Shown in pieces: positions 1 to 64,000 of a DNA stretch of 64,000 bases (the first letter of the stretch is position 1; each line of letters begins with the position of its first letter). Source of the stretch: Haloferax marinisediminis. GTDB taxonomy: Archaea; Halobacteriota; Halobacteria; Halobacteriales; Haloferacaceae. The position numbers and the translations under genes are program-made. Below the pieces are notes generated by a model. That model was not told where the DNA came from and did no database searches. It saw nothing but the letters and a program-made list of their open reading frames with translations. The stretch is taken from positions 1,612,001 to 1,676,000 of the forward strand of contig NZ_WKJP01000001.1 in the NCBI RefSeq assembly GCF_009674585.1, written 5' to 3'.

Positions 1-870
1 AACCAAATCGGCAGCCTCGGCTCCGGAAACCACTTCCTCGAAGTCCAGCGCGTCACCGACATCTACCGCGACGACGTGGCCGAATCGTTCGGCCTCGAAG
101 CCGACCAAATCGTCGTTCTCATTCACTGTGGCTCGCGTGGCCTCGGCCACCAGACCTGTACGGACTACCTCCGTCGCATCGAGAAAGAACACACGGACCT
201 GCTCGAAGAACTGCCGGACAAGGAACTCGCCGCCGCACCCGCCGGGTCCGAACTCGCCGAAGAGTACTACGGCGCGATGTGCGCCGCCATCAACTTCGCG
301 TGGGTGAACCGACAACTCATCATGCACCGCACGCGCGAGGTGTTCGCCGACGTGTTCGACCGCGACTGGCGCGACATGGAGATGCGTCTCCTCTACGACG
401 TAGCGCACAACATCGCCAAGAAAGAGGTCCACGACGTGAACGGCGACGAGCGCGAACTCTACGTCCACCGAAAAGGCGCGACCAGAGCGTTCCCCGCTGG
501 CCGACCCGAACTCCCGCCGGCGTACGCCGACGTGGGGCAACCCGTCATCATCCCTGGGAGTATGGGTGCAGGAAGCTACGTTCTTCGAGGCGGCGAGCAG
601 TCCCTCGGTCTCACGTTCGGGTCGACGGCCCACGGCGCAGGTCGCTTGATGAGTCGGACGAAGGCGAAACAGGAGTACTGGGGCGAGACGGTTCAAGAAG
701 AACTCCGCGAGCAAGAGAAGATATACGTGAAAGCACAGTCGGGTGCGACGGTTGCCGAAGAAGCACCCGGCGTCTACAAAGACGTAGACGAAGTCGTGCG
801 CGTCTCCGACGAGTTAGGCATCGGCGACAAGGTCGCCCGGACGTTCCCCGTCTGCAACATCAAAGGCTGA
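1..870 (+). CDS. rtcB: RtcB-type RNA ligase, 3' portion
   Basis: The reading frame is open from the first base, so the 5' end of the gene lies outside the window. RtcB joins tRNA halves (and other 2',3'-cyclic phosphate or 3'-phosphate ends) to 5'-OH RNA using GTP and Mn2+. Visible family motifs are GSGNHFLE near the window start, HCGSRGLGHQ, HRKGATRAF and GSMGAGSYVL. The His of HRKGATRAF (codon 466-468) matches the residue guanylylated in characterised RtcB; the His residues of the first two motifs match metal ligands. The C-terminus ends as in the family (VCNIKG). The assignment is secure; only the N-terminal part cannot be judged. Confidence 0.95.
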   Translation, partial: NQIGSLGSGNHFLEVQRVTDIYRDDVAESFGLEADQIVVLIHCGSRGLGHQTCTDYLRRIEKEHTDLLEELPDKELAAAPAGSELAEEYYGAMCAAINFAWVNRQLIMHRTREVFADVFDRDWRDMEMRLLYDVAHNIAKKEVHDVNGDERELYVHRKGATRAFPAGRPELPPAYADVGQPVIIPGSMGAGSYVLRGGEQSLGLTFGSTAHGAGRLMSRTKAKQEYWGETVQEELREQEKIYVKAQSGATVAEEAPGVYKDVDEVVRVSDELGIGDKVARTFPVCNIKG

Positions 871-890
871 AAAAGTCACAAACTCGATTT

Positions 891-1238
891 TCAAGCAGTC
901 GTCGTAGCCACGACTCGGCGCTTGTAGAAGTAGTACGCGAGCGCCGCGAGGCCGAGGAAGACGGCGGTGACGCCGTCACCGACTGCACCGCCGGAGAGGA
1001 ACGCCGAGACGATGCTCCCGAGTCCGAGTGCTAGGACGAGGAGGCCGCCACCGAGAATCCATGCTCGGGGGTCGGGATTCGCGTCGGCGTACTGGCCGCT
1101 CTCGATGAGCGCCATCTCCTTTCTGTGGTCGAGATACACCATCACCGCACCGAAGACGAGGATGGCGACACCGAGGAGGACGAATGGCGTGAAGAACAAC
1201 GCGTCACCAAGACCGAATGCAGACTGAACTGGTATCAC
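891..1238 (-). CDS. Small membrane protein of unknown function
   Basis: A 115-residue protein with about three hydrophobic segments (roughly residues 10-33, 58-80 and 84-104). A charged cytosolic-type stretch (YLDHRKEMALIESGQY) lies between the first two. That HRKEMALIE stretch resembles a motif seen in small bacterial and archaeal membrane proteins of the DUF6249 type, but I cannot confirm the family. It converges with the rtcB gene, whose stop lies 20 bases away. No partner gene is apparent. Function unknown. Confidence 0.7.
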   Translation of the reverse strand: MIPVQSAFGLGDALFFTPFVLLGVAILVFGAVMVYLDHRKEMALIESGQYADANPDPRAWILGGGLLVLALGLGSIVSAFLSGGAVGDGVTAVFLGLAALAYYFYKRRVVATTTA

Positions 1239-1329
1239 AGACGTCTATCGATGTGAGAGGTATTGAAACACCAGTGATAGTTGTTACCTACTCACGTCTC
1301 GATAAATCGACCAGAACGTATCACCGACC

Positions 1330-1734
1330 TCAGAAGTAGCCCGGTCCACGTGGCCCCGGATTCGGCCCACGCGGACTCGCCGGTCCCTGTCCACCGATGA
1401 CGACGTAGTCGCTCTCGGGGGTCCCGTCGACTTCTCGCCCGTTTTCGTACTTGACGAACGAGAGGTAGAAGTCGCGTCCACAGGGCGACTCCAATCCCGG
1501 ATTCTCGACGTCGTCTGCGTCGCTCACTACGTCGGTCCACGTCACTTCTGCGGCGTCGCTCTCACCACAGACGAAGTGGACACCCTCGGCGTCTTCGAAC
1601 TCCTCGCCGGGGTCGGCGTATTCCCACCCTTCCAGTGGGTACGGCGTCACCGACTTGTCGGCGAGGTAGCCGTCACGTTCGAGTTCGACGACGGCACCGC
1701 AGTGTGGACAGTAGTAGGAGACCGGAAATCCCAT
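1330..1734 (-). CDS. Hypothetical protein with Cys pairs, possibly zinc binding
   Basis: A 134-residue protein opening with CPHCG (Cys9, Cys12), followed by single cysteines near residues 56 and 85, so one four-Cys zinc site is plausible. The middle is acidic in haloarchaeal style. The last 20 or so residues are rich in Gly and Pro (repeats of GP and RGP) and are probably disordered. A TTAAGG element about 25-30 bases before the ATG fits a leaderless promoter. I do not recognise a family. Confidence 0.65.
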   Translation of the reverse strand: MGFPVSYYCPHCGAVVELERDGYLADKSVTPYPLEGWEYADPGEEFEDAEGVHFVCGESDAAEVTWTDVVSDADDVENPGLESPCGRDFYLSFVKYENGREVDGTPESDYVVIGGQGPASPRGPNPGPRGPGYF

Positions 1735-1798
1735 GAGAGAATGTAGGATTCTGCGGCCTTAACGCCCCCGCCGGAGTGAGTACGACTCGCCACTGAAG

Positions 1799-1806
1799 TT
1801 TATATA
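1799..1806 (+). promoter_or_regulatory. Near-consensus TATA box without a downstream gene
   Basis: TTTATATA preceded by purine-rich GAAG matches the archaeal box A consensus reading rightwards. No convincing plus-strand ORF follows; the next 100 bases hold strong inverted repeats instead (see 1828-1900). In the other orientation the element sits about 65 bases before the gene that starts at 1734, which already has a closer TTAAGG element. Confidence 0.5.
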
Positions 1807-1827
1807 CTAATCCGCGGCCAGCAACCG

Positions 1828-1900
1828 TATCCGTTGAGAATCACCGCGAGGCGTGATGCGGGTGTGCGGCACGTCGCCTCGCGGTCGCGAGTGCCGCCTG
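1828..1900 (+). ncRNA. Candidate structured RNA, pseudoknot-capable
   Basis: Two perfect pairings are visible. The 10 bases at 1844-1853 are the exact reverse complement of 1875-1884. The 7 bases at 1866-1872, inside that loop, are the exact reverse complement of 1891-1897, outside it. They therefore cross and form either an H-type pseudoknot (loops of 12, 2 and 6 bases) or two alternative stems. The TATA box at 1799-1806 places a start near 1828. The 3' end is unknown; the HAD gene ends on the opposite strand at 1944. No known RNA family is recognised, and transcription is inferred only. Confidence 0.35.
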
Positions 1901-1943
1901 TTCGCCATCGATTCAGTCCGCCGTTCAGTGGTCAGTCCCGAGT

Positions 1944-2498
1944 TCAGACGCCCGATGGCCCGTCACCGACGTACCGGAACGCGACACCAGCACGTTCGGC
2001 CGTCACTTCGTCGCGGGCGGAGTCGCCGACGAAGACGGCGTCGTCGGGGTCGGCGTCGATTCGGTCGAGCGTCGTCAGCAACGGTTCGGGGTCGGGTTTG
2101 CGTGTCTCGACGGTGTCGCGGCCGACGACGGCATCGACGTGGTGCGAGAGGTCGTGGACGTCGAGTGCGACGCGACAGGCGTCCTCTGCGTTGAGCGAGC
2201 AGACGCCCGAGGGAACGCCGTCGTCCGGGAGGTAGTCGGCCAGCGGGAGCAAGTCGGAGACCCACGCCCCCTGTCGTTCGTGGGAGGCGAGTTCGCGTTC
2301 CAGTTCGTCGCGGACACCCGCCTCGTCAGCAACGTCGAGCATGTCCCAGAGGTCCATCGAAGTCGCGTCAACGCCGGCGTCTTGGAGGACGAGCGCCGCG
2401 TCGTGGGCCGCGTCGTTCCAGTCGACGCGGAGGTTGACGAGCGTGCCGTCTAAGTCGTAGACGACGGCATCGAAATCAGAGAGGTCGGGGAGACTCAT
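1944..2498 (-). CDS. HAD superfamily hydrolase
   Basis: A 184-residue haloacid-dehalogenase-type phosphatase. Motif I is YDLDGTLV at about residues 14-21, giving the nucleophile Asp and the acid/base Asp two residues later. A KPDPEPL stretch supplies the motif III lysine, and VFVGDSARDE near the C-terminus supplies the motif IV acidic pair that holds Mg2+. A small helical cap lies between motifs I and II, as in phosphoglycolate-phosphatase-like members. The substrate cannot be read from the sequence. It lies directly downstream of no obvious partner gene. Confidence 0.88.
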   Translation of the reverse strand: MSLPDLSDFDAVVYDLDGTLVNLRVDWNDAAHDAALVLQDAGVDATSMDLWDMLDVADEAGVRDELERELASHERQGAWVSDLLPLADYLPDDGVPSGVCSLNAEDACRVALDVHDLSHHVDAVVGRDTVETRKPDPEPLLTTLDRIDADPDDAVFVGDSARDEVTAERAGVAFRYVGDGPSGV

Positions 2499-2549
2499 TG
2501 GTCGGAGTAGGGCGTCGGAGTGAAAAGACGCTTCGGGAGGAAACCGGTC

Positions 2550-3704
2550 TCAGTCGAGCAGCGACCGCGCGATGACTTCCTTCTGAATCTCGCTCGTCCC
2601 CTCGTAGATGGTCGTAATCTTCGCATCGCGGTAGTAGCGTTCCACGTCGAAGTCGGTCGTGTAGCCGTAGCCACCGTGGACCTGCACGGCCTCGTTAGTC
2701 ACGTCGACTGCGGCCTCACTCGCGTAGTACTTCGCCATCGACGCGGCGGTTCGTGGGTCTTCGCCGGCGTCGGCGACGCGTGCCGCTTCGCGGACCATCG
2801 TGCGCGAGGCGTGGACCTTCGTCCCCATGTCCGCAATCTTGTGGCGAATCGCCTGAATCTTCGAGATGGGGTTGTCGAACTGTTCGCGTTCGTTCGCGTA
2901 GGCGATGGCGTCGTCGAGGGCGGACTGTGCGAGTCCGGTCGCCTGCGCGGCGATACCGATACGGCCACCGGTCAGGATGTGGAACGCCGCAGAGAGACCA
3001 CGACCTTCCTCGGTGAGGCGGTTCTCGGCCGGGATACGCACGTCGTCGAAGGTGAGCCCCGTCGTGTCGGAGGCACGGAGGCCGAGTTTCTCTTCTTTCT
3101 TGCCGACTTCGTAACCGGCGTCTTCGGGGACGAGGAACTGCGTGACCGAGTTCGGGTCGTCAGGGTCTGTCTTCGCGAAGAGGATGCACACGCCGCCTCG
3201 CTGGCCGTTCGTGATCCACTGCTTCTGGCCGTTGATGATGTACTCGTCACCCTCACGGCGAGCGACGGTCGACATCTCTGCCGGGTTCGACCCCGCTTCG
3301 GGTTCGGACAGGGCGAACATTCCGACTGGACGACCTTCGGCCATCTTCGGAAGCCACTTTTCTTTCTGGGCTTCGGAAGCGAACTCCGCGATACACTCGG
3401 TCGCGAGACAGTGAACAGAGAGTGCGGTGGCGACGGCGAGTTGCCCGTAGGCGACTTCCTCGTTGACGACGGCGTAGGTGGTTCGGTCGGCACCGAATCC
3501 GCCGTACTCCTCGGGGACGGTCAGTCCCGTCAAGTCGAGTTCTGCGAGTCCGTCCCAGACCTCCTCGGGGAACGTCTCGGTCTCGTCGGCCTCACGCGCA
3601 GTCGGGCGGATTTCCTCGACGGCGAACTCGTGGACCACGTCCTGAATGGCCCGTTGCTCGTCAGTCAGACCCGTAGCAGACCCTACTGATTCCATGGTGT
3701 TCAC
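2550..3704 (-). CDS. Acyl-CoA dehydrogenase
   Basis: A 384-residue FAD enzyme of normal length for the family. It catalyses alpha,beta-dehydrogenation of acyl-CoA and passes electrons to ETF. The three-domain layout is clear: N-terminal helices, a middle beta domain with FALSEPEAGSN, and a C-terminal helical domain with the QVHGGYGY signature. The catalytic Glu is expected in IYEGTSEIQ near the C-terminus and is present. The gene stands alone on the minus strand. The ETF genes at 15.6-20 kb in this window are its plausible electron acceptors. Chain-length specificity is not predictable. Confidence 0.93.
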   Translation of the reverse strand: MNTMESVGSATGLTDEQRAIQDVVHEFAVEEIRPTAREADETETFPEEVWDGLAELDLTGLTVPEEYGGFGADRTTYAVVNEEVAYGQLAVATALSVHCLATECIAEFASEAQKEKWLPKMAEGRPVGMFALSEPEAGSNPAEMSTVARREGDEYIINGQKQWITNGQRGGVCILFAKTDPDDPNSVTQFLVPEDAGYEVGKKEEKLGLRASDTTGLTFDDVRIPAENRLTEEGRGLSAAFHILTGGRIGIAAQATGLAQSALDDAIAYANEREQFDNPISKIQAIRHKIADMGTKVHASRTMVREAARVADAGEDPRTAASMAKYYASEAAVDVTNEAVQVHGGYGYTTDFDVERYYRDAKITTIYEGTSEIQKEVIARSLLD

Positions 3705-3818
3705 TACGGACCGTCATTGAAAAAGATGATTGAACTGTCTCAGCGGATGTGACACCCGTGTCACGGGAGGAGAAGAGACGAGTGGAGAGGAGAACAGGAG
3801 GAGAAACGGGGAGACTGC

Positions 3819-5006
3819 TCAGTTCTGGAGGAACGTCAGCACGTCCTCGGCGGAGGCACCCAGACCGCCACCCTGTGCGAAGGTCGGACTTCCGCCGCCA
3901 CCACCGCCGAACTCGTCGGTCACTTTGGAGACGACGTCGCCGGCGGCGACGTCACCTGCGCTCGCGACGACGAGGAACGGCGCGTTGGATTCGCCGACAG
4001 CGACGATGACGTCTGCATCGCCGCGCGCCTCCTTCGCTGCCTCGCCAACTTCGTTGGCCTCGAATCCCGAGACTGACCCGAGTTTCCACGTCACACCGTC
4101 TCGTTCGACCGTCTCGAAGTCGGCGAGTCGAGCGCCCAGAATCTCCGACTTCAACTCGAAGAGTTGGGATTCGAGTTCGTCGCGTGCGTCGACGGCGTCT
4201 GCTGCCGCCGACCCGAGGTCTTCGAGGCTCGTTCCGAGGACGCTCGCGGCATCGTACGCGGACTTCTGTACCTCGGCGCGGTGGTCGATTGCCGACGGGC
4301 CGACTGCGAACTCGACACGGGTGAGTCCCTCACCGGGGTTCGACCGGCCGAGCAGTTCGACCGGCCCGATTTCGGTGGTGTTCGAGACGTGCGTGCCGCC
4401 GCAGGCCGCCCAGTCCCATCCCTCGATGGTGACGATTCGTACCTCGTCGGCGTCGGCGAACACGCCCTCTTCGGTCTTGACGTTGAACGCGACTTCCTCG
4501 CGGTCACGGGCTTCTTCGACCGGAATCTCTTCCCACGACACGTCTCGCGAGTCCCAGACTGCTCGGTTGACGAGTCGCTCTAACTCGGCGAGTGCGTCGT
4601 CGTCGACTTCGGTCGACGTCTCGAAGTCCACCCGAACCTTCTCGTCGGAGATTCCGAACCCGCCGTAGCCGAGGTCGTCGAAGATGTGTCGCGCCGCACC
4701 GTAGAGTACGTGACTCGCGGTGTGCGCCCGCATACAGTAGGTTCGGAAGTCGTCGTCGACGACGCCCGTCACCTCGTCACCGACCGAGAAGTCAGGGTCG
4801 GCAGCGAGTTCGTGGACGACGCCCTCGTCGGTCGTGCGGACGTGTTCGACCTCGGTGCCGCCGAGAACACCGCGGTCAGACGGTTGGCCACCGCCTTCGG
4901 CGTAGAAGTACGTCTCGTCGAGGACGACCGAGCGGCCGTCGATATCGGTGACTGTCGCCTCGAATGCACGGACTGTGGGGTTGTCGGATGCGAGAGCGGA
5001 TGACAT
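3819..5006 (-). CDS. alaX: Alanyl-tRNA editing protein, AlaX-L type
   Basis: A 395-residue free-standing editing protein that hydrolyses mischarged Ser-tRNA(Ala). The zinc-site motifs are both present: HTASH in the middle and CGGTH about 100 residues later (ACGGTHVSNT). The C-terminal third contains the oligo-glycine signature of the DHHA1 domain (GGGGGGSP) found at the end of AlaRS, so this is the long AlaX form rather than the short one. The N-terminus (AFEATVTDIDG, DETYFYAEGGGQPSD) matches the AlaRS editing region. It is probably monocistronic. Confidence 0.92.
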   Translation of the reverse strand: MSSALASDNPTVRAFEATVTDIDGRSVVLDETYFYAEGGGQPSDRGVLGGTEVEHVRTTDEGVVHELAADPDFSVGDEVTGVVDDDFRTYCMRAHTASHVLYGAARHIFDDLGYGGFGISDEKVRVDFETSTEVDDDALAELERLVNRAVWDSRDVSWEEIPVEEARDREEVAFNVKTEEGVFADADEVRIVTIEGWDWAACGGTHVSNTTEIGPVELLGRSNPGEGLTRVEFAVGPSAIDHRAEVQKSAYDAASVLGTSLEDLGSAAADAVDARDELESQLFELKSEILGARLADFETVERDGVTWKLGSVSGFEANEVGEAAKEARGDADVIVAVGESNAPFLVVASAGDVAAGDVVSKVTDEFGGGGGGSPTFAQGGGLGASAEDVLTFLQN

Positions 5007-5041
5007 GTGGGCGTCGAGACGCCCGAGAGAGAAAAATCGTG

Positions 5042-5563
5042 CTACTCGTCCACGAGAGTCACATCGAGGCGCTCTTCGAGTGCGCGAATGACCGACCCAC
5101 CGATGTTCGCGCGGGTCGCCCGACCTTGCTCGATGGCGAGGAGCTGTTTCTCTTCGAGGTCGAGTTCGGCCGCGAGTTCTTCGAGTTGCAGACCGGCGTC
5201 CTGCCGGGCAGATTCGACTGTGTCGCCGTATCCGGAGACGAGGTACGGGAGGCGGTCTTTCTCGTAGTTCGTCCCTTCTTTCTCCCAGTGCTTCGCGCTC
5301 CCCTTGGCGCTGTCGTACATCTTCGCCGTCCGCTGGGCGGCGCGCTTGCGGCGACTGCGCTCGGAGTCGTCGCGAGTCGTCTGCGACTGCTCGCGTTTGC
5401 GGTCAGTGTGGCGGTTCTCGCCGTGGGGCGCGCAGTCGGAACAGACCAACAGGTTGGCTCCGGCCACGTTCGCTCGGCGGAGTTTCGTCGTCGCCCGTCC
5501 ACAGAGTTCGCAACTGTCGCCACCGGAGTCACCGCCGCCCCGGTTGGTCGAGTACTTGGCCAT
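5042..5563 (-). CDS. MBF1-like regulator: zinc ribbon plus HTH
   Basis: A 173-residue protein starting at the ATG that begins MAKYS; an upstream in-frame ATG at 5653 gives an Arg-rich extension that does not look coding and would run past a TTTTAAA promoter element. The N-terminus has a two-pair zinc ribbon (CELCG, then CSDC). A basic linker follows. The C-terminus is a Cro/C1-type helix-turn-helix (ARQDAGLQLEELAAELDLEE). This layout is that of archaeal multiprotein bridging factor 1, a putative transcription co-activator linking TBP and regulators. The role in haloarchaea is not established. Confidence 0.85.
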   Translation of the reverse strand: MAKYSTNRGGGDSGGDSCELCGRATTKLRRANVAGANLLVCSDCAPHGENRHTDRKREQSQTTRDDSERSRRKRAAQRTAKMYDSAKGSAKHWEKEGTNYEKDRLPYLVSGYGDTVESARQDAGLQLEELAAELDLEEKQLLAIEQGRATRANIGGSVIRALEERLDVTLVDE

Positions 5564-5769
5564 GTGGCGTGTTACTCGTTCGACCCTTTTAAACTCGCGC
5601 ACAGCGGGTGGTTCGAACGTCGAGTCGGCACGAGTTCGAGAACGAGACAGCACTGTTGCTCTCGCGGATGTGTCAGAGAACCCACCGAGAGAATCCTCTC
5701 GTGGGTGTGTAGTTTCGGAAGGATTGTGCGTGGGTGATGTCCGTGTAGGAAATCACCTGCATCTTGCGA

Positions 5770-5854
5770 TGCGTGGGACCGGATTTGAACCGGCGGACCT
5801 CTACAGGACAGCGCCCTCAACGCTGCGCCGTTGGCCTGGCTTGGCTACCCACGC
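5770..5854 (-). tRNA. tRNA-Leu(GAG)
   Basis: An 85-base minus-strand gene with 7-bp acceptor stem GCGTGGG/CCCACGC. The anticodon stem is CAGCG/CGCTG with loop TTGAGGG, so the anticodon is GAG (Leu). It has a long class II variable arm and a T arm with GGTTCAAATCC. CCA is not encoded. A TTTAAAT element about 40 bases upstream (near 5892-5898) is a plausible promoter. Confidence 0.95.
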
Positions 5855-5996
5855 TCGCTGTGTCTTACTGCACTCTCCGTTACCCCGCGGTAATTTAAAT
5901 GACTTTCCTTTCGACTCGACAATGTCGGGCGTTTGCAGGCGACGTAGGGAGCGAAGGGCAGAACGATTTTTGGCCTCCCAGTCCCCCTGTACGGCT

Positions 5997-6557
5997 ATGG
6001 AGTTTCGAGCACGCGACCACGTCCGTGGACTCACGGCCATCCTCTCAGTACTCTCGCTCGCGCTCGTTTTCGGGGCGGTGCTCGGTGCGATTCCGCGCGC
6101 GGCCATCCCGCAAGCATCTGACGGTGTCCTGAACGCGATTCCGCACGTGAATGCCGCCATCGGAACCGTCGCAATCGTGACGATTCTCTCCGGCGTCCGG
6201 TTCGTCCGACGTGGAGAGGTCGAGAAGCACCAGCGAATGATGCTCACCTCGTTCGCCCTCTTTGCGACGTTTCTCGTCCTCTATCTCTACAAAGTCGTCG
6301 TACAGGGGACGACGCCGTTCCCGGGGCCACAGACGGTCTACCAGTTCGTCTACCTCCCGACGCTGGCGATTCACATCCTGCTCGCCATCGTCTGTGTTCC
6401 CATCGTCTACTACGTCTTACTGCTGGCGCTGACCCGGCCCATCTCCGAGGTGTTTGGGACGAAACACGCCCGATTCGGTCGTCTCGCAGCGTCGCTGTGG
6501 CTCATCTCGTTCGTCCTCGGAAACGTCGTCTACTTCCTGCTCTACGTCGTCTACTGA
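5997..6557 (+). CDS. DUF420 family membrane protein
   Basis: A 186-residue integral membrane protein starting at ATG 5997; the open frame extends further upstream but across the tRNA gene, so that extension is rejected. About five hydrophobic segments are visible. Conserved-looking features of DUF420 are the histidines in PHVNAA, KHQRMM and AIHILLA, often taken as haem or metal ligands in this cytochrome-oxidase-associated family. No cox genes are adjacent here. Function is unproven. Confidence 0.82.
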   Translation: MEFRARDHVRGLTAILSVLSLALVFGAVLGAIPRAAIPQASDGVLNAIPHVNAAIGTVAIVTILSGVRFVRRGEVEKHQRMMLTSFALFATFLVLYLYKVVVQGTTPFPGPQTVYQFVYLPTLAIHILLAIVCVPIVYYVLLLALTRPISEVFGTKHARFGRLAASLWLISFVLGNVVYFLLYVVY

Positions 6558-6881
6558 ACGGACAAAGGGAGTATCCTGTCCGGACCGACGAGCAGGAATC
6601 GAACCTGGTCGAGATTGGCCACGGACAGGTAGTCGGTACGTGGTGTGACCGGCAGGTCACAGAGACGGAGCTGGGCGAGACGTCTCGCTGACATACACGT
6701 CGCCCCGTCGTCAGTATCGCACTCCGTCTGTACCTCGTGCCGTCACCCGGTTTCTGACGGTGCGAAGTACGTGTAAATAGACGAATGCGAAGGAAAAGAA
6801 ACGACGCGTTGATTATGTTAGCACGGCGCGTAGAAAGAATCAACTAACGCGACAGACGGCGAAAACAGAACGTCTCAGGCG
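6558..6881. other. Gene-free stretch with a tRNA T-arm-like repeat
   Basis: No convincing ORF lies in these 324 bases. An 8-bp perfect inverted repeat (6575-6582 with 6622-6629) encloses a segment that, on the minus strand, reads CCAGGTTCGATTCCTG, very like a tRNA T arm (6590-6607). The rest of a tRNA (anticodon arm, matching acceptor) is not there. It could be a tRNA remnant or attachment-site relic, a tRNA-like RNA, or the terminator of the DUF420 gene that ends at 6557. The stretch after 6640 shows nothing recognisable. Confidence 0.4.
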
Positions 6882-8360
6882 TCAGTCGCTGGCGGGAGCG
6901 TCTGCGCCGACGATTGGCCGACTGATGTCGCGGTCGGTCTCCTCGCCGTCGATATCGTAGGGGTACTCGCCGGTCACACAACCGAGACACAGGTCGGACC
7001 GCGACTTTTCGAGGACTTCTGCGACAGAATCGATAGAGAGGTACGAGAGGCTATCTGCCCCGATGGTGTCGCAGACTTCTTCGACGGACTTGTCCGAGGC
7101 GATGAGTTCCTCCCGTGTTGCCATGTTGATGCCCATATAACAGGGAGCCACGATTGGTGGCGCACCGATGCGCATGTGGACCTCTTCGGCACCGGCCTCA
7201 CGGAGGAGTTGGACGAGTTGGTTGGAGGTGGTCCCGCGAACGATACTGTCGTCGATCAGTGTGACGGACTTCCCTTCGACAGTGCTCTTTATCGGGTTGA
7301 GTTTCAGGCGGACAGCGCGCTCGCGTTCGTCCTGCGTCGGCATGATGAACGTCCGGCCGACGTAGCGGTTCTTCATCAGACCCTCCGCGAATTCCACGGT
7401 CGCATCGTCCTCTTGGGCCGCTTCGGCGTACCCGGAGGCGAACGCGCGTCCCGAGTCGGGAACCGGCATGACGACGTCGGTGTCGACACCGGCCTCTTCC
7501 CAGAGTTTGCGCCCGAGACCACGACGCACCTCGTAGACGAGCGAGTCGTTCATCACGGAGTCTGGTCGGGCGAAGTAGATGTGTTCGAAGAAGCAGTGGG
7601 CCGTGTTCTTGCGTTCGACGAGTTGGTACGAGTCGAATCCAGAGCCGTCGGGTTCGAGAACGACGAGTTCGCCCGGTCGGACGTCGCGGACGAGTTCACC
7701 GTCGAGCGTGTCGATTGCGGCGGACTCGGAGGCGATGACGTAGCCGTCGTCGACTTTCCCGATACAGAGCGGACGGTTACCCTCTGGGTCGCGAACGCCC
7801 AGCACCGTCTCGTCGTGCATGATGGTCAGCGCGTACGACCCGTGGATTCGCTCCATCGTCCGCTTGACCGCACGGACGAGGTCCTCTTCGAGGAGGTTCC
7901 GGGCAAGGTCGTGGGCGATGACTTCCGTGTCGCCCGTCGAGGTGAACGCGTGCCCGTAGTTCTCCAGTTCGTCGCGGAGTTCGTCGGCGTTCACGAGGTT
8001 CCCGTTGTGCGCGAGGCCGAGTGAGCCCGACTTGAACGAGACGGCGAACGGTTGTGCACAGGACTTCGACACGTCGCCTGCAGTGGGGTATCGAACGTGT
8101 CCGATGCCTGCTTGTCCGTTCAGGCCGTCGAGGTCCTCCGCGCTGAAGGCGTCTCCGACGAGGCCCATCTGGACGTGGCTGTGTTGTTGGAACCCGTCGT
8201 GGGTGACGATGCCTGCGGACTCTTGCCCTCGGTGTTGGAGGGCGTACAGTGAGTAGTACAGGGGTCGTGCAGCGTCTCGGCCGCCGAGTGCGACGCCGAC
8301 GACACCGCACTTCTCGGTTGGTCCGCTGATGTGGTGGGAGTCGTCCCGCCCATTTGCCAT
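6882..8360 (-). CDS. purF: Amidophosphoribosyltransferase
   Basis: A 492-residue enzyme for the first committed step of purine synthesis: PRPP plus glutamine to phosphoribosylamine. The N-terminal Ntn glutaminase domain would start at Cys18 (KCGVVGV) after removal of a 17-residue propeptide, as in Bacillus-type PurF. Following glutaminase motifs include HRGQESAGI and HNGNLVN. The C-terminal phosphoribosyltransferase domain has the PRPP loop LIDDSIVRGTTS. C-terminal cysteines (DLCLGC and an upstream Cys) recall the [4Fe-4S] ligands of Bacillus-type enzymes. A TTTTTTAC element about 28 bases upstream suggests a leaderless transcript. Confidence 0.96.
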   Translation of the reverse strand: MANGRDDSHHISGPTEKCGVVGVALGGRDAARPLYYSLYALQHRGQESAGIVTHDGFQQHSHVQMGLVGDAFSAEDLDGLNGQAGIGHVRYPTAGDVSKSCAQPFAVSFKSGSLGLAHNGNLVNADELRDELENYGHAFTSTGDTEVIAHDLARNLLEEDLVRAVKRTMERIHGSYALTIMHDETVLGVRDPEGNRPLCIGKVDDGYVIASESAAIDTLDGELVRDVRPGELVVLEPDGSGFDSYQLVERKNTAHCFFEHIYFARPDSVMNDSLVYEVRRGLGRKLWEEAGVDTDVVMPVPDSGRAFASGYAEAAQEDDATVEFAEGLMKNRYVGRTFIMPTQDERERAVRLKLNPIKSTVEGKSVTLIDDSIVRGTTSNQLVQLLREAGAEEVHMRIGAPPIVAPCYMGINMATREELIASDKSVEEVCDTIGADSLSYLSIDSVAEVLEKSRSDLCLGCVTGEYPYDIDGEETDRDISRPIVGADAPASD

Positions 8361-8384
8361 GGAAGCAGATAGAGCGGGGAGGGG

Positions 8385-8451
8385 GTAAAAAACCCGTCCT
8401 TATGCAGTAACTGCGGGTTCCGACACCAGAAAATATGCATATGTGTGCACA
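8385..8451 (-). promoter_or_regulatory. purF promoter and adjacent palindromes
   Basis: On the minus strand GGTTTTTTAC (8385-8394) lies about 28 bases before the purF ATG, a normal box A spacing for a leaderless gene. Some 40 bases further upstream are two adjoining palindromes, ATATGCATAT (8433-8442) and TGTGCACA (8444-8451), a possible operator. The remaining gap up to 8638 shows no gene. Confidence 0.35.
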
Positions 8452-8638
8452 AATGTAGGGCAACACAGCCACGATGGCGGTCGCTGATTCGAGTACGGAC
8501 GCCGTCTGTAGCGAGGAACGACAGTGACGGTTCGTCAGGCGGGGTGACGCGCCGGATGACGCCGCAGAACGAGCGCCTAGTGGTACCGAATAGCACAGAA
8601 GAGAAGACAGACCGAGTGTCAGGAACGCGATTGTGTTG

Positions 8639-8688
8639 CTCGCCGTGAGACGGCGAGACAGAAGACAAAGTGACGGTCAGCGACCGTC
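8639..8688 (-). terminator. Two hairpins after rpl37e
   Basis: CTCGCCGT/ACGGCGAG (8639-8646 with 8650-8657, 3-base loop) and GACGGTC/GACCGTC (8672-8678 with 8682-8688, 3-base loop) lie within 60 bases downstream of the rpl37e stop codon. They may end or stabilise the lsm-rpl37e transcript. No long T run follows, so factor-independent termination is uncertain. Confidence 0.4.
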
Positions 8689-8696
8689 GAGAGTCG

Positions 8697-8873
8697 TTAT
8701 TTATCGCCGGCTTTCGACTGCCAGGCGTAGCTGCGACGCTTCTTCGACTTACCGAAGCCGCAAGACGAGCAGACCTTCTTCTTCACGTGGTAGGACTTCT
8801 CGCCGCAGCGACGGCACTTCACGTGCGTCGTCTTGTTCTTCTTTCCTTGGCTAGGGGTTCCTGCACCCGTCAT
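8697..8873 (-). CDS. rpl37e: Ribosomal protein L37e
   Basis: A 58-residue basic protein of the large ribosomal subunit. It carries the family zinc ribbon, CRRCG and CSSCGFG (Cys20, 23, 35, 38), and ends with the typical SYAWQSK stretch. Its ATG overlaps the lsm stop codon in an ATGA junction, so the two genes are translationally coupled. The lsm-rpl37e pairing is conserved in haloarchaea and other archaea. Confidence 0.95.
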
Positions 8874-9100
8874 GCTTTGATGGTGACGACGTTATCGCCG
8901 CGTATAATGGTTGTGTCTTGGACTTGCTCGAGTTCGATATCCCCGGGCACAGTGTCTTCGTCCAGCGCTTCTTCGAGAACGACGTTCATGTGCTGGTCGT
9001 AGCCAGCGAGGACGCCGTAGTATGCGTTGCCGTCCTTGAGGAGAACCGTCACCGGTTCGTCGAGTGACGCTTCGAGGACGTCGAGAGGTCGACCGCTCAT
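8870..9100 (-). CDS. lsm: Sm-like archaeal protein (Lsm)
   Basis: A 76-residue Lsm/SmAP protein that forms heptameric rings binding U-rich RNA. Sm1 is visible in the first half ([26 protein letters not shown], with the family Asp-x-x-Met-Asn core) and the Sm2 motif in the second ([12 protein letters not shown], the Arg-Gly-Asp-Asn variant). Its length is that of the minimal fold. It leads a two-gene operon with rpl37e. A TTTAAGAT box on the minus strand (9123-9130) about 25 bases ahead of the ATG indicates a near-leaderless mRNA. Confidence 0.95.
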
Positions 9101-9268
9101 AGTTCAATTCCATCCCGTAATTATCTTAAAGGTGCCGAACCGCCCGAATCGGCGACTCTCACCGAATACAGAACGAATCGGTGTTGAGACGGCCGTGTCT
9201 GTCCCCAAACGACACCGCCCGATAGCGATTGTTACGGACGTGTGTGCGAGCGCGATGAACCCACGTAG

Positions 9269-9481
9269 TTTTTAGTACCCCAGTGAGTAGGTGCCGATAC
9301 CAGAAACCCGCGGGTAAGTGCGGGTGTGCCCAAATCGACCGGCTGGGCCCACCTCGCACGCGGGGTCAATCGACCGACGAGCTGCAAGACGCCGGGGCCG
9401 ATGGCCCCCAGACACCCGTCTTTCCGTGAGCACCCTCGCCACCTCGTGGCTTTCGATGCTCGGAATATCGAGATTCAAACC
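9269..9481 (+). promoter_or_regulatory. Promoter and long structured leader of RNase J
   Basis: TTTTTAGTA (9269-9277) is the best TATA-like box and predicts a start near 9298, leaving a leader of about 180 bases, long for a haloarchaeon. Two hairpins are visible: CCCGC/GCGGG (9307-9311 with 9320-9324) and GGGGCC/GGCCCC with a 3-base loop (9394-9399 with 9403-9408). A closer promoter cannot be excluded. Confidence 0.35.
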
Positions 9482-10834
9482 ATGGAAATCGAAATCGCAA
9501 CCATAGGCGGATACGAAGAAGTCGGCCGTCAGATGACGGCCGTCCGTGCCGGAGACGACGTCGTCGTCTTCGACATGGGCCTCAACCTGTCGCAGGTCCT
9601 CATCCACGACAACGTTGAGACCGAAAAGATGCACAGCCTCGACCTCATCGATATGGGCGCCATCCCGGACGACCGTATCATGAGCGACCTCGAAGGTGAC
9701 GTTCAGGCAATCGTGCCGACCCACGGCCACCTCGACCATATCGGTGCCATCTCCAAACTGGCACACCGCTACGACGCACCCATCGTCGCGACGCCGTTCA
9801 CCATCGAACTGGTGAAACAGCAGATCGAGGGCGAGAACAAGTTCAACGTCAACAACGACCTCATCAAGATGAGCGCCGGTGAGACGATGTCTATCGGTGA
9901 CTCCGGACAGGTCGACCTCGAGTTCGTCCACGTCACCCACTCCATCATCGACGCCATCAACCCGGTCCTCCACACGCCGGAAGGTGCCATCGTCTACGGT
10001 CTCGACAAGCGGATGGACCACTCGCCGGTCCTCGAAGACCCAATCGACATGAAGCGCTTCCGTGAGATTGGCCGCGAAGGAAACGGCGTCCTCGCCTACA
10101 TCGAAGACTGTACGAACGCCGGCCGGAAGGGCCGCACGCCCTCCGAGTCCGTCGCACGTCGCCACCTCAAGGACGTCATGACCTCCGTCGAGGACTACGA
10201 CGGCGGGATCGTCGCCACGACGTTCTCCTCTCACATCTCGCGTGTCTCCTCGCTCGTCGAGTTCGCAAACGACATCGGCCGCCAGCCTGTGCTCCTCGGT
10301 CGCTCGATGGAGAAGTACTCCGGCACCGCCGAGCGCCTCGGCTTCGTCGACCTGCCCGACGACCTCGGGATGTACGGTCACCGAAAGTCCGTCGACCGAA
10401 CCTTCAAGCGCATCATGAAGGAGGGCAAGGAGAACTACCTGCCAATCGTCACGGGCCACCAGGGCGAACCACGCGCGATGCTCACCCGTATGGGCCGCGG
10501 CGAGACCCCGTACGAACTCGACGATGGCGACAAAGTCATCTTCTCTGCGCGGGTCATCCCGGAGCCGACCAACGAGGGACAGCGCTACCAGTCCGAGCGT
10601 CTCCTGCGCATGCAGGGCGCTCGCATCTACGACGACATCCACGTCTCCGGTCACCTTCGTGAGGAAGGGCACTACGAGATGCTGCAGGCGCTCCAGCCCC
10701 AGCACGTCATCCCGGCCCACCAGAACCTCAAAGGCTTCGCTCCGTACGTGGACCTCGCAGAGAGTCAGGGCTACGCCCTCGGCCGCGACGTCCACGTGAC
10801 GCGGAACGGCAACATGATCCAACTGGTGGAGTGA
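9482..10834 (+). CDS. rnj: Ribonuclease J
   Basis: A 450-residue metallo-beta-lactamase/beta-CASP nuclease, the archaeal 5'-3' exonuclease RNase J. The zinc motif II is [10 protein letters not shown]; later metal ligands include HVTHS. Beta-CASP motifs follow (an Asp/Glu motif around SHISRVSS and the C-terminal HVSGH, VIPAH). The start is ATG 9482 ([10 protein letters not shown]); an upstream in-frame GTG at 9326 adds 52 residues unlike the family. Its TGA overlaps the ATG of the next gene by one base, so it is coupled to the prenyl synthase gene; rnj-idsA-gltX neighbours are conserved in archaea. Confidence 0.95.
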
Positions 10835-11880
10835 TGAGTTCGGACGCGACGGAACAGCGAGTGCTCGAGGCGATTCGTGAGCGACGCGAACTCGTCAACG
10901 AAGCGCTCGACGAGGACGTACCGATGGCCGAGCCAGAACGGCTCTACGAGGCCTCTCGGTACCTCCTGAAGGCCGGTGGGAAGCGACTCCGCCCGACAGT
11001 CTCGCTCTTGACGGCCGAGGCGCTCGCCGACGTCGAACCGATGTCGGAAGATTACCGCGCGTTCCCGACCCTCACGGGAGAGGCAATCGACGTGATGATT
11101 GCCGCCGTGAGCATCGAGGTCATCCAGTCGTTCACCCTCATCCACGACGACATCATGGACGACGACGACCTTCGACGCGGCGTTCCAGCAGTTCACAAAG
11201 AGTACGACACCGAGACCGCGATTCTCGCGGGCGACACGTTGTACGCGAAGGCGTTCGAACTGCTGACGAAGACGGGCGCGGACCCGGCGGCCGGCCTCGA
11301 AGCCGTCCGTCGTCTCGCCACCACCTGCACGCAAATCTGCGAAGGACAGGCGCTCGACATCGACTTCGAACGGCGAACCGAGGTTCTCCCCGACGAGTAC
11401 CTCAGGATGGTCGAACTCAAGACGGCCGTCCTCTACGGAACCGCGGCCGCCATCCCGGCGGTCCTCATGGGTGCCGACGACGACGTCGTCGAAGCCCTCT
11501 ACCAGTACGGCATCGAGTCCGGAAGCGCGTTCCAGATTCAAGACGACGTGCTCGACCTGACCGTGCCGTCAGAGAAACTGGGTAAGCAGCGAGGGTCTGA
11601 CCTCGTCGAGAACAAGGAGACAGTCATCTTCCTGCACGCACGCCAGCAGGGTCTTGACGTGGACAACCTCGTCGATGCAGCGTCGGCCGAAGAACTCACC
11701 GAGGCCGACGTCGAGGCCGCCGTCGCGGAACTCGAAGCCGCCGGCAGCATCGACTACGCTCGTGAGATGGCCGAAGACCTCACCGAGCAGGCGAAAGCAC
11801 GTCTCGATGTCCTCCCCGACAACGAGGCGCACGACTTGCTCCGCGACATCGCCGACTACCTCATCACCCGCGGGTACTGA
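10834..11880 (+). CDS. idsA: Prenyl diphosphate synthase (probably GGPP synthase)
   Basis: A 348-residue trans-isoprenyl diphosphate synthase that chains IPP units to make C15-C20 (or C25) precursors of archaeal lipids. The first aspartate-rich motif is HDDIMDDDDLRRG and the second is QIQDDVLDL; KAGGKRLRP is the N-terminal substrate-binding motif. Residues just before the first DD motif set chain length, but I do not infer a product with certainty. An in-frame GTG three bases upstream is an alternative start. The mevalonate-pathway genes mvk and ipk lie at 42.7-44.5 kb. Confidence 0.93.
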   Translation: MSSDATEQRVLEAIRERRELVNEALDEDVPMAEPERLYEASRYLLKAGGKRLRPTVSLLTAEALADVEPMSEDYRAFPTLTGEAIDVMIAAVSIEVIQSFTLIHDDIMDDDDLRRGVPAVHKEYDTETAILAGDTLYAKAFELLTKTGADPAAGLEAVRRLATTCTQICEGQALDIDFERRTEVLPDEYLRMVELKTAVLYGTAAAIPAVLMGADDDVVEALYQYGIESGSAFQIQDDVLDLTVPSEKLGKQRGSDLVENKETVIFLHARQQGLDVDNLVDAASAEELTEADVEAAVAELEAAGSIDYAREMAEDLTEQAKARLDVLPDNEAHDLLRDIADYLITRGY

Positions 11881-12075
11881 GCGCCCCCGGCGTCGGCAGT
11901 CGTTTCTGTTGGACCTGCGGTCCGACACACCGTTTCTCACCGTCGCTCGTCTCTCCGAGCGCACCGCAACTGATATCCCTACAGGCGTGTTAACATTTCT
12001 CGTACCCCTGCCCGCGCGAGGACCCTTCCCCGCAATCCGGGCCTGTTTTTAGGCGCGCCGCGGAATCGGACGGTA

Positions 12076-13788
12076 ATGGACGACGAGCTTCGAGAACGTA
12101 TCGAGCGAGAGGCGGAGAAACACGCACTCCTCAACGCAGTTAAACACGACAGCGACGCCGACGTGGGTGCCATCATGGGCCCGCTGATGGGCGAGAATCC
12201 CGAGTTCCGACAGCACGGTGGCGAGATTCCGGGACTCATCGGTCCGGTCGTCGCGAACGTCAACCAGCTTTCGACGGACGAAAAACGCGAGCGACTCGAA
12301 GAACTCGCGCCCGACGAACTCGCAGAGATGGAAGCCGAAGAGGAAGAAGACGACTCACTGCTTCCCGAACTCCCGAACGTCGACGCCTACGACGAGGTTC
12401 GCATGCGCGCCGCGCCGAACCCCAACGGTCCGTGGCACCTCGGCCACGCCCGCATGCCCGCCGTCATCGGCACGTACAAAGACATGTACGACGGGTCGTT
12501 CATCGTCCGCTTCGACGACACCGACCCCGAGACGAAGCGTCCCGACCTGAGCGCGTACGACGCCATCCTCGAAGACATCGCATACCTCGGCTTCGAACCC
12601 GACGACGTGATTCGCGCCTCCGACCGCGTCGAGACCTACTACGACTACGCCCGCGAACTCATCGAGATGGGCGGCGCATACACCTGTTCGTGCTCCGGTG
12701 AGGAGTTCTCGAACCTGAAGAACAACGCCAAGCCGTGTCCACACCGCGACAAGGACGCAGAGACGACCCTCGACGAGTTCGAGGACATGGTCGCCGGCGA
12801 GTACTCCTCCGGCGAGATGGTCCTCCGCGTCAAGACCGACATCGAGCACAAGAACCCCGCGCTGCGTGACTGGGTCGCGTTCCGTATGATCGACACGCCC
12901 CACCCACGCGAAGAAGCCGAAGACTACCGCGCGTGGCCGATGCTCGACTTCCAGTCTGGCGTCGACGACCACCTCACGGGTGTCACGCACATCATCCGCG
13001 GCATCGACTTACAGGACTCCGCGAAGCGCCAGCAGTTCGTCTACGACTACTTCGGGTGGGACTACCCCGAAGTCATCCACTGGGGCCACGTGCAGGTCGA
13101 CGACTACGACGTGAAGATGTCCACGTCGAGCATCAAGGAACTCATCGACGCGGGCGAACTCGACGGCTGGGACGACCCACGCGTGCCGACCATCAAGAGC
13201 CTCCGTCGCCGCGGCATCCGTGGACAGGCCATCGTCGATGCGATGGTCGGCCTCGGAACGTCCACCTCGAACGTCGACCTCTCGATGTCGACCATCTACG
13301 CGAACAACCGCGACCTCGTCGACGACGAGACGGACCGCTACTTCCTCGTCCGTGATGGACAGGAGTTCGCCGTCGAAGGCGGTCCAGACGTCGCGCACCC
13401 GCCGCTCCACCCGAGCTTCGAAGACCGCGGGACCCGCGACATCCCGGTCGGCGACAGCGTCCTCCTCGAATCGGGTGACGTGCCCGCCGAAAGTGACCGC
13501 GTCTGGCTCAAAGGCTTCGGTGCGGTCCGCCGCGAGGGCGACACGCTCGTCGCAACCGGTGACGACCTCGACGTGGTTCGTGAGGGCGAAGTCGACGTGA
13601 TTCACTGGGCACCCACCGACGGCGTCTCGGTCCGAATGCGCACCATGGACGGCGACGTACTGGGCGTCGCAGAACCCGACTTCGGCGACGTCCCCGTGGA
13701 CGAACTCGTCCAGTTCGAGCGCGTCGGATTCGTCCGCGTCGACGAGAAGGGCGACGACGAGACGCTCGTCTTCTTCGCCCACAAGTAA
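12076..13788 (+). CDS. gltX: Glutamyl-tRNA synthetase
   Basis: A 570-residue class I synthetase of the archaeal/eukaryotic type. The ATP-binding signature is WHLGHARM; the KMSKS equivalent is KMSTSS. An N-terminal extension of roughly 100 residues precedes the catalytic domain and ends in an acidic stretch. The beta-barrel anticodon-binding region fills the C-terminus, as in archaeal GluRS, rather than the helical bacterial form. In archaea lacking GlnRS the enzyme also charges tRNA-Gln for amidation. CTGTTTTTAGG about 28 bases before the ATG is the likely promoter. Confidence 0.96.
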   Translation: MDDELRERIEREAEKHALLNAVKHDSDADVGAIMGPLMGENPEFRQHGGEIPGLIGPVVANVNQLSTDEKRERLEELAPDELAEMEAEEEEDDSLLPELPNVDAYDEVRMRAAPNPNGPWHLGHARMPAVIGTYKDMYDGSFIVRFDDTDPETKRPDLSAYDAILEDIAYLGFEPDDVIRASDRVETYYDYARELIEMGGAYTCSCSGEEFSNLKNNAKPCPHRDKDAETTLDEFEDMVAGEYSSGEMVLRVKTDIEHKNPALRDWVAFRMIDTPHPREEAEDYRAWPMLDFQSGVDDHLTGVTHIIRGIDLQDSAKRQQFVYDYFGWDYPEVIHWGHVQVDDYDVKMSTSSIKELIDAGELDGWDDPRVPTIKSLRRRGIRGQAIVDAMVGLGTSTSNVDLSMSTIYANNRDLVDDETDRYFLVRDGQEFAVEGGPDVAHPPLHPSFEDRGTRDIPVGDSVLLESGDVPAESDRVWLKGFGAVRREGDTLVATGDDLDVVREGEVDVIHWAPTDGVSVRMRTMDGDVLGVAEPDFGDVPVDELVQFERVGFVRVDEKGDDETLVFFAHK

Positions 13789-13839
13789 CGCCACCCGAAC
13801 ACGAACACTCGTTTTACCGCCGCCCGCGTAGGACGCGGC

Positions 13840-14466
13840 GTGACCCTCGTAGACCTCACTCGACGTGTCGAGTCCGGGATGCCAACGTATCCCGGCGACC
13901 CACCCGTATCGGTCGAACCGCACGCCGAATTCGACACCGACGGCTACCGAGTCTCCCACCTCGAACTCGGGAGCCACACTGGCACCCACGTCGATGCGCC
14001 GGCACACACCGAACCGAACGGGCGAACGCTCGACACGTATTCAGTCGAGGACCTCCGCTTCACTGCCCACGTCGTCGAGTGCCGCCACATCGGGGCGAAC
14101 GGATTCGTCACACCAGACGCGATTCCGTCCGAACTGTCCAAAGACGTCGATTTCCTCGTCTTCCGAACCGGGTGGGAAGACGAGTGGGGAACCGACCGCA
14201 TGACCGACCATCCGGCGCTCGCGCCCGAAACTGGACGAGTGTGTGCCGACCGAGGAGTGTCGGTCGGAATCGACGCACTCAGTCCGGACCCGACCGGTGG
14301 TGACGGCATCCCGGTTCACCACGCAGTCCTCGGGTCCGGAAACGTCATCGTGGAGAACCTCTGTGGGTTGCAAGCGCTTCCGGCCGACCGTCCGGTCGAC
14401 CTCTTCGTGATGCCGCTTCGGGTCGATGCCGACGGAGCACCGGCGCGAGCCGTGGCAGAAGTTTAA
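13840..14466 (+). CDS. Cyclase family metal-dependent hydrolase
   Basis: A 208-residue protein of the cyclase/KynB family. The family signature GSHTGTHVDAPAH is complete (about residues 47-59) and provides the divalent-metal histidines and Asp. Known relatives are kynurenine formamidases and other amide or ester hydrolases; the substrate here is unknown, and no tryptophan-catabolic genes lie nearby. The start is GTG 13840; a TTTTAC box about 27 bases before it supports a leaderless transcript. Confidence 0.87.
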   Translation: MTLVDLTRRVESGMPTYPGDPPVSVEPHAEFDTDGYRVSHLELGSHTGTHVDAPAHTEPNGRTLDTYSVEDLRFTAHVVECRHIGANGFVTPDAIPSELSKDVDFLVFRTGWEDEWGTDRMTDHPALAPETGRVCADRGVSVGIDALSPDPTGGDGIPVHHAVLGSGNVIVENLCGLQALPADRPVDLFVMPLRVDADGAPARAVAEV

Positions 14467-14558
14467 GTCGGAAGACGGGGGCAGTGGAGAAGGAAGGCGA
14501 GGCCAGTAGAGAGAAAAGACGGAGCCAGTGAAGCCAACAAGCTGCCGCGAATGGGCGC

Positions 14559-15038
14559 TCAGAGCGCCACGACGAGAACGAAGCCGACGAGAATCGAGGC
14601 CGTCAACAGGACTTGGACGGCAGACGACGCGAGGACGCCAATCGTCGTGTAGAGGGCGCGCCGACTGCTCTGTTCTGCGTCTTCGTGTTCGAGATACTCG
14701 ATGACGAAGACGGTTCCAGCGACGCCGAGGACCAACCCGAGGGGACCGAAGACGAACAGTAAGATGAACCCAACGACGCCCGCGATAATCGACGTTCGCG
14801 TCGACGCGCCGCCAACTCGTGCAGCGATGACGCCGGCACCGTAGTCGGTGACGATGGCGATGACGCCGACGAGGAGGAGGCCGAAGAGCGCGAGCAGACT
14901 CGGCTCTGAGAATCCGGACGACCACCAGTAGACGAGGACCCCGATGACGGAGAGAATCGCCCCCGGGAGGAACGGAAGGATGCTCCCGGCGACGCCGAGG
15001 ACGAGGAGGGCGAGTGCGAACCAGAAGAACAGGTCCAT
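14559..15038 (-). CDS. DUF456 family membrane protein
   Basis: A 159-residue, very hydrophobic protein with about four to five membrane spans. Family features visible are LPFLPGA near the N-terminus, a glycine-rich central loop, and FGPLGLVLG in the third span. DUF456 proteins have a glycine-zipper-like internal repeat; function is unknown. It converges with the cyclase gene and is divergent from the ferredoxin gene. Confidence 0.85.
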   Translation of the reverse strand: MDLFFWFALALLVLGVAGSILPFLPGAILSVIGVLVYWWSSGFSEPSLLALFGLLLVGVIAIVTDYGAGVIAARVGGASTRTSIIAGVVGFILLFVFGPLGLVLGVAGTVFVIEYLEHEDAEQSSRRALYTTIGVLASSAVQVLLTASILVGFVLVVAL

Positions 15039-15063
15039 ACCTCTCGTTGAACCCGGAACGTAA

Positions 15064-15471
<408 letters not shown>

Positions 15472-15569
15472 CCTCGTCCGCACGTCGTCTCGCCCGTACT
15501 GACTCTCTCGCGTGCGAGCCGGACGCCGAGAGCGACGGCCCTCGCTGACTTTTCAAGCGGGTAGCACAA

Positions 15570-15590
15570 AAGATTATTATGAATCTGAGC
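15570..15590 (+). promoter_or_regulatory. Promoter of the etf/fix operon
   Basis: The AT-rich GATTATTATGA (near 15573-15583) lies about 35-40 bases before the etfB ATG at 15616, so a short leader of about 10 bases is predicted. No other TATA-like element is seen before the following genes, which overlap or nearly abut. Confidence 0.5.
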
Positions 15591-15615
15591 TAGCACTAAG
15601 CAGAGAGTGTTCTCA

Positions 15616-16500
15616 ATGCACATGGTGGTACTTACCAAAGGTGTCCCTGACTTTCGAGAGGGACAGGTATCGTTCGACGAAAACGGGCATCTAGAGCGGG
15701 GGAAGACGCCCACGGTGATGAACCCGAACGACAAGTTCGCACTGGAGGCGGCGCTCCAGACACGGGTTCGACACGGCGGCAACGTCAGTGTGATGAGCAT
15801 GGGTCCGCCGGGGTACAAGGAAGTGCTCCAGGAGGCGATGGAGTCGGTGTACGCCGACGACCTGTATCTCATCTCTGACCGGGAGATGGCGGCGGCCGAC
15901 ACGTGGGCGACGGCGATTACGCTCAGTGCGGCCATCGAGAACCTCGACGAGATGCCGGATATCGTCTTTTCGGGGTTCAAGACGGCAGACGGGGAGACCG
16001 GTCACACCGGCCCCCAGACGAACTGGTGTCTCGACATGCCGCTCGTCACGCACGTCATCTCGCTCGACATCGACGAAGAAGAACGAGTTCTCCGAGCGAA
16101 ACGACTCGTCGAGGGGGACATAGAAGAGATAGAGACGGTCGAAACCTCACTTCCGGCGTTCGTCGTCGCCGACCCGGAGTTCGTCCCCTCGTATCGGTCG
16201 GCCGGCGAGCGGCTCACGTTGAAGGACCTCCGCGCGGAGACTCAGCAACGTGCGCCTGACTTCGAGGACTATCTGACGGTGTGGGACCACACCGGCATCA
16301 ACGTCGACCCAGACTACATCGGCCTCGACGGGTCACCGACCATCGTCTCGTCTGTCGACCCGATTCCGAAAGCGCCGGCAGAGCGTGAGGCGACGATGGT
16401 CGACCCGGCAGACACCGAGTCGATGACAGCCGTTCTGGAGGCGATGCAGTCGGCAGTCGGTGGCGACGCGTCGGCCGCGGAGGTGACTGGCGATGACTGA
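15616..16500 (+). CDS. etfB: Electron transfer flavoprotein beta subunit (FixA type)
   Basis: A 294-residue ETF beta subunit, slightly longer than the usual 250-280. The N-terminus MHMVVLTKGVPD matches FixA-like proteins. The nucleotide-binding segment reads SGFKTADGETGHTGPQ; a DG-x-T...GP pattern here is typical of bifurcating ETFs, which hold a second FAD instead of AMP (from knowledge of the family). A GTG three codons upstream and an ATG two codons downstream are possible alternative starts. The end overlaps the etfA start by 8 bases. Confidence 0.92.
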   Translation: MHMVVLTKGVPDFREGQVSFDENGHLERGKTPTVMNPNDKFALEAALQTRVRHGGNVSVMSMGPPGYKEVLQEAMESVYADDLYLISDREMAAADTWATAITLSAAIENLDEMPDIVFSGFKTADGETGHTGPQTNWCLDMPLVTHVISLDIDEEERVLRAKRLVEGDIEEIETVETSLPAFVVADPEFVPSYRSAGERLTLKDLRAETQQRAPDFEDYLTVWDHTGINVDPDYIGLDGSPTIVSSVDPIPKAPAEREATMVDPADTESMTAVLEAMQSAVGGDASAAEVTGDD

Positions 16501-18238
16501 GTTCGACCCGGGTGAGTACGAGATCTCGGAACTCGGTCCCGCGCTCAAAGACATCGAAGACGTCGGCGAGTTAGAAGAGATTCTGCAGGCGGAACACCGC
16601 GGACAGAACCGCGCACCCGTCATCGCGCTCATCGAGAGTCGTATCGAGAAGTTCTCCGAAGACGACGACGAACCCGCAGACGCCGGGAGCCTCGACCTCG
16701 CGTCGATGAGTACGGCCGACGTGGGGAACGCGCTGCAAAACATCGACGAGGTAGACGACCTCGAAGCACTCCTCGAAGCAGAAGAGGCGGGCGAAGACCG
16801 GGGCGCAGTCAAACGCCTCATCAACAAGCGCATCGACTCCGTCCAGGGGAGTGACGAAGAGGTCACGGTCGCCGATGTCGACGAACGAACCGCCGAAGAG
16901 CGACATCCCGACCTCGACCACCCGACGCGCGACAAGCGTCACGTTCGCTCGCTCCACGGCGGCGTCTACGAAGACATGTGGGTCTACTGTGAGACGCAGG
17001 CGGGCGAACTCGTCGACGTCTCGAAAGAGATGCTCGGGAAGGCGCGCGAGTTGATGGACCAGTACAACGACGACTACGATGCAGACGAACGTGTCGTGGC
17101 CGTCCTCATCGGGTCCGACGTCTCGAAGCACGTCGACGACGTCATCGCCTACGGTGCCGACGTTGTCGTCGTCCGCGAAGACGAGCGACTCGAACGGTTC
17201 CAGCACAAGCCCTACACGGAGATATTCTGCGACATGGCCCGCGCGGGGGCGACTCACAACCGTGGCGAAGTGACGGATGGCCGTGACGAGGAGTGGCGCG
17301 AGTACGACAAACCGCGCTACACGGTGTTCCCGGCGACGAACAACGGCCGCGACCTCTCGGCACTCGTACAGGCCGAACTCGACTCCGGCCTCGCCAGCGA
17401 CTGTTCTGGACTCTACATCACGAACGAAATCATCTCGAACCCCGTCAAGACCGGCGTCGCCGGCGAGAAAAAGGAGTTCGAGCGCGTGCTTCACATGAAG
17501 CGCCCGGACTTCTCCGGGTTCGAGTACTCGACGATTCTCTGTATCGACAACCCGACACGAGAGTTCCACCCACAGGGTGCATCGGTCATTCCGGGGAGTT
17601 TCGACATCCCCGAGGGTGACCCAGACCGCGAGGGTCTCGTCGTCGAACACGACGCGCCGCTCGACGACGACTGGTTCCGTATCTTTGTGACCGAGTGGGA
17701 CCAGTTGGACGAAGGAATCGACCTGACCGGCCACGACGTCATCGTCGCCGTCGGCCGGGGTATCGGCGACGACCCGACGAAGGGTATCGAACTGGCGCTG
17801 GAACTCGCAAATCAGTTCGAAGACGCCGAAGTGGGTGTCACCCGCGGTATCGTCACGGGGTCGTTCCAGTTCGACGGCCACGTCGAACAGTACACCCACG
17901 AAGACAGACAGATTGGTGAGACCGGACAAATCGTCGCGCCCAAACTGTACATCGCGGCGGGCATCTCCGGCGCAGTGCAGCACAAAGTCGGCATGGACGA
18001 GTCGGACACGATTATCGCAATCAACACCGACCCGGACGCGCGCATTCGCGACTTCTCCGACTACTTCATCGAAGGCGACCTGTTCGACGTTCTCCCCCGA
18101 CTGACGACGGCACTGAAAGAAGGACGATTCGAGGCGGCAGTTGCGAGTGATGGTGGTGAGCGAATCGAAGATTCGCGAGTCTCGTCAGACGGAACGTCTG
18201 ACGGTGGCGTTGCCGGCGACCGAGGTGATTCCCAATGA
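16493..18238 (+). CDS. etfA: Electron transfer flavoprotein alpha subunit with duplicated N-terminal module
   Basis: A 581-residue protein, far longer than the 310-330 of a standard ETF alpha. The C-terminal 130 residues hold the FAD domain (GRGIGDD, TRGIVTGSFQ, GETGQIVAPKLYIAAGISGA, IIAINTDP). The first 125 residues are extra: a roughly 45-residue helical unit appears twice, first as LKDIEDVGELEEILQAE..R and then as LQNIDEVDDLEALLEAE..R, each ending in IxxRI. The tail of about 40 residues is Ser/Gly/Asp rich. The gene overlaps both neighbours, so EtfB, EtfA and FixC are made together. Confidence 0.92.
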   Translation: MTEFDPGEYEISELGPALKDIEDVGELEEILQAEHRGQNRAPVIALIESRIEKFSEDDDEPADAGSLDLASMSTADVGNALQNIDEVDDLEALLEAEEAGEDRGAVKRLINKRIDSVQGSDEEVTVADVDERTAEERHPDLDHPTRDKRHVRSLHGGVYEDMWVYCETQAGELVDVSKEMLGKARELMDQYNDDYDADERVVAVLIGSDVSKHVDDVIAYGADVVVVREDERLERFQHKPYTEIFCDMARAGATHNRGEVTDGRDEEWREYDKPRYTVFPATNNGRDLSALVQAELDSGLASDCSGLYITNEIISNPVKTGVAGEKKEFERVLHMKRPDFSGFEYSTILCIDNPTREFHPQGASVIPGSFDIPEGDPDREGLVVEHDAPLDDDWFRIFVTEWDQLDEGIDLTGHDVIVAVGRGIGDDPTKGIELALELANQFEDAEVGVTRGIVTGSFQFDGHVEQYTHEDRQIGETGQIVAPKLYIAAGISGAVQHKVGMDESDTIIAINTDPDARIRDFSDYFIEGDLFDVLPRLTTALKEGRFEAAVASDGGERIEDSRVSSDGTSDGGVAGDRGDSQ

Positions 18239-19899
18239 GCGACTACGAACACTACGAAGCTATCGTCGTCGGGGCAGGCCCCGGCGGTGCGGCCGCAGCA
18301 GCGACGTTCGCTAACTACGGCATCGAGACGCTCGTCCTCGAACGCGGTGTCGAAGCCGGGTCGAAGAACGTCTCGGGAGGACTCATCTACGCAGAAGAGT
18401 CCGCACCGTACACCATCGACGACCTCTTCCCCGGATTCCGCGAAGAGGCGGCAGAACGGCCGATTACGAAGTACCACATCCACAACCTCGCCGGGGACAA
18501 GGTGGAGTCGTTCGACCTGACGAAACTCCACGAACACGACACCGAGTGGTCGGACTCCGTCCTCCGGCGGAAGATGGATTCGTGGCTCGAAGAGCGCGTC
18601 CACGAACGAACGCGCGAGACAGGTGGTGGCCTCTTGACTGGCGTCCACGTCACCGGCTTGCTCCGCGAGGAAGGGAAAATCGTCGGCGTCGAGTTGGACG
18701 AACTCGACCCGATAACGGCCGACGTCATCGTCGCCGCCGACGGGGTGAACTCCGAACTCGCTCGCGATGCGGGCTTGATGGACTGGGACGACCCCGAACA
18801 GTGGTTCCAGGGCGTCAAAGCCGTCGTCGACATGCCGAGCGACGTCATCGCCGACCGGTTCAACGTCGACGAAGACGAAGGCGTGGCGCACCTCTTCTCT
18901 GGCGACCTGTTCCAAGGTGTCCGCGGTGGCGGGTTCCTCTACACGAACCGCGAGACGCTGTCGCTGGGGACCGTCTTCCACCTCGACAGTCTCGTCGCCG
19001 AACAGGCCGAACCGCACGAACTCCTCGACGCCATGTTGACCCACCCGCTGCTCGGACAGTGGCTGGGTGACGACTACACGGAACTGGAGTACAGTGCGAA
19101 ACTCGTCCCCGACTCGAAGAAGGTGGCACTGCGCGAACCGCACTTTGGCCGCTTGCTCGTCGTCGGCGACGCCGCCGGTCAGATGCAGGCCCAAGGGCCC
19201 ATCATCAAGGGCATGAACCACGCGGTCACCGCAGGTGCGCTCGCTGCCGAGTCGTACGCACAGGCGAAGTCGCGAAACGAACCCGAGAAGGCGGGAGCGC
19301 GGTACGCCAAGAAACTCCGGTCCGAAGGTGTGATGCAGAAGCTTCGCCCGCGCGGGTACGAGATGTTCCGTGGCGTCACCGAAGACGACAGCGTCACCAA
19401 CCTCACCGAATCCGTGCTGACGTCGTTCGTCGGTCGTGCCGGCATCCGGGCGCTGTCTGGGCAACTCGAACGCCTCTACAACGTCCCGGCGCTCTCGTCG
19501 ATGATTCCGGACACGCAGACGCCGTACGTCACGCTCCCGACAGTCATCGCAGAGGAACTCGGGACACCGGTCCGCGAGCAGAGTTCGGTCACGCCGCCGA
19601 GTCTCGAAGAGCGCATCGGGAACCTGACCTACGACACCGACATCGGGACGCCACACATCACACTCCTCGACAACTCCTACGAGGCGAGTGGTGCCGCCGT
19701 GGCGGCCTGCCCGGTCTCCGCAGTCGACTTCGGTGGTGGCTGTTACCGCGAAGAACTCGTGCGGACGAACGGCTCCGAAGAGCGCGTCGTCAGCCTCGAC
19801 ACACAGCCCTGTGTCGAGTGTGGGACGTGTGCCGTCGTCGCCGACACCGAGTGGAGACACCCACGCGGCGACAAGGGTGTCGAGTTCAAGTGGGGATGA
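18235..19899 (+). CDS. fixC: FixC-FixX fusion: ETF-quinone oxidoreductase with ferredoxin-like domain
   Basis: A 554-residue protein. The N-terminal FAD motif is VVGAGPGGAAAAATFA; the FixC-type region with VVGDAAGQMQAQGPIIKGMNHA follows, and the quinone oxidoreductase part ends at about residue 455. The last 90 residues are FixX-like: AACPVSAVDF, then PCVECGTC, then WRHPRGDKGVEFKWG. The four Cys needed for one [4Fe-4S] cluster are present. FixC (about 430 residues) and FixX (about 95) are usually separate genes, so this is a fusion. It passes electrons from EtfAB to the quinone pool. Confidence 0.92.
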   Translation: MSDYEHYEAIVVGAGPGGAAAAATFANYGIETLVLERGVEAGSKNVSGGLIYAEESAPYTIDDLFPGFREEAAERPITKYHIHNLAGDKVESFDLTKLHEHDTEWSDSVLRRKMDSWLEERVHERTRETGGGLLTGVHVTGLLREEGKIVGVELDELDPITADVIVAADGVNSELARDAGLMDWDDPEQWFQGVKAVVDMPSDVIADRFNVDEDEGVAHLFSGDLFQGVRGGGFLYTNRETLSLGTVFHLDSLVAEQAEPHELLDAMLTHPLLGQWLGDDYTELEYSAKLVPDSKKVALREPHFGRLLVVGDAAGQMQAQGPIIKGMNHAVTAGALAAESYAQAKSRNEPEKAGARYAKKLRSEGVMQKLRPRGYEMFRGVTEDDSVTNLTESVLTSFVGRAGIRALSGQLERLYNVPALSSMIPDTQTPYVTLPTVIAEELGTPVREQSSVTPPSLEERIGNLTYDTDIGTPHITLLDNSYEASGAAVAACPVSAVDFGGGCYREELVRTNGSEERVVSLDTQPCVECGTCAVVADTEWRHPRGDKGVEFKWG

Positions 19900-19903
19900 A
19901 CAC

Positions 19904-20344
19904 GTGACCGGGGACACTGCACAGTCAGGGTGGTCGGACGATACCGACCGCGTCGCTGAGAGCGAACGCGACCCAGAACACGTGCGGTTCGGAGAGCGCG
20001 TTCGGGAACTCGCGTCCGAGGCCCAACAGGCCCGCGAGCGCTTCGACCCCCCAGACGAATCGGCGGCAGACGAGCGAGCACTGGCGTGCGCCCGCGACGG
20101 TGTCGGCCCGGCCGTCTCGCTGTACATCGAAGCACGAACCGGTGGGCGAATGGTCGAGTTCACCCGCGAGGAGTTCCGACTCCTCCAGCGAGCGCTCAAC
20201 GACTGGTTGGCGATGTACGCTCGGTGTTACGGCGTCGACCTCGACGCCGACTTCACCGTTCGAGAAGCGGCGGAAGTCCTTCTCAGAACTCACAACGTCG
20301 TCGACACGGCCCAACTGTTGACCTGCGTCCCCGCTCGGTACTGA
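19904..20344 (+). CDS. Unknown protein downstream of fixC
   Basis: A 146-residue acidic protein starting at GTG 19904, only 4 bases after the fixC stop, so it is almost certainly in the etf/fix operon. The first 40 residues look disordered. The rest is helical, with VEFTREEFRLLQRALNDWLAMYARCYG and LLRTHNVVDTAQLL as the most structured parts. It has no Cys pairs or flavin motif and is not FixX. No family recognised. Position suggests a regulator or assembly factor of the module, which is inference only. Confidence 0.7.
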   Translation: MTGDTAQSGWSDDTDRVAESERDPEHVRFGERVRELASEAQQARERFDPPDESAADERALACARDGVGPAVSLYIEARTGGRMVEFTREEFRLLQRALNDWLAMYARCYGVDLDADFTVREAAEVLLRTHNVVDTAQLLTCVPARY

Positions 20345-20450
20345 GCGTTCGTCGTCTCAGTACCGAGCAGTCTCTCGATTATTGGCCCAGAATACCCCGC
20401 AGAGCGCCTAGCTAGACGAACGAGACGTTCTGGCAATTCATCACGAACAA

Positions 20451-20460
20451 CTATTATTAA
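20451..20460 (+). promoter_or_regulatory. TATA box of the HTH-GNAT gene
   Basis: CTATTATTAA ends 21 bases before the ATG at 20482, the spacing expected for a leaderless archaeal transcript. Confidence 0.5.
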
Positions 20461-20481
20461 CCATGCCTGTGATTGTGTACC

Positions 20482-21216
20482 ATGGAAGTTACTGACAGTC
20501 TTAACTTCGGCCACAAAGACCGCAAGGACATCTACGAGTACATCGAGAGCCACGGGACCGTCAGAGAAGACGAGGTACGGCGAGCGCTCAACTTCGAACC
20601 CGCGGCCCTCGGTGCACACCTGACGATTCTGCGACGAGACGGCTACATCCGAAAAGTCGGAAAACACGTCGAAGTCGCGTACGCGCCCGAAAAAGAACAG
20701 ACGGTCGAACTGGACGGGCTCGACGTGACGATTCGGATGGCCCAGAACGTCGACTTAGAGAGCCTCGTCGAGGCGATTCACGAAGTCGCCGACGAAGGCC
20801 GTTACATCGAAGCCGAGACTGTCGCGGACGTACTCGACCACGAAGAAGTCGTCCTCCGGCACAACGACGTCAGTTCCCGGATGGTGTTCGTCGCAACCGT
20901 CGACGAGAAACTGGCGGGGTGGGTCCACCTCGACCTGCCCGAAGCCGAGAAACTGAGTCACACCGCCGTCCTCACCGTCGGCACACGACCCGAGTACCGC
21001 GGCCACGGAATCGGGAGTCGCCTCCTCGAACAGGGTGTCGAGTGGGCGCGCGACCACGGGTTCGAGAAACTGTACAACAGCGTCCCGGCGACGAACGAGG
21101 GCGCCATCGAGTTCCTCGAAGCCCACGGGTGGGAGACCGAGGCGGTCCGTGAAGGCCACTACAAGATAGACGGTGAGTACGTCGACGAAGTGATGATGGC
21201 CGTCACGCTTCGGTGA
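20482..21216 (+). CDS. Winged-helix plus GNAT acetyltransferase fusion
   Basis: A 244-residue protein. Residues 1-75 resemble an ArsR/MarR-like winged helix (a helix-turn-helix around VREDEVRRALNFEPAALGAHLTILRRDGYIRKV). A Gcn5-type acetyltransferase fold fills residues 85-244, with the acetyl-CoA loop TRPEYRGHGIGSRLL (Q/R-x-x-G-x-G/A pattern) and YNSVPATNEGAIEFLEAHGWETE. Such fusions could couple DNA binding to acetylation of a protein or small molecule; neither target nor ligand can be deduced. It lies between the fix operon and tmcA. Confidence 0.85.
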   Translation: MEVTDSLNFGHKDRKDIYEYIESHGTVREDEVRRALNFEPAALGAHLTILRRDGYIRKVGKHVEVAYAPEKEQTVELDGLDVTIRMAQNVDLESLVEAIHEVADEGRYIEAETVADVLDHEEVVLRHNDVSSRMVFVATVDEKLAGWVHLDLPEAEKLSHTAVLTVGTRPEYRGHGIGSRLLEQGVEWARDHGFEKLYNSVPATNEGAIEFLEAHGWETEAVREGHYKIDGEYVDEVMMAVTLR

Positions 21217-21226
21217 GTCTCCGACA

Positions 21227-21391
21227 CTACGACCAGTATTTTTCTGCGCCGTCGAGGGGTTCAGCGACGACGCCGTCTTGTTGAACGAGCGCTCTCGCGT
21301 GTGCCGTACAGACGTCTCTGTCAGCATCCCACGGAATGTAGAGTCTGACCGCGGCGACGCCGTCGCATCCGGATTCGCTACACTCGGCCAT
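21227..21391 (-). CDS. 54-residue Cys/His microprotein
   Basis: A very short gene starting at ATG 21391 (MAECSESGCDG). Cys4, Cys9, Cys28 and His31 form a C-x4-C...C-x2-H pattern that could bind one zinc ion. It lies 60 bases downstream of tmcA on the same strand. Small zinc-finger proteins are abundant in haloarchaea. Its function is unknown, and the call rests on composition and the motif. Confidence 0.6.
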   Translation of the reverse strand: MAECSESGCDGVAAVRLYIPWDADRDVCTAHARALVQQDGVVAEPLDGAEKYWS

Positions 21392-21450
21392 ACCCGTCCA
21401 TCGTCGTGGACGACTATCGATGTACCGCCCGCGTGGTGACGCGAGTACGA

Positions 21451-23736
21451 TTACAGATACCTCTCGCGCTCGTCGTGCGCGACGTCTCCGCCGTACTCGT
21501 CGACGAGCGGTTCGTACGCGTCGCCGAGGGCACGCATACACTGCGCAGTCGAGTGGAAGCCGAGTTCGTCGGCCACAGAAGACCACCGCTGAGTCTGGAG
21601 TACCTTCCTGACGAGCAGGCGCTCTTCGCGGTCGGTGAGTGACGCGCGTTCGGGGGAAATCAGGTGCGCGAGTGCGAGGCGGCGGAACGCGCCCGGTGCC
21701 GTCGTGTAGAGACCCGGCCCGTAGGATGCACCGACGACGACGCGCCACTCGTAGTCCGAAAGCGACGGGTCGTCGTCGATGTCGACAGACGCGAGTGCGG
21801 CCCGCGCGACGTCCGGGTCGAGGTCGGAGAGCGCGTCTCCGAGGACGTCGCCGATGCGCTGGACGAACCACTCGGCGTGTCGGTCGTGGAGGGCGTGGCC
21901 CGCTGTCGAGAGCGGGAGCAACATGAGCGCGGAGTACTCACCGCTCGTGTCGTTTCGAGTCGTCGAGAGGTGGACGGTCCCGTAGTCGTTCTCGCGCCAG
22001 AACGAGAGGAGTTCGGGCGTCGCGCCGAATCCGACCCCGAGGTAATCGGCGTCGTCCTCGAACTCGTCGCGAATCGCCGAGAGCAAGCGCGACCCGAGTC
22101 CCGACGACCTGACGGCGTGGTGGGTTGCGATTCGCATCACGCGATAGCCGACTGGAATCCCGGCGTCTTCGTCGCGGAGTTGACTCGTGAACACGTCGGG
22201 GAGCATGTTCCCACGGATTCGGCCGCCGTCGTACATGTGGCGACGCGTCTCTGCATCGAGGTTACCCTCGCGTGCGAGCAAGGCGACAGAGACGACTCGG
22301 CCCTCGTAGGTGAGCGCCCTGAGCGTCAGGTTGGGCGCGTCGAGGAGACGAGCCAAGTCGTCAGGCTCGGTTCGGTAGTGGGCGAGGACGAGCAGTCCGA
22401 ACGCCTCTCGAAGGAGGTGTTCGTCGGCGAGCAAATCGTCCGGTGTGAGCGTCTGATACTCGACAGACGCCGGGGTCGCGTCCGCAATCAACTGCGCGAC
22501 GGGCGGGCGAGCGTCGAGCAACAGGGCTCTGAACGTCCACGATTCGACGGGGTCGCCGGCAGCGTAGCGAATCGGGTCGTCGAGTCGAACGTCGGTGACG
22601 GTGTGTGAGGACTCGTCCAGTCTATCCCGGAACCTGACGGCGAACCCGCGCCCTGCTCCCTCGTACCCGCGAACGGTCGTACAGAAGGCGACCGAGGGGG
22701 CATCGAGAAACGACGTGAGGAGACGAACCGGGAGGGCGGCGGCTTCGTCGACGACGACGGCGTCGGCAGTGGTCGCCGCCGCACCTGCTTCGGTTGGGGC
22801 AACGTATCGGATACGTCCGCCACGCGACGACGACAGGTCGAACTCGTCCGCACTTCCCGACTGGAAGTCGCCGAGTTCTCTGAGGAGTCGTTCGGCCCGG
22901 ACGAACACTTCGGCGGCGTTGCGTCTCCCCGGTGCCGTGACGACTACGTCGCGTCCCTCAGCAGCGAGACTTCCGGCGGCGAGGCCTGCCGCGCTCGATT
23001 TCCCCCGTCCTCGGTCTGCTTCGACGACGACGGCGGTCTCCGGTTCGGCGAGTGCTTCGAGTTCGGCGAGTGCGTCGGCTTGGTCGGCAGTGAGACAGTC
23101 TTCGTATGCGCGACGCGGGAACCGCCGGTCACTTGGGACCGACGGAAGCGCCGTGTCGAACGAGATTCCCTGTCTGTACGCACCGTCGCGTTCGACGGTC
23201 CCGGTGTCGAGGTTCACGAGCGCGATACCGGGGTGGTCACGCAGCGTCGAGACGAGTCGGCCGCGGAAGCGACCGGTCACGTCGTCGGTGGTAAACGGTG
23301 GGACGGCGAGGCGTTCGTCGAACGAGTCGCGGCGAGTGACCCACTCGTCGGGGGGTGGGGTGAGGAGGACGAGGAGGCCGCCGCCGTCGACGGCACCGGC
23401 GACGCGCCCGAGCGTGTTCGCGGAGAAGTCCTCGTGGGCGTCGAGGACGACGATGGTTCGTGTCGTCCCGAGGAGTTTCGACGCCTGTCGTGGCTCGACG
23501 CGGTCGAAACGGAATCCCTCGCGAGTCGTGACGAACGTCACCTCGTCTTCTGGGACGTCTGCACCGCGAACCACGTCGAAGGCGGCGTCGATGCCGGCGT
23601 CTCGGTCGCCCGAAAAGACGAGAAGTCGGCGCTGGTCGGTGTCCATCGCCTCGTCGCGGCGGGCGGACGCGAGCGACTCCACGTCGAGTGTGCCGGCGGT
23701 GTCGTCGTCGCGAGCGTCGTCGCCGGGGGTGGTCAT
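21451..23736 (-). CDS. tmcA: tRNA(Met) cytidine acetyltransferase TmcA
   Basis: A 761-residue ATP-dependent RNA acetyltransferase that forms N4-acetylcytidine in tRNA (and in rRNA in some archaea). The N-terminal DUF1726-like domain is followed by an RNA-helicase-like ATPase with Walker A VEADRGRGKSS and Walker B VVDEAAALP, then a GNAT domain (HHAVRSSGLGSRLL) and a C-terminal tRNA-binding region. The length is as expected. It is transcribed divergently from rpl7ae; GAATATGC about 25 bases before the ATG is the likely TATA element. Confidence 0.93.
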   Translation of the reverse strand: MTTPGDDARDDDTAGTLDVESLASARRDEAMDTDQRRLLVFSGDRDAGIDAAFDVVRGADVPEDEVTFVTTREGFRFDRVEPRQASKLLGTTRTIVVLDAHEDFSANTLGRVAGAVDGGGLLVLLTPPPDEWVTRRDSFDERLAVPPFTTDDVTGRFRGRLVSTLRDHPGIALVNLDTGTVERDGAYRQGISFDTALPSVPSDRRFPRRAYEDCLTADQADALAELEALAEPETAVVVEADRGRGKSSAAGLAAGSLAAEGRDVVVTAPGRRNAAEVFVRAERLLRELGDFQSGSADEFDLSSSRGGRIRYVAPTEAGAAATTADAVVVDEAAALPVRLLTSFLDAPSVAFCTTVRGYEGAGRGFAVRFRDRLDESSHTVTDVRLDDPIRYAAGDPVESWTFRALLLDARPPVAQLIADATPASVEYQTLTPDDLLADEHLLREAFGLLVLAHYRTEPDDLARLLDAPNLTLRALTYEGRVVSVALLAREGNLDAETRRHMYDGGRIRGNMLPDVFTSQLRDEDAGIPVGYRVMRIATHHAVRSSGLGSRLLSAIRDEFEDDADYLGVGFGATPELLSFWRENDYGTVHLSTTRNDTSGEYSALMLLPLSTAGHALHDRHAEWFVQRIGDVLGDALSDLDPDVARAALASVDIDDDPSLSDYEWRVVVGASYGPGLYTTAPGAFRRLALAHLISPERASLTDREERLLVRKVLQTQRWSSVADELGFHSTAQCMRALGDAYEPLVDEYGGDVAHDERERYL

Positions 23737-23921
23737 ACCTCTCGTTTTCCCGCGAGCATATTCACTTCCTTCGGTCGGGGCGCACTGCCAGTGGTCGTCT
23801 GCTCACGGGCGAGTCTCGTAGGTGTTCAAATTCCTCCATTTTTTGGAGACATTCTCGGTGGCGAGATGCCCGAATCTCGGGGTATGCGGACTCATCGCAC
23901 GCCGGTACGATTTTGAAAGCG

Positions 23922-24072
23922 CTTTTATGGGGTCCGAAGTAAGGAAAGGTTACAGCCTGTCCGGGGTTGATGAACCTCCTCGCCGTAGGGAATATGCCCA
24001 CCCATCGCGACCGACCGACGGGTGACGCCGGCGAGGGAGTCGAGCCCGCGAGCAGGATTTAGGTGAACAACA
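23922..24072 (+). promoter_or_regulatory. Promoter and structured leader of the rpl7ae operon
   Basis: CTTTTATGG (23922-23930) is a good TATA box and sets a start near 23952, giving a leader of about 120 bases. The leader contains an 8-bp perfect stem (23978-23985 with 24029-24036), extendable outward with one mismatch, and an inner near-perfect 7-bp stem (CCCATCG with CGACGGG). L7Ae binds kink-turns and in some archaea represses its own mRNA through one. I do not see a clean kink-turn here. Nothing gene-like is seen in the gap 23737-23921. Confidence 0.45.
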
Positions 24073-24435
24073 ATGGCAGTCTACGTAGATTTCGACGTAC
24101 CGGCCGACCTCGCTGACAGCGCCGTCGCGGCGCTCGAGGTCGCCCGAGATACTGGTATCGTGAAGAAAGGAACCAACGAAACGACCAAGTCCATCGAGCG
24201 CGGCAACGCTCAGCTCGTCCTCATCGCGGAGGACGTCTCCCCCGAGGAGATCGTCATGCACCTCCCCGAACTCGCAGACGAGAAGGGCATCCCGTTCATC
24301 TTCGTCGAGACGCAGGACGACATCGGCCACGCCGCCGGTCTCGAAGTCGGCAGTGCCGCTGCCGCCATCGTCGACGCTGGCGAAGCGGCCGACGATGTCG
24401 AGGACATCGCGACTAAGGTCGAGGACCTTCGATAA
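24073..24435 (+). CDS. rpl7ae: Ribosomal protein L7Ae
   Basis: A 120-residue kink-turn-binding protein. Besides its place in the large subunit it is a core part of C/D and H/ACA guide RNPs and of archaeal RNase P. The signature [25 protein letters not shown] and the [12 protein letters not shown] stretch are present. First gene of the conserved rpl7ae-rps28e-rpl24e-ndk operon, with 6 bases to the next gene. Confidence 0.97.
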
Positions 24436-24441
24436 CCGACC

Positions 24442-24666
24442 ATGAGCGCGGACGAACAAGCCAGCGACTCGACGCCCGCGGAAGTCATCGAAGTCGTTGG
24501 AAAGACTGGGATGCACGGCGAGGCCATGCAGGTCAAATGCCGCATCCGTGAGGGCTCCAACAAGGGCCGTATCATCACGCGAAACGTGCTGGGTCCCGTC
24601 CGCGAGGGCGACATCCTTCAGCTCCGCGAGACCCAGCGTGACGCCGACTCCATCGGAGGTCAGTAA
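24442..24666 (+). CDS. rps28e: Ribosomal protein S28e
   Basis: A 74-residue small-subunit protein with an OB-like fold. The family C-terminus is clear: [20 protein letters not shown]. The first 15 residues are a Ser/Asp/Glu-rich leader typical of halophiles. Second gene of the operon; 2 bases separate it from rpl24e. Confidence 0.96.
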
Positions 24667-24668
24667 TC

Positions 24669-24872
24669 ATGGTCGAGAAGCGAACGTGTGACTACAGTGG
24701 TGAAGAAATCGAGCCCGGAACGGGCACGATGTACGTCAAGGTCGACGGAACCATCCTCCACTTCAAGAACTCGAAGGCCGAGAAGAACTACTTCCTCGGT
24801 CGCGAGGCTCGTGACCTCGAGTGGACGGAAGCCGGTCGACGCGCACGCGGTCGCGCGGAGGAGGACAACTAA
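24669..24872 (+). CDS. rpl24e: Ribosomal protein L24e
   Basis: A 67-residue large-subunit protein. It begins VEKRTCDYSGEEIEPGTG. Archaeal L24e commonly has a CxxC..C zinc knuckle; here only one Cys (Cys6) is present, so the zinc site is lost. The characteristic LHFKNSKAEKNYF segment follows. It directly abuts ndk, whose ATG follows the TAA immediately. Confidence 0.95.
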   Translation: MVEKRTCDYSGEEIEPGTGTMYVKVDGTILHFKNSKAEKNYFLGREARDLEWTEAGRRARGRAEEDN

Positions 24873-25337
24873 ATGTCCGACGCCGAGCGTACCTTCGTGA
24901 TGGTCAAGCCGGACGGTGTCCAGCGCGGTCTCATCGGCGACATCGTCTCCCGCTTCGAAGAGCGTGGTCTGAAGATGGTCGGTGGCAAGTTCATGCAGAT
25001 TTCGGAAGAACTCGCCCACGACCACTACGGTGAGCACGAAGGCAAGCCGTTCTTCGAGGGTCTCGTGGACTTCATCACGTCCGGACCCGTCTTCGCGATG
25101 GTCTGGGAAGGTCAGGACGCGACGCGGCAGGTCCGCCAGATGATGGGCGAGACCGACCCCGCCGAGTCCGCCCCCGGTACCATCCGCGGCGACTACGGTC
25201 TCGACCTCGGTCGGAACGTCATCCACGGCTCCGACCACGAGGACGAGGGCGCAAACGAGCGCGAAATCGACCTGTTCTTCGACGAAGACGAACTGGTCGA
25301 CTACGAGCGCATCGACGAGACCTGGCTCTACGAGTAA
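24873..25337 (+). CDS. ndk: Nucleoside diphosphate kinase
   Basis: A 154-residue enzyme that balances NTP pools by a phosphohistidine intermediate. The N-terminus [13 protein letters not shown] and the active-site NVIHGSD are both present. An acidic C-terminal extension ([15 protein letters not shown]) matches haloarchaeal forms. Last gene of the L7Ae operon. Confidence 0.97.
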
Positions 25338-25564
25338 GTCTCGTCTCGATTTTCCACTTTCTCACTCGAGAGGAGCGACGGCCATCTCGGCCCACGTCCT
25401 CTCGTCCGCGCTCTCTCCGAGACGAACACCCGGTCGTCGTCTCGGGATGAGTCGTGGTACCACCGACCCTTCGACACGCGAGCTGGTTAGATACCGTCTA
25501 CAGGTCCTGACCGTCAGGTCTGGCGCAAATAACCGCTTTGCTCGTCGCCAGCGAAGTGGAGGGC

Positions 25565-26119
25565 ATGGTGGAATTGGAACTCGTCCTCATCACACTGCTG
25601 GTGATGTTCTTCGTGGGCGCAATTGCGATGCTCGGGGTGACGGCGGCCGCCGCGTGGGTGACTGCACGACTCGCAACGAACGCGTTAGCTCTGGCTCGAC
25701 CGGTGGTACTCGGTCCAACCGACATCCGCGACGTCGAACTCAAAGTCGCCGGACTACGTGCGCTCGACCACGTCGACGCCGGCGTCGTCACTGCTGTCGT
25801 TCCAGAGCGAAGACGAGGGACGCGCGGACTCGACCGATTTTCGTTGACCGACGGTGTCCGATTCGACCTCGCGCTCGCGACGCCCGACGACAGAACCGCA
25901 CGACTCTGGGTACCGTTTCCGACCAAGCTGACTGGTGAGTCCCGACTCGAACGTGTCGCCGAGGCGTGCGGTGTCTTCCCGGACGAAATCTCGGATGCAG
26001 TGGGAACGGAACTGCCACTCGTCCGGGATGCAGATGGACGATGGCACGTCGGTGAAGCACGACCCCGTGACTACCACAGTAACGTGGACGAGCGAGCGTA
26101 CGAACCCGACTGGGCCTGA
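25565..26119 (+). CDS. Membrane-anchored protein of unknown function
   Basis: A 184-residue protein starting at ATG 25565; an in-frame ATG at 25538 is possible, but GGAGGG just before 25565 favours the later one. One long hydrophobic segment (residues 4-30) is followed by a soluble domain of mixed alpha/beta character with many Arg and Asp residues. No catalytic motif is recognised. It stands alone between ndk and a methyltransferase gene. Confidence 0.65.
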   Translation: MVELELVLITLLVMFFVGAIAMLGVTAAAAWVTARLATNALALARPVVLGPTDIRDVELKVAGLRALDHVDAGVVTAVVPERRRGTRGLDRFSLTDGVRFDLALATPDDRTARLWVPFPTKLTGESRLERVAEACGVFPDEISDAVGTELPLVRDADGRWHVGEARPRDYHSNVDERAYEPDWA

Positions 26120-26199
26120 CGAGTCCCGTACACCGACGTACCGTATCCTGATACAGTCGAGGTGACAAAGCACTTATTCCACTCTCCCGGGAGCGACGT

Positions 26200-27012
26200 A
26201 TGGACGATTTTCGCTCGACCAACCGCGACCACTGGGACGAGTTGGCCGACCTCCATCCATCGACACCACTCTACGATGTGGATGGATTCTTGGACGGAGA
26301 GTCGAGCCTCATGGACCTCGAACGCGACGAACTCGGGTCAGTCGAAGGGAAGTCGCTCCTCCACCTCCAGTGCCACTTCGGCATGGACACGCTCTCGTGG
26401 GCACGAGAAGGCGCGACAGTCACCGGAATCGATTTCTCTCCGAAGGCAATCGAGATGGCTCGCGAACTCCGCGACGAGGCCGGAATCGACGCCGGCCAGG
26501 CCCGCTTTGTCGAGAGCGACGTCTACGAACTCCCAGAGAATCTCGACGGTGAGTTCGACATCGTGTTCACCTCCTACGGTGCGATTACGTGGCTCTCAGA
26601 TATCGGCCGGTGGGCTGAAATCATCGACCACTTCCTCACGCCCGGTGGGACGTTCTACATCGCCGAAGTCCACCCCGTCGTCGGGGCGGTCAGCGAGACG
26701 AATGGCGAGTTCGCAAAGTTCGAGTATCCGTACTTCTCCGACGAGGTCCACCGATTCGAGAGCGACGAAGGCTACGCCAGCGATGACAAAATCGAGCACG
26801 GAACGACCTTCTATTGGGCACACACGACGGGCGATATCCTGAACGCGCTCATCACTGCTGGCCTCGATATCGAGTTCGTCCACGAGTTCCCGAAGATTTG
26901 CTACGAGCGCTTCCCGAATCTCGTCGAAGGCGACGATGGGTGGTGGCGCTTCCCCACCGGGAAGCCAGACATTCCGATGACGCTGTCTATTCGGGCGACG
27001 AAGCGGGACTAA
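26200..27012 (+). CDS. SAM-dependent methyltransferase, class I
   Basis: A 270-residue protein. Motif I is LLHLQCHFGMDTLSWAREG, a slightly unusual form with CHFG in place of GxGxG that recurs in a methyltransferase subfamily. The Asp-ending strand is VTGIDFSPKAIEMA, and DIVFTSYGAITWL is the motif IV region. A C-terminal part with HEFPKICYERFPNLVEGDDGWWRFP matches members of unknown substrate. An ACTTATTCC box ahead of the ATG suits leaderless transcription. The substrate is unknown. Confidence 0.85.
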   Translation: MDDFRSTNRDHWDELADLHPSTPLYDVDGFLDGESSLMDLERDELGSVEGKSLLHLQCHFGMDTLSWAREGATVTGIDFSPKAIEMARELRDEAGIDAGQARFVESDVYELPENLDGEFDIVFTSYGAITWLSDIGRWAEIIDHFLTPGGTFYIAEVHPVVGAVSETNGEFAKFEYPYFSDEVHRFESDEGYASDDKIEHGTTFYWAHTTGDILNALITAGLDIEFVHEFPKICYERFPNLVEGDDGWWRFPTGKPDIPMTLSIRATKRD

Positions 27013-27051
27013 CAGCTCAAAAAAGAACGGACGGTCGAACCGCGAGCGATT

Positions 27052-28056
27052 TCAGGCACCTCCACGGTATTCTTCGACGACAGTCTCCCACGAGACACGT
27101 CCCTCGCTAACGATGTTCTCGGGGGTGAGTGCTTCCGTCTCGAAGACTGCTGCCTCACTTGGGAGGTTCGGGTCGAGTCCTTGGAGGAATAACGGCAAGA
27201 CGTTCATCTCTTCTGGCGGTCTGCCGGTCTCTTCTATCGAGAGTTCGGGGACGTCACCATCGGTCACGACCACACGCGACACCATGCCGAATATCTGGTG
27301 TGGGGGACAGTAGAAGTCGTACACGCCCGGCGTTTCGAACTTGTACAGCCAGTACCCACCGACGGGCACGAGTGGCGACGAAATCGGTCCGACGCCCTCC
27401 GGGACACGGTTCTGCCGTCCGTGTCGCTCGTGGTACGCTGAAACGCCGTGGTCCGGCGTCTCTGCGCTGTAGATGACCACATCGCCCGGTTCGACTGTGA
27501 GTCCAGTCGGTTCGTAGTGGAACGCTGTGCTCTCGGCGAGGAGTGTTGCGAGTTCTTCGACCGTCAGTGTCACATCTCCCTCCGGGGTCGGCGCAGTTAC
27601 TTCGGCGGTCGGGTCGCTCAGTTCGCCGGCCTCGACGACGCCGTCTGCGGCAGCGGCGTTGATTTCAGCAATCGTGTCCTCGTCGAGGACACCCGGTGCT
27701 GTGAAGGCGAACAACTCCTCCGGGAGGTCGATGTGTAGTTCGACCTCGTGTGCCGGTCTGACGGGTTGTTTGAACGCCTCGAAGCAGTCTTCCCCTGATT
27801 CTCCCGAACACGGGTTTGGTTCCGCCGATGCGTACCCGAATATCGGGTCTAACTCGTTCGGTTCTGGCCCACCACCACTGTTACCGTTGTCCGGTGTCGA
27901 ATCGTCTTCTCCGTTCTCGTCACTCTGTGCGACGGCAGTTCCCATCGCCATCCCGAGAAACGCCGATGCCCCAGCGGCGCGCAGGAGACTCCGACGTGCT
28001 ATCGGGAGCCACTGTTGCTCGTCGCTCGGTTCACCCGCTGCTGGTGTGATTGTCAC
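27052..28056 (-). CDS. Tat-exported cupredoxin (blue-copper) protein
   Basis: A 334-residue protein starting at GTG 28056 behind a TTTATATT box. The N-terminus has a twin-arginine signal (ARRSLLRAAGASAFLG) followed by AVAQ. A low-complexity Asp/Asn/Ser/Gly linker comes next. A middle region of about 120 residues contains a Cys pair (NPCSGESGEDCF). The C-terminal cupredoxin domain carries the copper ligands: His in PDHGVSAY, then FYCPPHQIFGM (Cys, His, Met). A small electron carrier outside the membrane is likely; the partner is unknown. No cytoplasmic redox gene adjoins it. Confidence 0.87.
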   Translation of the reverse strand: MTITPAAGEPSDEQQWLPIARRSLLRAAGASAFLGMAMGTAVAQSDENGEDDSTPDNGNSGGGPEPNELDPIFGYASAEPNPCSGESGEDCFEAFKQPVRPAHEVELHIDLPEELFAFTAPGVLDEDTIAEINAAAADGVVEAGELSDPTAEVTAPTPEGDVTLTVEELATLLAESTAFHYEPTGLTVEPGDVVIYSAETPDHGVSAYHERHGRQNRVPEGVGPISSPLVPVGGYWLYKFETPGVYDFYCPPHQIFGMVSRVVVTDGDVPELSIEETGRPPEEMNVLPLFLQGLDPNLPSEAAVFETEALTPENIVSEGRVSWETVVEEYRGGA

Positions 28057-28244
28057 ATTCTACCACCATATGAAATGACAACGTGTTCAAATATAAACTC
28101 GCGTAACGTTCAATGTTGTTGATAATCAGACGGTATTGAAAAGCGTGGAATACTGGTGGTACGATTCGCGAGAACGGCTATCACGCAGACGTATTCGACC
28201 GAAAAGAGAAGAAAAGAGAGTGACCAGCGTCGAGCGACTATCGC

Positions 28245-29318
28245 TCAGTCGGCGGACTGGACGGGTTCTGCGAGGTCGATTTCGCCCGCGTCGAGTTCGG
28301 CTTCGACTTCACGGGCGGCTTTGACCATGTTCTCCATCTTCTGGTAGGCCACCTTGCGGGGCAGGAGTTTCACACCACAGTCCGGCGAGATGGTGAGTTT
28401 CTCCGGTGGGACGACCTTCAGACCCTGCTTGATGTTCTCTTTGATCTCCTCGACCGTCTCGACTTCCGCGTCGTGAACGTCGACGACACCGAGCGCGAGG
28501 TCGGGTTCGAACTCGGGGTCGGTGAACACGTCGATTTGGTCGTAGCCACCGTTGCAGAGCTCCACGTCGAACTCGTCGATGGGGAAGTCGTTGAGTTCGG
28601 GGTAGATGCGCGAGTAGTCACCGTAACAGACGTGCAGGCCGATGCGAACCTCGTCCGGGACGCCCGAGACGATGCGTTCGAGACACTCGCCGACGATGGC
28701 GTGGTCGTCGGGCGTCGTCGCCAGTGCGGGTTCGTCGATTTGGATGTACGTCGCGCCTGCGTTGACGAGCTGCTCGATTTCCTCGTTGACGAGGTCGGCG
28801 AGGGCGTAGGCGAGTTCTGCCTCGCTGTCGTAGTGTTCGTTGAACGACCAGCTGGCGAGGGTGTACGGACCCGTGATGGGTACCTTGACGGGCTTGGAAG
28901 CGACGTCGCGGGTGAACTCGAACTCGTCGACGAGCCACGGTTCGTCGTACTCGACCTCTCCGACGACGGAGGGCTTGTCGAAGTAGTTGTGGCCCCAGAC
29001 CTTCACTGGGCCGTTGAACTCGTAGCCCGGGATGCGGTGGGCGAAGTACTCGACCATCTCTTCACGGCGCATCTCGCCGTCGACGACGGTGTCGAGACCA
29101 GCGCGCTCGTGTTCGTTCGTGATGACGCGACAGGCGTCGTCGTGGGCCTCGTGGAGGTGCTCTTCGGTGAACTTGGAGTCGGGGTCCTCGGCGAGGTCGT
29201 TCGCGCGGTTGAGCCACTTCGGCTTCGGGTACGACCCGACGACGGTCGTGAGCAGGAAGTGTTCGTTCTCGTGGTTCTCGGGGCGGAACTGCTCGCGGTT
29301 CTCGGCGTCACGGCTCAT
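28245..29318 (-). CDS. metE: Methionine synthase, catalytic half (MetE C-terminal type)
   Basis: A 357-residue protein corresponding to the C-terminal half of cobalamin-independent MetE, which transfers a methyl group to homocysteine. Zinc ligands are visible as HVCYG (His and Cys) and SPDCGVK (Cys), with the Glu expected between them. TTVVGSYPKP opens the barrel and QIDEPAL binds homocysteine. Its ATG overlaps the stop of the upstream gene (29315-30325), a second MetE-like half. Together they look like MetE split in two; folate use is not proven. Confidence 0.9.
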   Translation of the reverse strand: MSRDAENREQFRPENHENEHFLLTTVVGSYPKPKWLNRANDLAEDPDSKFTEEHLHEAHDDACRVITNEHERAGLDTVVDGEMRREEMVEYFAHRIPGYEFNGPVKVWGHNYFDKPSVVGEVEYDEPWLVDEFEFTRDVASKPVKVPITGPYTLASWSFNEHYDSEAELAYALADLVNEEIEQLVNAGATYIQIDEPALATTPDDHAIVGECLERIVSGVPDEVRIGLHVCYGDYSRIYPELNDFPIDEFDVELCNGGYDQIDVFTDPEFEPDLALGVVDVHDAEVETVEEIKENIKQGLKVVPPEKLTISPDCGVKLLPRKVAYQKMENMVKAAREVEAELDAGEIDLAEPVQSAD

Positions 29319-30325
29319 GCTTCCACCTCCAGTTCGTCTTCGGTCGCAGCAGCGAGTGCAGCGAGTTTCTCCGTCGCGCGGTTCTCCGGCAGGTAGAACA
29401 GTTCGGTGTTAGAGGTCACGTACGCAGTGTCGAACGTCTTGTTCTGGACGCGGTCGAGCGTCCACTCGACGCGCTCGCGGACCGTCGCAGGGTCTTCGAC
29501 CAGCGTGTTCTGGCCGTCGACGAGGCCGAGCGCGATGTCGTCTTTCGTGCCGTACTCGTTGATGTTGTAGAACGTCTGGTCGCGGTCACCGGCGACGAAG
29601 TCGAAGCCGATTGCGTCCACGTCGGCGTCCATCAGGTGCGCGTAGACTTTCTCTTCGAGCGACCCCCAGTAGGTGTGGACGACGACGTTGGCGTCCGTAG
29701 CGTCGGCGACTGCCGAGATGGCTTCGGGAACCTGCGCGTCGATGTCTTCGGCCGGCGGCGACTCGACGAGCGAGGGTTCGAGGAGGAACAGCGTCTCGTG
29801 TTCCGGGAAGGCGTCGACTTCGCCGGCGAGGAACTCACTGACTGCATCGAGGAACTCCGCCTCGTCTCCGTAGTACTCGTCGGTCGAGAGGTCAGCCAGC
29901 GAGTACGGACCGGGGAGAACGGCCTGCAGCGACTCGTCGCCGAGGAGGTCGGCCGTCTTGTCGAGTTCGGCCGCGACGTCACCGGAGAAGGTGAGTTCGC
30001 CGCGGACCTGCGGGTCGCGGTAGAAGTTGTTGTTGTCGTAGTAGCGGACGATACCGCCGGTCTCGACGTTCTCGTGGACCGTCAGCGGGTGCGCGAGCAT
30101 GTCGTCCCAGCGGAGTTGGCCTTCGACGACGTGGTCGAGGCCGGCGTCGACTTGCTCAGAGACGACTTCCTCGCGGGCGCGGTCGTACGCGCTCACGATA
30201 TCCGAGCCTTCGTTGCCGGAGATGAGGTCGTGTTTCTGGTGTCCTTTGAGGTCGGAGAGCGTCTGCTTCGCCCAATCCGGGAGGGGATACAGCCCCGGTG
30301 TTGTCGAGACGAGTTCGGTCATCAC
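29315..30325 (-). CDS. MetE-like protein lacking zinc ligands (N-terminal half type)
   Basis: A 336-residue homologue of the other half of MetE. Fold landmarks align with the downstream gene (LPGPYSLAD versus ITGPYTLAS; VDGQNTLVED versus VDVHDAEVET), but the zinc positions are changed: HTYWG in place of HVCYG, and no CG in the last motif (VTSNTELFYLP). The catalytic centre is thus absent, as in the N-terminal domain of full-length MetE, which helps bind the methyl donor. Translational coupling with the catalytic gene argues for a two-subunit enzyme. Confidence 0.82.
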   Translation of the reverse strand: MMTELVSTTPGLYPLPDWAKQTLSDLKGHQKHDLISGNEGSDIVSAYDRAREEVVSEQVDAGLDHVVEGQLRWDDMLAHPLTVHENVETGGIVRYYDNNNFYRDPQVRGELTFSGDVAAELDKTADLLGDESLQAVLPGPYSLADLSTDEYYGDEAEFLDAVSEFLAGEVDAFPEHETLFLLEPSLVESPPAEDIDAQVPEAISAVADATDANVVVHTYWGSLEEKVYAHLMDADVDAIGFDFVAGDRDQTFYNINEYGTKDDIALGLVDGQNTLVEDPATVRERVEWTLDRVQNKTFDTAYVTSNTELFYLPENRATEKLAALAAATEDELEVEA

Positions 30326-30381
30326 CCGTCGCTAAGAAATGACGCCGTATAATATTTCCTGTATGGACAAATGCGTGTGAG

Positions 30382-30978
30382 TTATTTTAGTGCGAGAACC
30401 GTGAGCGTCTCGTAGGGGTACGACTCCTGAACGACGACTTCGTGACCGAAGCCGTTCTCTTCAGCCCGAGCGAGGACCTCGTCGTATCCGGTCAGACTGC
30501 TCACGAGGAGGTACACCTCACCGCCGGGTTTGAGCACCCGACCGACAGTGTCGAGAAACGGATTGATGATTTCGCGGCCGTCTTTCCCGCCGGTGAGTGC
30601 GACTTCCATCCAGTCGTCGCGGGCCGCTTCGAGGTCTTCGGGGAGGTACGGCGGGTTGAACGCGACGGCGTCGAACGAGTCGTCACGGAAGGGCGAGACG
30701 AGATTCCCACGCACCACGTGGAACCCACGCTCGCCCTCCTCGCGGAGTGCAGCAGACCGCTCTGCTGCCTGCTCGCACGCGTGTGGATTCAGGTCGCTCG
30801 CCACCACCTCGGCGTCCGTCTTTCGGACGAGTTGTTCTGCCACCCACCCGGACCCGGTGCCGACTTCGAGGACACGACCAGAGACACGTCCGATAACGGC
30901 CTGTGCGAGGAGGCCCGAGTCTTCGGCGGGTTGGTAGACGGAGGTGTTCATCCCGCGGCGTTCTGCGAGGTCAGTCAT
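30382..30978 (-). CDS. HemK2/PrmC-like protein glutamine methyltransferase
   Basis: A 198-residue SAM-dependent methyltransferase. Motif I is VLEVGTGSGWVAEQL and the substrate-glutamine motif is FNPPYLP. The compact size (no N-terminal helical domain) matches the archaeal/eukaryotic HemK2 (Mtq2) family that methylates the GGQ glutamine of release factor aRF1. An in-frame ATG at 30954 (MNTSVYQPAED) is an equally plausible start. It overlaps the end of the mscS gene by 8 bases, so it belongs to the ksgA-mscS transcript. Confidence 0.87.
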   Translation of the reverse strand: MTDLAERRGMNTSVYQPAEDSGLLAQAVIGRVSGRVLEVGTGSGWVAEQLVRKTDAEVVASDLNPHACEQAAERSAALREEGERGFHVVRGNLVSPFRDDSFDAVAFNPPYLPEDLEAARDDWMEVALTGGKDGREIINPFLDTVGRVLKPGGEVYLLVSSLTGYDEVLARAEENGFGHEVVVQESYPYETLTVLALK

Positions 30979-32173
30979 TTCGGCCCTCAGAGGGTCCGCT
31001 GTTCTGGGGAGTGGCCTGCGATGGGGCGTCAGTGAGTGGAACCGGCCCCGACTGTCCGCGCGACGAGAGTTCGCGCTGTGGGAACGGGATGCTGATGTCC
31101 GCTTCGTCGAACGCCTCGCGGATGGCGCTGATTACGGCGGTCTGCGCTTGCCACTTGCGGCGCGCACTCGGGCGGTCTATCCACGGACGCACCCCGAGGA
31201 CGACGGCGGAGTCGTCGAACCGCTTGGCGACGACCTGTGGTTGGGGCACCGACATGGTCTCGTCGAGGCTTTCGACGGCATCCTGTGCCACCGAGGCGGC
31301 GTGGTCGAGGTCTGTCTCGTAGTCGACGCCGACTTCCACTTCGAGACGGAGTCGGCCCTTACGACTCCGATTGACGAGGCTCTCGGAACTCACCACGTCG
31401 TTCGGAATCATCACGTACTCCCCGTCGAACGTCTGGATTCGGGTGTTCACGACCGTGATATCGGTGACGATGCCCTCGTGATTTCCGACTTCGACCCAGT
31501 CGCCGATTTCGAACGGTCGGGAGAACATCAAGACGAAGCCTGCGATGAGGGCACCGAGCGTCTGTCTCGCGGCCATCCCGACCACGATACCGAGGAATCC
31601 GGCCCCGACGAGGATGCCACCGAGGTCCGCCTGCCAGATTCCGAGGATGACGACGACGGCGACGAGGTACGTCGAAACCTGCGCGAGACGGAAGATAATC
31701 TCGCGCTGGTGGTCGGATATCTCGGGTCGCGTACTCGCGACTTCGCTGATGAGTCTGCCGAGGACGGTAGTGACGACGTACGCACCGACGAGGAACGCCG
31801 CAGAGAGGGCAATCTGCACGAGTGTGTCCGTCCCGAGTCCGTACTGTTCGGACAACGTGGCGATGTCGCCCGAAGACGACCAGACCGAAAAGAGGAACAC
31901 TCCACCGAGGACGACACCGACGAGGCGGAACAGCGTGACGCCGAGGTGCCAGATAGCCGACGAGACGTTCTCGGAATCTCTGTCGTGCAGTCGCGCACCG
32001 AGCGACCAGATGGCGACGATTACAGCGAGCGCCAGGGCGCTCGCGCCGATGCGCAACTCGACCGACGGGAACAACGTCGCAAAGTCGATTGGTGCGTTGC
32101 TCTGGAGGGCGACTATCGAGTGTGTGTGAGGAGACATGGAGGACAGAAGGGAGGCGTACACGGGGTGTGTCAT
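30971..32173 (-). CDS. mscS: MscS-type mechanosensitive channel
   Basis: A 400-residue membrane protein with about five spans. The pore-lining helix and following beta domain show the family pattern GAGFLGIVVGMAARQTLGALIAGFVLMFSRPFEIGDWV. The C-terminal domain is acidic and ends in a Ser/Pro-rich tail. It opens on hypo-osmotic shock to release solutes, a sensible need for a halophile. An internal ATG at 32137 is another possible start. It follows the ksgA stop at 32177 by 3 bases. Confidence 0.9.
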   Translation of the reverse strand: MTHPVYASLLSSMSPHTHSIVALQSNAPIDFATLFPSVELRIGASALALAVIVAIWSLGARLHDRDSENVSSAIWHLGVTLFRLVGVVLGGVFLFSVWSSSGDIATLSEQYGLGTDTLVQIALSAAFLVGAYVVTTVLGRLISEVASTRPEISDHQREIIFRLAQVSTYLVAVVVILGIWQADLGGILVGAGFLGIVVGMAARQTLGALIAGFVLMFSRPFEIGDWVEVGNHEGIVTDITVVNTRIQTFDGEYVMIPNDVVSSESLVNRSRKGRLRLEVEVGVDYETDLDHAASVAQDAVESLDETMSVPQPQVVAKRFDDSAVVLGVRPWIDRPSARRKWQAQTAVISAIREAFDEADISIPFPQRELSSRGQSGPVPLTDAPSQATPQNSGPSEGRND

Positions 32174-32176
32174 AGT

Positions 32177-33040
32177 TTACAAGCCGACGTCTGCGGCCAG
32201 TTGGGCGAGTTCGGCGAACTCTGCGGGTGCCATGTTTCCGGCGCGTTTCCGGAGGACGTCTTCGTCAGCGGCATCGACGACTGCGTCGGGGTCGGACAAC
32301 CCAGAGATGTGTGGCGTGTTTCGAATCCCGTTGCGAATCGTCTTGCGACGCTGGGTGAACAACGCCTTCACGAAGTCGAGGAAGAACTCCTCGTCGTCGA
32401 CCTCGTAGTCCGGCGCACGCGGCGTCACGCGGACGATGGCGCTCTGGACAGCGGGTTTGGGGGCGAAAGCTTCACGAGGAACGATTTCACAGACGTCGAC
32501 CTCGCCGTAGTGTTGTGCGCTCACCGAGAGGCGGCCGTACTCGGACGTTCCCGAGTCGGCGGCCATCCGCTCGCCGAACTCTTTCTGGAACATGAGCACG
32601 AGCGGTTTTCCTCGCGGGAGGAGACGGAACGATATCTCCGAGGAGATGCCGTACGGGAGGTTCGAGACACACGCCGTGAACTCGGGGAGGTCCACCTCGA
32701 GTGCGTCGCCTTCGATGACCGTGAGGCGACCCGCCTCGACTTCGTCGGCGAACTCACGGCGGAGATGCGCCGCGAACGTCCCGTCCTGTTCGACGACGGT
32801 CACACGGTCTGCGACGTCGAGGAGTCGGTCGGTCAGGACGCCCGGTCCACCACCGATTTCGAGGATGTGAGATTTGTCTGTGTCCTCGGGGAGATACGTC
32901 GGGATTCGGTCGACGACGCGGTCGTCGACGAGGAAGTGCTGGTCTCGGTCGGGGTCACCGCGGACGCCTGCCCGGCGGATGAGCGCGTCCGGGTCGCGTG
33001 TGCCGGCCGCGCGAGCCTGTTCGCTTCCGTCGCTCGTCAT
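32177..33040 (-). CDS. ksgA: 16S rRNA (adenine) dimethyltransferase
   Basis: A 287-residue KsgA/Dim1 enzyme that dimethylates two adjacent adenines near the 3' end of 16S rRNA during late small-subunit assembly. Motifs: QHFLVDDRVVDRI near the N-terminus, ILEIGGGPGVLTDRLL for SAM, and SNLPYGISSEI for adenine binding. The all-helical C-terminal domain (FFLDFVKALFTQRRKTIRNG) is typical. The short gap to the upstream DUF655 gene (43 bases) suggests one transcript. Confidence 0.95.
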   Translation of the reverse strand: MTSDGSEQARAAGTRDPDALIRRAGVRGDPDRDQHFLVDDRVVDRIPTYLPEDTDKSHILEIGGGPGVLTDRLLDVADRVTVVEQDGTFAAHLRREFADEVEAGRLTVIEGDALEVDLPEFTACVSNLPYGISSEISFRLLPRGKPLVLMFQKEFGERMAADSGTSEYGRLSVSAQHYGEVDVCEIVPREAFAPKPAVQSAIVRVTPRAPDYEVDDEEFFLDFVKALFTQRRKTIRNGIRNTPHISGLSDPDAVVDAADEDVLRKRAGNMAPAEFAELAQLAADVGL

Positions 33041-33083
33041 TGCCAGAGGTAGCGTGTGCGGCCGGGTAAAACTCCCGTTCCAC

Positions 33084-33674
33084 TTATTGGTCGTTTCGAA
33101 CGAACGTCTTGTACTTCACGTCGTCGTCGTGGAGTTCGTCGAGGATGCGCTCGACGATGACCTCTTTCGGATGGTGAAGCCCGGAGACGCGCTCGTGGAG
33201 GTCGTCGAACGACTCGAACGGGCCGTAGCGCTTCCGCTCTTCGAGAATCTTGTCCCGCAGCTTCTTGCCGATACCGGGGAGCAAGTTGAGTTGGTGGAGG
33301 CGAAGCGTAATCGGTTGGGCCTCGTTGTAGAAGTTCACGAAGCGTGCTTCGTCGGCGTCGACAATGTCCTGGACGACGTACTCTAATTCGGAGTCCGCCG
33401 TATTCGAGAGGTCACCGTACGACAACCGCTCGACGTTCTGGACGACTTCGCGGTCTGCAACTGGCGCGACGACGACGCGGTCGCCGATGCTCACGTCCGC
33501 GTCTTCAGCCAGCGTCAACTCGAGGAGACGGAAGTTCGACTCGTCGAGCGCGTAGGCGATGGGCTCTGCGTCGAACCGTCGTCGGCCATCATTTTGACGC
33601 CCGTGCCGGAGCACGTCGAGCAACACGGCGTACTCGACCGTTGCGTCGGCGTCGCCGCTCTCCGAAGCTGTCAT
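33084..33674 (-). CDS. DUF655 family RNA-binding-type protein
   Basis: A 196-residue protein of the archaeal DUF655 family. The first half is a beta-rich fold with RRFDAEPIAYALDESNFRLLELTL. The second half carries a helix-hairpin-helix (LNLLPGIGKKLRDKILEERKRYGPFESF), a nucleic acid-binding motif. It is conserved between rpoF and ksgA in many archaea, which hints at a role in rRNA processing or ribosome assembly, unproven. Confidence 0.88.
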   Translation of the reverse strand: MTASESGDADATVEYAVLLDVLRHGRQNDGRRRFDAEPIAYALDESNFRLLELTLAEDADVSIGDRVVVAPVADREVVQNVERLSYGDLSNTADSELEYVVQDIVDADEARFVNFYNEAQPITLRLHQLNLLPGIGKKLRDKILEERKRYGPFESFDDLHERVSGLHHPKEVIVERILDELHDDDVKYKTFVRNDQ

Positions 33675-33727
33675 GTCAGTAGATACGACGAGGCTATATT
33701 TAAATAGTTGGCCGCGCCGTCGCCCGT

Positions 33728-34084
33728 TCAGACGTACTTGGCGACGACGTTGAGAATCTCGTCGAGTTCGTCGCCAGAGAGTGCGTACCGTTGCTGGGCG
33801 AACACCGCACGCAGTTCGTCGCGGGACTCCGGCAGGAGGTCCGCGATTTTGATTGCGGTGGGGGCGTCGACTTTCTCAAGTTCGGCGAGCTCCTCGACGA
33901 GTTCGCGAGATTCCTCGGGGTCGAGGTGGGCGAACCGGTTGACGTGCTCGATTGCACGCGCCAGCTCGTAGCGCATCTCGCGCTCTTCGTCGGCAGCGCG
34001 TTCCGCCTCAACCTCGGCGAGGAGTTCTTTGACCTCAGACGTGGTCAGGTACTCCTCGTCGAGCTTTTCTTTGAAGATGGTCAT
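33728..34084 (-). CDS. rpoF: RNA polymerase subunit Rpo4 (F)
   Basis: A 118-residue Rpb4-like subunit that pairs with Rpo7 to form the stalk of archaeal RNA polymerase. Landmarks: EYLTTSEVKELLAEVE near the start and the C-terminal HRDC-like region LPESRDELRAVFAQQRYAL ... EILNVVAKYV. It follows rpl21e by 3 bases, the usual euryarchaeal order rpl21e-rpoF-DUF655-ksgA. Confidence 0.95.
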   Translation of the reverse strand: MTIFKEKLDEEYLTTSEVKELLAEVEAERAADEEREMRYELARAIEHVNRFAHLDPEESRELVEELAELEKVDAPTAIKIADLLPESRDELRAVFAQQRYALSGDELDEILNVVAKYV

Positions 34085-34087
34085 CGC

Positions 34088-34378
34088 TTACTGCTGGGCG
34101 CGCAGGTGAGCGGGCCGGACGATAACCAGCTTCTCTTTGCCACCGTCGTTGATCTGGACCTTGAACGCACGGCCCTGTTTCCCGACGACCTCACCGGTGA
34201 GGCCGTTGAAGCGCGGGTGGAACCGTCCCTCGCGCACGCTCGGGTCGAGGTTGAGATGAACCTTCTGACCCTCGTCGAATTCGGCGATAGAGCGCTGCGG
34301 CGGCGAAGTACCGCGCTCGCGCGGCTTGTTCGAGAGCTTTCCTCGCGTCCCCTTCATTGGACCATTGGAGCTCGGCAT
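34088..34378 (-). CDS. rpl21e: Ribosomal protein L21e
   Basis: A 96-residue large-subunit protein. It contains [36 protein letters not shown] and a basic C-terminus ending RPAHLRAQQ. The start is the ATG at 34378 ([10 protein letters not shown]); the much longer open frame upstream is antisense to the PLP enzyme gene and rejected. TTTATAAT about 28 bases ahead of the ATG (near 34410) is a strong promoter for the L21e-rpoF-DUF655-ksgA series. Confidence 0.96.
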
Positions 34379-34501
34379 AGTCGTGAGAACGAGTACTTGC
34401 GTCGCCATTATAAATTGCACGTTACGAACCGCGCGTGTGCATCTCCCGCGTGGTCGCGGCGGAGGGACGGACTTAACCCGAGTCGGTGCGGGGGTTCGCG
34501 T

Positions 34502-35662
34502 ATGACCGAAGACGAGCGACGCATCGAGACGCGCGCCATCCACGCTGGGCAGGAGCCCGACGAGGAGACGGGCGCGCTCATGACGCCAATCTACGCGAAC
34601 TCCACGTACGTACAGGACGGCCCTGGCGACCACCGTGGCTACGAATACTCTCGGACGGGGAATCCGACGCGGACCGACCTCGAAACGAATCTCGCGGCGC
34701 TCGAAGGCGGCTCGTACGGCCGGGCGTTCTCCTCGGGGATGGGTGCAATCAACACCGTCCTCAACCTGCTCGAAGCGGGCGACCACGTCGTCGCCGGCAA
34801 CGACGTCTATGGGGGAACACACCGCATCTTCACGCAGGTCTACGAGAAGTACGACCTCGAATTCGACTTCGTCGAGACGACCGACCACGACGCCGTCCGC
34901 GACGCTGTCCGCGACGAGACGGAACTCGTGTGGGTCGAGACGCCGACGAACCCCCTCATGCGCGTCAACGACATCGAAGCGCTGGCCGACATCGCCCACG
35001 AAGCCGATGCGCTCTGCGCCGTCGACAACACCTTCGCGACGCCGTACCTCCAGCGCCCGCTCGAACACGGTGCCGACATCGTCTCGCACTCGCTGACGAA
35101 GTACCTCGGTGGCCACTCCGACATCGTCGGTGGCGCGCTCGTCACCGACGACGAGGAGCTCGACGAGGAGATTGGCTTCTACCAGAACTCCGTGGGTGCG
35201 ACGCCCTCGCCGTTCGACTGCTTCCTCGTCCTCCGTGGGACGAAGACGCTGCCCGTCCGCATGGACCGTCACTGCGACAACGCCCGTGAACTCGCCGCGT
35301 GGCTCGACGACCACGAAGCCGTCTCTGAAGTGTTCTATCCCGGTCTCGACTCCCACCCGCAACACGAACTCGCGGCCGAACAGATGGACGACTTCGGCGG
35401 CATGCTCTCGTTCGAACTGGACGGGACGCTCGAACAGGCGTCGACAGTCGTCAAAGAGACCGAGGTGTTCACGCTCGCCGAGAGCCTCGGCGGCGTCGAG
35501 AGTCTCATCGAGCAACCCGCGGCGATGACGCACGCCGCCATCCCCCGCGAAGAACGTCTCGAAGCGGGACTCACCGACGGTCTCATCCGTGTCTCGGTCG
35601 GCATCGAACACATCGACGACATGAAAGCAGACTTCGAACAGGCGTTCGGCGAAGCGTTCTGA
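34502..35662 (+). CDS. Cystathionine gamma-synthase/lyase family PLP enzyme
   Basis: A 386-residue Cys/Met metabolism enzyme. The PLP lysine is in [22 protein letters not shown] near the N-terminus and [18 protein letters not shown] near the C-terminus are family signatures. Members act as cystathionine gamma-synthase, gamma-lyase or O-acyl-homoserine sulfhydrylase and cannot be told apart by eye; the lack of a Tyr-to-variant marker prevents a choice. It starts at ATG 34502 about 27 bases behind a CTTAACC box. The MetE pair nearby would use homocysteine from this pathway. Confidence 0.88.
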
Positions 35663-35781
35663 CCGGGGTCTCGTCTTCTCATTTCCTCCTCGAAGAACGC
35701 CGTTCTGGGCATCGAAACGGTTGTTTCCGACTTCTGGGAACCCGAGCAAGGGTTATAGACTATGACGATGAATCATTACAT

Positions 35782-36036
35782 ATGTCCCAGGAGTCAGCAT
35801 CACTGAGCGCAGAGTTCGTCCAACAACCGACCCCAGAACTGGTCGACCACGTATTCGTCGACTCCGACGACCGAGAGGGAACGAGCCACAGCGCCGAACA
35901 GTTCGGTATCGGCCTCGCCGGCGGTGTCCTCCTCGGCGGAATCGTAGGTCTCATCGTGGGATCGCTCCAGCTTGGCGTCCTGTACGGGTTACTCTTCGGC
36001 GTCGTCGTCGGCCTCTACCTGATGGAAGTCCGCTGA
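35782..36036 (+). CDS. Small glycine-zipper membrane protein
   Basis: An 84-residue protein: a soluble, acidic first 40 residues (VQQPTPELVDHVFVDSDD) followed by two hydrophobic segments rich in GxxxG spacing (GIGLAGGVLLGGIVGLIVG and LYGLLFGVVVGLYL). Such glycine zippers pack helices or form oligomers. A TTATAGA element about 27 bases upstream suits a leaderless promoter. Family unknown. Confidence 0.65.
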   Translation: MSQESASLSAEFVQQPTPELVDHVFVDSDDREGTSHSAEQFGIGLAGGVLLGGIVGLIVGSLQLGVLYGLLFGVVVGLYLMEVR

Positions 36037-36101
36037 GACGGTCGCTCGCCAACGCAGTCGCTCAGCGGGATGCAGTTTCGCGGAAAAGGTCGGTCGTTCA
36101 G

Positions 36102-36368
36102 TTAGATACGGCCGACGTTCTCGACGGAGACGGACTCGACGCCGTCGACTTCCGTGAACGCCTCTTCGACAGCCTCGGTGCCGCCAGCGTCGTCAGGGAC
36201 GATGACCGTCGGCAGGAGTGCGACGAGACCGAACGCGACGTCGTCGCGCTCGAATCCCTTGATCTTCGCACCCTCGGGGAGGGAGTCTTCGAGCTTGTCC
36301 TCGAGGTCGTCGAGGTCCAGCTCGGGGCTGTTCGGCATGACCTTGATTTTAGCGGCTACTTTTCCCAT
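36102..36368 (-). CDS. ef1B: Elongation factor 1-beta
   Basis: An 88-residue guanine-exchange domain that recycles aEF-1[22 protein letters not shown] and the [16 protein letters not shown] stretch are family signatures; the length matches the minimal archaeal protein. It starts at ATG 36368, two bases after the stop of the zinc microprotein gene, so the pair is co-transcribed. Confidence 0.94.
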
Positions 36369-36370
36369 GA

Positions 36371-36550
36371 TTATGGACCCATGAACCCGCAGTCGGGGCA
36401 CTCGTAGAGGTTGCTCTGCTTGCGGCACTTGGAACAACGCGAAATCTCCTGGCCACAGTCGGGGCACTTGAACGTCGCGGCGCTCATGCCAGCGATGTTG
36501 ATGCCACAGGACACACACTGGTGCGCGTGTCGCTGTTCGGACTCGCTCAT
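36371..36550 (-). CDS. 59-residue zinc-finger microprotein (HVO_2753-like)
   Basis: [10 protein letters not shown] then four Cys pairs: CVSCG (12, 15), CPDCG (29, 32), CSKC (39, 42) and CPDCG (51, 54). From memory, this length and arrangement match the H. volcanii protein HVO_2753, whose structure was solved and whose deletion affects biofilm formation and swarming. Two zinc ions could be bound. It precedes ef1B by two bases, the order widely kept in archaea, which suggests a translation-linked task. Confidence 0.92.
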
Positions 36551-36632
36551 ACGTTGAACAACCGGCGCGCGACTTTTAACCGTTGTCTTTCCGGGTTCTC
36601 TGGGGGCACTCTGTGGCCCACGTCGACATACC

Positions 36633-37910
36633 TCATCCGAGGACCAACGGGCCCATGAGCACGCTCATCAGGTGGACACGGCGGCATCCGAGTCGCACCG
36701 GGACGAACCCCACGACTGCCGCGACAGCGAGAACGCCCACGCCGCCCACGCCTGCGAACGCCCACGAGAGGACGACGAGGAAGGCACAGACGGCGGTGAC
36801 GAGTCGTCGCTGGTCGACCCGACCGACGAGTTCCAACAGGTGGTCACCGACGACCGGGACGAACACCGCTCCACACGTGCCCGCGACGATGGTCACCGGC
36901 ACTGCCATCCAGAGCCCAGACGGTAAGTCGGCGGCCGTGAGTGCGACGAGCGCCCCGGTTCGCGGCGTTCCCAACCCGGCCAACGCGAACAGCGCGAACA
37001 CCGTCGTCGCAGTCGTGGCCGCACTCGTCGCTGTGACGTACGCTCGCGCCGACTCGTCTGGGTCGTCTGCGGGGAGGACGGCGAGTGCGAGTGTCCCAGC
37101 AATCCCGGCGGAGACACCGGGGAGATAGCCAACGAACGCGCCGCCACCCGTCCCGGCGAGGACACTCCGGAGCACTGCCTGCGGCGACGTACCGAGCGTC
37201 GTATCACCCTGTGGCGGGACACCAGCGCCATCTCGTGCATCGAGGAGTACGGGCACGCCAAACAGCCCCGCCAAGAGCGGGGCCAACACGCCGCCGACAG
37301 GGAGCGGTCCGGCGAAGGGTCTCCCAAGGACAGCGAGACCCACCCCCGTCGCTGTGGCGATGGTCACCCCCGCAGCGAGTTTCGCGCGCGCCGTCGGTTC
37401 CGTCCAGACGAGGGCGGCCACGATAGCACCGAGTGCCATCCACAGGTTGTCGCGGACGAGGGGGTAGACGTGGACCGTGGCTTCAGTTATCGGGACGGCA
37501 ACAGGCACGGCGAGACAGAGTGCGGCACCGCTTCCGAGCGCCGACAGTCGAAGTGCCTCGCGTCCTCGTCCACCCAAGACGAGTCGATGACCCGGCAGTG
37601 CACCGGGTGCGAGCGCAGCATCCGGAACGCCGAGTGCCAGCGCCGGCACCACGTCGAGGAACGTGTGGACGGTGGCCGCAGCGAGGATGGTGGCGGCAAT
37701 CGCTGTGGGCGGGCCGGGAACGCTGGACGCCACGCTGGCAAGCACGAGCGCGAACGCGTTGGCGTGGAGGCCGGGGACGAGTCCAGAGCACGTCCCGAGG
37801 AGGATGCCAACCGCGACACCGACGGCGACGGCGACAGTCGGGTCCGACGTGGAGAGGAGACTGGTCGCGACGGCGGAGCGAGTAACACCGACCGCGCCAG
37901 TGAGCCACAT
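36633..37910 (-). CDS. TctA-like permease, stand-alone
   Basis: A 425-residue polytopic membrane protein, very rich in Ala, Val, Gly and Leu. The TctA/DUF112 signature appears twice, [11 protein letters not shown] near residue 45 and [12 protein letters not shown] near residue 260, which reflects the internal inverted duplication of the fold. Bacterial TctA works with TctB and a periplasmic TctC binding protein; neither is adjacent here, so this archaeal form probably works alone or with distant partners. The substrate is unknown. Confidence 0.83.
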
Positions 37911-38042
37911 CGCTCCGAGGTGGTCCCGGTCTGGGATATGAATCTACGCAGTTGGAACTCTCGTTTCGAACCGCTCGGAGTAGGTCGAATCCGCGCGCTC
38001 GGTGTGTCGAATCGGTGACGAGCGCTGACGCTCAGGGTGTGT

Positions 38043-38087
38043 CGAAAGAAAGCAGAATTGGGAAGCGAGTTAGGCCGCGAATGCGGC
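38043..38087 (-). terminator. Hairpin and T-rich tract after rpl12
   Basis: On the minus strand GCCGC/GCGGC (38074-38078 with 38083-38087, 4-base loop) lies 17 bases after the rpl12 stop, and TTCTGCTTTCTTTCG follows about 20 bases later. It is a plausible end of the rpl1-rpl10-rpl12 transcript. Confidence 0.45.
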
Positions 38088-38103
38088 GTGTGTCTCGCGA
38101 GGT

Positions 38104-38436
38104 TTAGCCGAAGAGGGCGCCGAGGCCTTCGCCGTCAGCGTCTTCGTCTTCGTCGTCGTCGCCTTCGTCGGCGGCTTCTTCTTCAGCGGCTTCCTCTTCG
38201 TCGTCGTCGTCAGCGGCCTCGACCTCGCCACCAGCGCTGCCTGCAGCAGGTGCGGGGGCAGCGGCGGCCGTCTCGATGGCCTCTTCGATGTCGACGTCCT
38301 CGAGCGCGGCGACGAGCGCCTTGACGCGGGACTCTTCGACATCGACACCGGCAGCCTCGAGGACTGCGGTGATGTTCTCTTCGTTGATCTCTTCTTCCGT
38401 CTCGTTCAGGATGAGTGCGGCGTAGACGTATTCCAT
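38104..38436 (-). CDS. rpl12: Ribosomal protein L12 (P1)
   Basis: A 110-residue stalk protein that binds translation GTPases. The N-terminal dimerisation domain begins [19 protein letters not shown]. An Ala/Gly hinge is followed by a tail of almost only Asp and Glu, ending in GLGALFG, the stretch that contacts elongation factors in archaeal and eukaryotic P-proteins. Last gene of the L1-L10-L12 operon. Confidence 0.96.
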
Positions 38437-38460
38437 TGTTGTGTTCCTCGTTGTGTGTTG

Positions 38461-39498
38461 TTAGAACAGCGAGCCGAGAGCGTCGCCTGCTTCGTCACCT
38501 TCGTCGTCGTCGGTGTCGTCGGCTTCGGCCTCGTCGGCTTCTGCTTCTGCTTCTTCTTCGTCCGTCGATTCGTCTTCCGCAGCGGGTTCCGCGCTCTGCG
38601 CGGAGACGCCACGAAGTTCCTCAGGGAGTGCCTCTTCGTCGTCGATGTTGGCTGCGAGCGCGCGCAGTTGGGCGTCCGCCTTCGAGATGAGCTCCGGCAT
38701 GAAGTCCGGGCTCTCGATGTTGGCGAACAGACCGACTGCCTTGGCCTCGCCGGTCGCCTTCGCGATGAGCGTCGGCGCGGTCTGGGTCGTCGGGTAGACC
38801 GCGTTGACCGAGAGGTTCGTCGCAGCGGCGACGGCCGACTGGATGTCGGCGCGGTACTCGTCCACGTCGATGGCGAGTTCGTCGGGTTCGAACAGGACGC
38901 CTTCGGAGAAGACGCCACGAAGGTCGAGACCGACCTCCTTGGGCTCGATACCGAGTTCTGCCAGGACGTTGGAGAGTTCCTCGGAGACTTCCTCGCCCGC
39001 AGAGAGGACGTGGGAGTCTTCGGTCACCTTGATGGAGCCGTCCATAATGCGAGCGGACGCTCCGACCTGCTGGAGTTCGCCAACGAACGGACCCGGGTCT
39101 ACACCCGTGTCACCCTCGGGGATGACGATGTCGTTCGGGGCGACCTCACCAGCGTTGATGGGCGCAGGCGTCTTCGACGCCTCGAGCTCTTTGTACAGTG
39201 CGAACGGGTTGTCGTTCGTACCGATGAGCGCGACTTGCCCGGCGACGTACTCTTTGAGTTCCTCGAAGCCGTCGTCGACCTGGTCGAGGGCGCGGTTCAC
39301 GAGCGTGTTACGGCTCATGCGGACCTGCGCGGAGCCGTGCAGCTCGCGGCGCATGGCCTGAAGCTGGCGGCTCGGAATGCCCGCGACGCCAACGACACCG
39401 ACGGATTCGTAGGATTCGACGAAGTCGACGAGCTTGTCGACTTCGTCCTGCTTCCACTGCGGAATAACCTCGGTCTGTCGGGTCTCAGATTCGCTCAT
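38461..39498 (-). CDS. rpl10: Ribosomal protein L10 (P0)
   Basis: A 345-residue stalk base protein. The N-terminal rRNA-binding domain is followed by a central insertion, then by helices that dock L12 dimers (the region around [16 protein letters not shown] and later). It ends in a long acidic tail closing with ALGSLF, like the L12 tail. It overlaps rpl1 by 4 bases (ATGA junction) and lies 24 bases before rpl12. Confidence 0.96.
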
Positions 39499-40133
39499 GC
39501 GGGCACCTCCACGGATGGACCCATCGTCGTTTTCACGAAGATAGAGTCGATGTTGAGGGGGCCCTTTTCGAGCGTCGCTTCGAGACGACGAACGATAACG
39601 TCGATGTTCTCCGCGATCTCGTCAGGGGTCATGTCGTCCGCACCGACGCGCGTGTGGAACGTGCGACGGTCGCGGGAACGGAGTTGCACCGTGTTCTTCA
39701 TCCGATTCACCGTCTCGACGACGTCGTCGTCGGGCTGAAGCGGGGTCGGCATCTTACCACGAGGACCGAGCACGGTACCAAGGTAGCGACCGATGTCCTG
39801 CATCAGTGCTGCCTCAGCAACGAAGAAGTCGGTCTCGTCAGCAAGGTCTTTCGCCGCATCAGTGTCGTCACCGAAGTCTTCGAGCTCGTTCGGCCCGAGA
39901 ACCTCGTCGGCGACATCTTCAGCGCGGAGCGCGGTTTCACCGGTCGCGAACACCACAATCTGGGTGTCCTGGCCGGTGCCAGACGGGAGCACGACGCTCT
40001 CGTCGACACGCTTCGACGGGTCGTTAAGATCTAGATCGCGCAGGTTCACGGCGAGGTCAACCGTTTCGCGGAAGTTCCGCCCAGGTGCCTCGTCGAGTGC
40101 GCGAGTGACTGCGTCAACTATTGTGTCTGCCAT
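39495..40133 (-). CDS. rpl1: Ribosomal protein L1
   Basis: A 212-residue protein of the mobile L1 stalk. Key stretches are [18 protein letters not shown] near the start and [12 protein letters not shown] in domain II. In archaea L1 is also the translational repressor of its own operon. The start at ATG 40133 has a strong Shine-Dalgarno (GGAGGTG) 5 bases upstream, which is uncommon in this window and lies inside a stem (see 40136-40178). Confidence 0.96.
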
Positions 40134-40135
40134 TA

Positions 40136-40178
40136 TTCACCTCCGTAGTACGCAGGATTGCTCCTACGGGTCAGTGAA
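40136..40178 (-). promoter_or_regulatory. Candidate L1 autoregulatory hairpin
   Basis: On the minus strand TTCAC (40178-40174) pairs with GTGAA (40140-40136), then after an asymmetric internal loop CCGTAG pairs with CTACGG (40169-40164 with 40148-40143), six perfect pairs. The second strand contains most of the GGAGGTG ribosome-binding site of rpl1, so the fold would hide it. Leader-located L1 sites are known for halobacterial L1-L10-L12 mRNA. TTAAGTTG near 40218-40225 is the likely promoter, giving a leader of about 70 bases. Confidence 0.5.
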
Positions 40179-40383
40179 ACAGGCTACTGCCTGCCTCGTC
40201 CGGCAGGACGAGTAGGCTCAACTTAAGTCCGTCGAAGAAAGGGCGTCGAGGCGCCCGAATTCGGGCGTTTCGCGTGCCAAGCGCACACATGCAGACACAC
40301 GAGACTACGCGTATTGTGGAGAGAAGAAAGCGGGCCGAGGAGACTCGACCCGACGGAAAGTGCGGTTCGACGTGGCGAGACGA

Positions 40384-40863
40384 TTATTCGTCGTCGAACT
40401 GGTCGTCGAACTCGCCGCCGTCGATGCGCTCTTTGAACGTCCGAGCGTCTTCGCCCTCGACGGTGACGCCGAGCGACGCACACGTGCCGGCGACTTCCTT
40501 CGAGGCGTTCTTGAGGTCGTACGCGAGCAGGTCAGAGGACTTCTGCTTGGCGACCTTCTTCAGCTGTTCGATGGAGATGTTGGCGACGAAGTCCTTCTGG
40601 GGCTCGCCGCTGCCAGTCTCGAATCCGACCTCGTCCTTGATGAGGGCAGCCGTCGGCGGGACACCGACCTCGATCGAGAACGAACCGTCGTCTTCGTACT
40701 CGACGGTGACGGGCACTTCCATGCCGTCGAACGCTGCCGTCTGGTCGTTAATCTGGTTGACGACGTCCTGCACGTCGACGGGGGTCGGGCCAAGTTCCGG
40801 GCCGAGCGGCGGGCCGGGGTTCGCCTTCCCGCCGGGAACGAGTACTTCGATAGTTCCAGCCAT
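40384..40863 (-). CDS. rpl11: Ribosomal protein L11
   Basis: A 159-residue protein of the GTPase-associated centre. It starts at ATG 40863 (MAGTIEVLVPGGKANPGPPLGP), the classic L11 N-terminus; the upstream open frame is rejected. GTTAAAAG about 30 bases before the ATG is a good promoter. In many archaea L11 is first in the operon, but here 250 bases and a separate promoter lie between rpl11 and rpl1, as reported for halobacteria. Confidence 0.96.
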   Translation of the reverse strand: MAGTIEVLVPGGKANPGPPLGPELGPTPVDVQDVVNQINDQTAAFDGMEVPVTVEYEDDGSFSIEVGVPPTAALIKDEVGFETGSGEPQKDFVANISIEQLKKVAKQKSSDLLAYDLKNASKEVAGTCASLGVTVEGEDARTFKERIDGGEFDDQFDDE

Positions 40864-40983
40864 ACGTGGAAACACCGTGTGGCGACTTTTAACGGTTTTC
40901 TTTCGCCGGGAGACGTGTGCGAAGACGACGCATAGGCCGGCCTGCGACCACCCAGCTGCGGCCGCCAATTCGGTGTCGGGGGC

Positions 40984-42048
40984 CTACAACTCGACGCCGA
41001 ACGACTCGACGTCGCCTGCGAGCGACGCCATCGACCCGAGGAGGGCGGCCACGTCGTCGAGGTCCTCCGTCGAGATGACTTCGACGGGCGTGTGCATGTA
41101 GCGGTTCGGAATCCCGATGTTTAGCGAGGGAATCCCGGAGCGACTCGTGTAGAAGGCGTCTGCGTCGGTCCCGGTGTACGTCCCGGTCGCTTCCAGTTGG
41201 ACGTCGATGTCGGCCGCCACCGCTGCGTCACGGGCGAGCGTGACGACGTTCGGGTGGTTGGCGCTCCCGCGGCAGACGACCGGCCCCTCGCCGAGTTCGA
41301 CCGGTCCCTTGGCCTTGCCCGGCACGTCCGGGTTGTCCGTCGCGTGCGTCACGTCGACTGCGACCATCGCGTCGGGGTTGAGGTCGTAGCCGACCATCTT
41401 CGCGCCCTGTACACCGACTTCTTCTTGGACGGTACTCACGGCGTAGACCGTCGCATCGACGTCTGCTTCGACCGCGGCGCGAAGGCCTTCGGCGGCCGAC
41501 CACGTGCCGACGCGGTTGTCCATCCCGTTGGCGGCGATGCGGTCGCCCGCGAGGTCACGGACCCGCGCTTCGACCGTCACGGGGTCGCCGATTTCGACGT
41601 GGTCTTTGGCGTCACCTTTGCTCGTGACGCCGATGTCGACGAACTGCTCTTCGAGGTCGTCGTACTCTTCTTTGCCCGTCTCGCGGAGGTGAATCGCCGT
41701 CTGGCCGATGACACCCGGCACGTCGCCGTCTTCGCTGTGGATGGTCACGTGCTGGCCCTTCGAGACGGTCCGGTCTGCACCGCCGATGGCACCGATACGG
41801 ATGAAGCCGTCGTCGTCGATGTCGCGGACGATGTACCCAATTTGGTCCGCGTGACCTGTGAAGGCGATTTCCGGGCCCTCACCCGTTCCCTCGTGAACTG
41901 CGACGGCGTTACCGTAGGCATCGACCGTCACGTCGTCGGCGAACTCCGAGACGTAGTCGACCCACACGCGCTGGCCGGCGGTCTCGTAGCCAGAGGGACT
42001 TGGTGTCGTGAGCAGGGCGTCGAGGAAAGAACGTCGGTCGTCGTCCAT
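40984..42048 (-). CDS. M42 family aminopeptidase
   Basis: A 354-residue protein starting at ATG 42048 (MDDDRRSFLDALLTTPSPSG). M42 peptidases are large tetrahedral dinuclear-metal aminopeptidases; the metal ligands are expected at FTGHADQIG (His, Asp), at AVSTVQEEVGVQGA (catalytic Glu, Glu) and at AVDVTHATDNP, with the last His in RYMHTPVEV, and all are present. They degrade peptides released by the proteasome. Some relatives were first annotated as endoglucanases. The gene faces a repeat-containing gap upstream. Confidence 0.9.
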   Translation of the reverse strand: MDDDRRSFLDALLTTPSPSGYETAGQRVWVDYVSEFADDVTVDAYGNAVAVHEGTGEGPEIAFTGHADQIGYIVRDIDDDGFIRIGAIGGADRTVSKGQHVTIHSEDGDVPGVIGQTAIHLRETGKEEYDDLEEQFVDIGVTSKGDAKDHVEIGDPVTVEARVRDLAGDRIAANGMDNRVGTWSAAEGLRAAVEADVDATVYAVSTVQEEVGVQGAKMVGYDLNPDAMVAVDVTHATDNPDVPGKAKGPVELGEGPVVCRGSANHPNVVTLARDAAVAADIDVQLEATGTYTGTDADAFYTSRSGIPSLNIGIPNRYMHTPVEVISTEDLDDVAALLGSMASLAGDVESFGVEL

Positions 42049-42110
42049 GAAGGTTTTTCGTGGCGCGTGCGTGAAGAACACAGCGAAAATCGAAACGCCG
42101 ACGCTGGCAA

Positions 42111-42210
42111 CAATAGACCGACACGAACCGCAATAGGTTAGCAATGGCAGCAATAGAGCGGCACGAACAGCAGTGGGCCGCCGTGAACAGCAATAGATTG
42201 AGCGGACGAA
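42111..42210. repeat. 20-base phased degenerate repeat
   Basis: Five consecutive 20-base units begin at 42111, 42131, 42151, 42171 and 42191. Four start with exactly CAATAG; the fourth reads CAGTGG. Units 1 and 3 are the most alike: the 23 bases from 42106 and from 42146 match at 20 positions, including CACGAAC. The array lies between the divergent starts of the M42 peptidase gene (42048) and the 42280 gene. Twenty bases is about two helical turns. Confidence 0.6.
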
Positions 42211-42279
42211 GCTACCGGACGTTACCAGTCGGTGAGTATCGCCACAACGACTATCACTCTTGTGAGCGTATTGAGGTGT

Positions 42280-42612
42280 ATGGCCGATTTTACCCTCTTC
42301 GAGGTACACCTGCACGACGGCTTCGAGTTCAGCCCTTCCAACCGCGCACCGCTCTTCAACAAGAGTGAGCGCGCCGACGACGACTACGAGGCGGAACTGG
42401 AAGAAGCGCACGAAGACGAGTACGAAGTCGAAATCGAGGCGGACGAGGACGACGCCGAATCCGGCGGCAGTCGCGCGATGTCGATGCTGTTCGGTCTCGT
42501 GCTCCTCGTCGGAATCGCAGCAATCGTTCGCTACATCCGTGGCCGCGGCGACGACGACCTCGACGAACTGGTCGACCTCGACGACCGCGAGGAAGTCGAA
42601 ATCGGTGCCTGA
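42280..42612 (+). CDS. Acidic single-span membrane protein
   Basis: A 110-residue protein starting at ATG 42280 (MADFTLFEVHLHDG). Residues 30-62 are dominated by Asp and Glu; one hydrophobic span follows (SMLFGLVLLVGIAAIVRYI), then an acidic tail. This charge pattern is typical of small haloarchaeal membrane proteins. No enzyme motif. Function unknown. Confidence 0.7.
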   Translation: MADFTLFEVHLHDGFEFSPSNRAPLFNKSERADDDYEAELEEAHEDEYEVEIEADEDDAESGGSRAMSMLFGLVLLVGIAAIVRYIRGRGDDDLDELVDLDDREEVEIGA

Positions 42613-42746
42613 ACCGATATCGACCCCGACTCGAGACTGACGCCGACGCGAGAACCGCCCTGAACGTCCCCATTTTTGTGTCCCAGTTCGCCCAGTGACG
42701 ACGCCGGTCGGATACGCTTAAGCGAGTCCCGTAGAAAGCCCGGAAC

Positions 42747-43799
42747 ATGACCGTTTCGAGCGCTCCCGGCAAGGTGTACCTGTTCGGGGAGCACGCAGTC
42801 GTCTACGGCGAACCGGCGGTTCCGTGTGCCGTCGAACGCCGGGCGACTGTCTCCGTCTCGCTCCGTGACGACGACCACGTCCGGGTCCGTGCCGAAGACC
42901 TGAGTCTCAACGGCTTCACTGTCGAGTACAGCGGTTCGACCGGTGGTCGGCCAGACGTGGACGTTCCGGCACCACTCGTCGAGGCTGCGATGGGCTACAT
43001 CGACGCTGCCGTCGAGCAGGCCCGTGACGCCGCCGACGCCCCCGACGCGGGGTTCGACATCAGCGTCGAGAGCGACATCCCCCTAGGTGCAGGACTTGGG
43101 TCGTCCGCCGCTGTCGTCGTCGCCGGCATCGACGCTGCCACCCGCGAACTCGGTGTGGAACTGACGCCTCGTGAAATCGCCGACCGAGCGTATCGGGCCG
43201 AGTACGAAGTCCAAGACGGGCAGGCCTCGCGCGCCGACACGTTCTGTTCCGCGATGGGCGGTGCCGTCCGCGTCGAGGGCGATGACTGCAAGACGATAGA
43301 CGCACCCGCGCTTCCGTTCGTCATCGGCTTCGACGGCGGTGCGGGCGACACCGGTGCGCTCGTTTCTGGTGTTCGAGACCTCCGCGACCGCTACGACTTC
43401 GCCGCAGACACCGTCTCGACCATCGGCGACATCGTCCGTCGCGGTGAGACGCTCCTCGCCGACGCGGACCCCGATGCAGACCCGAGCGAGGAACTCCTCT
43501 CCGAACTCGGGGAGTTCATGAACTTCAACCACGGCCTGCTGGAGGCTCTCGGCGTCTCCTCCCGGTCGCTCGATTCGATGGTGTGGGCGGCCCGCGAGGC
43601 GGGCGCATACGGCGCGAAACTGACCGGTGCGGGTGGCGGCGGCTGTATCGTCGCACTCGACCCGACGCCGGAGACACAGACCGGCCTCCGGTTTACGCCC
43701 GGGTGTGAAGACGCCTTCCGCGCCGAACTCGCTACCGAGGGCGTTCGCCTCGAAGAACCACCCGCGAACGCCGACTCAGGAGCGGAGGAGTCGGCGTGA
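42747..43799 (+). CDS. mvk: Mevalonate kinase
   Basis: A 350-residue GHMP kinase phosphorylating mevalonate in isoprenoid synthesis. It opens with SAPGKVYLFGEHAVVYG; the ATP loop is IPLGAGLGSSAAV; the C-terminal motif is KLTGAGGGGC. Normal length plus a short Ala/Glu tail. It overlaps the ipk gene by 4 bases, so mvk-ipk form an operon. A GCTTAAGC element near 42716-42723 precedes the ATG by about 25 bases. Confidence 0.95.
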   Translation: MTVSSAPGKVYLFGEHAVVYGEPAVPCAVERRATVSVSLRDDDHVRVRAEDLSLNGFTVEYSGSTGGRPDVDVPAPLVEAAMGYIDAAVEQARDAADAPDAGFDISVESDIPLGAGLGSSAAVVVAGIDAATRELGVELTPREIADRAYRAEYEVQDGQASRADTFCSAMGGAVRVEGDDCKTIDAPALPFVIGFDGGAGDTGALVSGVRDLRDRYDFAADTVSTIGDIVRRGETLLADADPDADPSEELLSELGEFMNFNHGLLEALGVSSRSLDSMVWAAREAGAYGAKLTGAGGGGCIVALDPTPETQTGLRFTPGCEDAFRAELATEGVRLEEPPANADSGAEESA

Positions 43800-44542
43800 G
43801 TCTCGTCGTCCTCAAACTTGGCGGGAGCGTCGTCACCGACAAAGACGAACCCGAGACGGTGGACGAAGACGGGCTCGCTGCTGCCGCAGACGCTGTGGCG
43901 GCCCTCGCCGAGTCGGGGCAAGTCGTCGTCGTCCACGGCGGTGGGAGTTTCGGCCACCACCACGCCGCCGACCACGGTGTCTCTTCGGACACTGGAACCC
44001 ACGACGCCGTCGGCGTCCGCGCCATTCACGACGCGATGAAGCGCCTGAACGACGCCGTCCTCGACGCGCTCGCAGAACGTGACGTGCCGGCCCTCCCAGT
44101 CCACCCGCTCTCTGCTGGCGCGCGCGAAGAAGATGGTTCGCTATCGCTTCCGCTCGCCGCGACCGAGACGATGCTCACCGAAGGCTTCGTCCCGGTCCTC
44201 CACGGTGACGTCATCGCCCACGCGGGCGAGGGTGCGACCATCGTCAGCGGCGACGACCTCGTCGTGTCGCTCGCGTCCGGTCTCGGTGCCGACCGCGTCG
44301 GCCTCTGTTCGACCGTTCCCGGCGTCCTCGACACCGACGGCGACGTGATTCCGGAGATTACGGCGTTCGAGGACGCCGCCGATGCACTCGGCGGGTCTGA
44401 CTCGACGGACGTGACCGGCGGCATGGCCGCAAAAGTTCGGAAGTTGCTCGCACTCGGTGCCCCTGCGCACGTCTTCGGACCCGACGGACTCTCCGCGTTC
44501 GTCGCTGGGGAATCGCCGGGCACCGTGATTCGCGGCGAGTAG
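43796..44542 (+). CDS. ipk: Isopentenyl phosphate kinase
   Basis: A 248-residue amino-acid-kinase-fold enzyme converting isopentenyl phosphate to IPP. It begins with GTG in a GTGA overlap with mvk. The motifs are VLKLGGSVVTDK at the N-terminus and VHGGGSFGHHHA, whose His residues are the IPK hallmark distinguishing it from other amino-acid kinases. Haloarchaea make isoprenoids through phosphomevalonate decarboxylase plus IPK, so this gene completes that branch. Confidence 0.93.
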   Translation: MSLVVLKLGGSVVTDKDEPETVDEDGLAAAADAVAALAESGQVVVVHGGGSFGHHHAADHGVSSDTGTHDAVGVRAIHDAMKRLNDAVLDALAERDVPALPVHPLSAGAREEDGSLSLPLAATETMLTEGFVPVLHGDVIAHAGEGATIVSGDDLVVSLASGLGADRVGLCSTVPGVLDTDGDVIPEITAFEDAADALGGSDSTDVTGGMAAKVRKLLALGAPAHVFGPDGLSAFVAGESPGTVIRGE

Positions 44543-44568
44543 AGAGCGTTGTCCCTCGCAGTGTGCAG

Positions 44569-45315
44569 TTAGAATTCGACGACTAACCCGTCTTCTGCGA
44601 CTCTCACCTCGCCGTCGAAGTGTGCTTCGACGCCTTCGACGAGTTCGTCGGTTACGCGGTCGGCGTGCGGATACAGATGGGTGAGAAACACCGTGTCGAT
44701 ATCGTGGCCGGTGAGCGTCTCGCCGAGTTTCGTCGGCGTCGGGTGGTTCGAGACGTCCACGTCGTCCGGGAACGAGCAGTCGTGGACGAGAACGCTCGCC
44801 CCGTCGGCGAACGTGGTGAGACCGTCGAACGCTTCGGTGTCGCCGGAGACGACGAGGTCGGCCTCACCGAAGTCGTTCGTGAACCGATACGCGAGCGTCG
44901 TCATCGAGTGACGAACCTCGTATCCCATCACGTCGAATCCGGCGATGCCGAACTCGTGGGGGCCGACTTCACGGACCTGCAGGTCGAGTCGGTCCTTCAT
45001 GTAGTCGTGTACGTCCAAGAGTCCCTCGACGAGCGCTTCGGTTCCTTCGGGACCGACGATTTCGAGGTCGTCTTTCCCGACCAACCACCGGGCCTTGATG
45101 AGCGGCATGAGGTCCGAGACGTGGTCGAGGTGGAGATGCGTCAAGAGCACCGACGAGACGCCTTCGTAGCCGACGTCGGTCTCGGCGAGTCGAGCCAAGA
45201 CACCAGAACCACAGTCGACGAGCAGTGCGTTGGAATCCGATTCGAGGAGGAGACCGGACTGGGCACGCCCCGAGACGGGCATCGCGCTCCCGGTTCCGAG
45301 AAATGTGAGACGCAT
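44569..45315 (-). CDS. Metallo-beta-lactamase fold hydrolase
   Basis: A 248-residue protein with the metal motif THLHLDHVSDL and the later VSGDTEAF and FLTHLYP metal ligands. The overall length and TFLGTGSAMP start resemble the RNase Z/arylsulfatase-like branch. A homologue in H. volcanii (HVO_2763, from memory) has been studied without a firm substrate. It converges with ipk. Confidence 0.88.
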   Translation of the reverse strand: MRLTFLGTGSAMPVSGRAQSGLLLESDSNALLVDCGSGVLARLAETDVGYEGVSSVLLTHLHLDHVSDLMPLIKARWLVGKDDLEIVGPEGTEALVEGLLDVHDYMKDRLDLQVREVGPHEFGIAGFDVMGYEVRHSMTTLAYRFTNDFGEADLVVSGDTEAFDGLTTFADGASVLVHDCSFPDDVDVSNHPTPTKLGETLTGHDIDTVFLTHLYPHADRVTDELVEGVEAHFDGEVRVAEDGLVVEF

Positions 45316-45421
45316 GCGCGACTATACCACGCATCGCGCGTTAGTCCTTGTGTTCGTTCTGACCCGGCGCGTGAGAATGCTAGTGTTCATGGTCTGACTG
45401 GTCTTGGTGACACACAGCTCC

Positions 45422-45514
45422 GTGTCCCGCATTCGAACCCTCCTCTCCCACGGCGTCTTCGCCATCCTCGGTGACGCGCTCCGAGAGGTAACCGACCCGC
45501 GACTGGAGAACTGA
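45422..45514 (+). CDS. Possible 30-residue ORF
   Basis: A short open frame from GTG 45422 reads as SRIRTLLSHGVFAILGDALREVTDPRLEN. It has an amphipathic helix-like pattern and halophile-like composition, but is too short for codon statistics. It sits 70 bases upstream of lhr. An upstream in-frame GTG (45407) is an alternative start. It may be noise. Confidence 0.25.
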   Translation: MSRIRTLLSHGVFAILGDALREVTDPRLEN

Positions 45515-45584
45515 CGACTGTCGGCCGGGGACGTGACGGGAGAACGGCACAACCCTCATACCTGCGGAGGCTAACCCCGAGGTA

Positions 45585-48335
45585 ATGACTCAGCGTGGCC
45601 GTTCCCTCCTCACAGGCAAACGGGACGACTACGACTTCGACCCCGAGTCGGTGCCAGTCGCCGACGAGGACGTCCTGGACTTGCTCGAACCCGCCGTTCA
45701 GGAGTGGTGGGTCGACCAGTTCGGCGAGTTCGTCCCCGGCAACGGCGGCTTCTTTACACCACCACAGCGAGGCGCCATCCCACTCATCCACGAAGAGAAG
45801 AACGCGCTCATCTGCGCACCGACAGGGTCGGGAAAGACGCTCGCGTCGTTTACGGCCATCATCAACGAGTTGTTCCGCCGTGACCGCGAGTCACCCGACG
45901 GCCTCGACAACTCGGTGTACTGTCTCTACGTCTCTCCGCTCAAGTCACTCGCCAACGACATCCATCGGAACCTCACCGAACCGCTGGACGGAATCGCCGA
46001 TATCGCCGGCGAACGCGACGAGACCATCGACATCAGACACGCCATCCGCCACGGCGACACCTCCTCAGCTGACCGGCAGAAGATGCTGGAGGAGACGCCG
46101 CACATCCTCAACACCACCCCCGAGACGCTCGCTATCCTGCTCAACTCGCCGAAGTTCAAAGAGAAACTCCGAACCGTCGAGTACGTCGTCGTCGACGAGA
46201 TTCACAGTCTCGCCGAGAACAAACGCGGCACACATCTCTCGGTCTCGCTGGAGCGACTCGAAACCCTCGCGGAGTCGTCACCCACGCGCATCGGATGTTC
46301 TGCCACCGTCGAACCGCTGGACACCGTCGGAGAGTTTCTCGTCGGATACGAAGACGGCGACCCTCGGGAGTACGAACTCGTCGACACACGGTTCGTCCGC
46401 GACTTCGACATCGAACTCGAGTGTCCCACAGACGACCTGATTCGAACGCCGCGTGCCGAGGTACAGACACGGTTCTACGACCGTCTCCACGAACTGGTCG
46501 CCTCGCACACGAACACGCTCGTGTTCACGAACACCCGCTCGGGGGCCGAGCGCGTCTTGCACAATCTCCGCGAGACGTACCCCGACATCGACGAATCGAA
46601 CTCCGGGTGTCACCACGGAAGTCTCTCGAAAGAGCGGAGACAGGAGATAGAGTCAAAGCTGAAAGCCGGCGAGTTGCAGGTCGTCACCACCTCGACGAGT
46701 CTGGAACTCGGTATCGACATGCCGCACATCGACCTCGTGGTGCAGGTCGGGTCGCCGAAGTCGGTGGCGGCGCTCCTCCAGCGCGTCGGCCGGGCGGGCC
46801 ACCAACTCGGCCAGACCGTCGAAGGCCGCGTCATCGCCCTCGACAGAGACGAACTCGTAGAGTGCGCGGTGATGTTGACGAAGGCCGAAGAGGGATTCGT
46901 CGACCGCGTGTTCATCCCCGAGAACGCCTTCGACGTGGCGGCACAGCAGGTCTACGGGATGGCTATCAACTCGATTCGCCCCGAGTCAGAGGTCCGCGAT
47001 ATCCTGCGTCGGGCCTATCCGTACCGAAACTTCTCGGACGACGACTTCGAACGCCTGTTTCGTTACCTCACCGCCGACTACGACGGCCTCGAAGACAAGA
47101 ACGTCTACGCGAAGGTGTGGCGCGATACGAACGACCCACCCGACGGCGAGCACCACTACGAAGAGTACCCCGTCGGCGAACCGCTCGTCGGCAAGCGCGG
47201 ACGGATGGCCCGCGTCATCTACATGACCAACATCGGCACCATTCCCGACTCCTTTACTTGCGACGTGCTGGTTCGCGGGGCCGACCAGTGGGTCGGTACA
47301 CTCGACGAAGCCTATCTCGACACGCTGGAGAAAGGCGACGTGTTCGTCCTCGGCGGCGACAACTTCGCGTATCGCTATCGCCGCGGGTCGAAGGTGTACG
47401 TCGACCGAACCGCCCAACGGCCCACGGTTCCGTCGTGGTTCTCCGAACGCCTCCCACTGTCGTACGACCTCGGCCGCGAGATAGCCCAGTTCCAGGCGGA
47501 TATCGTCGAGAAACTCGAATCGGACGGTCCGCCCGCCGTCCGCGCGTGGCTCCGTGACCGTCCACTCGACGAGAACAGTGTTCGCGCAGTCACGCGAATG
47601 TTCGACGAGCAAGTTCGGTACGCGGGCCCAGAGAGCGTGGCGACTCCCTCGCGTCTGGCCATCGAGACGGAACTCAACCGCGAGACGTATCGCCGACACT
47701 ACTACGTCCACTGCACCTACGGCCGGCAGTTCAACGACGGCCTCTCGCGCTTGCTGGCGTACCACTGCGCCCGCCGGACCAACGCGAACGTGCAGGTCGC
47801 CGTCGCCGACAACGGCTTTTCCATCTCGATGCCGCTGAACCGGAAGGTGGACCTCGGCACCATCCTCCGTGAGGCCGACCCCGACACCCTCGCCGAGGAC
47901 CTCCGGGCCGCACTCGACGGCACCGACCTCCTGAAGCGCTACTTCCGTATCAACGCGACGCGCTCGCTCATGATTCTCAAGCGCTACAAGGGCTACGAGA
48001 AGACGGCCGCCCAACAACAGGTCTCTTCGGAGATGTTGCTGTCGTTCGCACAGGAGTTAGACGAGTTCGCGGTGATGGAAGAGACCTATCGGGAGATTCT
48101 CGAAGACAAACTGAACCTCGCCGCTATCGAGGTCGTTCTCGAAGACATCCAATCGGGCGACGTGGACGTGGTCGACCAGCAGGTTTCGACGCCGACGCCG
48201 CGGGCATTCGGCCTCGCCACCCTGATGGCGAGCGACGTGGTTCTCGCCGAAGACGAGAGCGCGGTGCTTCGGGAGTTCCACGAGCGTGTCCTCGACGAGA
48301 TTGGCGAGGACGACATCGACCTCGACGTGAGTTAA
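45585..48335 (+). CDS. lhr: Lhr-core ATP-dependent helicase
   Basis: A 916-residue superfamily 2 helicase. Motif I is CAPTGSGKTLASF, motif II is VVDEIHSLAENKRG (DEIH box), motif III is GCSATVEP and motif VI is LLQRVGRAGHQ. After the two RecA folds come the winged-helix and the Lhr-specific domain with PDSFTCDVLVRG. Lhr unwinds 3'-tailed DNA and RNA:DNA hybrids and is linked to stalled-fork repair in archaea. The start is the ATG 45585; the length matches Lhr-core without the C-terminal extension of large bacterial Lhr. Confidence 0.94.
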   Translation: MTQRGRSLLTGKRDDYDFDPESVPVADEDVLDLLEPAVQEWWVDQFGEFVPGNGGFFTPPQRGAIPLIHEEKNALICAPTGSGKTLASFTAIINELFRRDRESPDGLDNSVYCLYVSPLKSLANDIHRNLTEPLDGIADIAGERDETIDIRHAIRHGDTSSADRQKMLEETPHILNTTPETLAILLNSPKFKEKLRTVEYVVVDEIHSLAENKRGTHLSVSLERLETLAESSPTRIGCSATVEPLDTVGEFLVGYEDGDPREYELVDTRFVRDFDIELECPTDDLIRTPRAEVQTRFYDRLHELVASHTNTLVFTNTRSGAERVLHNLRETYPDIDESNSGCHHGSLSKERRQEIESKLKAGELQVVTTSTSLELGIDMPHIDLVVQVGSPKSVAALLQRVGRAGHQLGQTVEGRVIALDRDELVECAVMLTKAEEGFVDRVFIPENAFDVAAQQVYGMAINSIRPESEVRDILRRAYPYRNFSDDDFERLFRYLTADYDGLEDKNVYAKVWRDTNDPPDGEHHYEEYPVGEPLVGKRGRMARVIYMTNIGTIPDSFTCDVLVRGADQWVGTLDEAYLDTLEKGDVFVLGGDNFAYRYRRGSKVYVDRTAQRPTVPSWFSERLPLSYDLGREIAQFQADIVEKLESDGPPAVRAWLRDRPLDENSVRAVTRMFDEQVRYAGPESVATPSRLAIETELNRETYRRHYYVHCTYGRQFNDGLSRLLAYHCARRTNANVQVAVADNGFSISMPLNRKVDLGTILREADPDTLAEDLRAALDGTDLLKRYFRINATRSLMILKRYKGYEKTAAQQQVSSEMLLSFAQELDEFAVMEETYREILEDKLNLAAIEVVLEDIQSGDVDVVDQQVSTPTPRAFGLATLMASDVVLAEDESAVLREFHERVLDEIGEDDIDLDVS

Positions 48336-48338
48336 AAG

Positions 48339-48875
48339 TCAGCGGCAGCGGTACTGGACGTCGTACGATAGGTTGGGGCCTTCCTGTCGGACGGTGCCTT
48401 GACCAGTGACGTTCAGCGTGTTCGCCGCTTGGTCGACTACGCGGACGGTGGAATCGACGATGGGGCCGGCCGGATCCGTGACGGTTCCCTGACCAGACAC
48501 CTTCAGATGGAGCGTGCCCGTCCCGCAGTCGGCGACCTGACCAGTAAACGTCATCGTGCCGTGCAGAACGACGCGTCCGCTCGGGAAGACTGTCCCGCTG
48601 ACATCCTCCTCGAACGTCCCGTCGAGTGTCCCCGAGATGGTCCCCTCGAGGTGGCGATCCTCGTGGCGGACGCCGTCTGCGTACCGTGTGTTGGTGATTT
48701 CGAGGTTCGTAATCTGGCCCGTGCCGGTTCCCATTTGTGGCTGTTGTGCCGAGGCGACGGCCGGGACCGAACCGAGCAACGCCGTCCCACCAATCACGCG
48801 CAGGAGCGCGCGCCGGGTGGATGTGTGACCCCGAGCGTGGGTGGCACCAGTCCTCCTGTTTGGATGTGGCGACAT
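48339..48875 (-). CDS. Tat-exported protein of unknown function
   Basis: A 178-residue protein starting at ATG 48875 (MSPHPNRR). A twin-arginine signal TRRALLRVIGGTALLG is followed by a likely cleavage site after AVASA. The mature part is beta-rich, with alternating hydrophilic strands (GTISGTLDGTFEEDVSGTVF, LHLKVSGQGTV, LNVTGQGTVRQ) that look like a repeated beta-meander, and two Cys residues that could form a disulfide. It converges with lhr, 3 bases apart. No family recognised. Confidence 0.7.
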   Translation of the reverse strand: MSPHPNRRTGATHARGHTSTRRALLRVIGGTALLGSVPAVASAQQPQMGTGTGQITNLEITNTRYADGVRHEDRHLEGTISGTLDGTFEEDVSGTVFPSGRVVLHGTMTFTGQVADCGTGTLHLKVSGQGTVTDPAGPIVDSTVRVVDQAANTLNVTGQGTVRQEGPNLSYDVQYRCR

Positions 48876-49089
48876 ACCGACACACTCGGTCTTTACAGCA
48901 ATAGTTACCCACCGACTACCTATCACGGCCCGTTACCTTCCGCCCTAACGGATCAAACCGGTCGCTGCCCCTTCGAGCAAAGTCGGGTGCCCACCAGCCG
49001 TCGGATTCGTGAGCGAACAAGACACGTCCGTCGGTCGAAAAACAGCTACTGAACTCGTCTTCTGCAGCCTGCAATCTTTTTCAGCGAGC

Positions 49090-51879
49090 TTACCGCCGCG
49101 CCCACCTAAGCATCCGCTGGTAGAACGGGTCGGATTCGAGCGCGCTGGCGTCGCCGACGAGGCAGAGTGCTTTCTTCGCACGCGTGAGCGCGACGTTGAT
49201 GCGTCGGTGGTCTTCGAACAACGGCCCGTCCAAGTCGCCGGTTGCGACGAACGAGACGATAATGACCTCTTTCGAGGAGCCTTGGAACCGGTCCACGGTA
49301 TCGACGGTCACGTCGGTTCGGCGGGAGATTTCGGCAACCTGCGCCCGGAAGGGAGCGATGACACCGATATCCTCCGAGGCGACACCGGCGGCCTCGTAGG
49401 CGGCGACGATTTCGGCGACTCGGTCAGCTTCGACAGGGTTGGTGTTGCCGACGCGGCGGCCATCGGGGTCGACGAACGTCACTTGGTCTGTGAGTTCGGC
49501 GGGTAAGTCGGCGGTGTCGACGCCGAGGTCGCGGAGGTGCTGCCCCGCGACTTCGCCGGTCGCCGGACGGAGTGCGCCGTCGTAGAACTCCGCCGAAGCA
49601 AACGCCTGAATCCGCTGGGACATGCGGTACTGGCGGTCGAGCATCACCGACGCTTCGGGGTGGGCTTCGATGAGTCGCTGGAACAGCGATTTCTGCAGGT
49701 CGTTCTCGGCGCGAACGACGGGTGGCAGTTGCTTGTGGTCGCCGACGAGGACGAACCGGTCGGCGAGGTTCGCCGCGGCGAGCGTCCCCGGTTCGGTGAG
49801 TTGCGAGGCTTCGTCCACAAGAGCGACGTCGAACGACTGCTCGCGCATCACGCGCGACCCACAGGAGGCAGTCGTCGCGGCGACGACCGGGGCGTCGTGC
49901 AAGGCGGCGGCGAGTGTGTTGGGGTCGCCGCTGCGAGAGAGGCGAACGTCCAGCATGTCCTCGCGGACACCCGATTCGGTGCCGACGCGGACGATGTCTT
50001 CGAACCCTTGGTCGCGCAGTGCTTCGAGCGCGTTGTCCACCGCGCGGTTCGTGAACGCCGAAAGGAGGACGCGATTTCCGTCTTCGACCAGTGCGCGGAT
50101 GGTCCGAGCGATGGTGTAGGTCTTACCCGTCCCGGGCGGTCCGTGGATGAGCGCGAGGTCGTCGGCGTCGACGGCGAGACTGACCGCCTCGTCTTGCGCC
50201 TCGTTGTTGTCGATGTACGTCTCGCCGGCCGAGCGGGCTTCGAACTCGGGTGCGCGCCGGTCGAACAGCACGTCCTTGCGGTCGGGTGACCCCTTCAACA
50301 CGGCGTCGTGGAGGGCGGTGAGGAGTCTGGCGACGTTGAGTTCGGAGGGGTAGACGTCGAGGCGGCGGAGTGGAACCGGTTCGTCCGTCGTGACGACGAC
50401 TTCGTCACCGAGTTCGACGATGCGTGCGATTTCGGCGTGTCCCTCGACGGGGTGGCCGTCACTGGCGAGTGCGACGTCGCCTTCACGGAGTTTAGACACC
50501 GAATCGTCGGTCTTCCGGGCGCGGAGTTCCCACGTTCCGTCGGGTAGTTCTTCTTCGCCCAGCGGTTCGAGACCGATAATCGCCCGGTCGTCGTCTGCCC
50601 GTTCCTCGGCGGACTGTTCCCAGAGTTTGCGGTACTCCGCGTGGACCGCCCGGCGCTCTTCTTCGATTGCGCGGTAGAATCGGTCGAAATACTCGCGTTC
50701 GTCTTCGGGAACTGGCGTACCGATAGCACCGGCTTTCGACTCCTGTCCGAGGCGTCCCGAGACGACCATGCAGGTGTCTTTCTCGAAGCAGTACTGGCAC
50801 TTCGAGTTCACTTCGTACCCCGTCGGCACGGAGGCGTCGTACTCCATCGCGGCGATTTCGTTGCGCGTGCGGACGACGAATTCGAGAAGCCCACGGCCAA
50901 TCGAGAAATCCTTCGCCGGCGAGAGGTCGCCCGACTCTTCGGTCCGGTCGAGTGTGGTGTTTTTCGTGTAGAGGAGCGTCCCCGTATCGACCGGGATACC
51001 ACGTTCGTGCAGGATGAGGGCGTACGCGGCCGCCTGAATCTTGTCCTGGAATCGCGGGTCGCGATTGAGGTTCTTTCCCGTCTTGAGTTCGACGGGTGAG
51101 CCACGGCGAAGGGCGTCAGCGCGGCCTTTGATGCCGAACGTCGGCGAGATGAGCGTGTACTCAGAGCGCCACTCGTCTTCGTCCGTGAGGACCCCCTGCG
51201 AGAGCCAGCCTTCGATTGCGGCGGCGTTTCGGCGGACTTCGTCGGCGACTTCGTCTACTTCTCGGCCGAGCAGTCCGAGTTCGAGGCCGCGTTCGTCGAT
51301 GCGTTCGTCGATGGAGGAGTCGAGGTCACGGCCGCGGAGGAGGTCACCGAACACCTCGTGGACGATGGTCCCTTTGACGACCGGGTAGTTCAGCGGGATG
51401 CCGGAGAGTTTGTTCAGGTAGTACATCCGCGAGCACTGGACCCACGAGCGGATGTCGGTCACGTCGACGAGGAAGTCGGGTTCGACGACGACGAACGACT
51501 CTTTGCCGGTCGCGTAGGTCGTCTCGCCTCGGTACTCCGATTCGTCGACGTCGGTGACGAGGATATCCATCCCCGGTTCGGCGTGTTCGGCGGCGTGGGT
51601 CCACTTCCCCCAGAGCGTGACGGTGATGGGGTCGGCCGTCCCCCGTTCAGGACGAAGCGTCACCTCCGCCAGCGAACGCTCTCCGTACCGCGTCTCGACC
51701 TCACGTGGGGCACCAACCTCGACGAGCGGACCGCGAAGATTCACGTCGAAACCGTCGGTGAGGAACGGCCAAATAGGCGTCGGTCGACCAACTATTTCGT
51801 CGCCATCGGAGTCGTGTGACGTGGTTCCGGGCCGACAGTAACCGTCACGTTCTTTCGCGCTGCCGCGGTACCACTGCAC
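49090..51879 (-). CDS. Dna2-like nuclease-helicase
   Basis: A protein of about 929 residues if it starts at GTG 51879. A RecB/Cas4-like nuclease domain is followed by a superfamily 1B helicase. The iron-sulfur cysteines are one at WVQCSRMYY and three at KCQYCFEKDTC, as in Dna2 and AddB. Helicase motifs are LIHGPPGTGKT (I), VALVDEASQL (II), LVGDHKQLPPV (III), DRFQGSSKEV (V) and NVALTRAKK (VI). It should process flaps or broken ends. The open frame extends to 52026, but that part lies antisense to the next gene; the true start is uncertain. Confidence 0.88.
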   Translation of the reverse strand: MQWYRGSAKERDGYCRPGTTSHDSDGDEIVGRPTPIWPFLTDGFDVNLRGPLVEVGAPREVETRYGERSLAEVTLRPERGTADPITVTLWGKWTHAAEHAEPGMDILVTDVDESEYRGETTYATGKESFVVVEPDFLVDVTDIRSWVQCSRMYYLNKLSGIPLNYPVVKGTIVHEVFGDLLRGRDLDSSIDERIDERGLELGLLGREVDEVADEVRRNAAAIEGWLSQGVLTDEDEWRSEYTLISPTFGIKGRADALRRGSPVELKTGKNLNRDPRFQDKIQAAAYALILHERGIPVDTGTLLYTKNTTLDRTEESGDLSPAKDFSIGRGLLEFVVRTRNEIAAMEYDASVPTGYEVNSKCQYCFEKDTCMVVSGRLGQESKAGAIGTPVPEDEREYFDRFYRAIEEERRAVHAEYRKLWEQSAEERADDDRAIIGLEPLGEEELPDGTWELRARKTDDSVSKLREGDVALASDGHPVEGHAEIARIVELGDEVVVTTDEPVPLRRLDVYPSELNVARLLTALHDAVLKGSPDRKDVLFDRRAPEFEARSAGETYIDNNEAQDEAVSLAVDADDLALIHGPPGTGKTYTIARTIRALVEDGNRVLLSAFTNRAVDNALEALRDQGFEDIVRVGTESGVREDMLDVRLSRSGDPNTLAAALHDAPVVAATTASCGSRVMREQSFDVALVDEASQLTEPGTLAAANLADRFVLVGDHKQLPPVVRAENDLQKSLFQRLIEAHPEASVMLDRQYRMSQRIQAFASAEFYDGALRPATGEVAGQHLRDLGVDTADLPAELTDQVTFVDPDGRRVGNTNPVEADRVAEIVAAYEAAGVASEDIGVIAPFRAQVAEISRRTDVTVDTVDRFQGSSKEVIIVSFVATGDLDGPLFEDHRRINVALTRAKKALCLVGDASALESDPFYQRMLRWARR

Positions 51880-52440
51880 ATGCGCGTCAGAGATTGGCAA
51901 GACATCCTCTCGGACGTCGTCGAAGATGGTCGCGACCCGGGCGCGTGGCGCGCCGTCGCGGGAACTCGGCGTGGCGGTCTCGGCGAAGACCTCTTTCTCA
52001 GCCACCGCGACGTTGGTGTCTACCAACTCAAGACGTACGCCAAGAATCCGTACGAAGTCCGTGGCGTCGGCACGCGGGTCGCTCGCCGTATCGACGACGA
52101 CCTAGAACCGCTGTTCCCCAACCGTGAGACCGACACGGACGCCGGTCGGTTCGGAGTCCAGCGCCCGCCGGAAGACGAAGACGAAGCCACGTCGATGGCC
52201 CGTCGCCTCGAAGAGACGATGAAGGTTCACGCAGAGGTTCCAACGACACCGGACGATTTCTTCACCGACGTGATGGAAGCGCTCGACAGTCCGGCGTTCG
52301 GACCGATGGACTACGAGTTCGACGCTCGCCCCGACAGACTCGACGACTTGACCGACGAGTTCACCGACGCGAACGAACTCCTCTCGGCCGAACTCGACGA
52401 CCTCATAGAGACTGACGAGGTCGACCGCGGGTTCTACTGA
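51880..52440 (+). CDS. Haloarchaeal conserved hypothetical protein
   Basis: A 186-residue acidic protein starting at ATG 51880. It begins MRVRDWQDILSDVVEDG and carries LFLSHRDVGVYQLKTYAKNPYEVRGVGTRVARRID, a small structured part, followed by an acidic C-terminal half. It resembles a haloarchaea-restricted family (possibly DUF5806); I cannot confirm this. Its start abuts the divergent Dna2-like gene. No enzyme motif. Confidence 0.7.
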   Translation: MRVRDWQDILSDVVEDGRDPGAWRAVAGTRRGGLGEDLFLSHRDVGVYQLKTYAKNPYEVRGVGTRVARRIDDDLEPLFPNRETDTDAGRFGVQRPPEDEDEATSMARRLEETMKVHAEVPTTPDDFFTDVMEALDSPAFGPMDYEFDARPDRLDDLTDEFTDANELLSAELDDLIETDEVDRGFY

Positions 52441-52543
52441 GAGCCATCGGTTTCAAATCGCCTCGACGCGACGAACTCGATATGAACGATTGGGGCGCGA
52501 GTGGACCGACCCACGACTCGGGGGCGCTCGTGCAGGAGGCGCG

Positions 52544-52774
52544 ATGGTAGGGCCAAGTTTGAGTGACGACGAGATGCGACTCGCGAGTTCACGTCTCAGA
52601 ATCGGCTTCGTACTACTCGTTGGCGTGTCTGCTGGCCTCATCGCCGTCACTGCAGATGCGACGCTTCCACAGGTTGGTCTCGCGTTCGCCGGTGGGACTG
52701 TCCTCGGCATCGCACTCATGGTTTTTCTGTCGTACTGGGGCCGCGAGTTTACCAACGTGAATCGGCGTCGGTGA
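52544..52774 (+). CDS. Small two-span membrane protein
   Basis: A 76-residue protein starting at ATG 52544, supported by an AGGAGG ribosome-binding site 6-7 bases upstream. Two hydrophobic segments are evident (IGFVLLVGVSAGLIAVTA and LAFAGGTVLGIALMVFLSYW). The ends are charged. The pattern resembles haloarchaeal membrane proteins of unknown function. Confidence 0.7.
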   Translation: MVGPSLSDDEMRLASSRLRIGFVLLVGVSAGLIAVTADATLPQVGLAFAGGTVLGIALMVFLSYWGREFTNVNRRR

Positions 52775-52908
52775 GTTTCACCGAGAGGCAACGAACTGGT
52801 GAGGCGATGAAAAGACGACGTGGTGATAACTATCTGGTAATCGTGTCAATATTGTAATAAATATGCAAATAAGTAAGCTCGCCTGAACGAAGTTCGATGA
52901 ACCGCAGA

Positions 52909-52917
52909 ATATATATA
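52909..52917 (+). promoter_or_regulatory. Strong TATA box ahead of a structured non-coding region
   Basis: ATATATATA (52909-52917) is an AT-only box in a GC-rich genome and sits in an AT-rich stretch. No plus-strand ORF follows. The expected start is about 25 bases downstream, near 52940, exactly where a series of hairpins begins. Confidence 0.55.
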
Positions 52918-52939
52918 GATACATTGAGGACCGAATACC

Positions 52940-53109
52940 GCCGGTAACCAGGGCAGGGGCAACGACCTGGTTTTCAACCGGAATACGCTGGGTTGTGCCA
53001 GAGTTGGGCCTCTGTCACAAGACAGCGTACCTACCCAAGGTGCGTGTGCGACCTGAACCACGTTCAGAACCCGGACGCGCACCCTGATGGAGTTGCAGTC
53101 TCCTCAGGG
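52940..53109 (+). ncRNA. Candidate structured RNA of about 170 bases
   Basis: Four consecutive perfect or near-perfect hairpins are visible. (1) CCGGT-AACCAGG (52941-52952) with CCTGGTT (52966-52972) and ACCGG (52977-52981). (2) TACGCTG, TTGTG and CAGAG (52984-53003) with CTCTG, CACAA and CAGCGTA (53010-53029): 17 pairs with two small loops. (3) GGTGCGTG (53039-53046) with CGCGCACC (53076-53083), and CTGAAC/GTTCAG inside; a 3-base bulge plus GA on one side and GA on the other is k-turn-like. (4) CCCTGA-GGAG with CTCC-TCAGGG (53082-53109). I recognise no known RNA family. The rest of the gap 52775-52908 is AT-rich with no gene seen. Confidence 0.5.
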
Positions 53110-54066
53110 CGATACCCGAGCGATCCATCGCTCGGGGGCGTCCAATTCTGCATCAGTCGGCAAGTTCTCCGGATGGTCCCACACACGTGATGCGGCCGCG
53201 ATACCTCGTTTGTCTGCGACGTACTCGAAGAACCGAGCGCCGCGTTCGTACTGTCGGCGTTTGAGGCCGAGACCGAGTGCGCGTCGAGCGAGTTTTGCAA
53301 TTGGTCCACCACCTTGCCGTCGCTCGTCGAGTTTGCGGCGCAGGTCTTCGTACTCTTCGTCGAACGCGCGGTCCATCAGGAGTTCCGCGTAGCCTTCGAC
53401 GGACGTCATCGCCGTGTCGAGTTCGGCGAACGCATCTCGGTCGAGGTCACCCTCGACGAGTGCGTCGATACCGCGGTTCATCCGTTTTTCGAGGTGGGTC
53501 GAAAGCCACGGGGCCGCGCCGAACTCCGCGGCGTGCGACACCTCGTGGAAGGCGATCCAGCGGCGGAACCGTGGGTAGTCGACGTCGAGCGAATCGGCGA
53601 CGCGACGGATGTTCGGGTGGACGAAGTAGAGGCCGTGGTCGTCGTCGCCCTCGGCGAGGAGGAGAGGGTCGTACTGTCCGAGGACGTTGTTGCCGAGGAA
53701 CGAGAGGACGAGCGCGAACGTTCCGGTGTTGACCGCGCGGGTGACGCCCGGAAGCACCGAGGGACCGTGTTCCTCGAAGGGGGCCATAACTCGGCGGAAC
53801 GTTCTGACGTTGGCGTCTATCCAGTGGTGTCGGTTCTGTACCTCTACCACGTCGGGGACGTCGAACGACACCTCGGCGACCTCGGCGAGTCGGTCCCGTG
53901 CGTCTCGAACGTCAGATGCGTACCCCTCTCGTTCGGCAGCAGAGAGGTCGAGCGTACCCGGGTCTGTCGCTGCTCTCGCGGCTTCGCTGACGGCATCCCA
54001 GTCGATATTTCCGGTCCCCGTCGCCGAAGCGTCTGCGACGACTCGGACGCTCCGCAGGAAGTTCAT
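53104..54066 (-). CDS. DUF2342-type zinc metalloprotease-like protein
   Basis: A 320-residue protein with HEVSH (HExxH) near residue 175 and a downstream Glu-containing helix (SVEGYAELLMDRA) that could complete a zinc site. VTRAVNTGTFALVLSFLGNNVLGQYDPLLL precedes it. The pattern matches DUF2342, a family named after coenzyme F420 biosynthesis association in actinobacteria; that function is not demonstrated. A perfect 10-bp inverted repeat (53115-53124 with 53127-53136) is coded in its last residues. The stop codon lies inside hairpin 4 of the candidate RNA. Confidence 0.85.
   Translation of the reverse strand: MNFLRSVRVVADASATGTGNIDWDAVSEAARAATDPGTLDLSAAEREGYASDVRDARDRLAEVAEVSFDVPDVVEVQNRHHWIDANVRTFRRVMAPFEEHGPSVLPGVTRAVNTGTFALVLSFLGNNVLGQYDPLLLAEGDDDHGLYFVHPNIRRVADSLDVDYPRFRRWIAFHEVSHAAEFGAAPWLSTHLEKRMNRGIDALVEGDLDRDAFAELDTAMTSVEGYAELLMDRAFDEEYEDLRRKLDERRQGGGPIAKLARRALGLGLKRRQYERGARFFEYVADKRGIAAASRVWDHPENLPTDAELDAPERWIARVSP
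53115..53136. terminator. Perfect inverted repeat inside the 3' end of a gene
   Basis: CCCGAGCGAT and ATCGCTCGGG pair without mismatch around a 2-base centre. With the neighbouring hairpin 53082-53109 it would make two stacked stems in either transcription direction, between the candidate RNA and the DUF2342 gene. A bidirectional terminator is the simplest reading. Confidence 0.4.
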
Positions 54067-54237
54067 AGACTACGGACGGGCGCTGTGGGCAAAACGCTTC
54101 GGACAATGTTGAACAGCTAGACAGTCAGGATGACAGACAGTGATTCGCCCGAAAATCGACCGTCTACCCCGTCAGACACCAGCGTTCGCGCATTCGACTG
54201 CCACTAAACACTATACCCCCTCCCGCGTGGTTTGTGT

Positions 54238-55056
54238 ATGAACCGAACCATCGACCACGTCGCGTTCGGTGGTATCGAGCTGTACGAACTCCGAACTGCT
54301 GCCAACGAGGTCGGTCTCACACCGACGTACGGTGGTGAGCACAGCACCGGAACGACGCACATGGCAGTCGTTCCTTTTCCCGACGGGTCGTACCTCGAAC
54401 TCATCGCACCGACGCTCGGGACAGACGCTGAGAACGCCGGGTTCTGGCCGACCCACCTCGCTGCTGGCGCTGGCCCCACCGGATGGTGTCTCGAAGTCTC
54501 CGACGTCGCTGCCAGCGCGAAGGCCGCCATCGACAGCGGTGTCCCAGTCGACGGCCCGCACGAAGCGTCGAGAGAGCGACCCGACGGCCGCCTCGTCGAG
54601 TGGGATATGTGCTTCGAAGGCGACGACTTACGGCTCCCGTTCACCATTCGGGACCGAACACCGCGGCCGTATCGCGTTCCACGAACGTCCCAGAACACTC
54701 CCATCCGTGGACTTCAGACGGTCATCGTCGCAACCCGTGACCGTGAGGCGACCGCCGACCTATTCGCCCGACGGCATCGCTACCCCTCGCCCGTCGATAT
54801 CAACGGTCCCTTTTCGAACTTTGCCGTCCTTCCGGGCACGCCACTCGCCCTCTGTGAACCCGGTGACGACGAACTCGGCGAGCGAATCGAGACAGTCGGC
54901 GAAGGACCGTGTGCGTTCCTCGTCGGCGTCACCGACCTCGACCGGGCGCGGCAGTCGCTGTCGCTCGGACCGGAGATTCGCTTCAGTGACCGCCGGATGG
55001 CGTGGTTCGACCACGAGATGTTCGACCGGCGGTTGGGCGTGGTCGAACTCCACTGA
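54238..55056 (+). CDS. VOC/glyoxalase-like protein
   Basis: A 272-residue protein starting at ATG 54238 behind a CTATACC box about 27 bases upstream. The N-terminal half begins with IDHVAFGG and contains TTHMAVVPFPDGSYLELIAP, the vicinal-oxygen-chelate pattern of His and Glu metal ligands. The C-terminal half (residues 160 on) repeats the fold in weaker form (LQTVIVATRDREATADLFARRH). Such proteins are dioxygenases, isomerases or resistance proteins; here no substrate can be named. Confidence 0.85.
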   Translation: MNRTIDHVAFGGIELYELRTAANEVGLTPTYGGEHSTGTTHMAVVPFPDGSYLELIAPTLGTDAENAGFWPTHLAAGAGPTGWCLEVSDVAASAKAAIDSGVPVDGPHEASRERPDGRLVEWDMCFEGDDLRLPFTIRDRTPRPYRVPRTSQNTPIRGLQTVIVATRDREATADLFARRHRYPSPVDINGPFSNFAVLPGTPLALCEPGDDELGERIETVGEGPCAFLVGVTDLDRARQSLSLGPEIRFSDRRMAWFDHEMFDRRLGVVELH

Positions 55057-55059
55057 ACG

Positions 55060-55105
55060 GCCTCACGAACGACTAACAAACTGCCTCACGAACGACTCAC
55101 CAACG
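55060..55105. repeat. Short tandem direct repeat
   Basis: GCCTCACGAACGACT occurs exactly twice, starting at 55060 and 55083, followed by AACAAAC and CACCAAC, so the unit is 23 bases. It lies in the convergent gap between the VOC gene and the rhodanese fusion gene. No other structure is seen. Confidence 0.5.
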
Positions 55106-55154
55106 GCCCACTGCGACTCCCTGAACGACCCGCATCGACTCCCCGCGCCCCGCC

Positions 55155-56315
55155 TCAGGCCGCGCAGTTGTTCGGCCCGAGTTCGAGTTCAGTCGCTTCT
55201 TCTTCGTCACCGATAGATTCTCGCCCGGTGTTTATCGCGATGACCCGTTCGTAGTTCGGCGGTTTCTCCGGCGTCTCGTCGGCGATGCGGTGGACGAACG
55301 TCTCTTCGTCCATCCCCAGAAGGTCTAACTCCTCGCGGAGTTCGCCGAGCGTCGTGCTCACGAGTTCTCCTGGCGAGGCGACACCGTAGGTCCCGTCGGT
55401 GGCGACAGAGACGTGACCGGGGAGAATTCGTGTCTCTGCTGGCAGCGAGAGAATTCGTTCGTGGAGGGTGTCGTAGAGCAGTTCTGCACCCGTCGCGGCG
55501 TCTGCATCGCCGAACTGGAGTTCGGTCCGACCGACCGACTCGACGAACAGCGTGTCGCCGGTCAAGAGGAATCGTCCGTCGACGAGGTAGTTCGTCATGT
55601 CCGAGGTATGTCCCGGTGTGTACAGTGCTTCGATTTCCACGTCGCCCACTCGCACCGTGTCACCGTCGTCCAGCGGCGTGAAGTCGTACTGAACGTCACG
55701 GTCGGTTGCGTGGCTTCCGAGGTAGTACGGAACGCCGAGTCGGTCTGCCAGCGCCCGCCCCCCGGAGACGTGGTCGGCGTGGACGTGGGTGTCGAGGACG
55801 CCAGTGATGACCATCCCTGCGTCGGCGGCGACGAGTTCGAACTCGTGGTACTGTCGTGTCGCGTCCACGACGACGGCCTCTCGTGTCGACCGAGACCCGA
55901 CGACGTAGCCGAGACAGCCTTTGGCGCGACGCTGGACCTGTGCGACGAACAGGTCGTCGTCTTCGGTATCGAGTTCGACGACTTCGTACAGTTTACTCCA
56001 GTCTTGCATGCCGCCTTTGACGACTGACACGTCGTCGTACCCGCGGGTACTGAGTTCGAACCCGAGCGACGTCGACGACAGTCCCTTTCCACAGATCGTG
56101 ACGAGTGGTCCAGATTCGGCGAGTTCCTCGACTCGCTCCCAATCCCAGTCACCACCGAGCCCATCGACGGGATGGTACGGAACGTTCACTGCACCCTCGA
56201 TATGCCACGCTTCGAAACTCCCTGGTGGTCGTGTGTCGACCACCGTAAACGACTTCCCGGCGTCGAGGTCGGCCGCGAGTTCCTGAACCGTAATCTGGTG
56301 GAGGAGTTTTCCCAT
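55155..56315 (-). CDS. Rhodanese plus metallo-beta-lactamase fusion
   Basis: A 386-residue protein starting at ATG 56315 (MGKLLHQITV). Residues 1-110 form a rhodanese domain with active-site TICGKGLSS (Cys about residue 77). Residues 130-340 form a metallo-beta-lactamase fold with DTHVHADHVSGG, PGHTSDM and FLLTGDTLF. The arrangement resembles persulfide dioxygenase-rhodanese fusions that detoxify sulfide via glutathione persulfide. Haloarchaea use other thiols, such as gamma-glutamylcysteine, so the physiological persulfide is an open point. The reverse domain order (rhodanese first) is worth noting. Confidence 0.87.
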   Translation of the reverse strand: MGKLLHQITVQELAADLDAGKSFTVVDTRPPGSFEAWHIEGAVNVPYHPVDGLGGDWDWERVEELAESGPLVTICGKGLSSTSLGFELSTRGYDDVSVVKGGMQDWSKLYEVVELDTEDDDLFVAQVQRRAKGCLGYVVGSRSTREAVVVDATRQYHEFELVAADAGMVITGVLDTHVHADHVSGGRALADRLGVPYYLGSHATDRDVQYDFTPLDDGDTVRVGDVEIEALYTPGHTSDMTNYLVDGRFLLTGDTLFVESVGRTELQFGDADAATGAELLYDTLHERILSLPAETRILPGHVSVATDGTYGVASPGELVSTTLGELREELDLLGMDEETFVHRIADETPEKPPNYERVIAINTGRESIGDEEEATELELGPNNCAA

Positions 56316-56480
56316 GTGTGTAGCTATGGCAACCACGCCCAAAACCGTTTGTGGCGAGGAGATTCGACCGCGAAGTCGCGTCGTCAGCGGTGCCGATGTG
56401 GTCACTCCGAAGCGTGAACGGTGGCGCTGTCGCTCGGCGAGTGAGCGCGAGAAAAGTTCGAGTTGAAACGGTCGACCCGT

Positions 56481-57263
56481 CTACAGTTCCGCCTCGAAGT
56501 CTTCGAGGGCGTAGACGGTGTCGGTGCCGCGGCGGTCGAGCGTCTCGTTGGCGAGGAGCCAGTAGACGACCGACAGTGCACGGCGACCCTTGTTGTTCGT
56601 CGGAACGACGAGGTCGACGTTCGACGTCTGGTTGTTGGAGTCACACATCGCGATGACGGGGATACCGACCGTGATGGCCTCCTTGACTGCCTGTGCGTCA
56701 CCGATCGGGTCGGTGACGACGACCACGTCAGGCTCGATGTAGCCGGCGTAGTCCGGGTTCGTCAGCGTGCCAGGGATAAAGCGTCCCGTGCGGGCACGAG
56801 CGCCGACGGCGTCGGCGAACTTCTCGGCCGGGAATCGACCGTACTGACGGGAGGACGTAACCAGAATCTGCTCTGGGTTGTAGTTCGCGAGGAAGTCCGC
56901 GGCGGTGCGGATTCGCGAGTCCGTCTGGCTCACGTCGAGCACGTACAGCCCATCGTCACGGACACGGTGGATGAACCGAACCATGTCCTTGGTCTTCTGC
57001 TGGGTACCGATGTGGACACCGGCGGCCAGGTAGTCTTCGACCGGGATGAGCAGGTCGGCGTCTTCGTCGGGCATGACGTCCTCGTCGAAGGCCGGCTCAG
57101 GCTCTGCTTCTTCGGCCTCGGCGGCCTCGTCGGCCGCCTCGGCGGTCTCTGCTGTCTCGTCTTCGGTGGCGGCCTCGTCGATGCCCGTCTCGGCGACCTC
57201 TTCGGTCTCCGTCTCGGGTTCCTCGTCGGCGACCTCCACCGCGTCGTTTTCGTTGTCGCTCAT
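56481..57263 (-). CDS. rps2: Ribosomal protein S2
   Basis: A 260-residue small-subunit protein. The S2 core starts around residue 75 ([21 protein letters not shown]). The first 70 residues are nearly all Asp, Glu, Ala and Thr, a halophile extension absent from most S2. YVLDVSQTD and [14 protein letters not shown] are core motifs. It overlaps the eno stop by 4 bases and ends the long minus-strand operon. Confidence 0.95.
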
Positions 57264-58459
57264 ACTGCGTCGTCCGCGATGCGGATGAGTTCGTTCAGCT
57301 TGGCAGTTCGCTCGCCTTGCACCGTGCCGGTCTTGATGAACGGCGCGTCGGTGGCGACGGCGAGGTGTGCGATGGTCGTGTCTTCCGTCTCACCAGAGCG
57401 GTGAGAGATGACAGCGTCCATCCCGTTACGGGAGGCGAGTTCGACGGCGTCGAACGCGTCGGACAGCGTCCCGATCTGGTTCGGTTTGATGAGGATGGAG
57501 TTCGCGGCACCCACGTCGATACCTTCCTGCAGGCGGTCGACGTTGGTGACAAAGAGGTCGTCACCGCAGATCAGCGTGCGGTCTCCCACACGGTCGGTGA
57601 GTTCCGCGAAGCCCTCGTAGTCGTTCTCGTCGAGGGGGTCTTCGACGTAGACGAGGTCGTACTCGTCGACCATTTCGGCGACGTAGTCGATCTGCTCGTC
57701 CGTCGTCTTCGTCTCGTCGCCGTAGTGGTAGACACCATCTTCGAACATCTCGGACGCGGCGATGTCGAGACCGAAGCGAATCTCGAAGCCGAGTTCGTCC
57801 TCGACGTCGGAGACTGCTTCTTCCATAATCTCGAACGCTTCGGCGTCGGAGACTGCTGGTGCCCACGCACCCTCGTCGCCCTTCGCGGCGGGCACACCAC
57901 GCTCGTCGAGAATCTCGGACGCGCGGGCGTGGACCTTCGCGTTGGCGAAGACGGCTTCGGAGACGCTCGGCGCACCGACTGGTGCGGCGAGGAACTCCTG
58001 GATGTTCGTGGCTTCCTTGGCGTGTTCACCGCCACCGATGACGTTACCGAGTGGCGTCGGGAAGTTGTCCCCACGGAACGCGCCGCCGAGGTGCTGGTAC
58101 AGGGGTGCACCGAGCACGTCGGCGCCGGCCTTCGCGGCCGCCATCGAGATGGCGACGGCGCTGTTGGCGCCAATCTCCGAGAAGTTCTCGGTACCGTCTG
58201 CTGCTCGCAGTGCCGCATCGACTTCACGCTGGTCACCCGCGTAGACTTCGTCTACGAGACGGGGAACGGCGTGGCGTCGGGCCGCTGCGATTGCTTCGGT
58301 CGGCGGCAGTTCGATCGCTTCGTACTCGCCAGTGGATGCACCACTCGGGGCCGCAGCACGACCGAACCCACCGGATTCGGTGAGCACGTCGGCTTCGACC
58401 GTCGGGTTGCCACGGGAGTCGAGCACGCGGCGCAGTGAGACTGATGTGATTCGAGTCAT
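57260..58459 (-). CDS. eno: Enolase
   Basis: A 399-residue glycolytic enzyme converting 2-phosphoglycerate to phosphoenolpyruvate. Present are the N-terminal [10 protein letters not shown] region, the acid motif [14 protein letters not shown], and the catalytic stretch [10 protein letters not shown] followed by [14 protein letters not shown] (the signature Ser-His-Arg-Ser-Gly). The gene lies between rpoK and rps2, an order widely kept in archaea. Confidence 0.97.
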
Positions 58460-58463
58460 GTTG

Positions 58464-58640
58464 TCACTTACCCTCTCGTTTCACGGTGAACGGAAGGACA
58501 CCTGCATCGTACTCCTCAGCGGCGATGAGTATCGGTTCGGTCTGCTCAGTCTCCACGAGCACGGGTGCTCCGTAGGAGACCTGCAGCGCTCGCGCGCCGA
58601 GGATGCGGGCTTTCTCGTACCGATTGTACCGTTGTATCAT
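58464..58640 (-). CDS. rpoK: RNA polymerase subunit Rpo6 (K)
   Basis: A 58-residue Rpb6-like subunit that helps assemble the polymerase clamp. [30 protein letters not shown] and [20 protein letters not shown] are the family signatures. It overlaps the rpoN stop by 4 bases and is followed by eno after 4 bases. Confidence 0.96.
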
Positions 58641-58831
58641 TGGTAGGGTGACACGACGTCCACGAGGTCTTTGTGCGATACCATCATCCGCCGGCAGCAG
58701 GCACGAGTGACCCCGAGGTCGTCGAGGACTTCTGCAGGGTCCTCGTCACCCTCGCGAGCACGGGCCTGGAATTCATCCCAGTGTTCGCCAATCACCTTGC
58801 CGCAGGTGAAACACCGGACGGGAATCATCAT
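58637..58831 (-). CDS. rpoN: RNA polymerase subunit Rpo10 (N)
   Basis: A 64-residue Rpb10-like zinc protein. Cys residues in [16 protein letters not shown] and [11 protein letters not shown] form the conserved zinc bundle CxxC...CC. It may start at the first or second Met. Twelve bases separate it from rps9. Confidence 0.96.
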
Positions 58832-58843
58832 GGTTAGATCACC

Positions 58844-59242
58844 TCAGCGGTAGGACTTCTGGTAGCGAGCGCGTGCGCCCGGTCCGCCCCACTTCTTGGG
58901 TTCGGACTGGCGAACGTCGTTGACCAGCAGCGAGCGGTCGAACTCCATGTACGCGTCGCGAAGTTCCGCGTCGTTCAGGTGCTGCACCAGCCCACGAGCG
59001 AGCGCGGTGCGGACTGCGTCGGCCTGACCGGCCACGCCGCCCCCGTTGACGCGCACGTCGATGTCGACCTGCGAGCGGAGGTCCTCACCTGCGATGCGGA
59101 ACGGTTCCAGCATCTTCAGGCGGGCCATCTCCGGCTCGACCAGCTCGACCGGCTGGGAGTTGATACGGACTCGACCTTCACCGTCGCGCACGGTTGCGCG
59201 GGCGATGGCGGTCTTCTTCTTCCCGGACGTGTTGGTTACCAT
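58844..59242 (-). CDS. rps9: Ribosomal protein S9
   Basis: A 132-residue protein. [22 protein letters not shown] opens the fold and the basic end ([15 protein letters not shown]) reaches the P-site tRNA. It overlaps the rpl13 stop by 7 bases in the conserved L13-S9 pair. Confidence 0.96.
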
Positions 59243-59673
59243 GTGACGTTAGCACCCAGCTTCTCGGAGACCTCTCCGAGCGAGATGAACTTGATGTTCG
59301 AAAGTCGGTCCAGCGAGGTCTCGTCGAGCATCTCGCCGTCTTCGTCGAACGGGTTGCCGACGTAGACGCGGATGTTCGAGAACGCCTCGCGTCCTCGGGG
59401 CTTCTTGTACGGAACCATCCCGCGGATGGCGCGCTTGAAGATGCGGTCGGGACGCTTCGGGTAGTACGGACCCTGGTCCGAACCAACGTCGGCGCGCTTG
59501 CGGTAGACGCTCATGACGTCATCTTCGGAACCGGTGATGACGGCGTCTTCCGCGTTGATGACGGCGACCTTCTCGCCTGCGAGGGCGCGCTGAGCGACCT
59601 CCGAGGCGACGCGGCCCATGATGCAGTTCTTCGCGTCGACGACGACGTCGGCGTCGAATTCTGCGAGGCTCAT
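59236..59673 (-). CDS. rpl13: Ribosomal protein L13
   Basis: A 145-residue large-subunit protein. Motifs [21 protein letters not shown] and [24 protein letters not shown] are diagnostic. It overlaps rpl18e by 4 bases and rps9 by 7, indicating translational coupling. Confidence 0.96.
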
Positions 59674-60020
59674 CGGATCACCCGCACGTTGGACCCTTCG
59701 GGGTTCTGTTCAGCAATCTGTTCGAGCGTCACGACGTCGCCAACCTGCTCGATCTTCGTTCGAGCGGTGGACGAGAAGTCCACAGCAGCGACTGTGACGT
59801 TTTTCTGCAGCACACCGCTACCCAGCACCTTGCCGGGCACGACGACGGTTTCGTCTTCTCGAGCGTATCGTTCGATACGGCTCAGGTTGACTTCCGCGTG
59901 GGTGCGCCGTGGCTTTTCGAGACGGTCCGCGACATCCTGCCAGACGTTGGCACCGGACTCACGCGAGACCGCCTTCAGCTCGGCGATGAGACTGTTGAGT
60001 CTCGGGTTCGTCTTACTCAT
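59670..60020 (-). CDS. rpl18e: Ribosomal protein L18e
   Basis: A 116-residue protein of the L15e/L18e fold. It begins [16 protein letters not shown] and contains [19 protein letters not shown] and [13 protein letters not shown]. The start is ATG 60020, 26 bases after the 3' end of the tRNA-Leu gene. It opens the L18e-L13-S9-rpoN-rpoK-eno-S2 series. Confidence 0.96.
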
Positions 60021-60046
60021 TGTCTACCTCCAGAGAGAAAGCGGAG

Positions 60047-60131
60047 TGCAGGGAGCAGGATTTGAACCTGCGGACTCCTATGAGACAGCGCCCTGAACGC
60101 TGCGCCGTTGGCCAGACTTGGCTATCCCTGC
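60047..60131 (-). tRNA. tRNA-Leu(CAG)
   Basis: An 85-base gene with acceptor GCAGGGA/TCCCTGC. The anticodon stem is CAGCG/CGCTG with loop TTCAGGG, so the anticodon is CAG (Leu). The variable arm is long and the T arm has GGTTCAAATCC. CCA is not encoded. It lies between rpoD and rpl18e; a GTTTTTAC box about 35 bases upstream could give it a promoter. Confidence 0.95.
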
Positions 60132-60275
60132 AAGCATTCCGCTGTACTTCATGCCCCGTAAAAACACCTTCGGTCCGACCCGGTGCCGTGACACAGTCAC
60201 ACGCCACGCTGTCCGTGGGTTTGACTGGTCGCGGGGTGGGCGACCGTCGGTGGTGGTACGGGGCAGTAATCATTC

Positions 60276-61058
60276 TTACAGTGAGACCTTCTCTTCGAGC
60301 TCGGCTGCGCGGTCACCAAGCGAGGCGACGGCGCGAAGCACCAGCTCATCGACCGTGAAGGAACCATCCGTCTCCACACTGAAGACGAACGCTTCCGGCA
60401 CGTCGTACACTTCGACCTCTTTACCGGGATACCGCTTCGTCAGGTCGTTGTCGAACTCGCTCGTGACCACGAGGTCGCCGTCTTCGGCGTCCTCGTCGTC
60501 TGCGTGTTCGGCAGCGGCCTCTTCGATGACGCCGCGGAGAATGTTCGGTTCTTGTTCGTCGAACTCGCCGGCGTCGCCGACGACCTCCACGCGTTGGAGG
60601 TGTCGGTAGCCGACAGCGACCCCACCTTGGTTTTTGGCGTGGTCTTTCCCGTAGCCGAGGACGGCGTCTGCCTCGAATTCGAGGCGCTGACCTTCCTTCA
60701 GCTCGATAATTGGGACGTTCTCGTCCGCGGGGACGACCATGTCGTCCGCGGACTCGATGTCCCCGGAGTACGCAGTCGCCGGCCCGTCGACTTCGAGCGC
60801 GACGGTGACGGTGTCACCAGGCTCGAACTCGTCGAGGGGCGTGGTCAGCGGAACCAGACCGAGCCGAAGCCCGATCATCTCGTCGAACATGACCGACGTG
60901 TTCTCTACGAACCGAACGGTATCGATGGAGAACGTCGGCACGTCGGCGACCATCGCTCGACGAATGCCGTTGGCTAACGCCGGGGTCAGACCGCGCGCAA
61001 CGAAACGGGCGCGTCGGTCTTCGCGTTCGATGAACTCGACCTCGAAGTCGTTTGCCAT
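60276..61058 (-). CDS. rpoD: RNA polymerase subunit Rpo3 (D)
   Basis: A 260-residue Rpb3-like assembly subunit. The N-terminus is the dimerisation part ([28 protein letters not shown]). The insert domain that binds [4Fe-4S] clusters in some archaea contains no cysteine here; the whole protein appears to lack Cys. The C-terminal dimerisation helices follow. It is co-directional with rps11, 6 bases away. Confidence 0.95.
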
Positions 61059-61064
61059 GGTATG

Positions 61065-61457
61065 TTAGAGTCGGCTGTTTTTGGGCGCGCGAGTTCCGTC
61101 GTGCGGAATCGGCGTCACGTCCTCGATGCGACCGATCTCGAGACCGGCGCGAGCGAGGGCGCGAATCGTTGCCTGTGCACCGGGTCCGGGGCTCTTGTTA
61201 CGGTTGCCACCGGGGCCACGGACACGGACGTGCAGGCCCGAGATGCCGGCCGCCTTGATCTGGTCGGCGACGCTCTCAGCCATCTGCATGGCCGCGTACG
61301 GGGATGCCTCGTCACGGTTCTGCTTGACGACGGAACCACCGGACGACTTGACAATCGTCTCGGCGCCCGTGATGTCAGTGACCGTGATGAGCGTGTTGTT
61401 GAACGATGCGTGTACGTGGGCGATTCCCCACTTGTCACCAGTTTCGGATTCGCTCAT
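61065..61457 (-). CDS. rps11: Ribosomal protein S11
   Basis: A 130-residue platform protein. [19 protein letters not shown] and [13 protein letters not shown] are signatures; it ends with [16 protein letters not shown]. Overlaps rps4 by 4 bases (ATGA type). Confidence 0.97.
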
Positions 61458-61981
61458 TCTTGGGCCTCCGCGCGCTCAGGGTGCAGTTCATCCGAGAGCG
61501 GCGACGTCTCGTCGAAGCTCACGGTGTCCTCTTCGTCGACTTCCACCTTGCGGGATGGGACGGTGATTCGAGCGCCGTCGATCGTCACGTGTCCGTGGAC
61601 GATGAACTGACGTGCCTGCTGCGGCGTCTGTCCGATGCCGTTGCGGTAGGCGATCGTCTGGTAACGTCGCTCGAGAATGTCCGTCACGTCGAGACGCAGG
61701 GTCTGGGAGATGTCGTCTTCTGCAGACAGGATCCCGTAGCGGCGCAGGCGTGCCATGAACTCGGCACCGAGCGCCTCTGCTTCTTCTGCGTCACCCTGGG
61801 CCTCACCGAGGAGGCGACGTGCCTCACGGCGGATGTTGCGCAGTTCAGACTGCGCGCGCCAGAGTTCCTCTTTGTTCTTGAGACCGTAGCGAGAGAGGAG
61901 GTCCGCTTCCTGGGCGATACGCTCGCCCTGGAACGGGTGATTCGGAGTCTCGTAGAACTTGGTGTTTTTACCAGTCGTCAT
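61454..61981 (-). CDS. rps4: Ribosomal protein S4
   Basis: A 175-residue protein with the archaeal S4 layout: [24 protein letters not shown] at the start, then an S4 RNA-binding domain ([31 protein letters not shown]). Overlaps rps13 by 4 bases. Confidence 0.96.
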
Positions 61982-62481
61982 TCTTCTGCTTGCGCCTCCT
62001 TGATCTCCTCGACGTTGACACCGATGGTGCCTTCAGTACGTCCAGTGGACTTCGTCCGCTGGCCGCGAACCTTCTGGCCGCGCTGGTGTCGAACGCCTTT
62101 GTAGGAGCTGATCATCTTCATGCGGTTGATGTCATGACGACGCTTTTCCTCGAGGTCCGAACCCGTGATGTGGGCGGTCTCACCGGAGAAGAAGTCCTTC
62201 TGTCGGTTGACCATCCACTCGGGAGAGTGGTCCTCGAAGTTCTCGACGACATCGACGACCGCGTCGATCTCGTCTTCGGGAAGTTTACCGAACAGCGCCG
62301 TTCGGTCAACTTCCGCGGCGTCGGCGATGATGCGCGCTGTGCGCTTGCCGATACCCTTCATGTCCGTCAGACTGCGCTCTACCGTCTTCGTACCGTCAAG
62401 GTCGGTCTGACCAATTCGGATGAAGTAACGGAGGTCCTCTCCCTCCTCCGGTGAGCCGTCCTGTGGTTCTTCTGCACTCAT
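61978..62481 (-). CDS. rps13: Ribosomal protein S13
   Basis: A 167-residue head protein. The start is ATG 62481 (MSAEEPQDGS); the open frame upstream runs into the tRNA gene. FIRIGQTDLDGTKTV and YKGVRHQRGQKVRGQRT are family motifs. It lies 23 bases after the tRNA-Ser gene. Confidence 0.96.
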   Translation of the reverse strand: MSAEEPQDGSPEEGEDLRYFIRIGQTDLDGTKTVERSLTDMKGIGKRTARIIADAAEVDRTALFGKLPEDEIDAVVDVVENFEDHSPEWMVNRQKDFFSGETAHITGSDLEEKRRHDINRMKMISSYKGVRHQRGQKVRGQRTKSTGRTEGTIGVNVEEIKEAQAEE

Positions 62482-62504
62482 GACTTGGAAAGTCGTATTG
62501 TGAG

Positions 62505-62589
62505 CGTTGCGGCGGGGATTCGAACCCCGGGGGCTTGACGCCACTGAGTTAGCAACCCAGCGCCTTGGGCCAGGCTTGGCTACCGCAAC
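62505..62589 (-). tRNA. tRNA-Ser(GCT)
   Basis: An 85-base gene with acceptor GTTGCGG/CCGCAAC. The anticodon arm is CTGGG/CTCAG with loop TTGCTAA, so the anticodon is GCT (Ser). It has a long variable arm and a GGTTCGAATCC T arm. It stands 23 bases ahead of the rps13 ATG, so tRNA and r-protein mRNA are probably one transcript. Confidence 0.95.
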
Positions 62590-62669
62590 ACTGCGTTCGT
62601 GTTAGTTTCGCCCTATCGGACTCGGGGTCTACACCCCTACAGCGATTGCATGCGATACGAGACGGGGCC

Positions 62670-62681
62670 GTTACTTAAACG
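62670..62681 (-). promoter_or_regulatory. Promoter of tRNA-Ser and the S13 operon
   Basis: On the minus strand GTTTAAGTAA is a good TATA element about 80 bases before the tRNA 5' end. No other TATA-like element is seen between it and rps13, so the tRNA and S13 probably share this start. A GGGG/CCCC hairpin lies in between (near 62624-62637). Confidence 0.5.
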
Positions 62682-62791
62682 TCACGAAAGGCCTCCCCCA
62701 TGGTACAGCGGGACAGTGCTCCTACTGCCGGTTGTGGTGTGTTACGCTCTCTCACCGAAATCATAACTACACGAGTTACGTATTCCGTGCA

Positions 62792-63142
62792 ATGAGTTCG
62801 ACAGACTCGGCTTCCACGCCGAAGAAACCCGTCCGAATCGAGACGAAAGACGAGTTAGACGCGCTCGTCTCGGAACACGACCGTGTCCTCCTCGACATCT
62901 ACACGAGCGGGTGTACGCTCTGTCAGAGCATCGAACCGGTCCTCGGGACCGTCGCCAAAGTGACCGACGTGGTCGTCGCCATGGTGAATCCGAAGACGGA
63001 CATGTCCATCGCCGACGAGTACGTCATCCGAAGCGTTCCGACGTTGCTCCTGTTCGACGACGGCGAGGTCGTCGGACGCCTCGACGACGGGTTCCAGGGC
63101 GCACAGGCTATCATCGACTTCATCGAGAATCCAGAACAGTAA
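62792..63142 (+). CDS. Thioredoxin-like protein
   Basis: A 116-residue protein starting at ATG 62792. The thioredoxin fold is recognisable, with SGCTLCQSIEPVLG carrying the redox pair Cys-Thr-Leu-Cys in place of the usual CGPC, and the cis-Pro region SVPTLLLFDDGEVV. The atypical active site suggests a specialised thiol-exchange partner. The first 20 residues are Ser/Thr rich. Confidence 0.9.
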   Translation: MSSTDSASTPKKPVRIETKDELDALVSEHDRVLLDIYTSGCTLCQSIEPVLGTVAKVTDVVVAMVNPKTDMSIADEYVIRSVPTLLLFDDGEVVGRLDDGFQGAQAIIDFIENPEQ

Positions 63143-63156
63143 CCGAAACCGCCGCG

Positions 63157-63849
63157 TCAGAGGTTGCAGTCGTCGGCGGCGGTGGCGACGTCTCCCGGAT
63201 GGTCGGGGCCGCTCGGCATCACGTTGTCGAGCAGGAAGTAGACAGACTCGCGCATCGCGTGGGCGGACTCGGGTCGCGTTCCAGTGACGCGAACATCGAG
63301 GCTCCGAAACAGAAACGCCATCAAGTTCTCGGCCATCACGTCCGCGTCCATCTCGCGGTAGTGTCCCGCCGACATCTCTCGACGGATGAGCGTCGAGATG
63401 GTTTCTATCATGTACGACTCCATCTCGTTGAACTTCTGGCGGTACTCGTCGTCGTGGATGGTCTGTGTTCGAAGTTCGAAGATGACTCGTTGGAACAGTT
63501 CCGGTTCGTTCATTCCCGGCGGGGCGACCGGTTCGACGTCGCCGCCATCCGGGGGGCACTCTGACGGTAGCACGTGTTCGACGAACGTTCTGAGTTCTGC
63601 GTCGGGGTCCTCGGCGTTCGGGTCGATGGTCGCGACGAAGAGGTCGATGACGTAGTCGAGGAACGCCAAGAGCAGTTCGTCTTTGTTCTCGTAGTGGTAG
63701 TAGAGCAGCGACGTGCTCTTTTCGAACTCGGTGCCGATGTTCTTTATCGAGAGGTCGGCGTAGCCGTGTTTTGCGAGGGCTCTGAGCGTCGCATCCATTA
63801 TCGCCTGCTCCGTCTCGCTTCGTCCAGTGTCGATTCGTTCGTTTTTCAT
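63157..63849 (-). CDS. TetR-family transcription regulator
   Basis: A 230-residue regulator. The N-terminal HTH has TEQAIMDATLRALAKHGYADLSIKNIGTEFEKSTSLLYYHYENKDELLLAFL, the classic TetR pattern. The C-terminal half is a ligand-binding helical domain with unknown ligand. It converges with the thioredoxin-like gene, 14 bases apart, and its own promoter lies toward the zinc-ribbon gene. Confidence 0.92.
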   Translation of the reverse strand: MKNERIDTGRSETEQAIMDATLRALAKHGYADLSIKNIGTEFEKSTSLLYYHYENKDELLLAFLDYVIDLFVATIDPNAEDPDAELRTFVEHVLPSECPPDGGDVEPVAPPGMNEPELFQRVIFELRTQTIHDDEYRQKFNEMESYMIETISTLIRREMSAGHYREMDADVMAENLMAFLFRSLDVRVTGTRPESAHAMRESVYFLLDNVMPSGPDHPGDVATAADDCNL

Positions 63850-63870
63850 GTTGTCTCGCGTGGTGGGTGG

Positions 63871-64000
63871 TCAGTCGTCTCGTTGTTCGTCCAGTCGGGT
63901 CGTACACCAGTGACAGAAGTCGAGGGCAGGGTCGACTTCGCGGCCACACTGTGGGCACGATACCGCTTCGGCGTCACCGGGCGCCGTTTCGTCGCGTGGT
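63871..64000 (-). CDS. Zinc-ribbon protein, C-terminal part
   Basis: Only the last 42 codons are in the window; the 5' end lies beyond. The frame reads RDETAPGDAEAV, then CPQCGREVDPALDFCHWC, a four-Cys zinc ribbon, then a short charged tail before TGA at 63871. Proteins of this type often have membrane spans before the ribbon, but that part is not visible. Confidence 0.65.
   Translation of the reverse strand, partial: PRDETAPGDAEAVSCPQCGREVDPALDFCHWCTTRLDEQRDD

Follow-up and report, generated by a model that had tools for sequence, protein, structure and literature searches.

What does the strongly folded stretch of about 175 nt that lies beside a metallopeptidase gene encode in Haloferax, and on what might it act? 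An initial annotation, made from the letters of the window (the whole 64-kb stretch of DNA analysed) and its open reading frames, had described a stand-alone non-coding RNA with a promoter of its own, perhaps new and perhaps bound by L7Ae. Here we compare the stretch with related genomes, and describe its fold, its distribution and its matches to the mRNA leaders of two S-layer glycoprotein genes, called F1 and F3 below. The features are collected in Table 1.

Setting and fold of the element

The AT-only TATA box noticed initially is a conserved one: relatives carry GGGTATATATCT at the same position, in the context CGCAG-N-TATATAT, when 12 Haloferax sequences are aligned. Transcription would start near 52938-52940, about 25 nt 3' of the box. 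On the 5' side the neighbour is a predicted gene of 94 amino acids on the same strand (52490-52774, +), for which searches of Pfam and NCBIfam gave no match. On the 3' side, the end of the RNA, that is the 3' strand of helix P1, overlaps the end of the coding sequence of the convergent metallopeptidase gene. The best matches of this gene are from Haloferax, at 87-95% identity, and those from other haloarchaeal genera reach at most 77%. Directly 3' of the RNA, and within the coding sequence of the metallopeptidase, there is a perfect 9-bp hairpin, CCCGAGCGA-UCCA-UCGCUCGGG (window 53116-53137). It could mark the RNA 3' end; a U run after it is absent.

Table 1. Features of the locus, in window coordinates, and the basis for each.
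Feature	Position	Strand	Basis
TATA box of the RNA promoter, AT-only	52908..52917	+	sequence; position kept in 12 Haloferax
Structured non-coding RNA body, about 175 nt	52938..53112	+	12-species alignment, covariance model, pair counts
P1 closing helix, 5' strand (partner 53108-53112)	52938..52942	+	98% of cells paired, nearly invariant
P2 hairpin	52943..52979	+	pairing in 100% of cells, nearly invariant
P2 loop segment GGGCAGGGG, complement of CCCCUGCCC, with which the F1 mRNA leader begins at its 5' end	52951..52959	+	invariant 9/9
P3 hairpin	52987..53027	+	sequence variable, pairing conserved; 10/13 pairs changed on both sides
P3 loop UUGGG, probable pseudoknot with CCCAA 53034-53038	53004..53008	+	both strands invariant 12/12
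Linker CCUACCCAAGGU (CCTACCCAAGGT), equal to the F3 leader 5' end and complementary to predicted RNA2	53030..53041	+	53031-53041 invariant 11/11
P4 hairpin (stem 3 of the initial annotation, the supposed k-turn)	53041..53081	+	4 pairs changed on both sides
P5 hairpin	53084..53107	+	alignment and pair counts
P5 segment GAUGGAGUUGCAGUC	53086..53100	+	invariant 15/15, outside coding sequence
P5 loop GUUGCAGUC, complement of GACUGCAAC, a site shortly before the F1 start codon	53092..53100	+	9-nt match
P1 closing helix, 3' strand (partner 52938-52942)	53108..53112	+	pair counts
Zincin-like metallopeptidase gene, convergent (PF10103, TIGR03883)	53104..54066	-	used for species tree

A stretch of 179 nt folds at -82 kcal/mol (z = -4.5), and none of 200 shuffled sequences was equally stable; the RNAs of relatives fold with z = -2.7 to -4.4. 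All four stems proposed initially are present. Together with the closing helix P1 and the pseudoknot they are paired in 97% of the cells of the alignment of 12 species. Changes on both sides of a pair, whose absence in relatives the initial annotation had named as evidence against an RNA, occur in 14 pairs and 35 cells (10 pairs in P3 and 4 in P4, its stems 2 and 3), a count that none of 500 shuffles reached. Since P1, P2, P5 and the pseudoknot hardly vary, they fit the data but are not proven by covariation. The loop UUGGG and the linker CCCAA probably form a 5-bp pseudoknot. As for the extent of the RNA, the start had been put near 52940 and this stands; the end, put at 53109, moves to 53112 or later, where the additional helix P1 closes the structure.

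G-U cells outnumber A-C cells in the alignment (39 versus 10), which places the RNA on the + strand. A reading frame common across species was looked for and none was found, and no tRNA was found in the stretch, in agreement with what had been read from the window sequence. A search against Rfam gave no match at E ≤ 1. With the conserved TATA box and the compensatory changes, this supports a stand-alone non-coding RNA with its own promoter. The existence, fold, strand and distribution of the element are established by computation, as are the complementarities and the co-occurrence described below, and it is a genus-specific, conserved structured element that would be transcribed independently.

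Distribution, origin and class

By DNA search, 12 of 15 Haloferax genomes carry the RNA, all at one locus, with 76-86% identity for the 11 besides the window's own. A further 44 genomes, from other genera, gave no match. A covariance model run with strict filters on 391 genomes of the class found these 12 Haloferax only and none of the 376 other haloarchaeal genomes. In the window's own genome the model found a single copy, with no paralogues. Matches to the loop pattern in other genera had three mismatches each, and those tested were partial or weak model matches. There was no match to plasmids. A mobile or viral origin was considered and rejected: the sole IMG/VR match is a chance one, of 23 bases only, in phage-type sequence.

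In the metallopeptidase tree, the three Haloferax genomes that have no RNA form one nested clade. At their loci the promoter and the RNA are cleanly absent and the metallopeptidase gene is retained. The metallopeptidase loci of four outgroup genera are also without the RNA. Since the RNA-less genomes nest as one clade and the outgroups have no RNA, a gain at the base of Haloferax followed by a single loss is probable. The RNA is likewise missing from the loci of H. denitrificans, H. sulfurifontis and H. massiliensis. A list of H. mediterranei sRNAs (PMC5852579) has no entry between HFX_2748 and HFX_2851, the locus expected from gene order; that list was built by homology to sRNAs of other species and so could have missed the RNA. 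The RNA is probably new, as had been suspected, and lies outside Rfam.

To which class, then, does the element belong? It might be no RNA of its own but belong to the convergent metallopeptidase gene, as a 3' UTR or as an antisense element; it always adjoins this gene and overlaps its end. We give this reading little credence: the promoter on the + strand is conserved, the wobble pattern is that of the + strand, and three genomes keep the gene without the element. The proposal of an L7Ae k-turn RNP or rRNA guide RNA was prompted by stem 3, which can be drawn as a k-turn when the window sequence alone is considered, and it now appears improbable in the extreme. The 3' GA occurs in the window sequence only, relatives having CGGGU or CGGGC, so that a 3-nt bulge with conserved tandem G-A/A-G pairs was not found. 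For a box C/D guide (RUGAUGA and CUGA), the CUGAUGG of the window is replaced by UGUGAUGG, GCCGAUGG or UUAAGAUGG in relatives. For a box H/ACA guide, no conserved ANA follows P3, P4 or P5, and P2 has no pocket on its 5' side. In addition to the empty Rfam search, the ncRNAs annotated in H. gibbonsii LR2-5 are 7S, RNase P and one H/ACA RNA only (PMC7921747). A basic role in rRNA modification is argued against because one whole Haloferax clade has no RNA.

Matches to the leaders of two S-layer genes

Both loops of P2 and P5 match the F1 leader. The P2 segment is perfectly complementary to CCCCUGCCC in 11/11 F1 leaders, and the P5 loop has a perfect 9-nt match to GACUGCAAC in 11/11, at a site that starts 19-25 nt upstream of the AUG; in most species the latter is lengthened by pairing of GAUGG to CCAUC. 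The core duplexes have energies of -20.0 (P2/F1) and -13.3 kcal/mol (P5/F1), and the extended P5 duplex reaches -19.9; P5 matches F3 more weakly, with -11.7 to -17.0 against -21.9 for F1 in the five species compared. The predicted probability of being unpaired is 0.73-0.85 for GCAGGGG of P2 and 0.85-0.99 for the UUGCAGU loop of P5. By computation, then, each loop offers a conserved and accessible seed to a conserved site of the F1 leader in 11/11 species.

A search for the two sites in order retrieves the F1 leader from 11 of 12 RNA-bearing genomes, nothing from the three RNA-less Haloferax and a match in 1 of 376 others. In the twelfth RNA-bearing genome (G005, 720 contigs) an intact F1 leader was not recovered. 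By chance both sites occur in 2 of 20,000 shuffled leaders, and in 1 of 12,774 tiles of the window. In the predicted fold of the F1 leader the two sites lie at opposite ends of one long helix, and P2 and P5 adjoin at P1; a double kissing complex of the two loops with the leader is therefore a plausible geometry in the model. Because the seeds and the target sites are both invariant, this RNA-RNA pairing offers no covariation test.

The linker points to the other S-layer gene. Every RNA-bearing genome has 1-4 extra copies of its 12-mer, and the three RNA-less Haloferax have none; as a control, the reversed pattern gave 2 matches over all 15 genomes. Most extra copies lie in two S-layer contexts, F3 and F1; the remaining four are in other places, three of these where a coding sequence begins. 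Protein starts of the type MPTQG- that contain the 12-mer were taken as a coding coincidence, and the other places with exact GGGCAGGGGCAA are scattered sites with no recognised common function. The F3 copy forms the first bases past the promoter of the S-layer glycoprotein gene, GUACC-CCUACCCAAGGU-GA. The F1 copy has the second S-layer gene on one side and divergent pilin genes on the other. At least two S-layer paralogues are present in most RNA-bearing genomes, and the three RNA-less Haloferax have one csg-type gene each. A search of the S-layer regions against Rfam found nothing.

In H. gibbonsii ATCC 33959 two PilA-type pilin genes adjoin the F1 gene. In strain LR2-5 pilA3 and pilA4 adjoin HfgLR_11210, the receptor of the virus HFTV1, and two S-layer proteins are expressed (PMC9973310; PMC7921747). 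As both genes adjoin pilA genes, F1 is probably the orthologue of HfgLR_11210. All Haloferax S-layer mRNAs examined, those of RNA-less genomes included, appear to start with GUACCCCURC(C/U)CA, directly 3' of a promoter of the type C/AAAG(T/C)ATTTA (leaders L167-L192, with csg leaders L179-L181). The upstream region and leader of F1 occur twice in the window's genome, at C1:1356900-1358100 (L135) and C3:15700-16900 (L136). The second copy, at the end of a 17-kb contig, reflects either a repeat in the assembly or another S-layer locus.

When the 12-mer on the F1 side is read on the other strand, it follows a conserved promoter-like CACAAAGCATWTW by about 27 nt, with a predicted start at GCGCGUGCGCACGC. 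This second predicted small RNA, RNA2, reads GCGCGUGCGCACGCC-ACCUUGGGUAGG and continues into a hairpin, whose loop is of the UUCG type in most species. It is divergent from the F1 S-layer gene in the window's genome (L135) and at the orthologous loci L139, L141, L142, L147, L149, L151, L154, L156, L158 and L161. The hairpins of RNA2 are conserved, with three pairs doubly changed and wobble pairs that are U-G on the RNA2 strand. The idea that this is an upstream element on the F1 strand was dropped, the promoter motif and the wobble pattern placing it on the other strand. The first RNA is better supported, and RNA2 may be either an sRNA in its own right or the beginning of a long pilin leader. 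ACCUUGGGUAGG of RNA2 has a complement of 12-13 nt at the F3 mRNA 5' end in 10/11 species, and one of 12-19 nt in the linker of the first RNA. The linker is thus a copy of the F3-leader site and at the same time the complement of RNA2, itself a predicted RNA. When single sequences are folded, ACCUUGGGUAGG is left open or is partly paired, depending on the species.

A proposed role and its relation to known systems

In our main reading the element, specific to the genus and transcribed on its own, is an RNA that acts in trans to regulate the two S-layer glycoprotein genes. Its action in the cell is deduced from sequence, and we put the probability of this reading at about 0.5. The compact fold would hold the loops of P2 and P5 side by side at the closing helix, from where they may pair with the 5' end of the F1 mRNA and with the site just upstream of its start codon. 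Because the latter pairing adjoins the AUG, translational repression of F1 is suggested, most likely through a block of initiation. The linker, a copy of the F3 mRNA 5' end, would titrate RNA2 or pair with it. The first RNA may thus sequester RNA2 or be sequestered by it, the other partner of RNA2 being the F3 mRNA. The net outcome would be a bias in which S-layer gets built. Deductions of this kind are also that the RNA is transcribed, that it pairs with these partners in the cell, that it represses and does not activate, that it serves as a sponge and that the outcome is S-layer choice.

A more complete scheme, which we consider possible but put forward tentatively, is a switch made of two RNAs: the first RNA would silence F1 by two kissing loops, RNA2 would act on the 5' end of the F3 mRNA, and the first RNA would titrate RNA2 through its copy of the F3 leader, so that the cell has one cell wall or the other and an altered susceptibility to viruses.

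Several findings count against the main reading. The complement of P5 has a background of about 1-3 coding-type matches per genome. The csg leader of the RNA-less genomes also has CCCCUGCCC; because that clade keeps it, the site must have another role too. In the fold predicted for the leader, roughly half of the bases of each F1 site are paired. The F3 leader in the window's own genome, CUACUCAAGG / CCUACUCAAGGU, differs from the motif by one change. Finally, the joint loss of the RNA and the F1/F3 genes counts as a single evolutionary event.

Other readings start from the same evidence. The RNA may be a structured RNP scaffold, or act in trans on an unrelated target, the S-layer matches being partly coincidental. 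Its compact fold, pseudoknot and invariant loops are typical of protein-binding RNAs, and a 9-nt match to a single leader is by itself expected in about 1% of shuffled leaders. We hold this to be unlikely, since three independent links, from the linker, the P2 loop and the P5 loop, lead to the same gene pair in 11 species. Slightly more doubtful is the reading that the RNA is a decoy for a protein which recognises single-stranded CCUACCCAAGG in front of a helix in both the F3 leader and the RNA; the RNA would titrate that protein, and the complementarity to F1 would be secondary. Consistent with a decoy, the motif is invariant and lies 5' of a helix in both molecules, and a GUACCCCURCCCA 5' end is common to S-layer leaders of all types, RNA-less genomes included. 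However, it leaves unexplained why the P5 loop is invariant and matches a site beside the F1 AUG, and why RNA2 exposes an exact antisense copy of the motif.

In H. gibbonsii, the control of the two S-layer genes has been stated to be unknown, including whether a cell has one or both (PMC9973310). If the regulatory reading is true, a regulator of the two S-layers, its pairing sites and the base changes with which to test it are identified, and control of an archaeal cell wall and of a virus receptor (HFTV1) would be exerted by a structured RNA, possibly with a sponge. In the literature searched by titles and abstracts, of which coverage was incomplete, no small RNA for an archaeal S-layer and no archaeal RNA sponge was found.

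The haloarchaeal intergenic sRNAs, such as sRNA132 (PMC6560208) and s479 (PMC8155600) of H. volcanii, resemble the RNA in being intergenic, in having their own promoter and in their presumed action in trans on mRNAs. No sequence relation to them was found, and the RNA differs in its strong fold with a pseudoknot and in its predicted S-layer mRNA targets. It is also absent from the H. volcanii-type genomes tested. Three genomes of the H. volcanii group, H. volcanii itself not among them, have no RNA, which gives a possible reason for its absence from H. volcanii-based lists. The archaeal L7Ae guide RNAs (box C/D and H/ACA) are likewise small and stem-rich, whereas the RNA has no conserved k-turn, boxes or ACA, is confined to one genus and was lost in one clade. 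In bacteria, sRNA sponges and target mimics carry a copy of an mRNA target site, and loop-kissing antisense RNAs have their seeds in hairpin loops. The RNA would resemble these in its predicted seeds in loops and in its copy of a putative target site that is complementary to another predicted sRNA. It is set apart from the bacterial cases in being archaeal and in having two loops that fit two sites of one leader.
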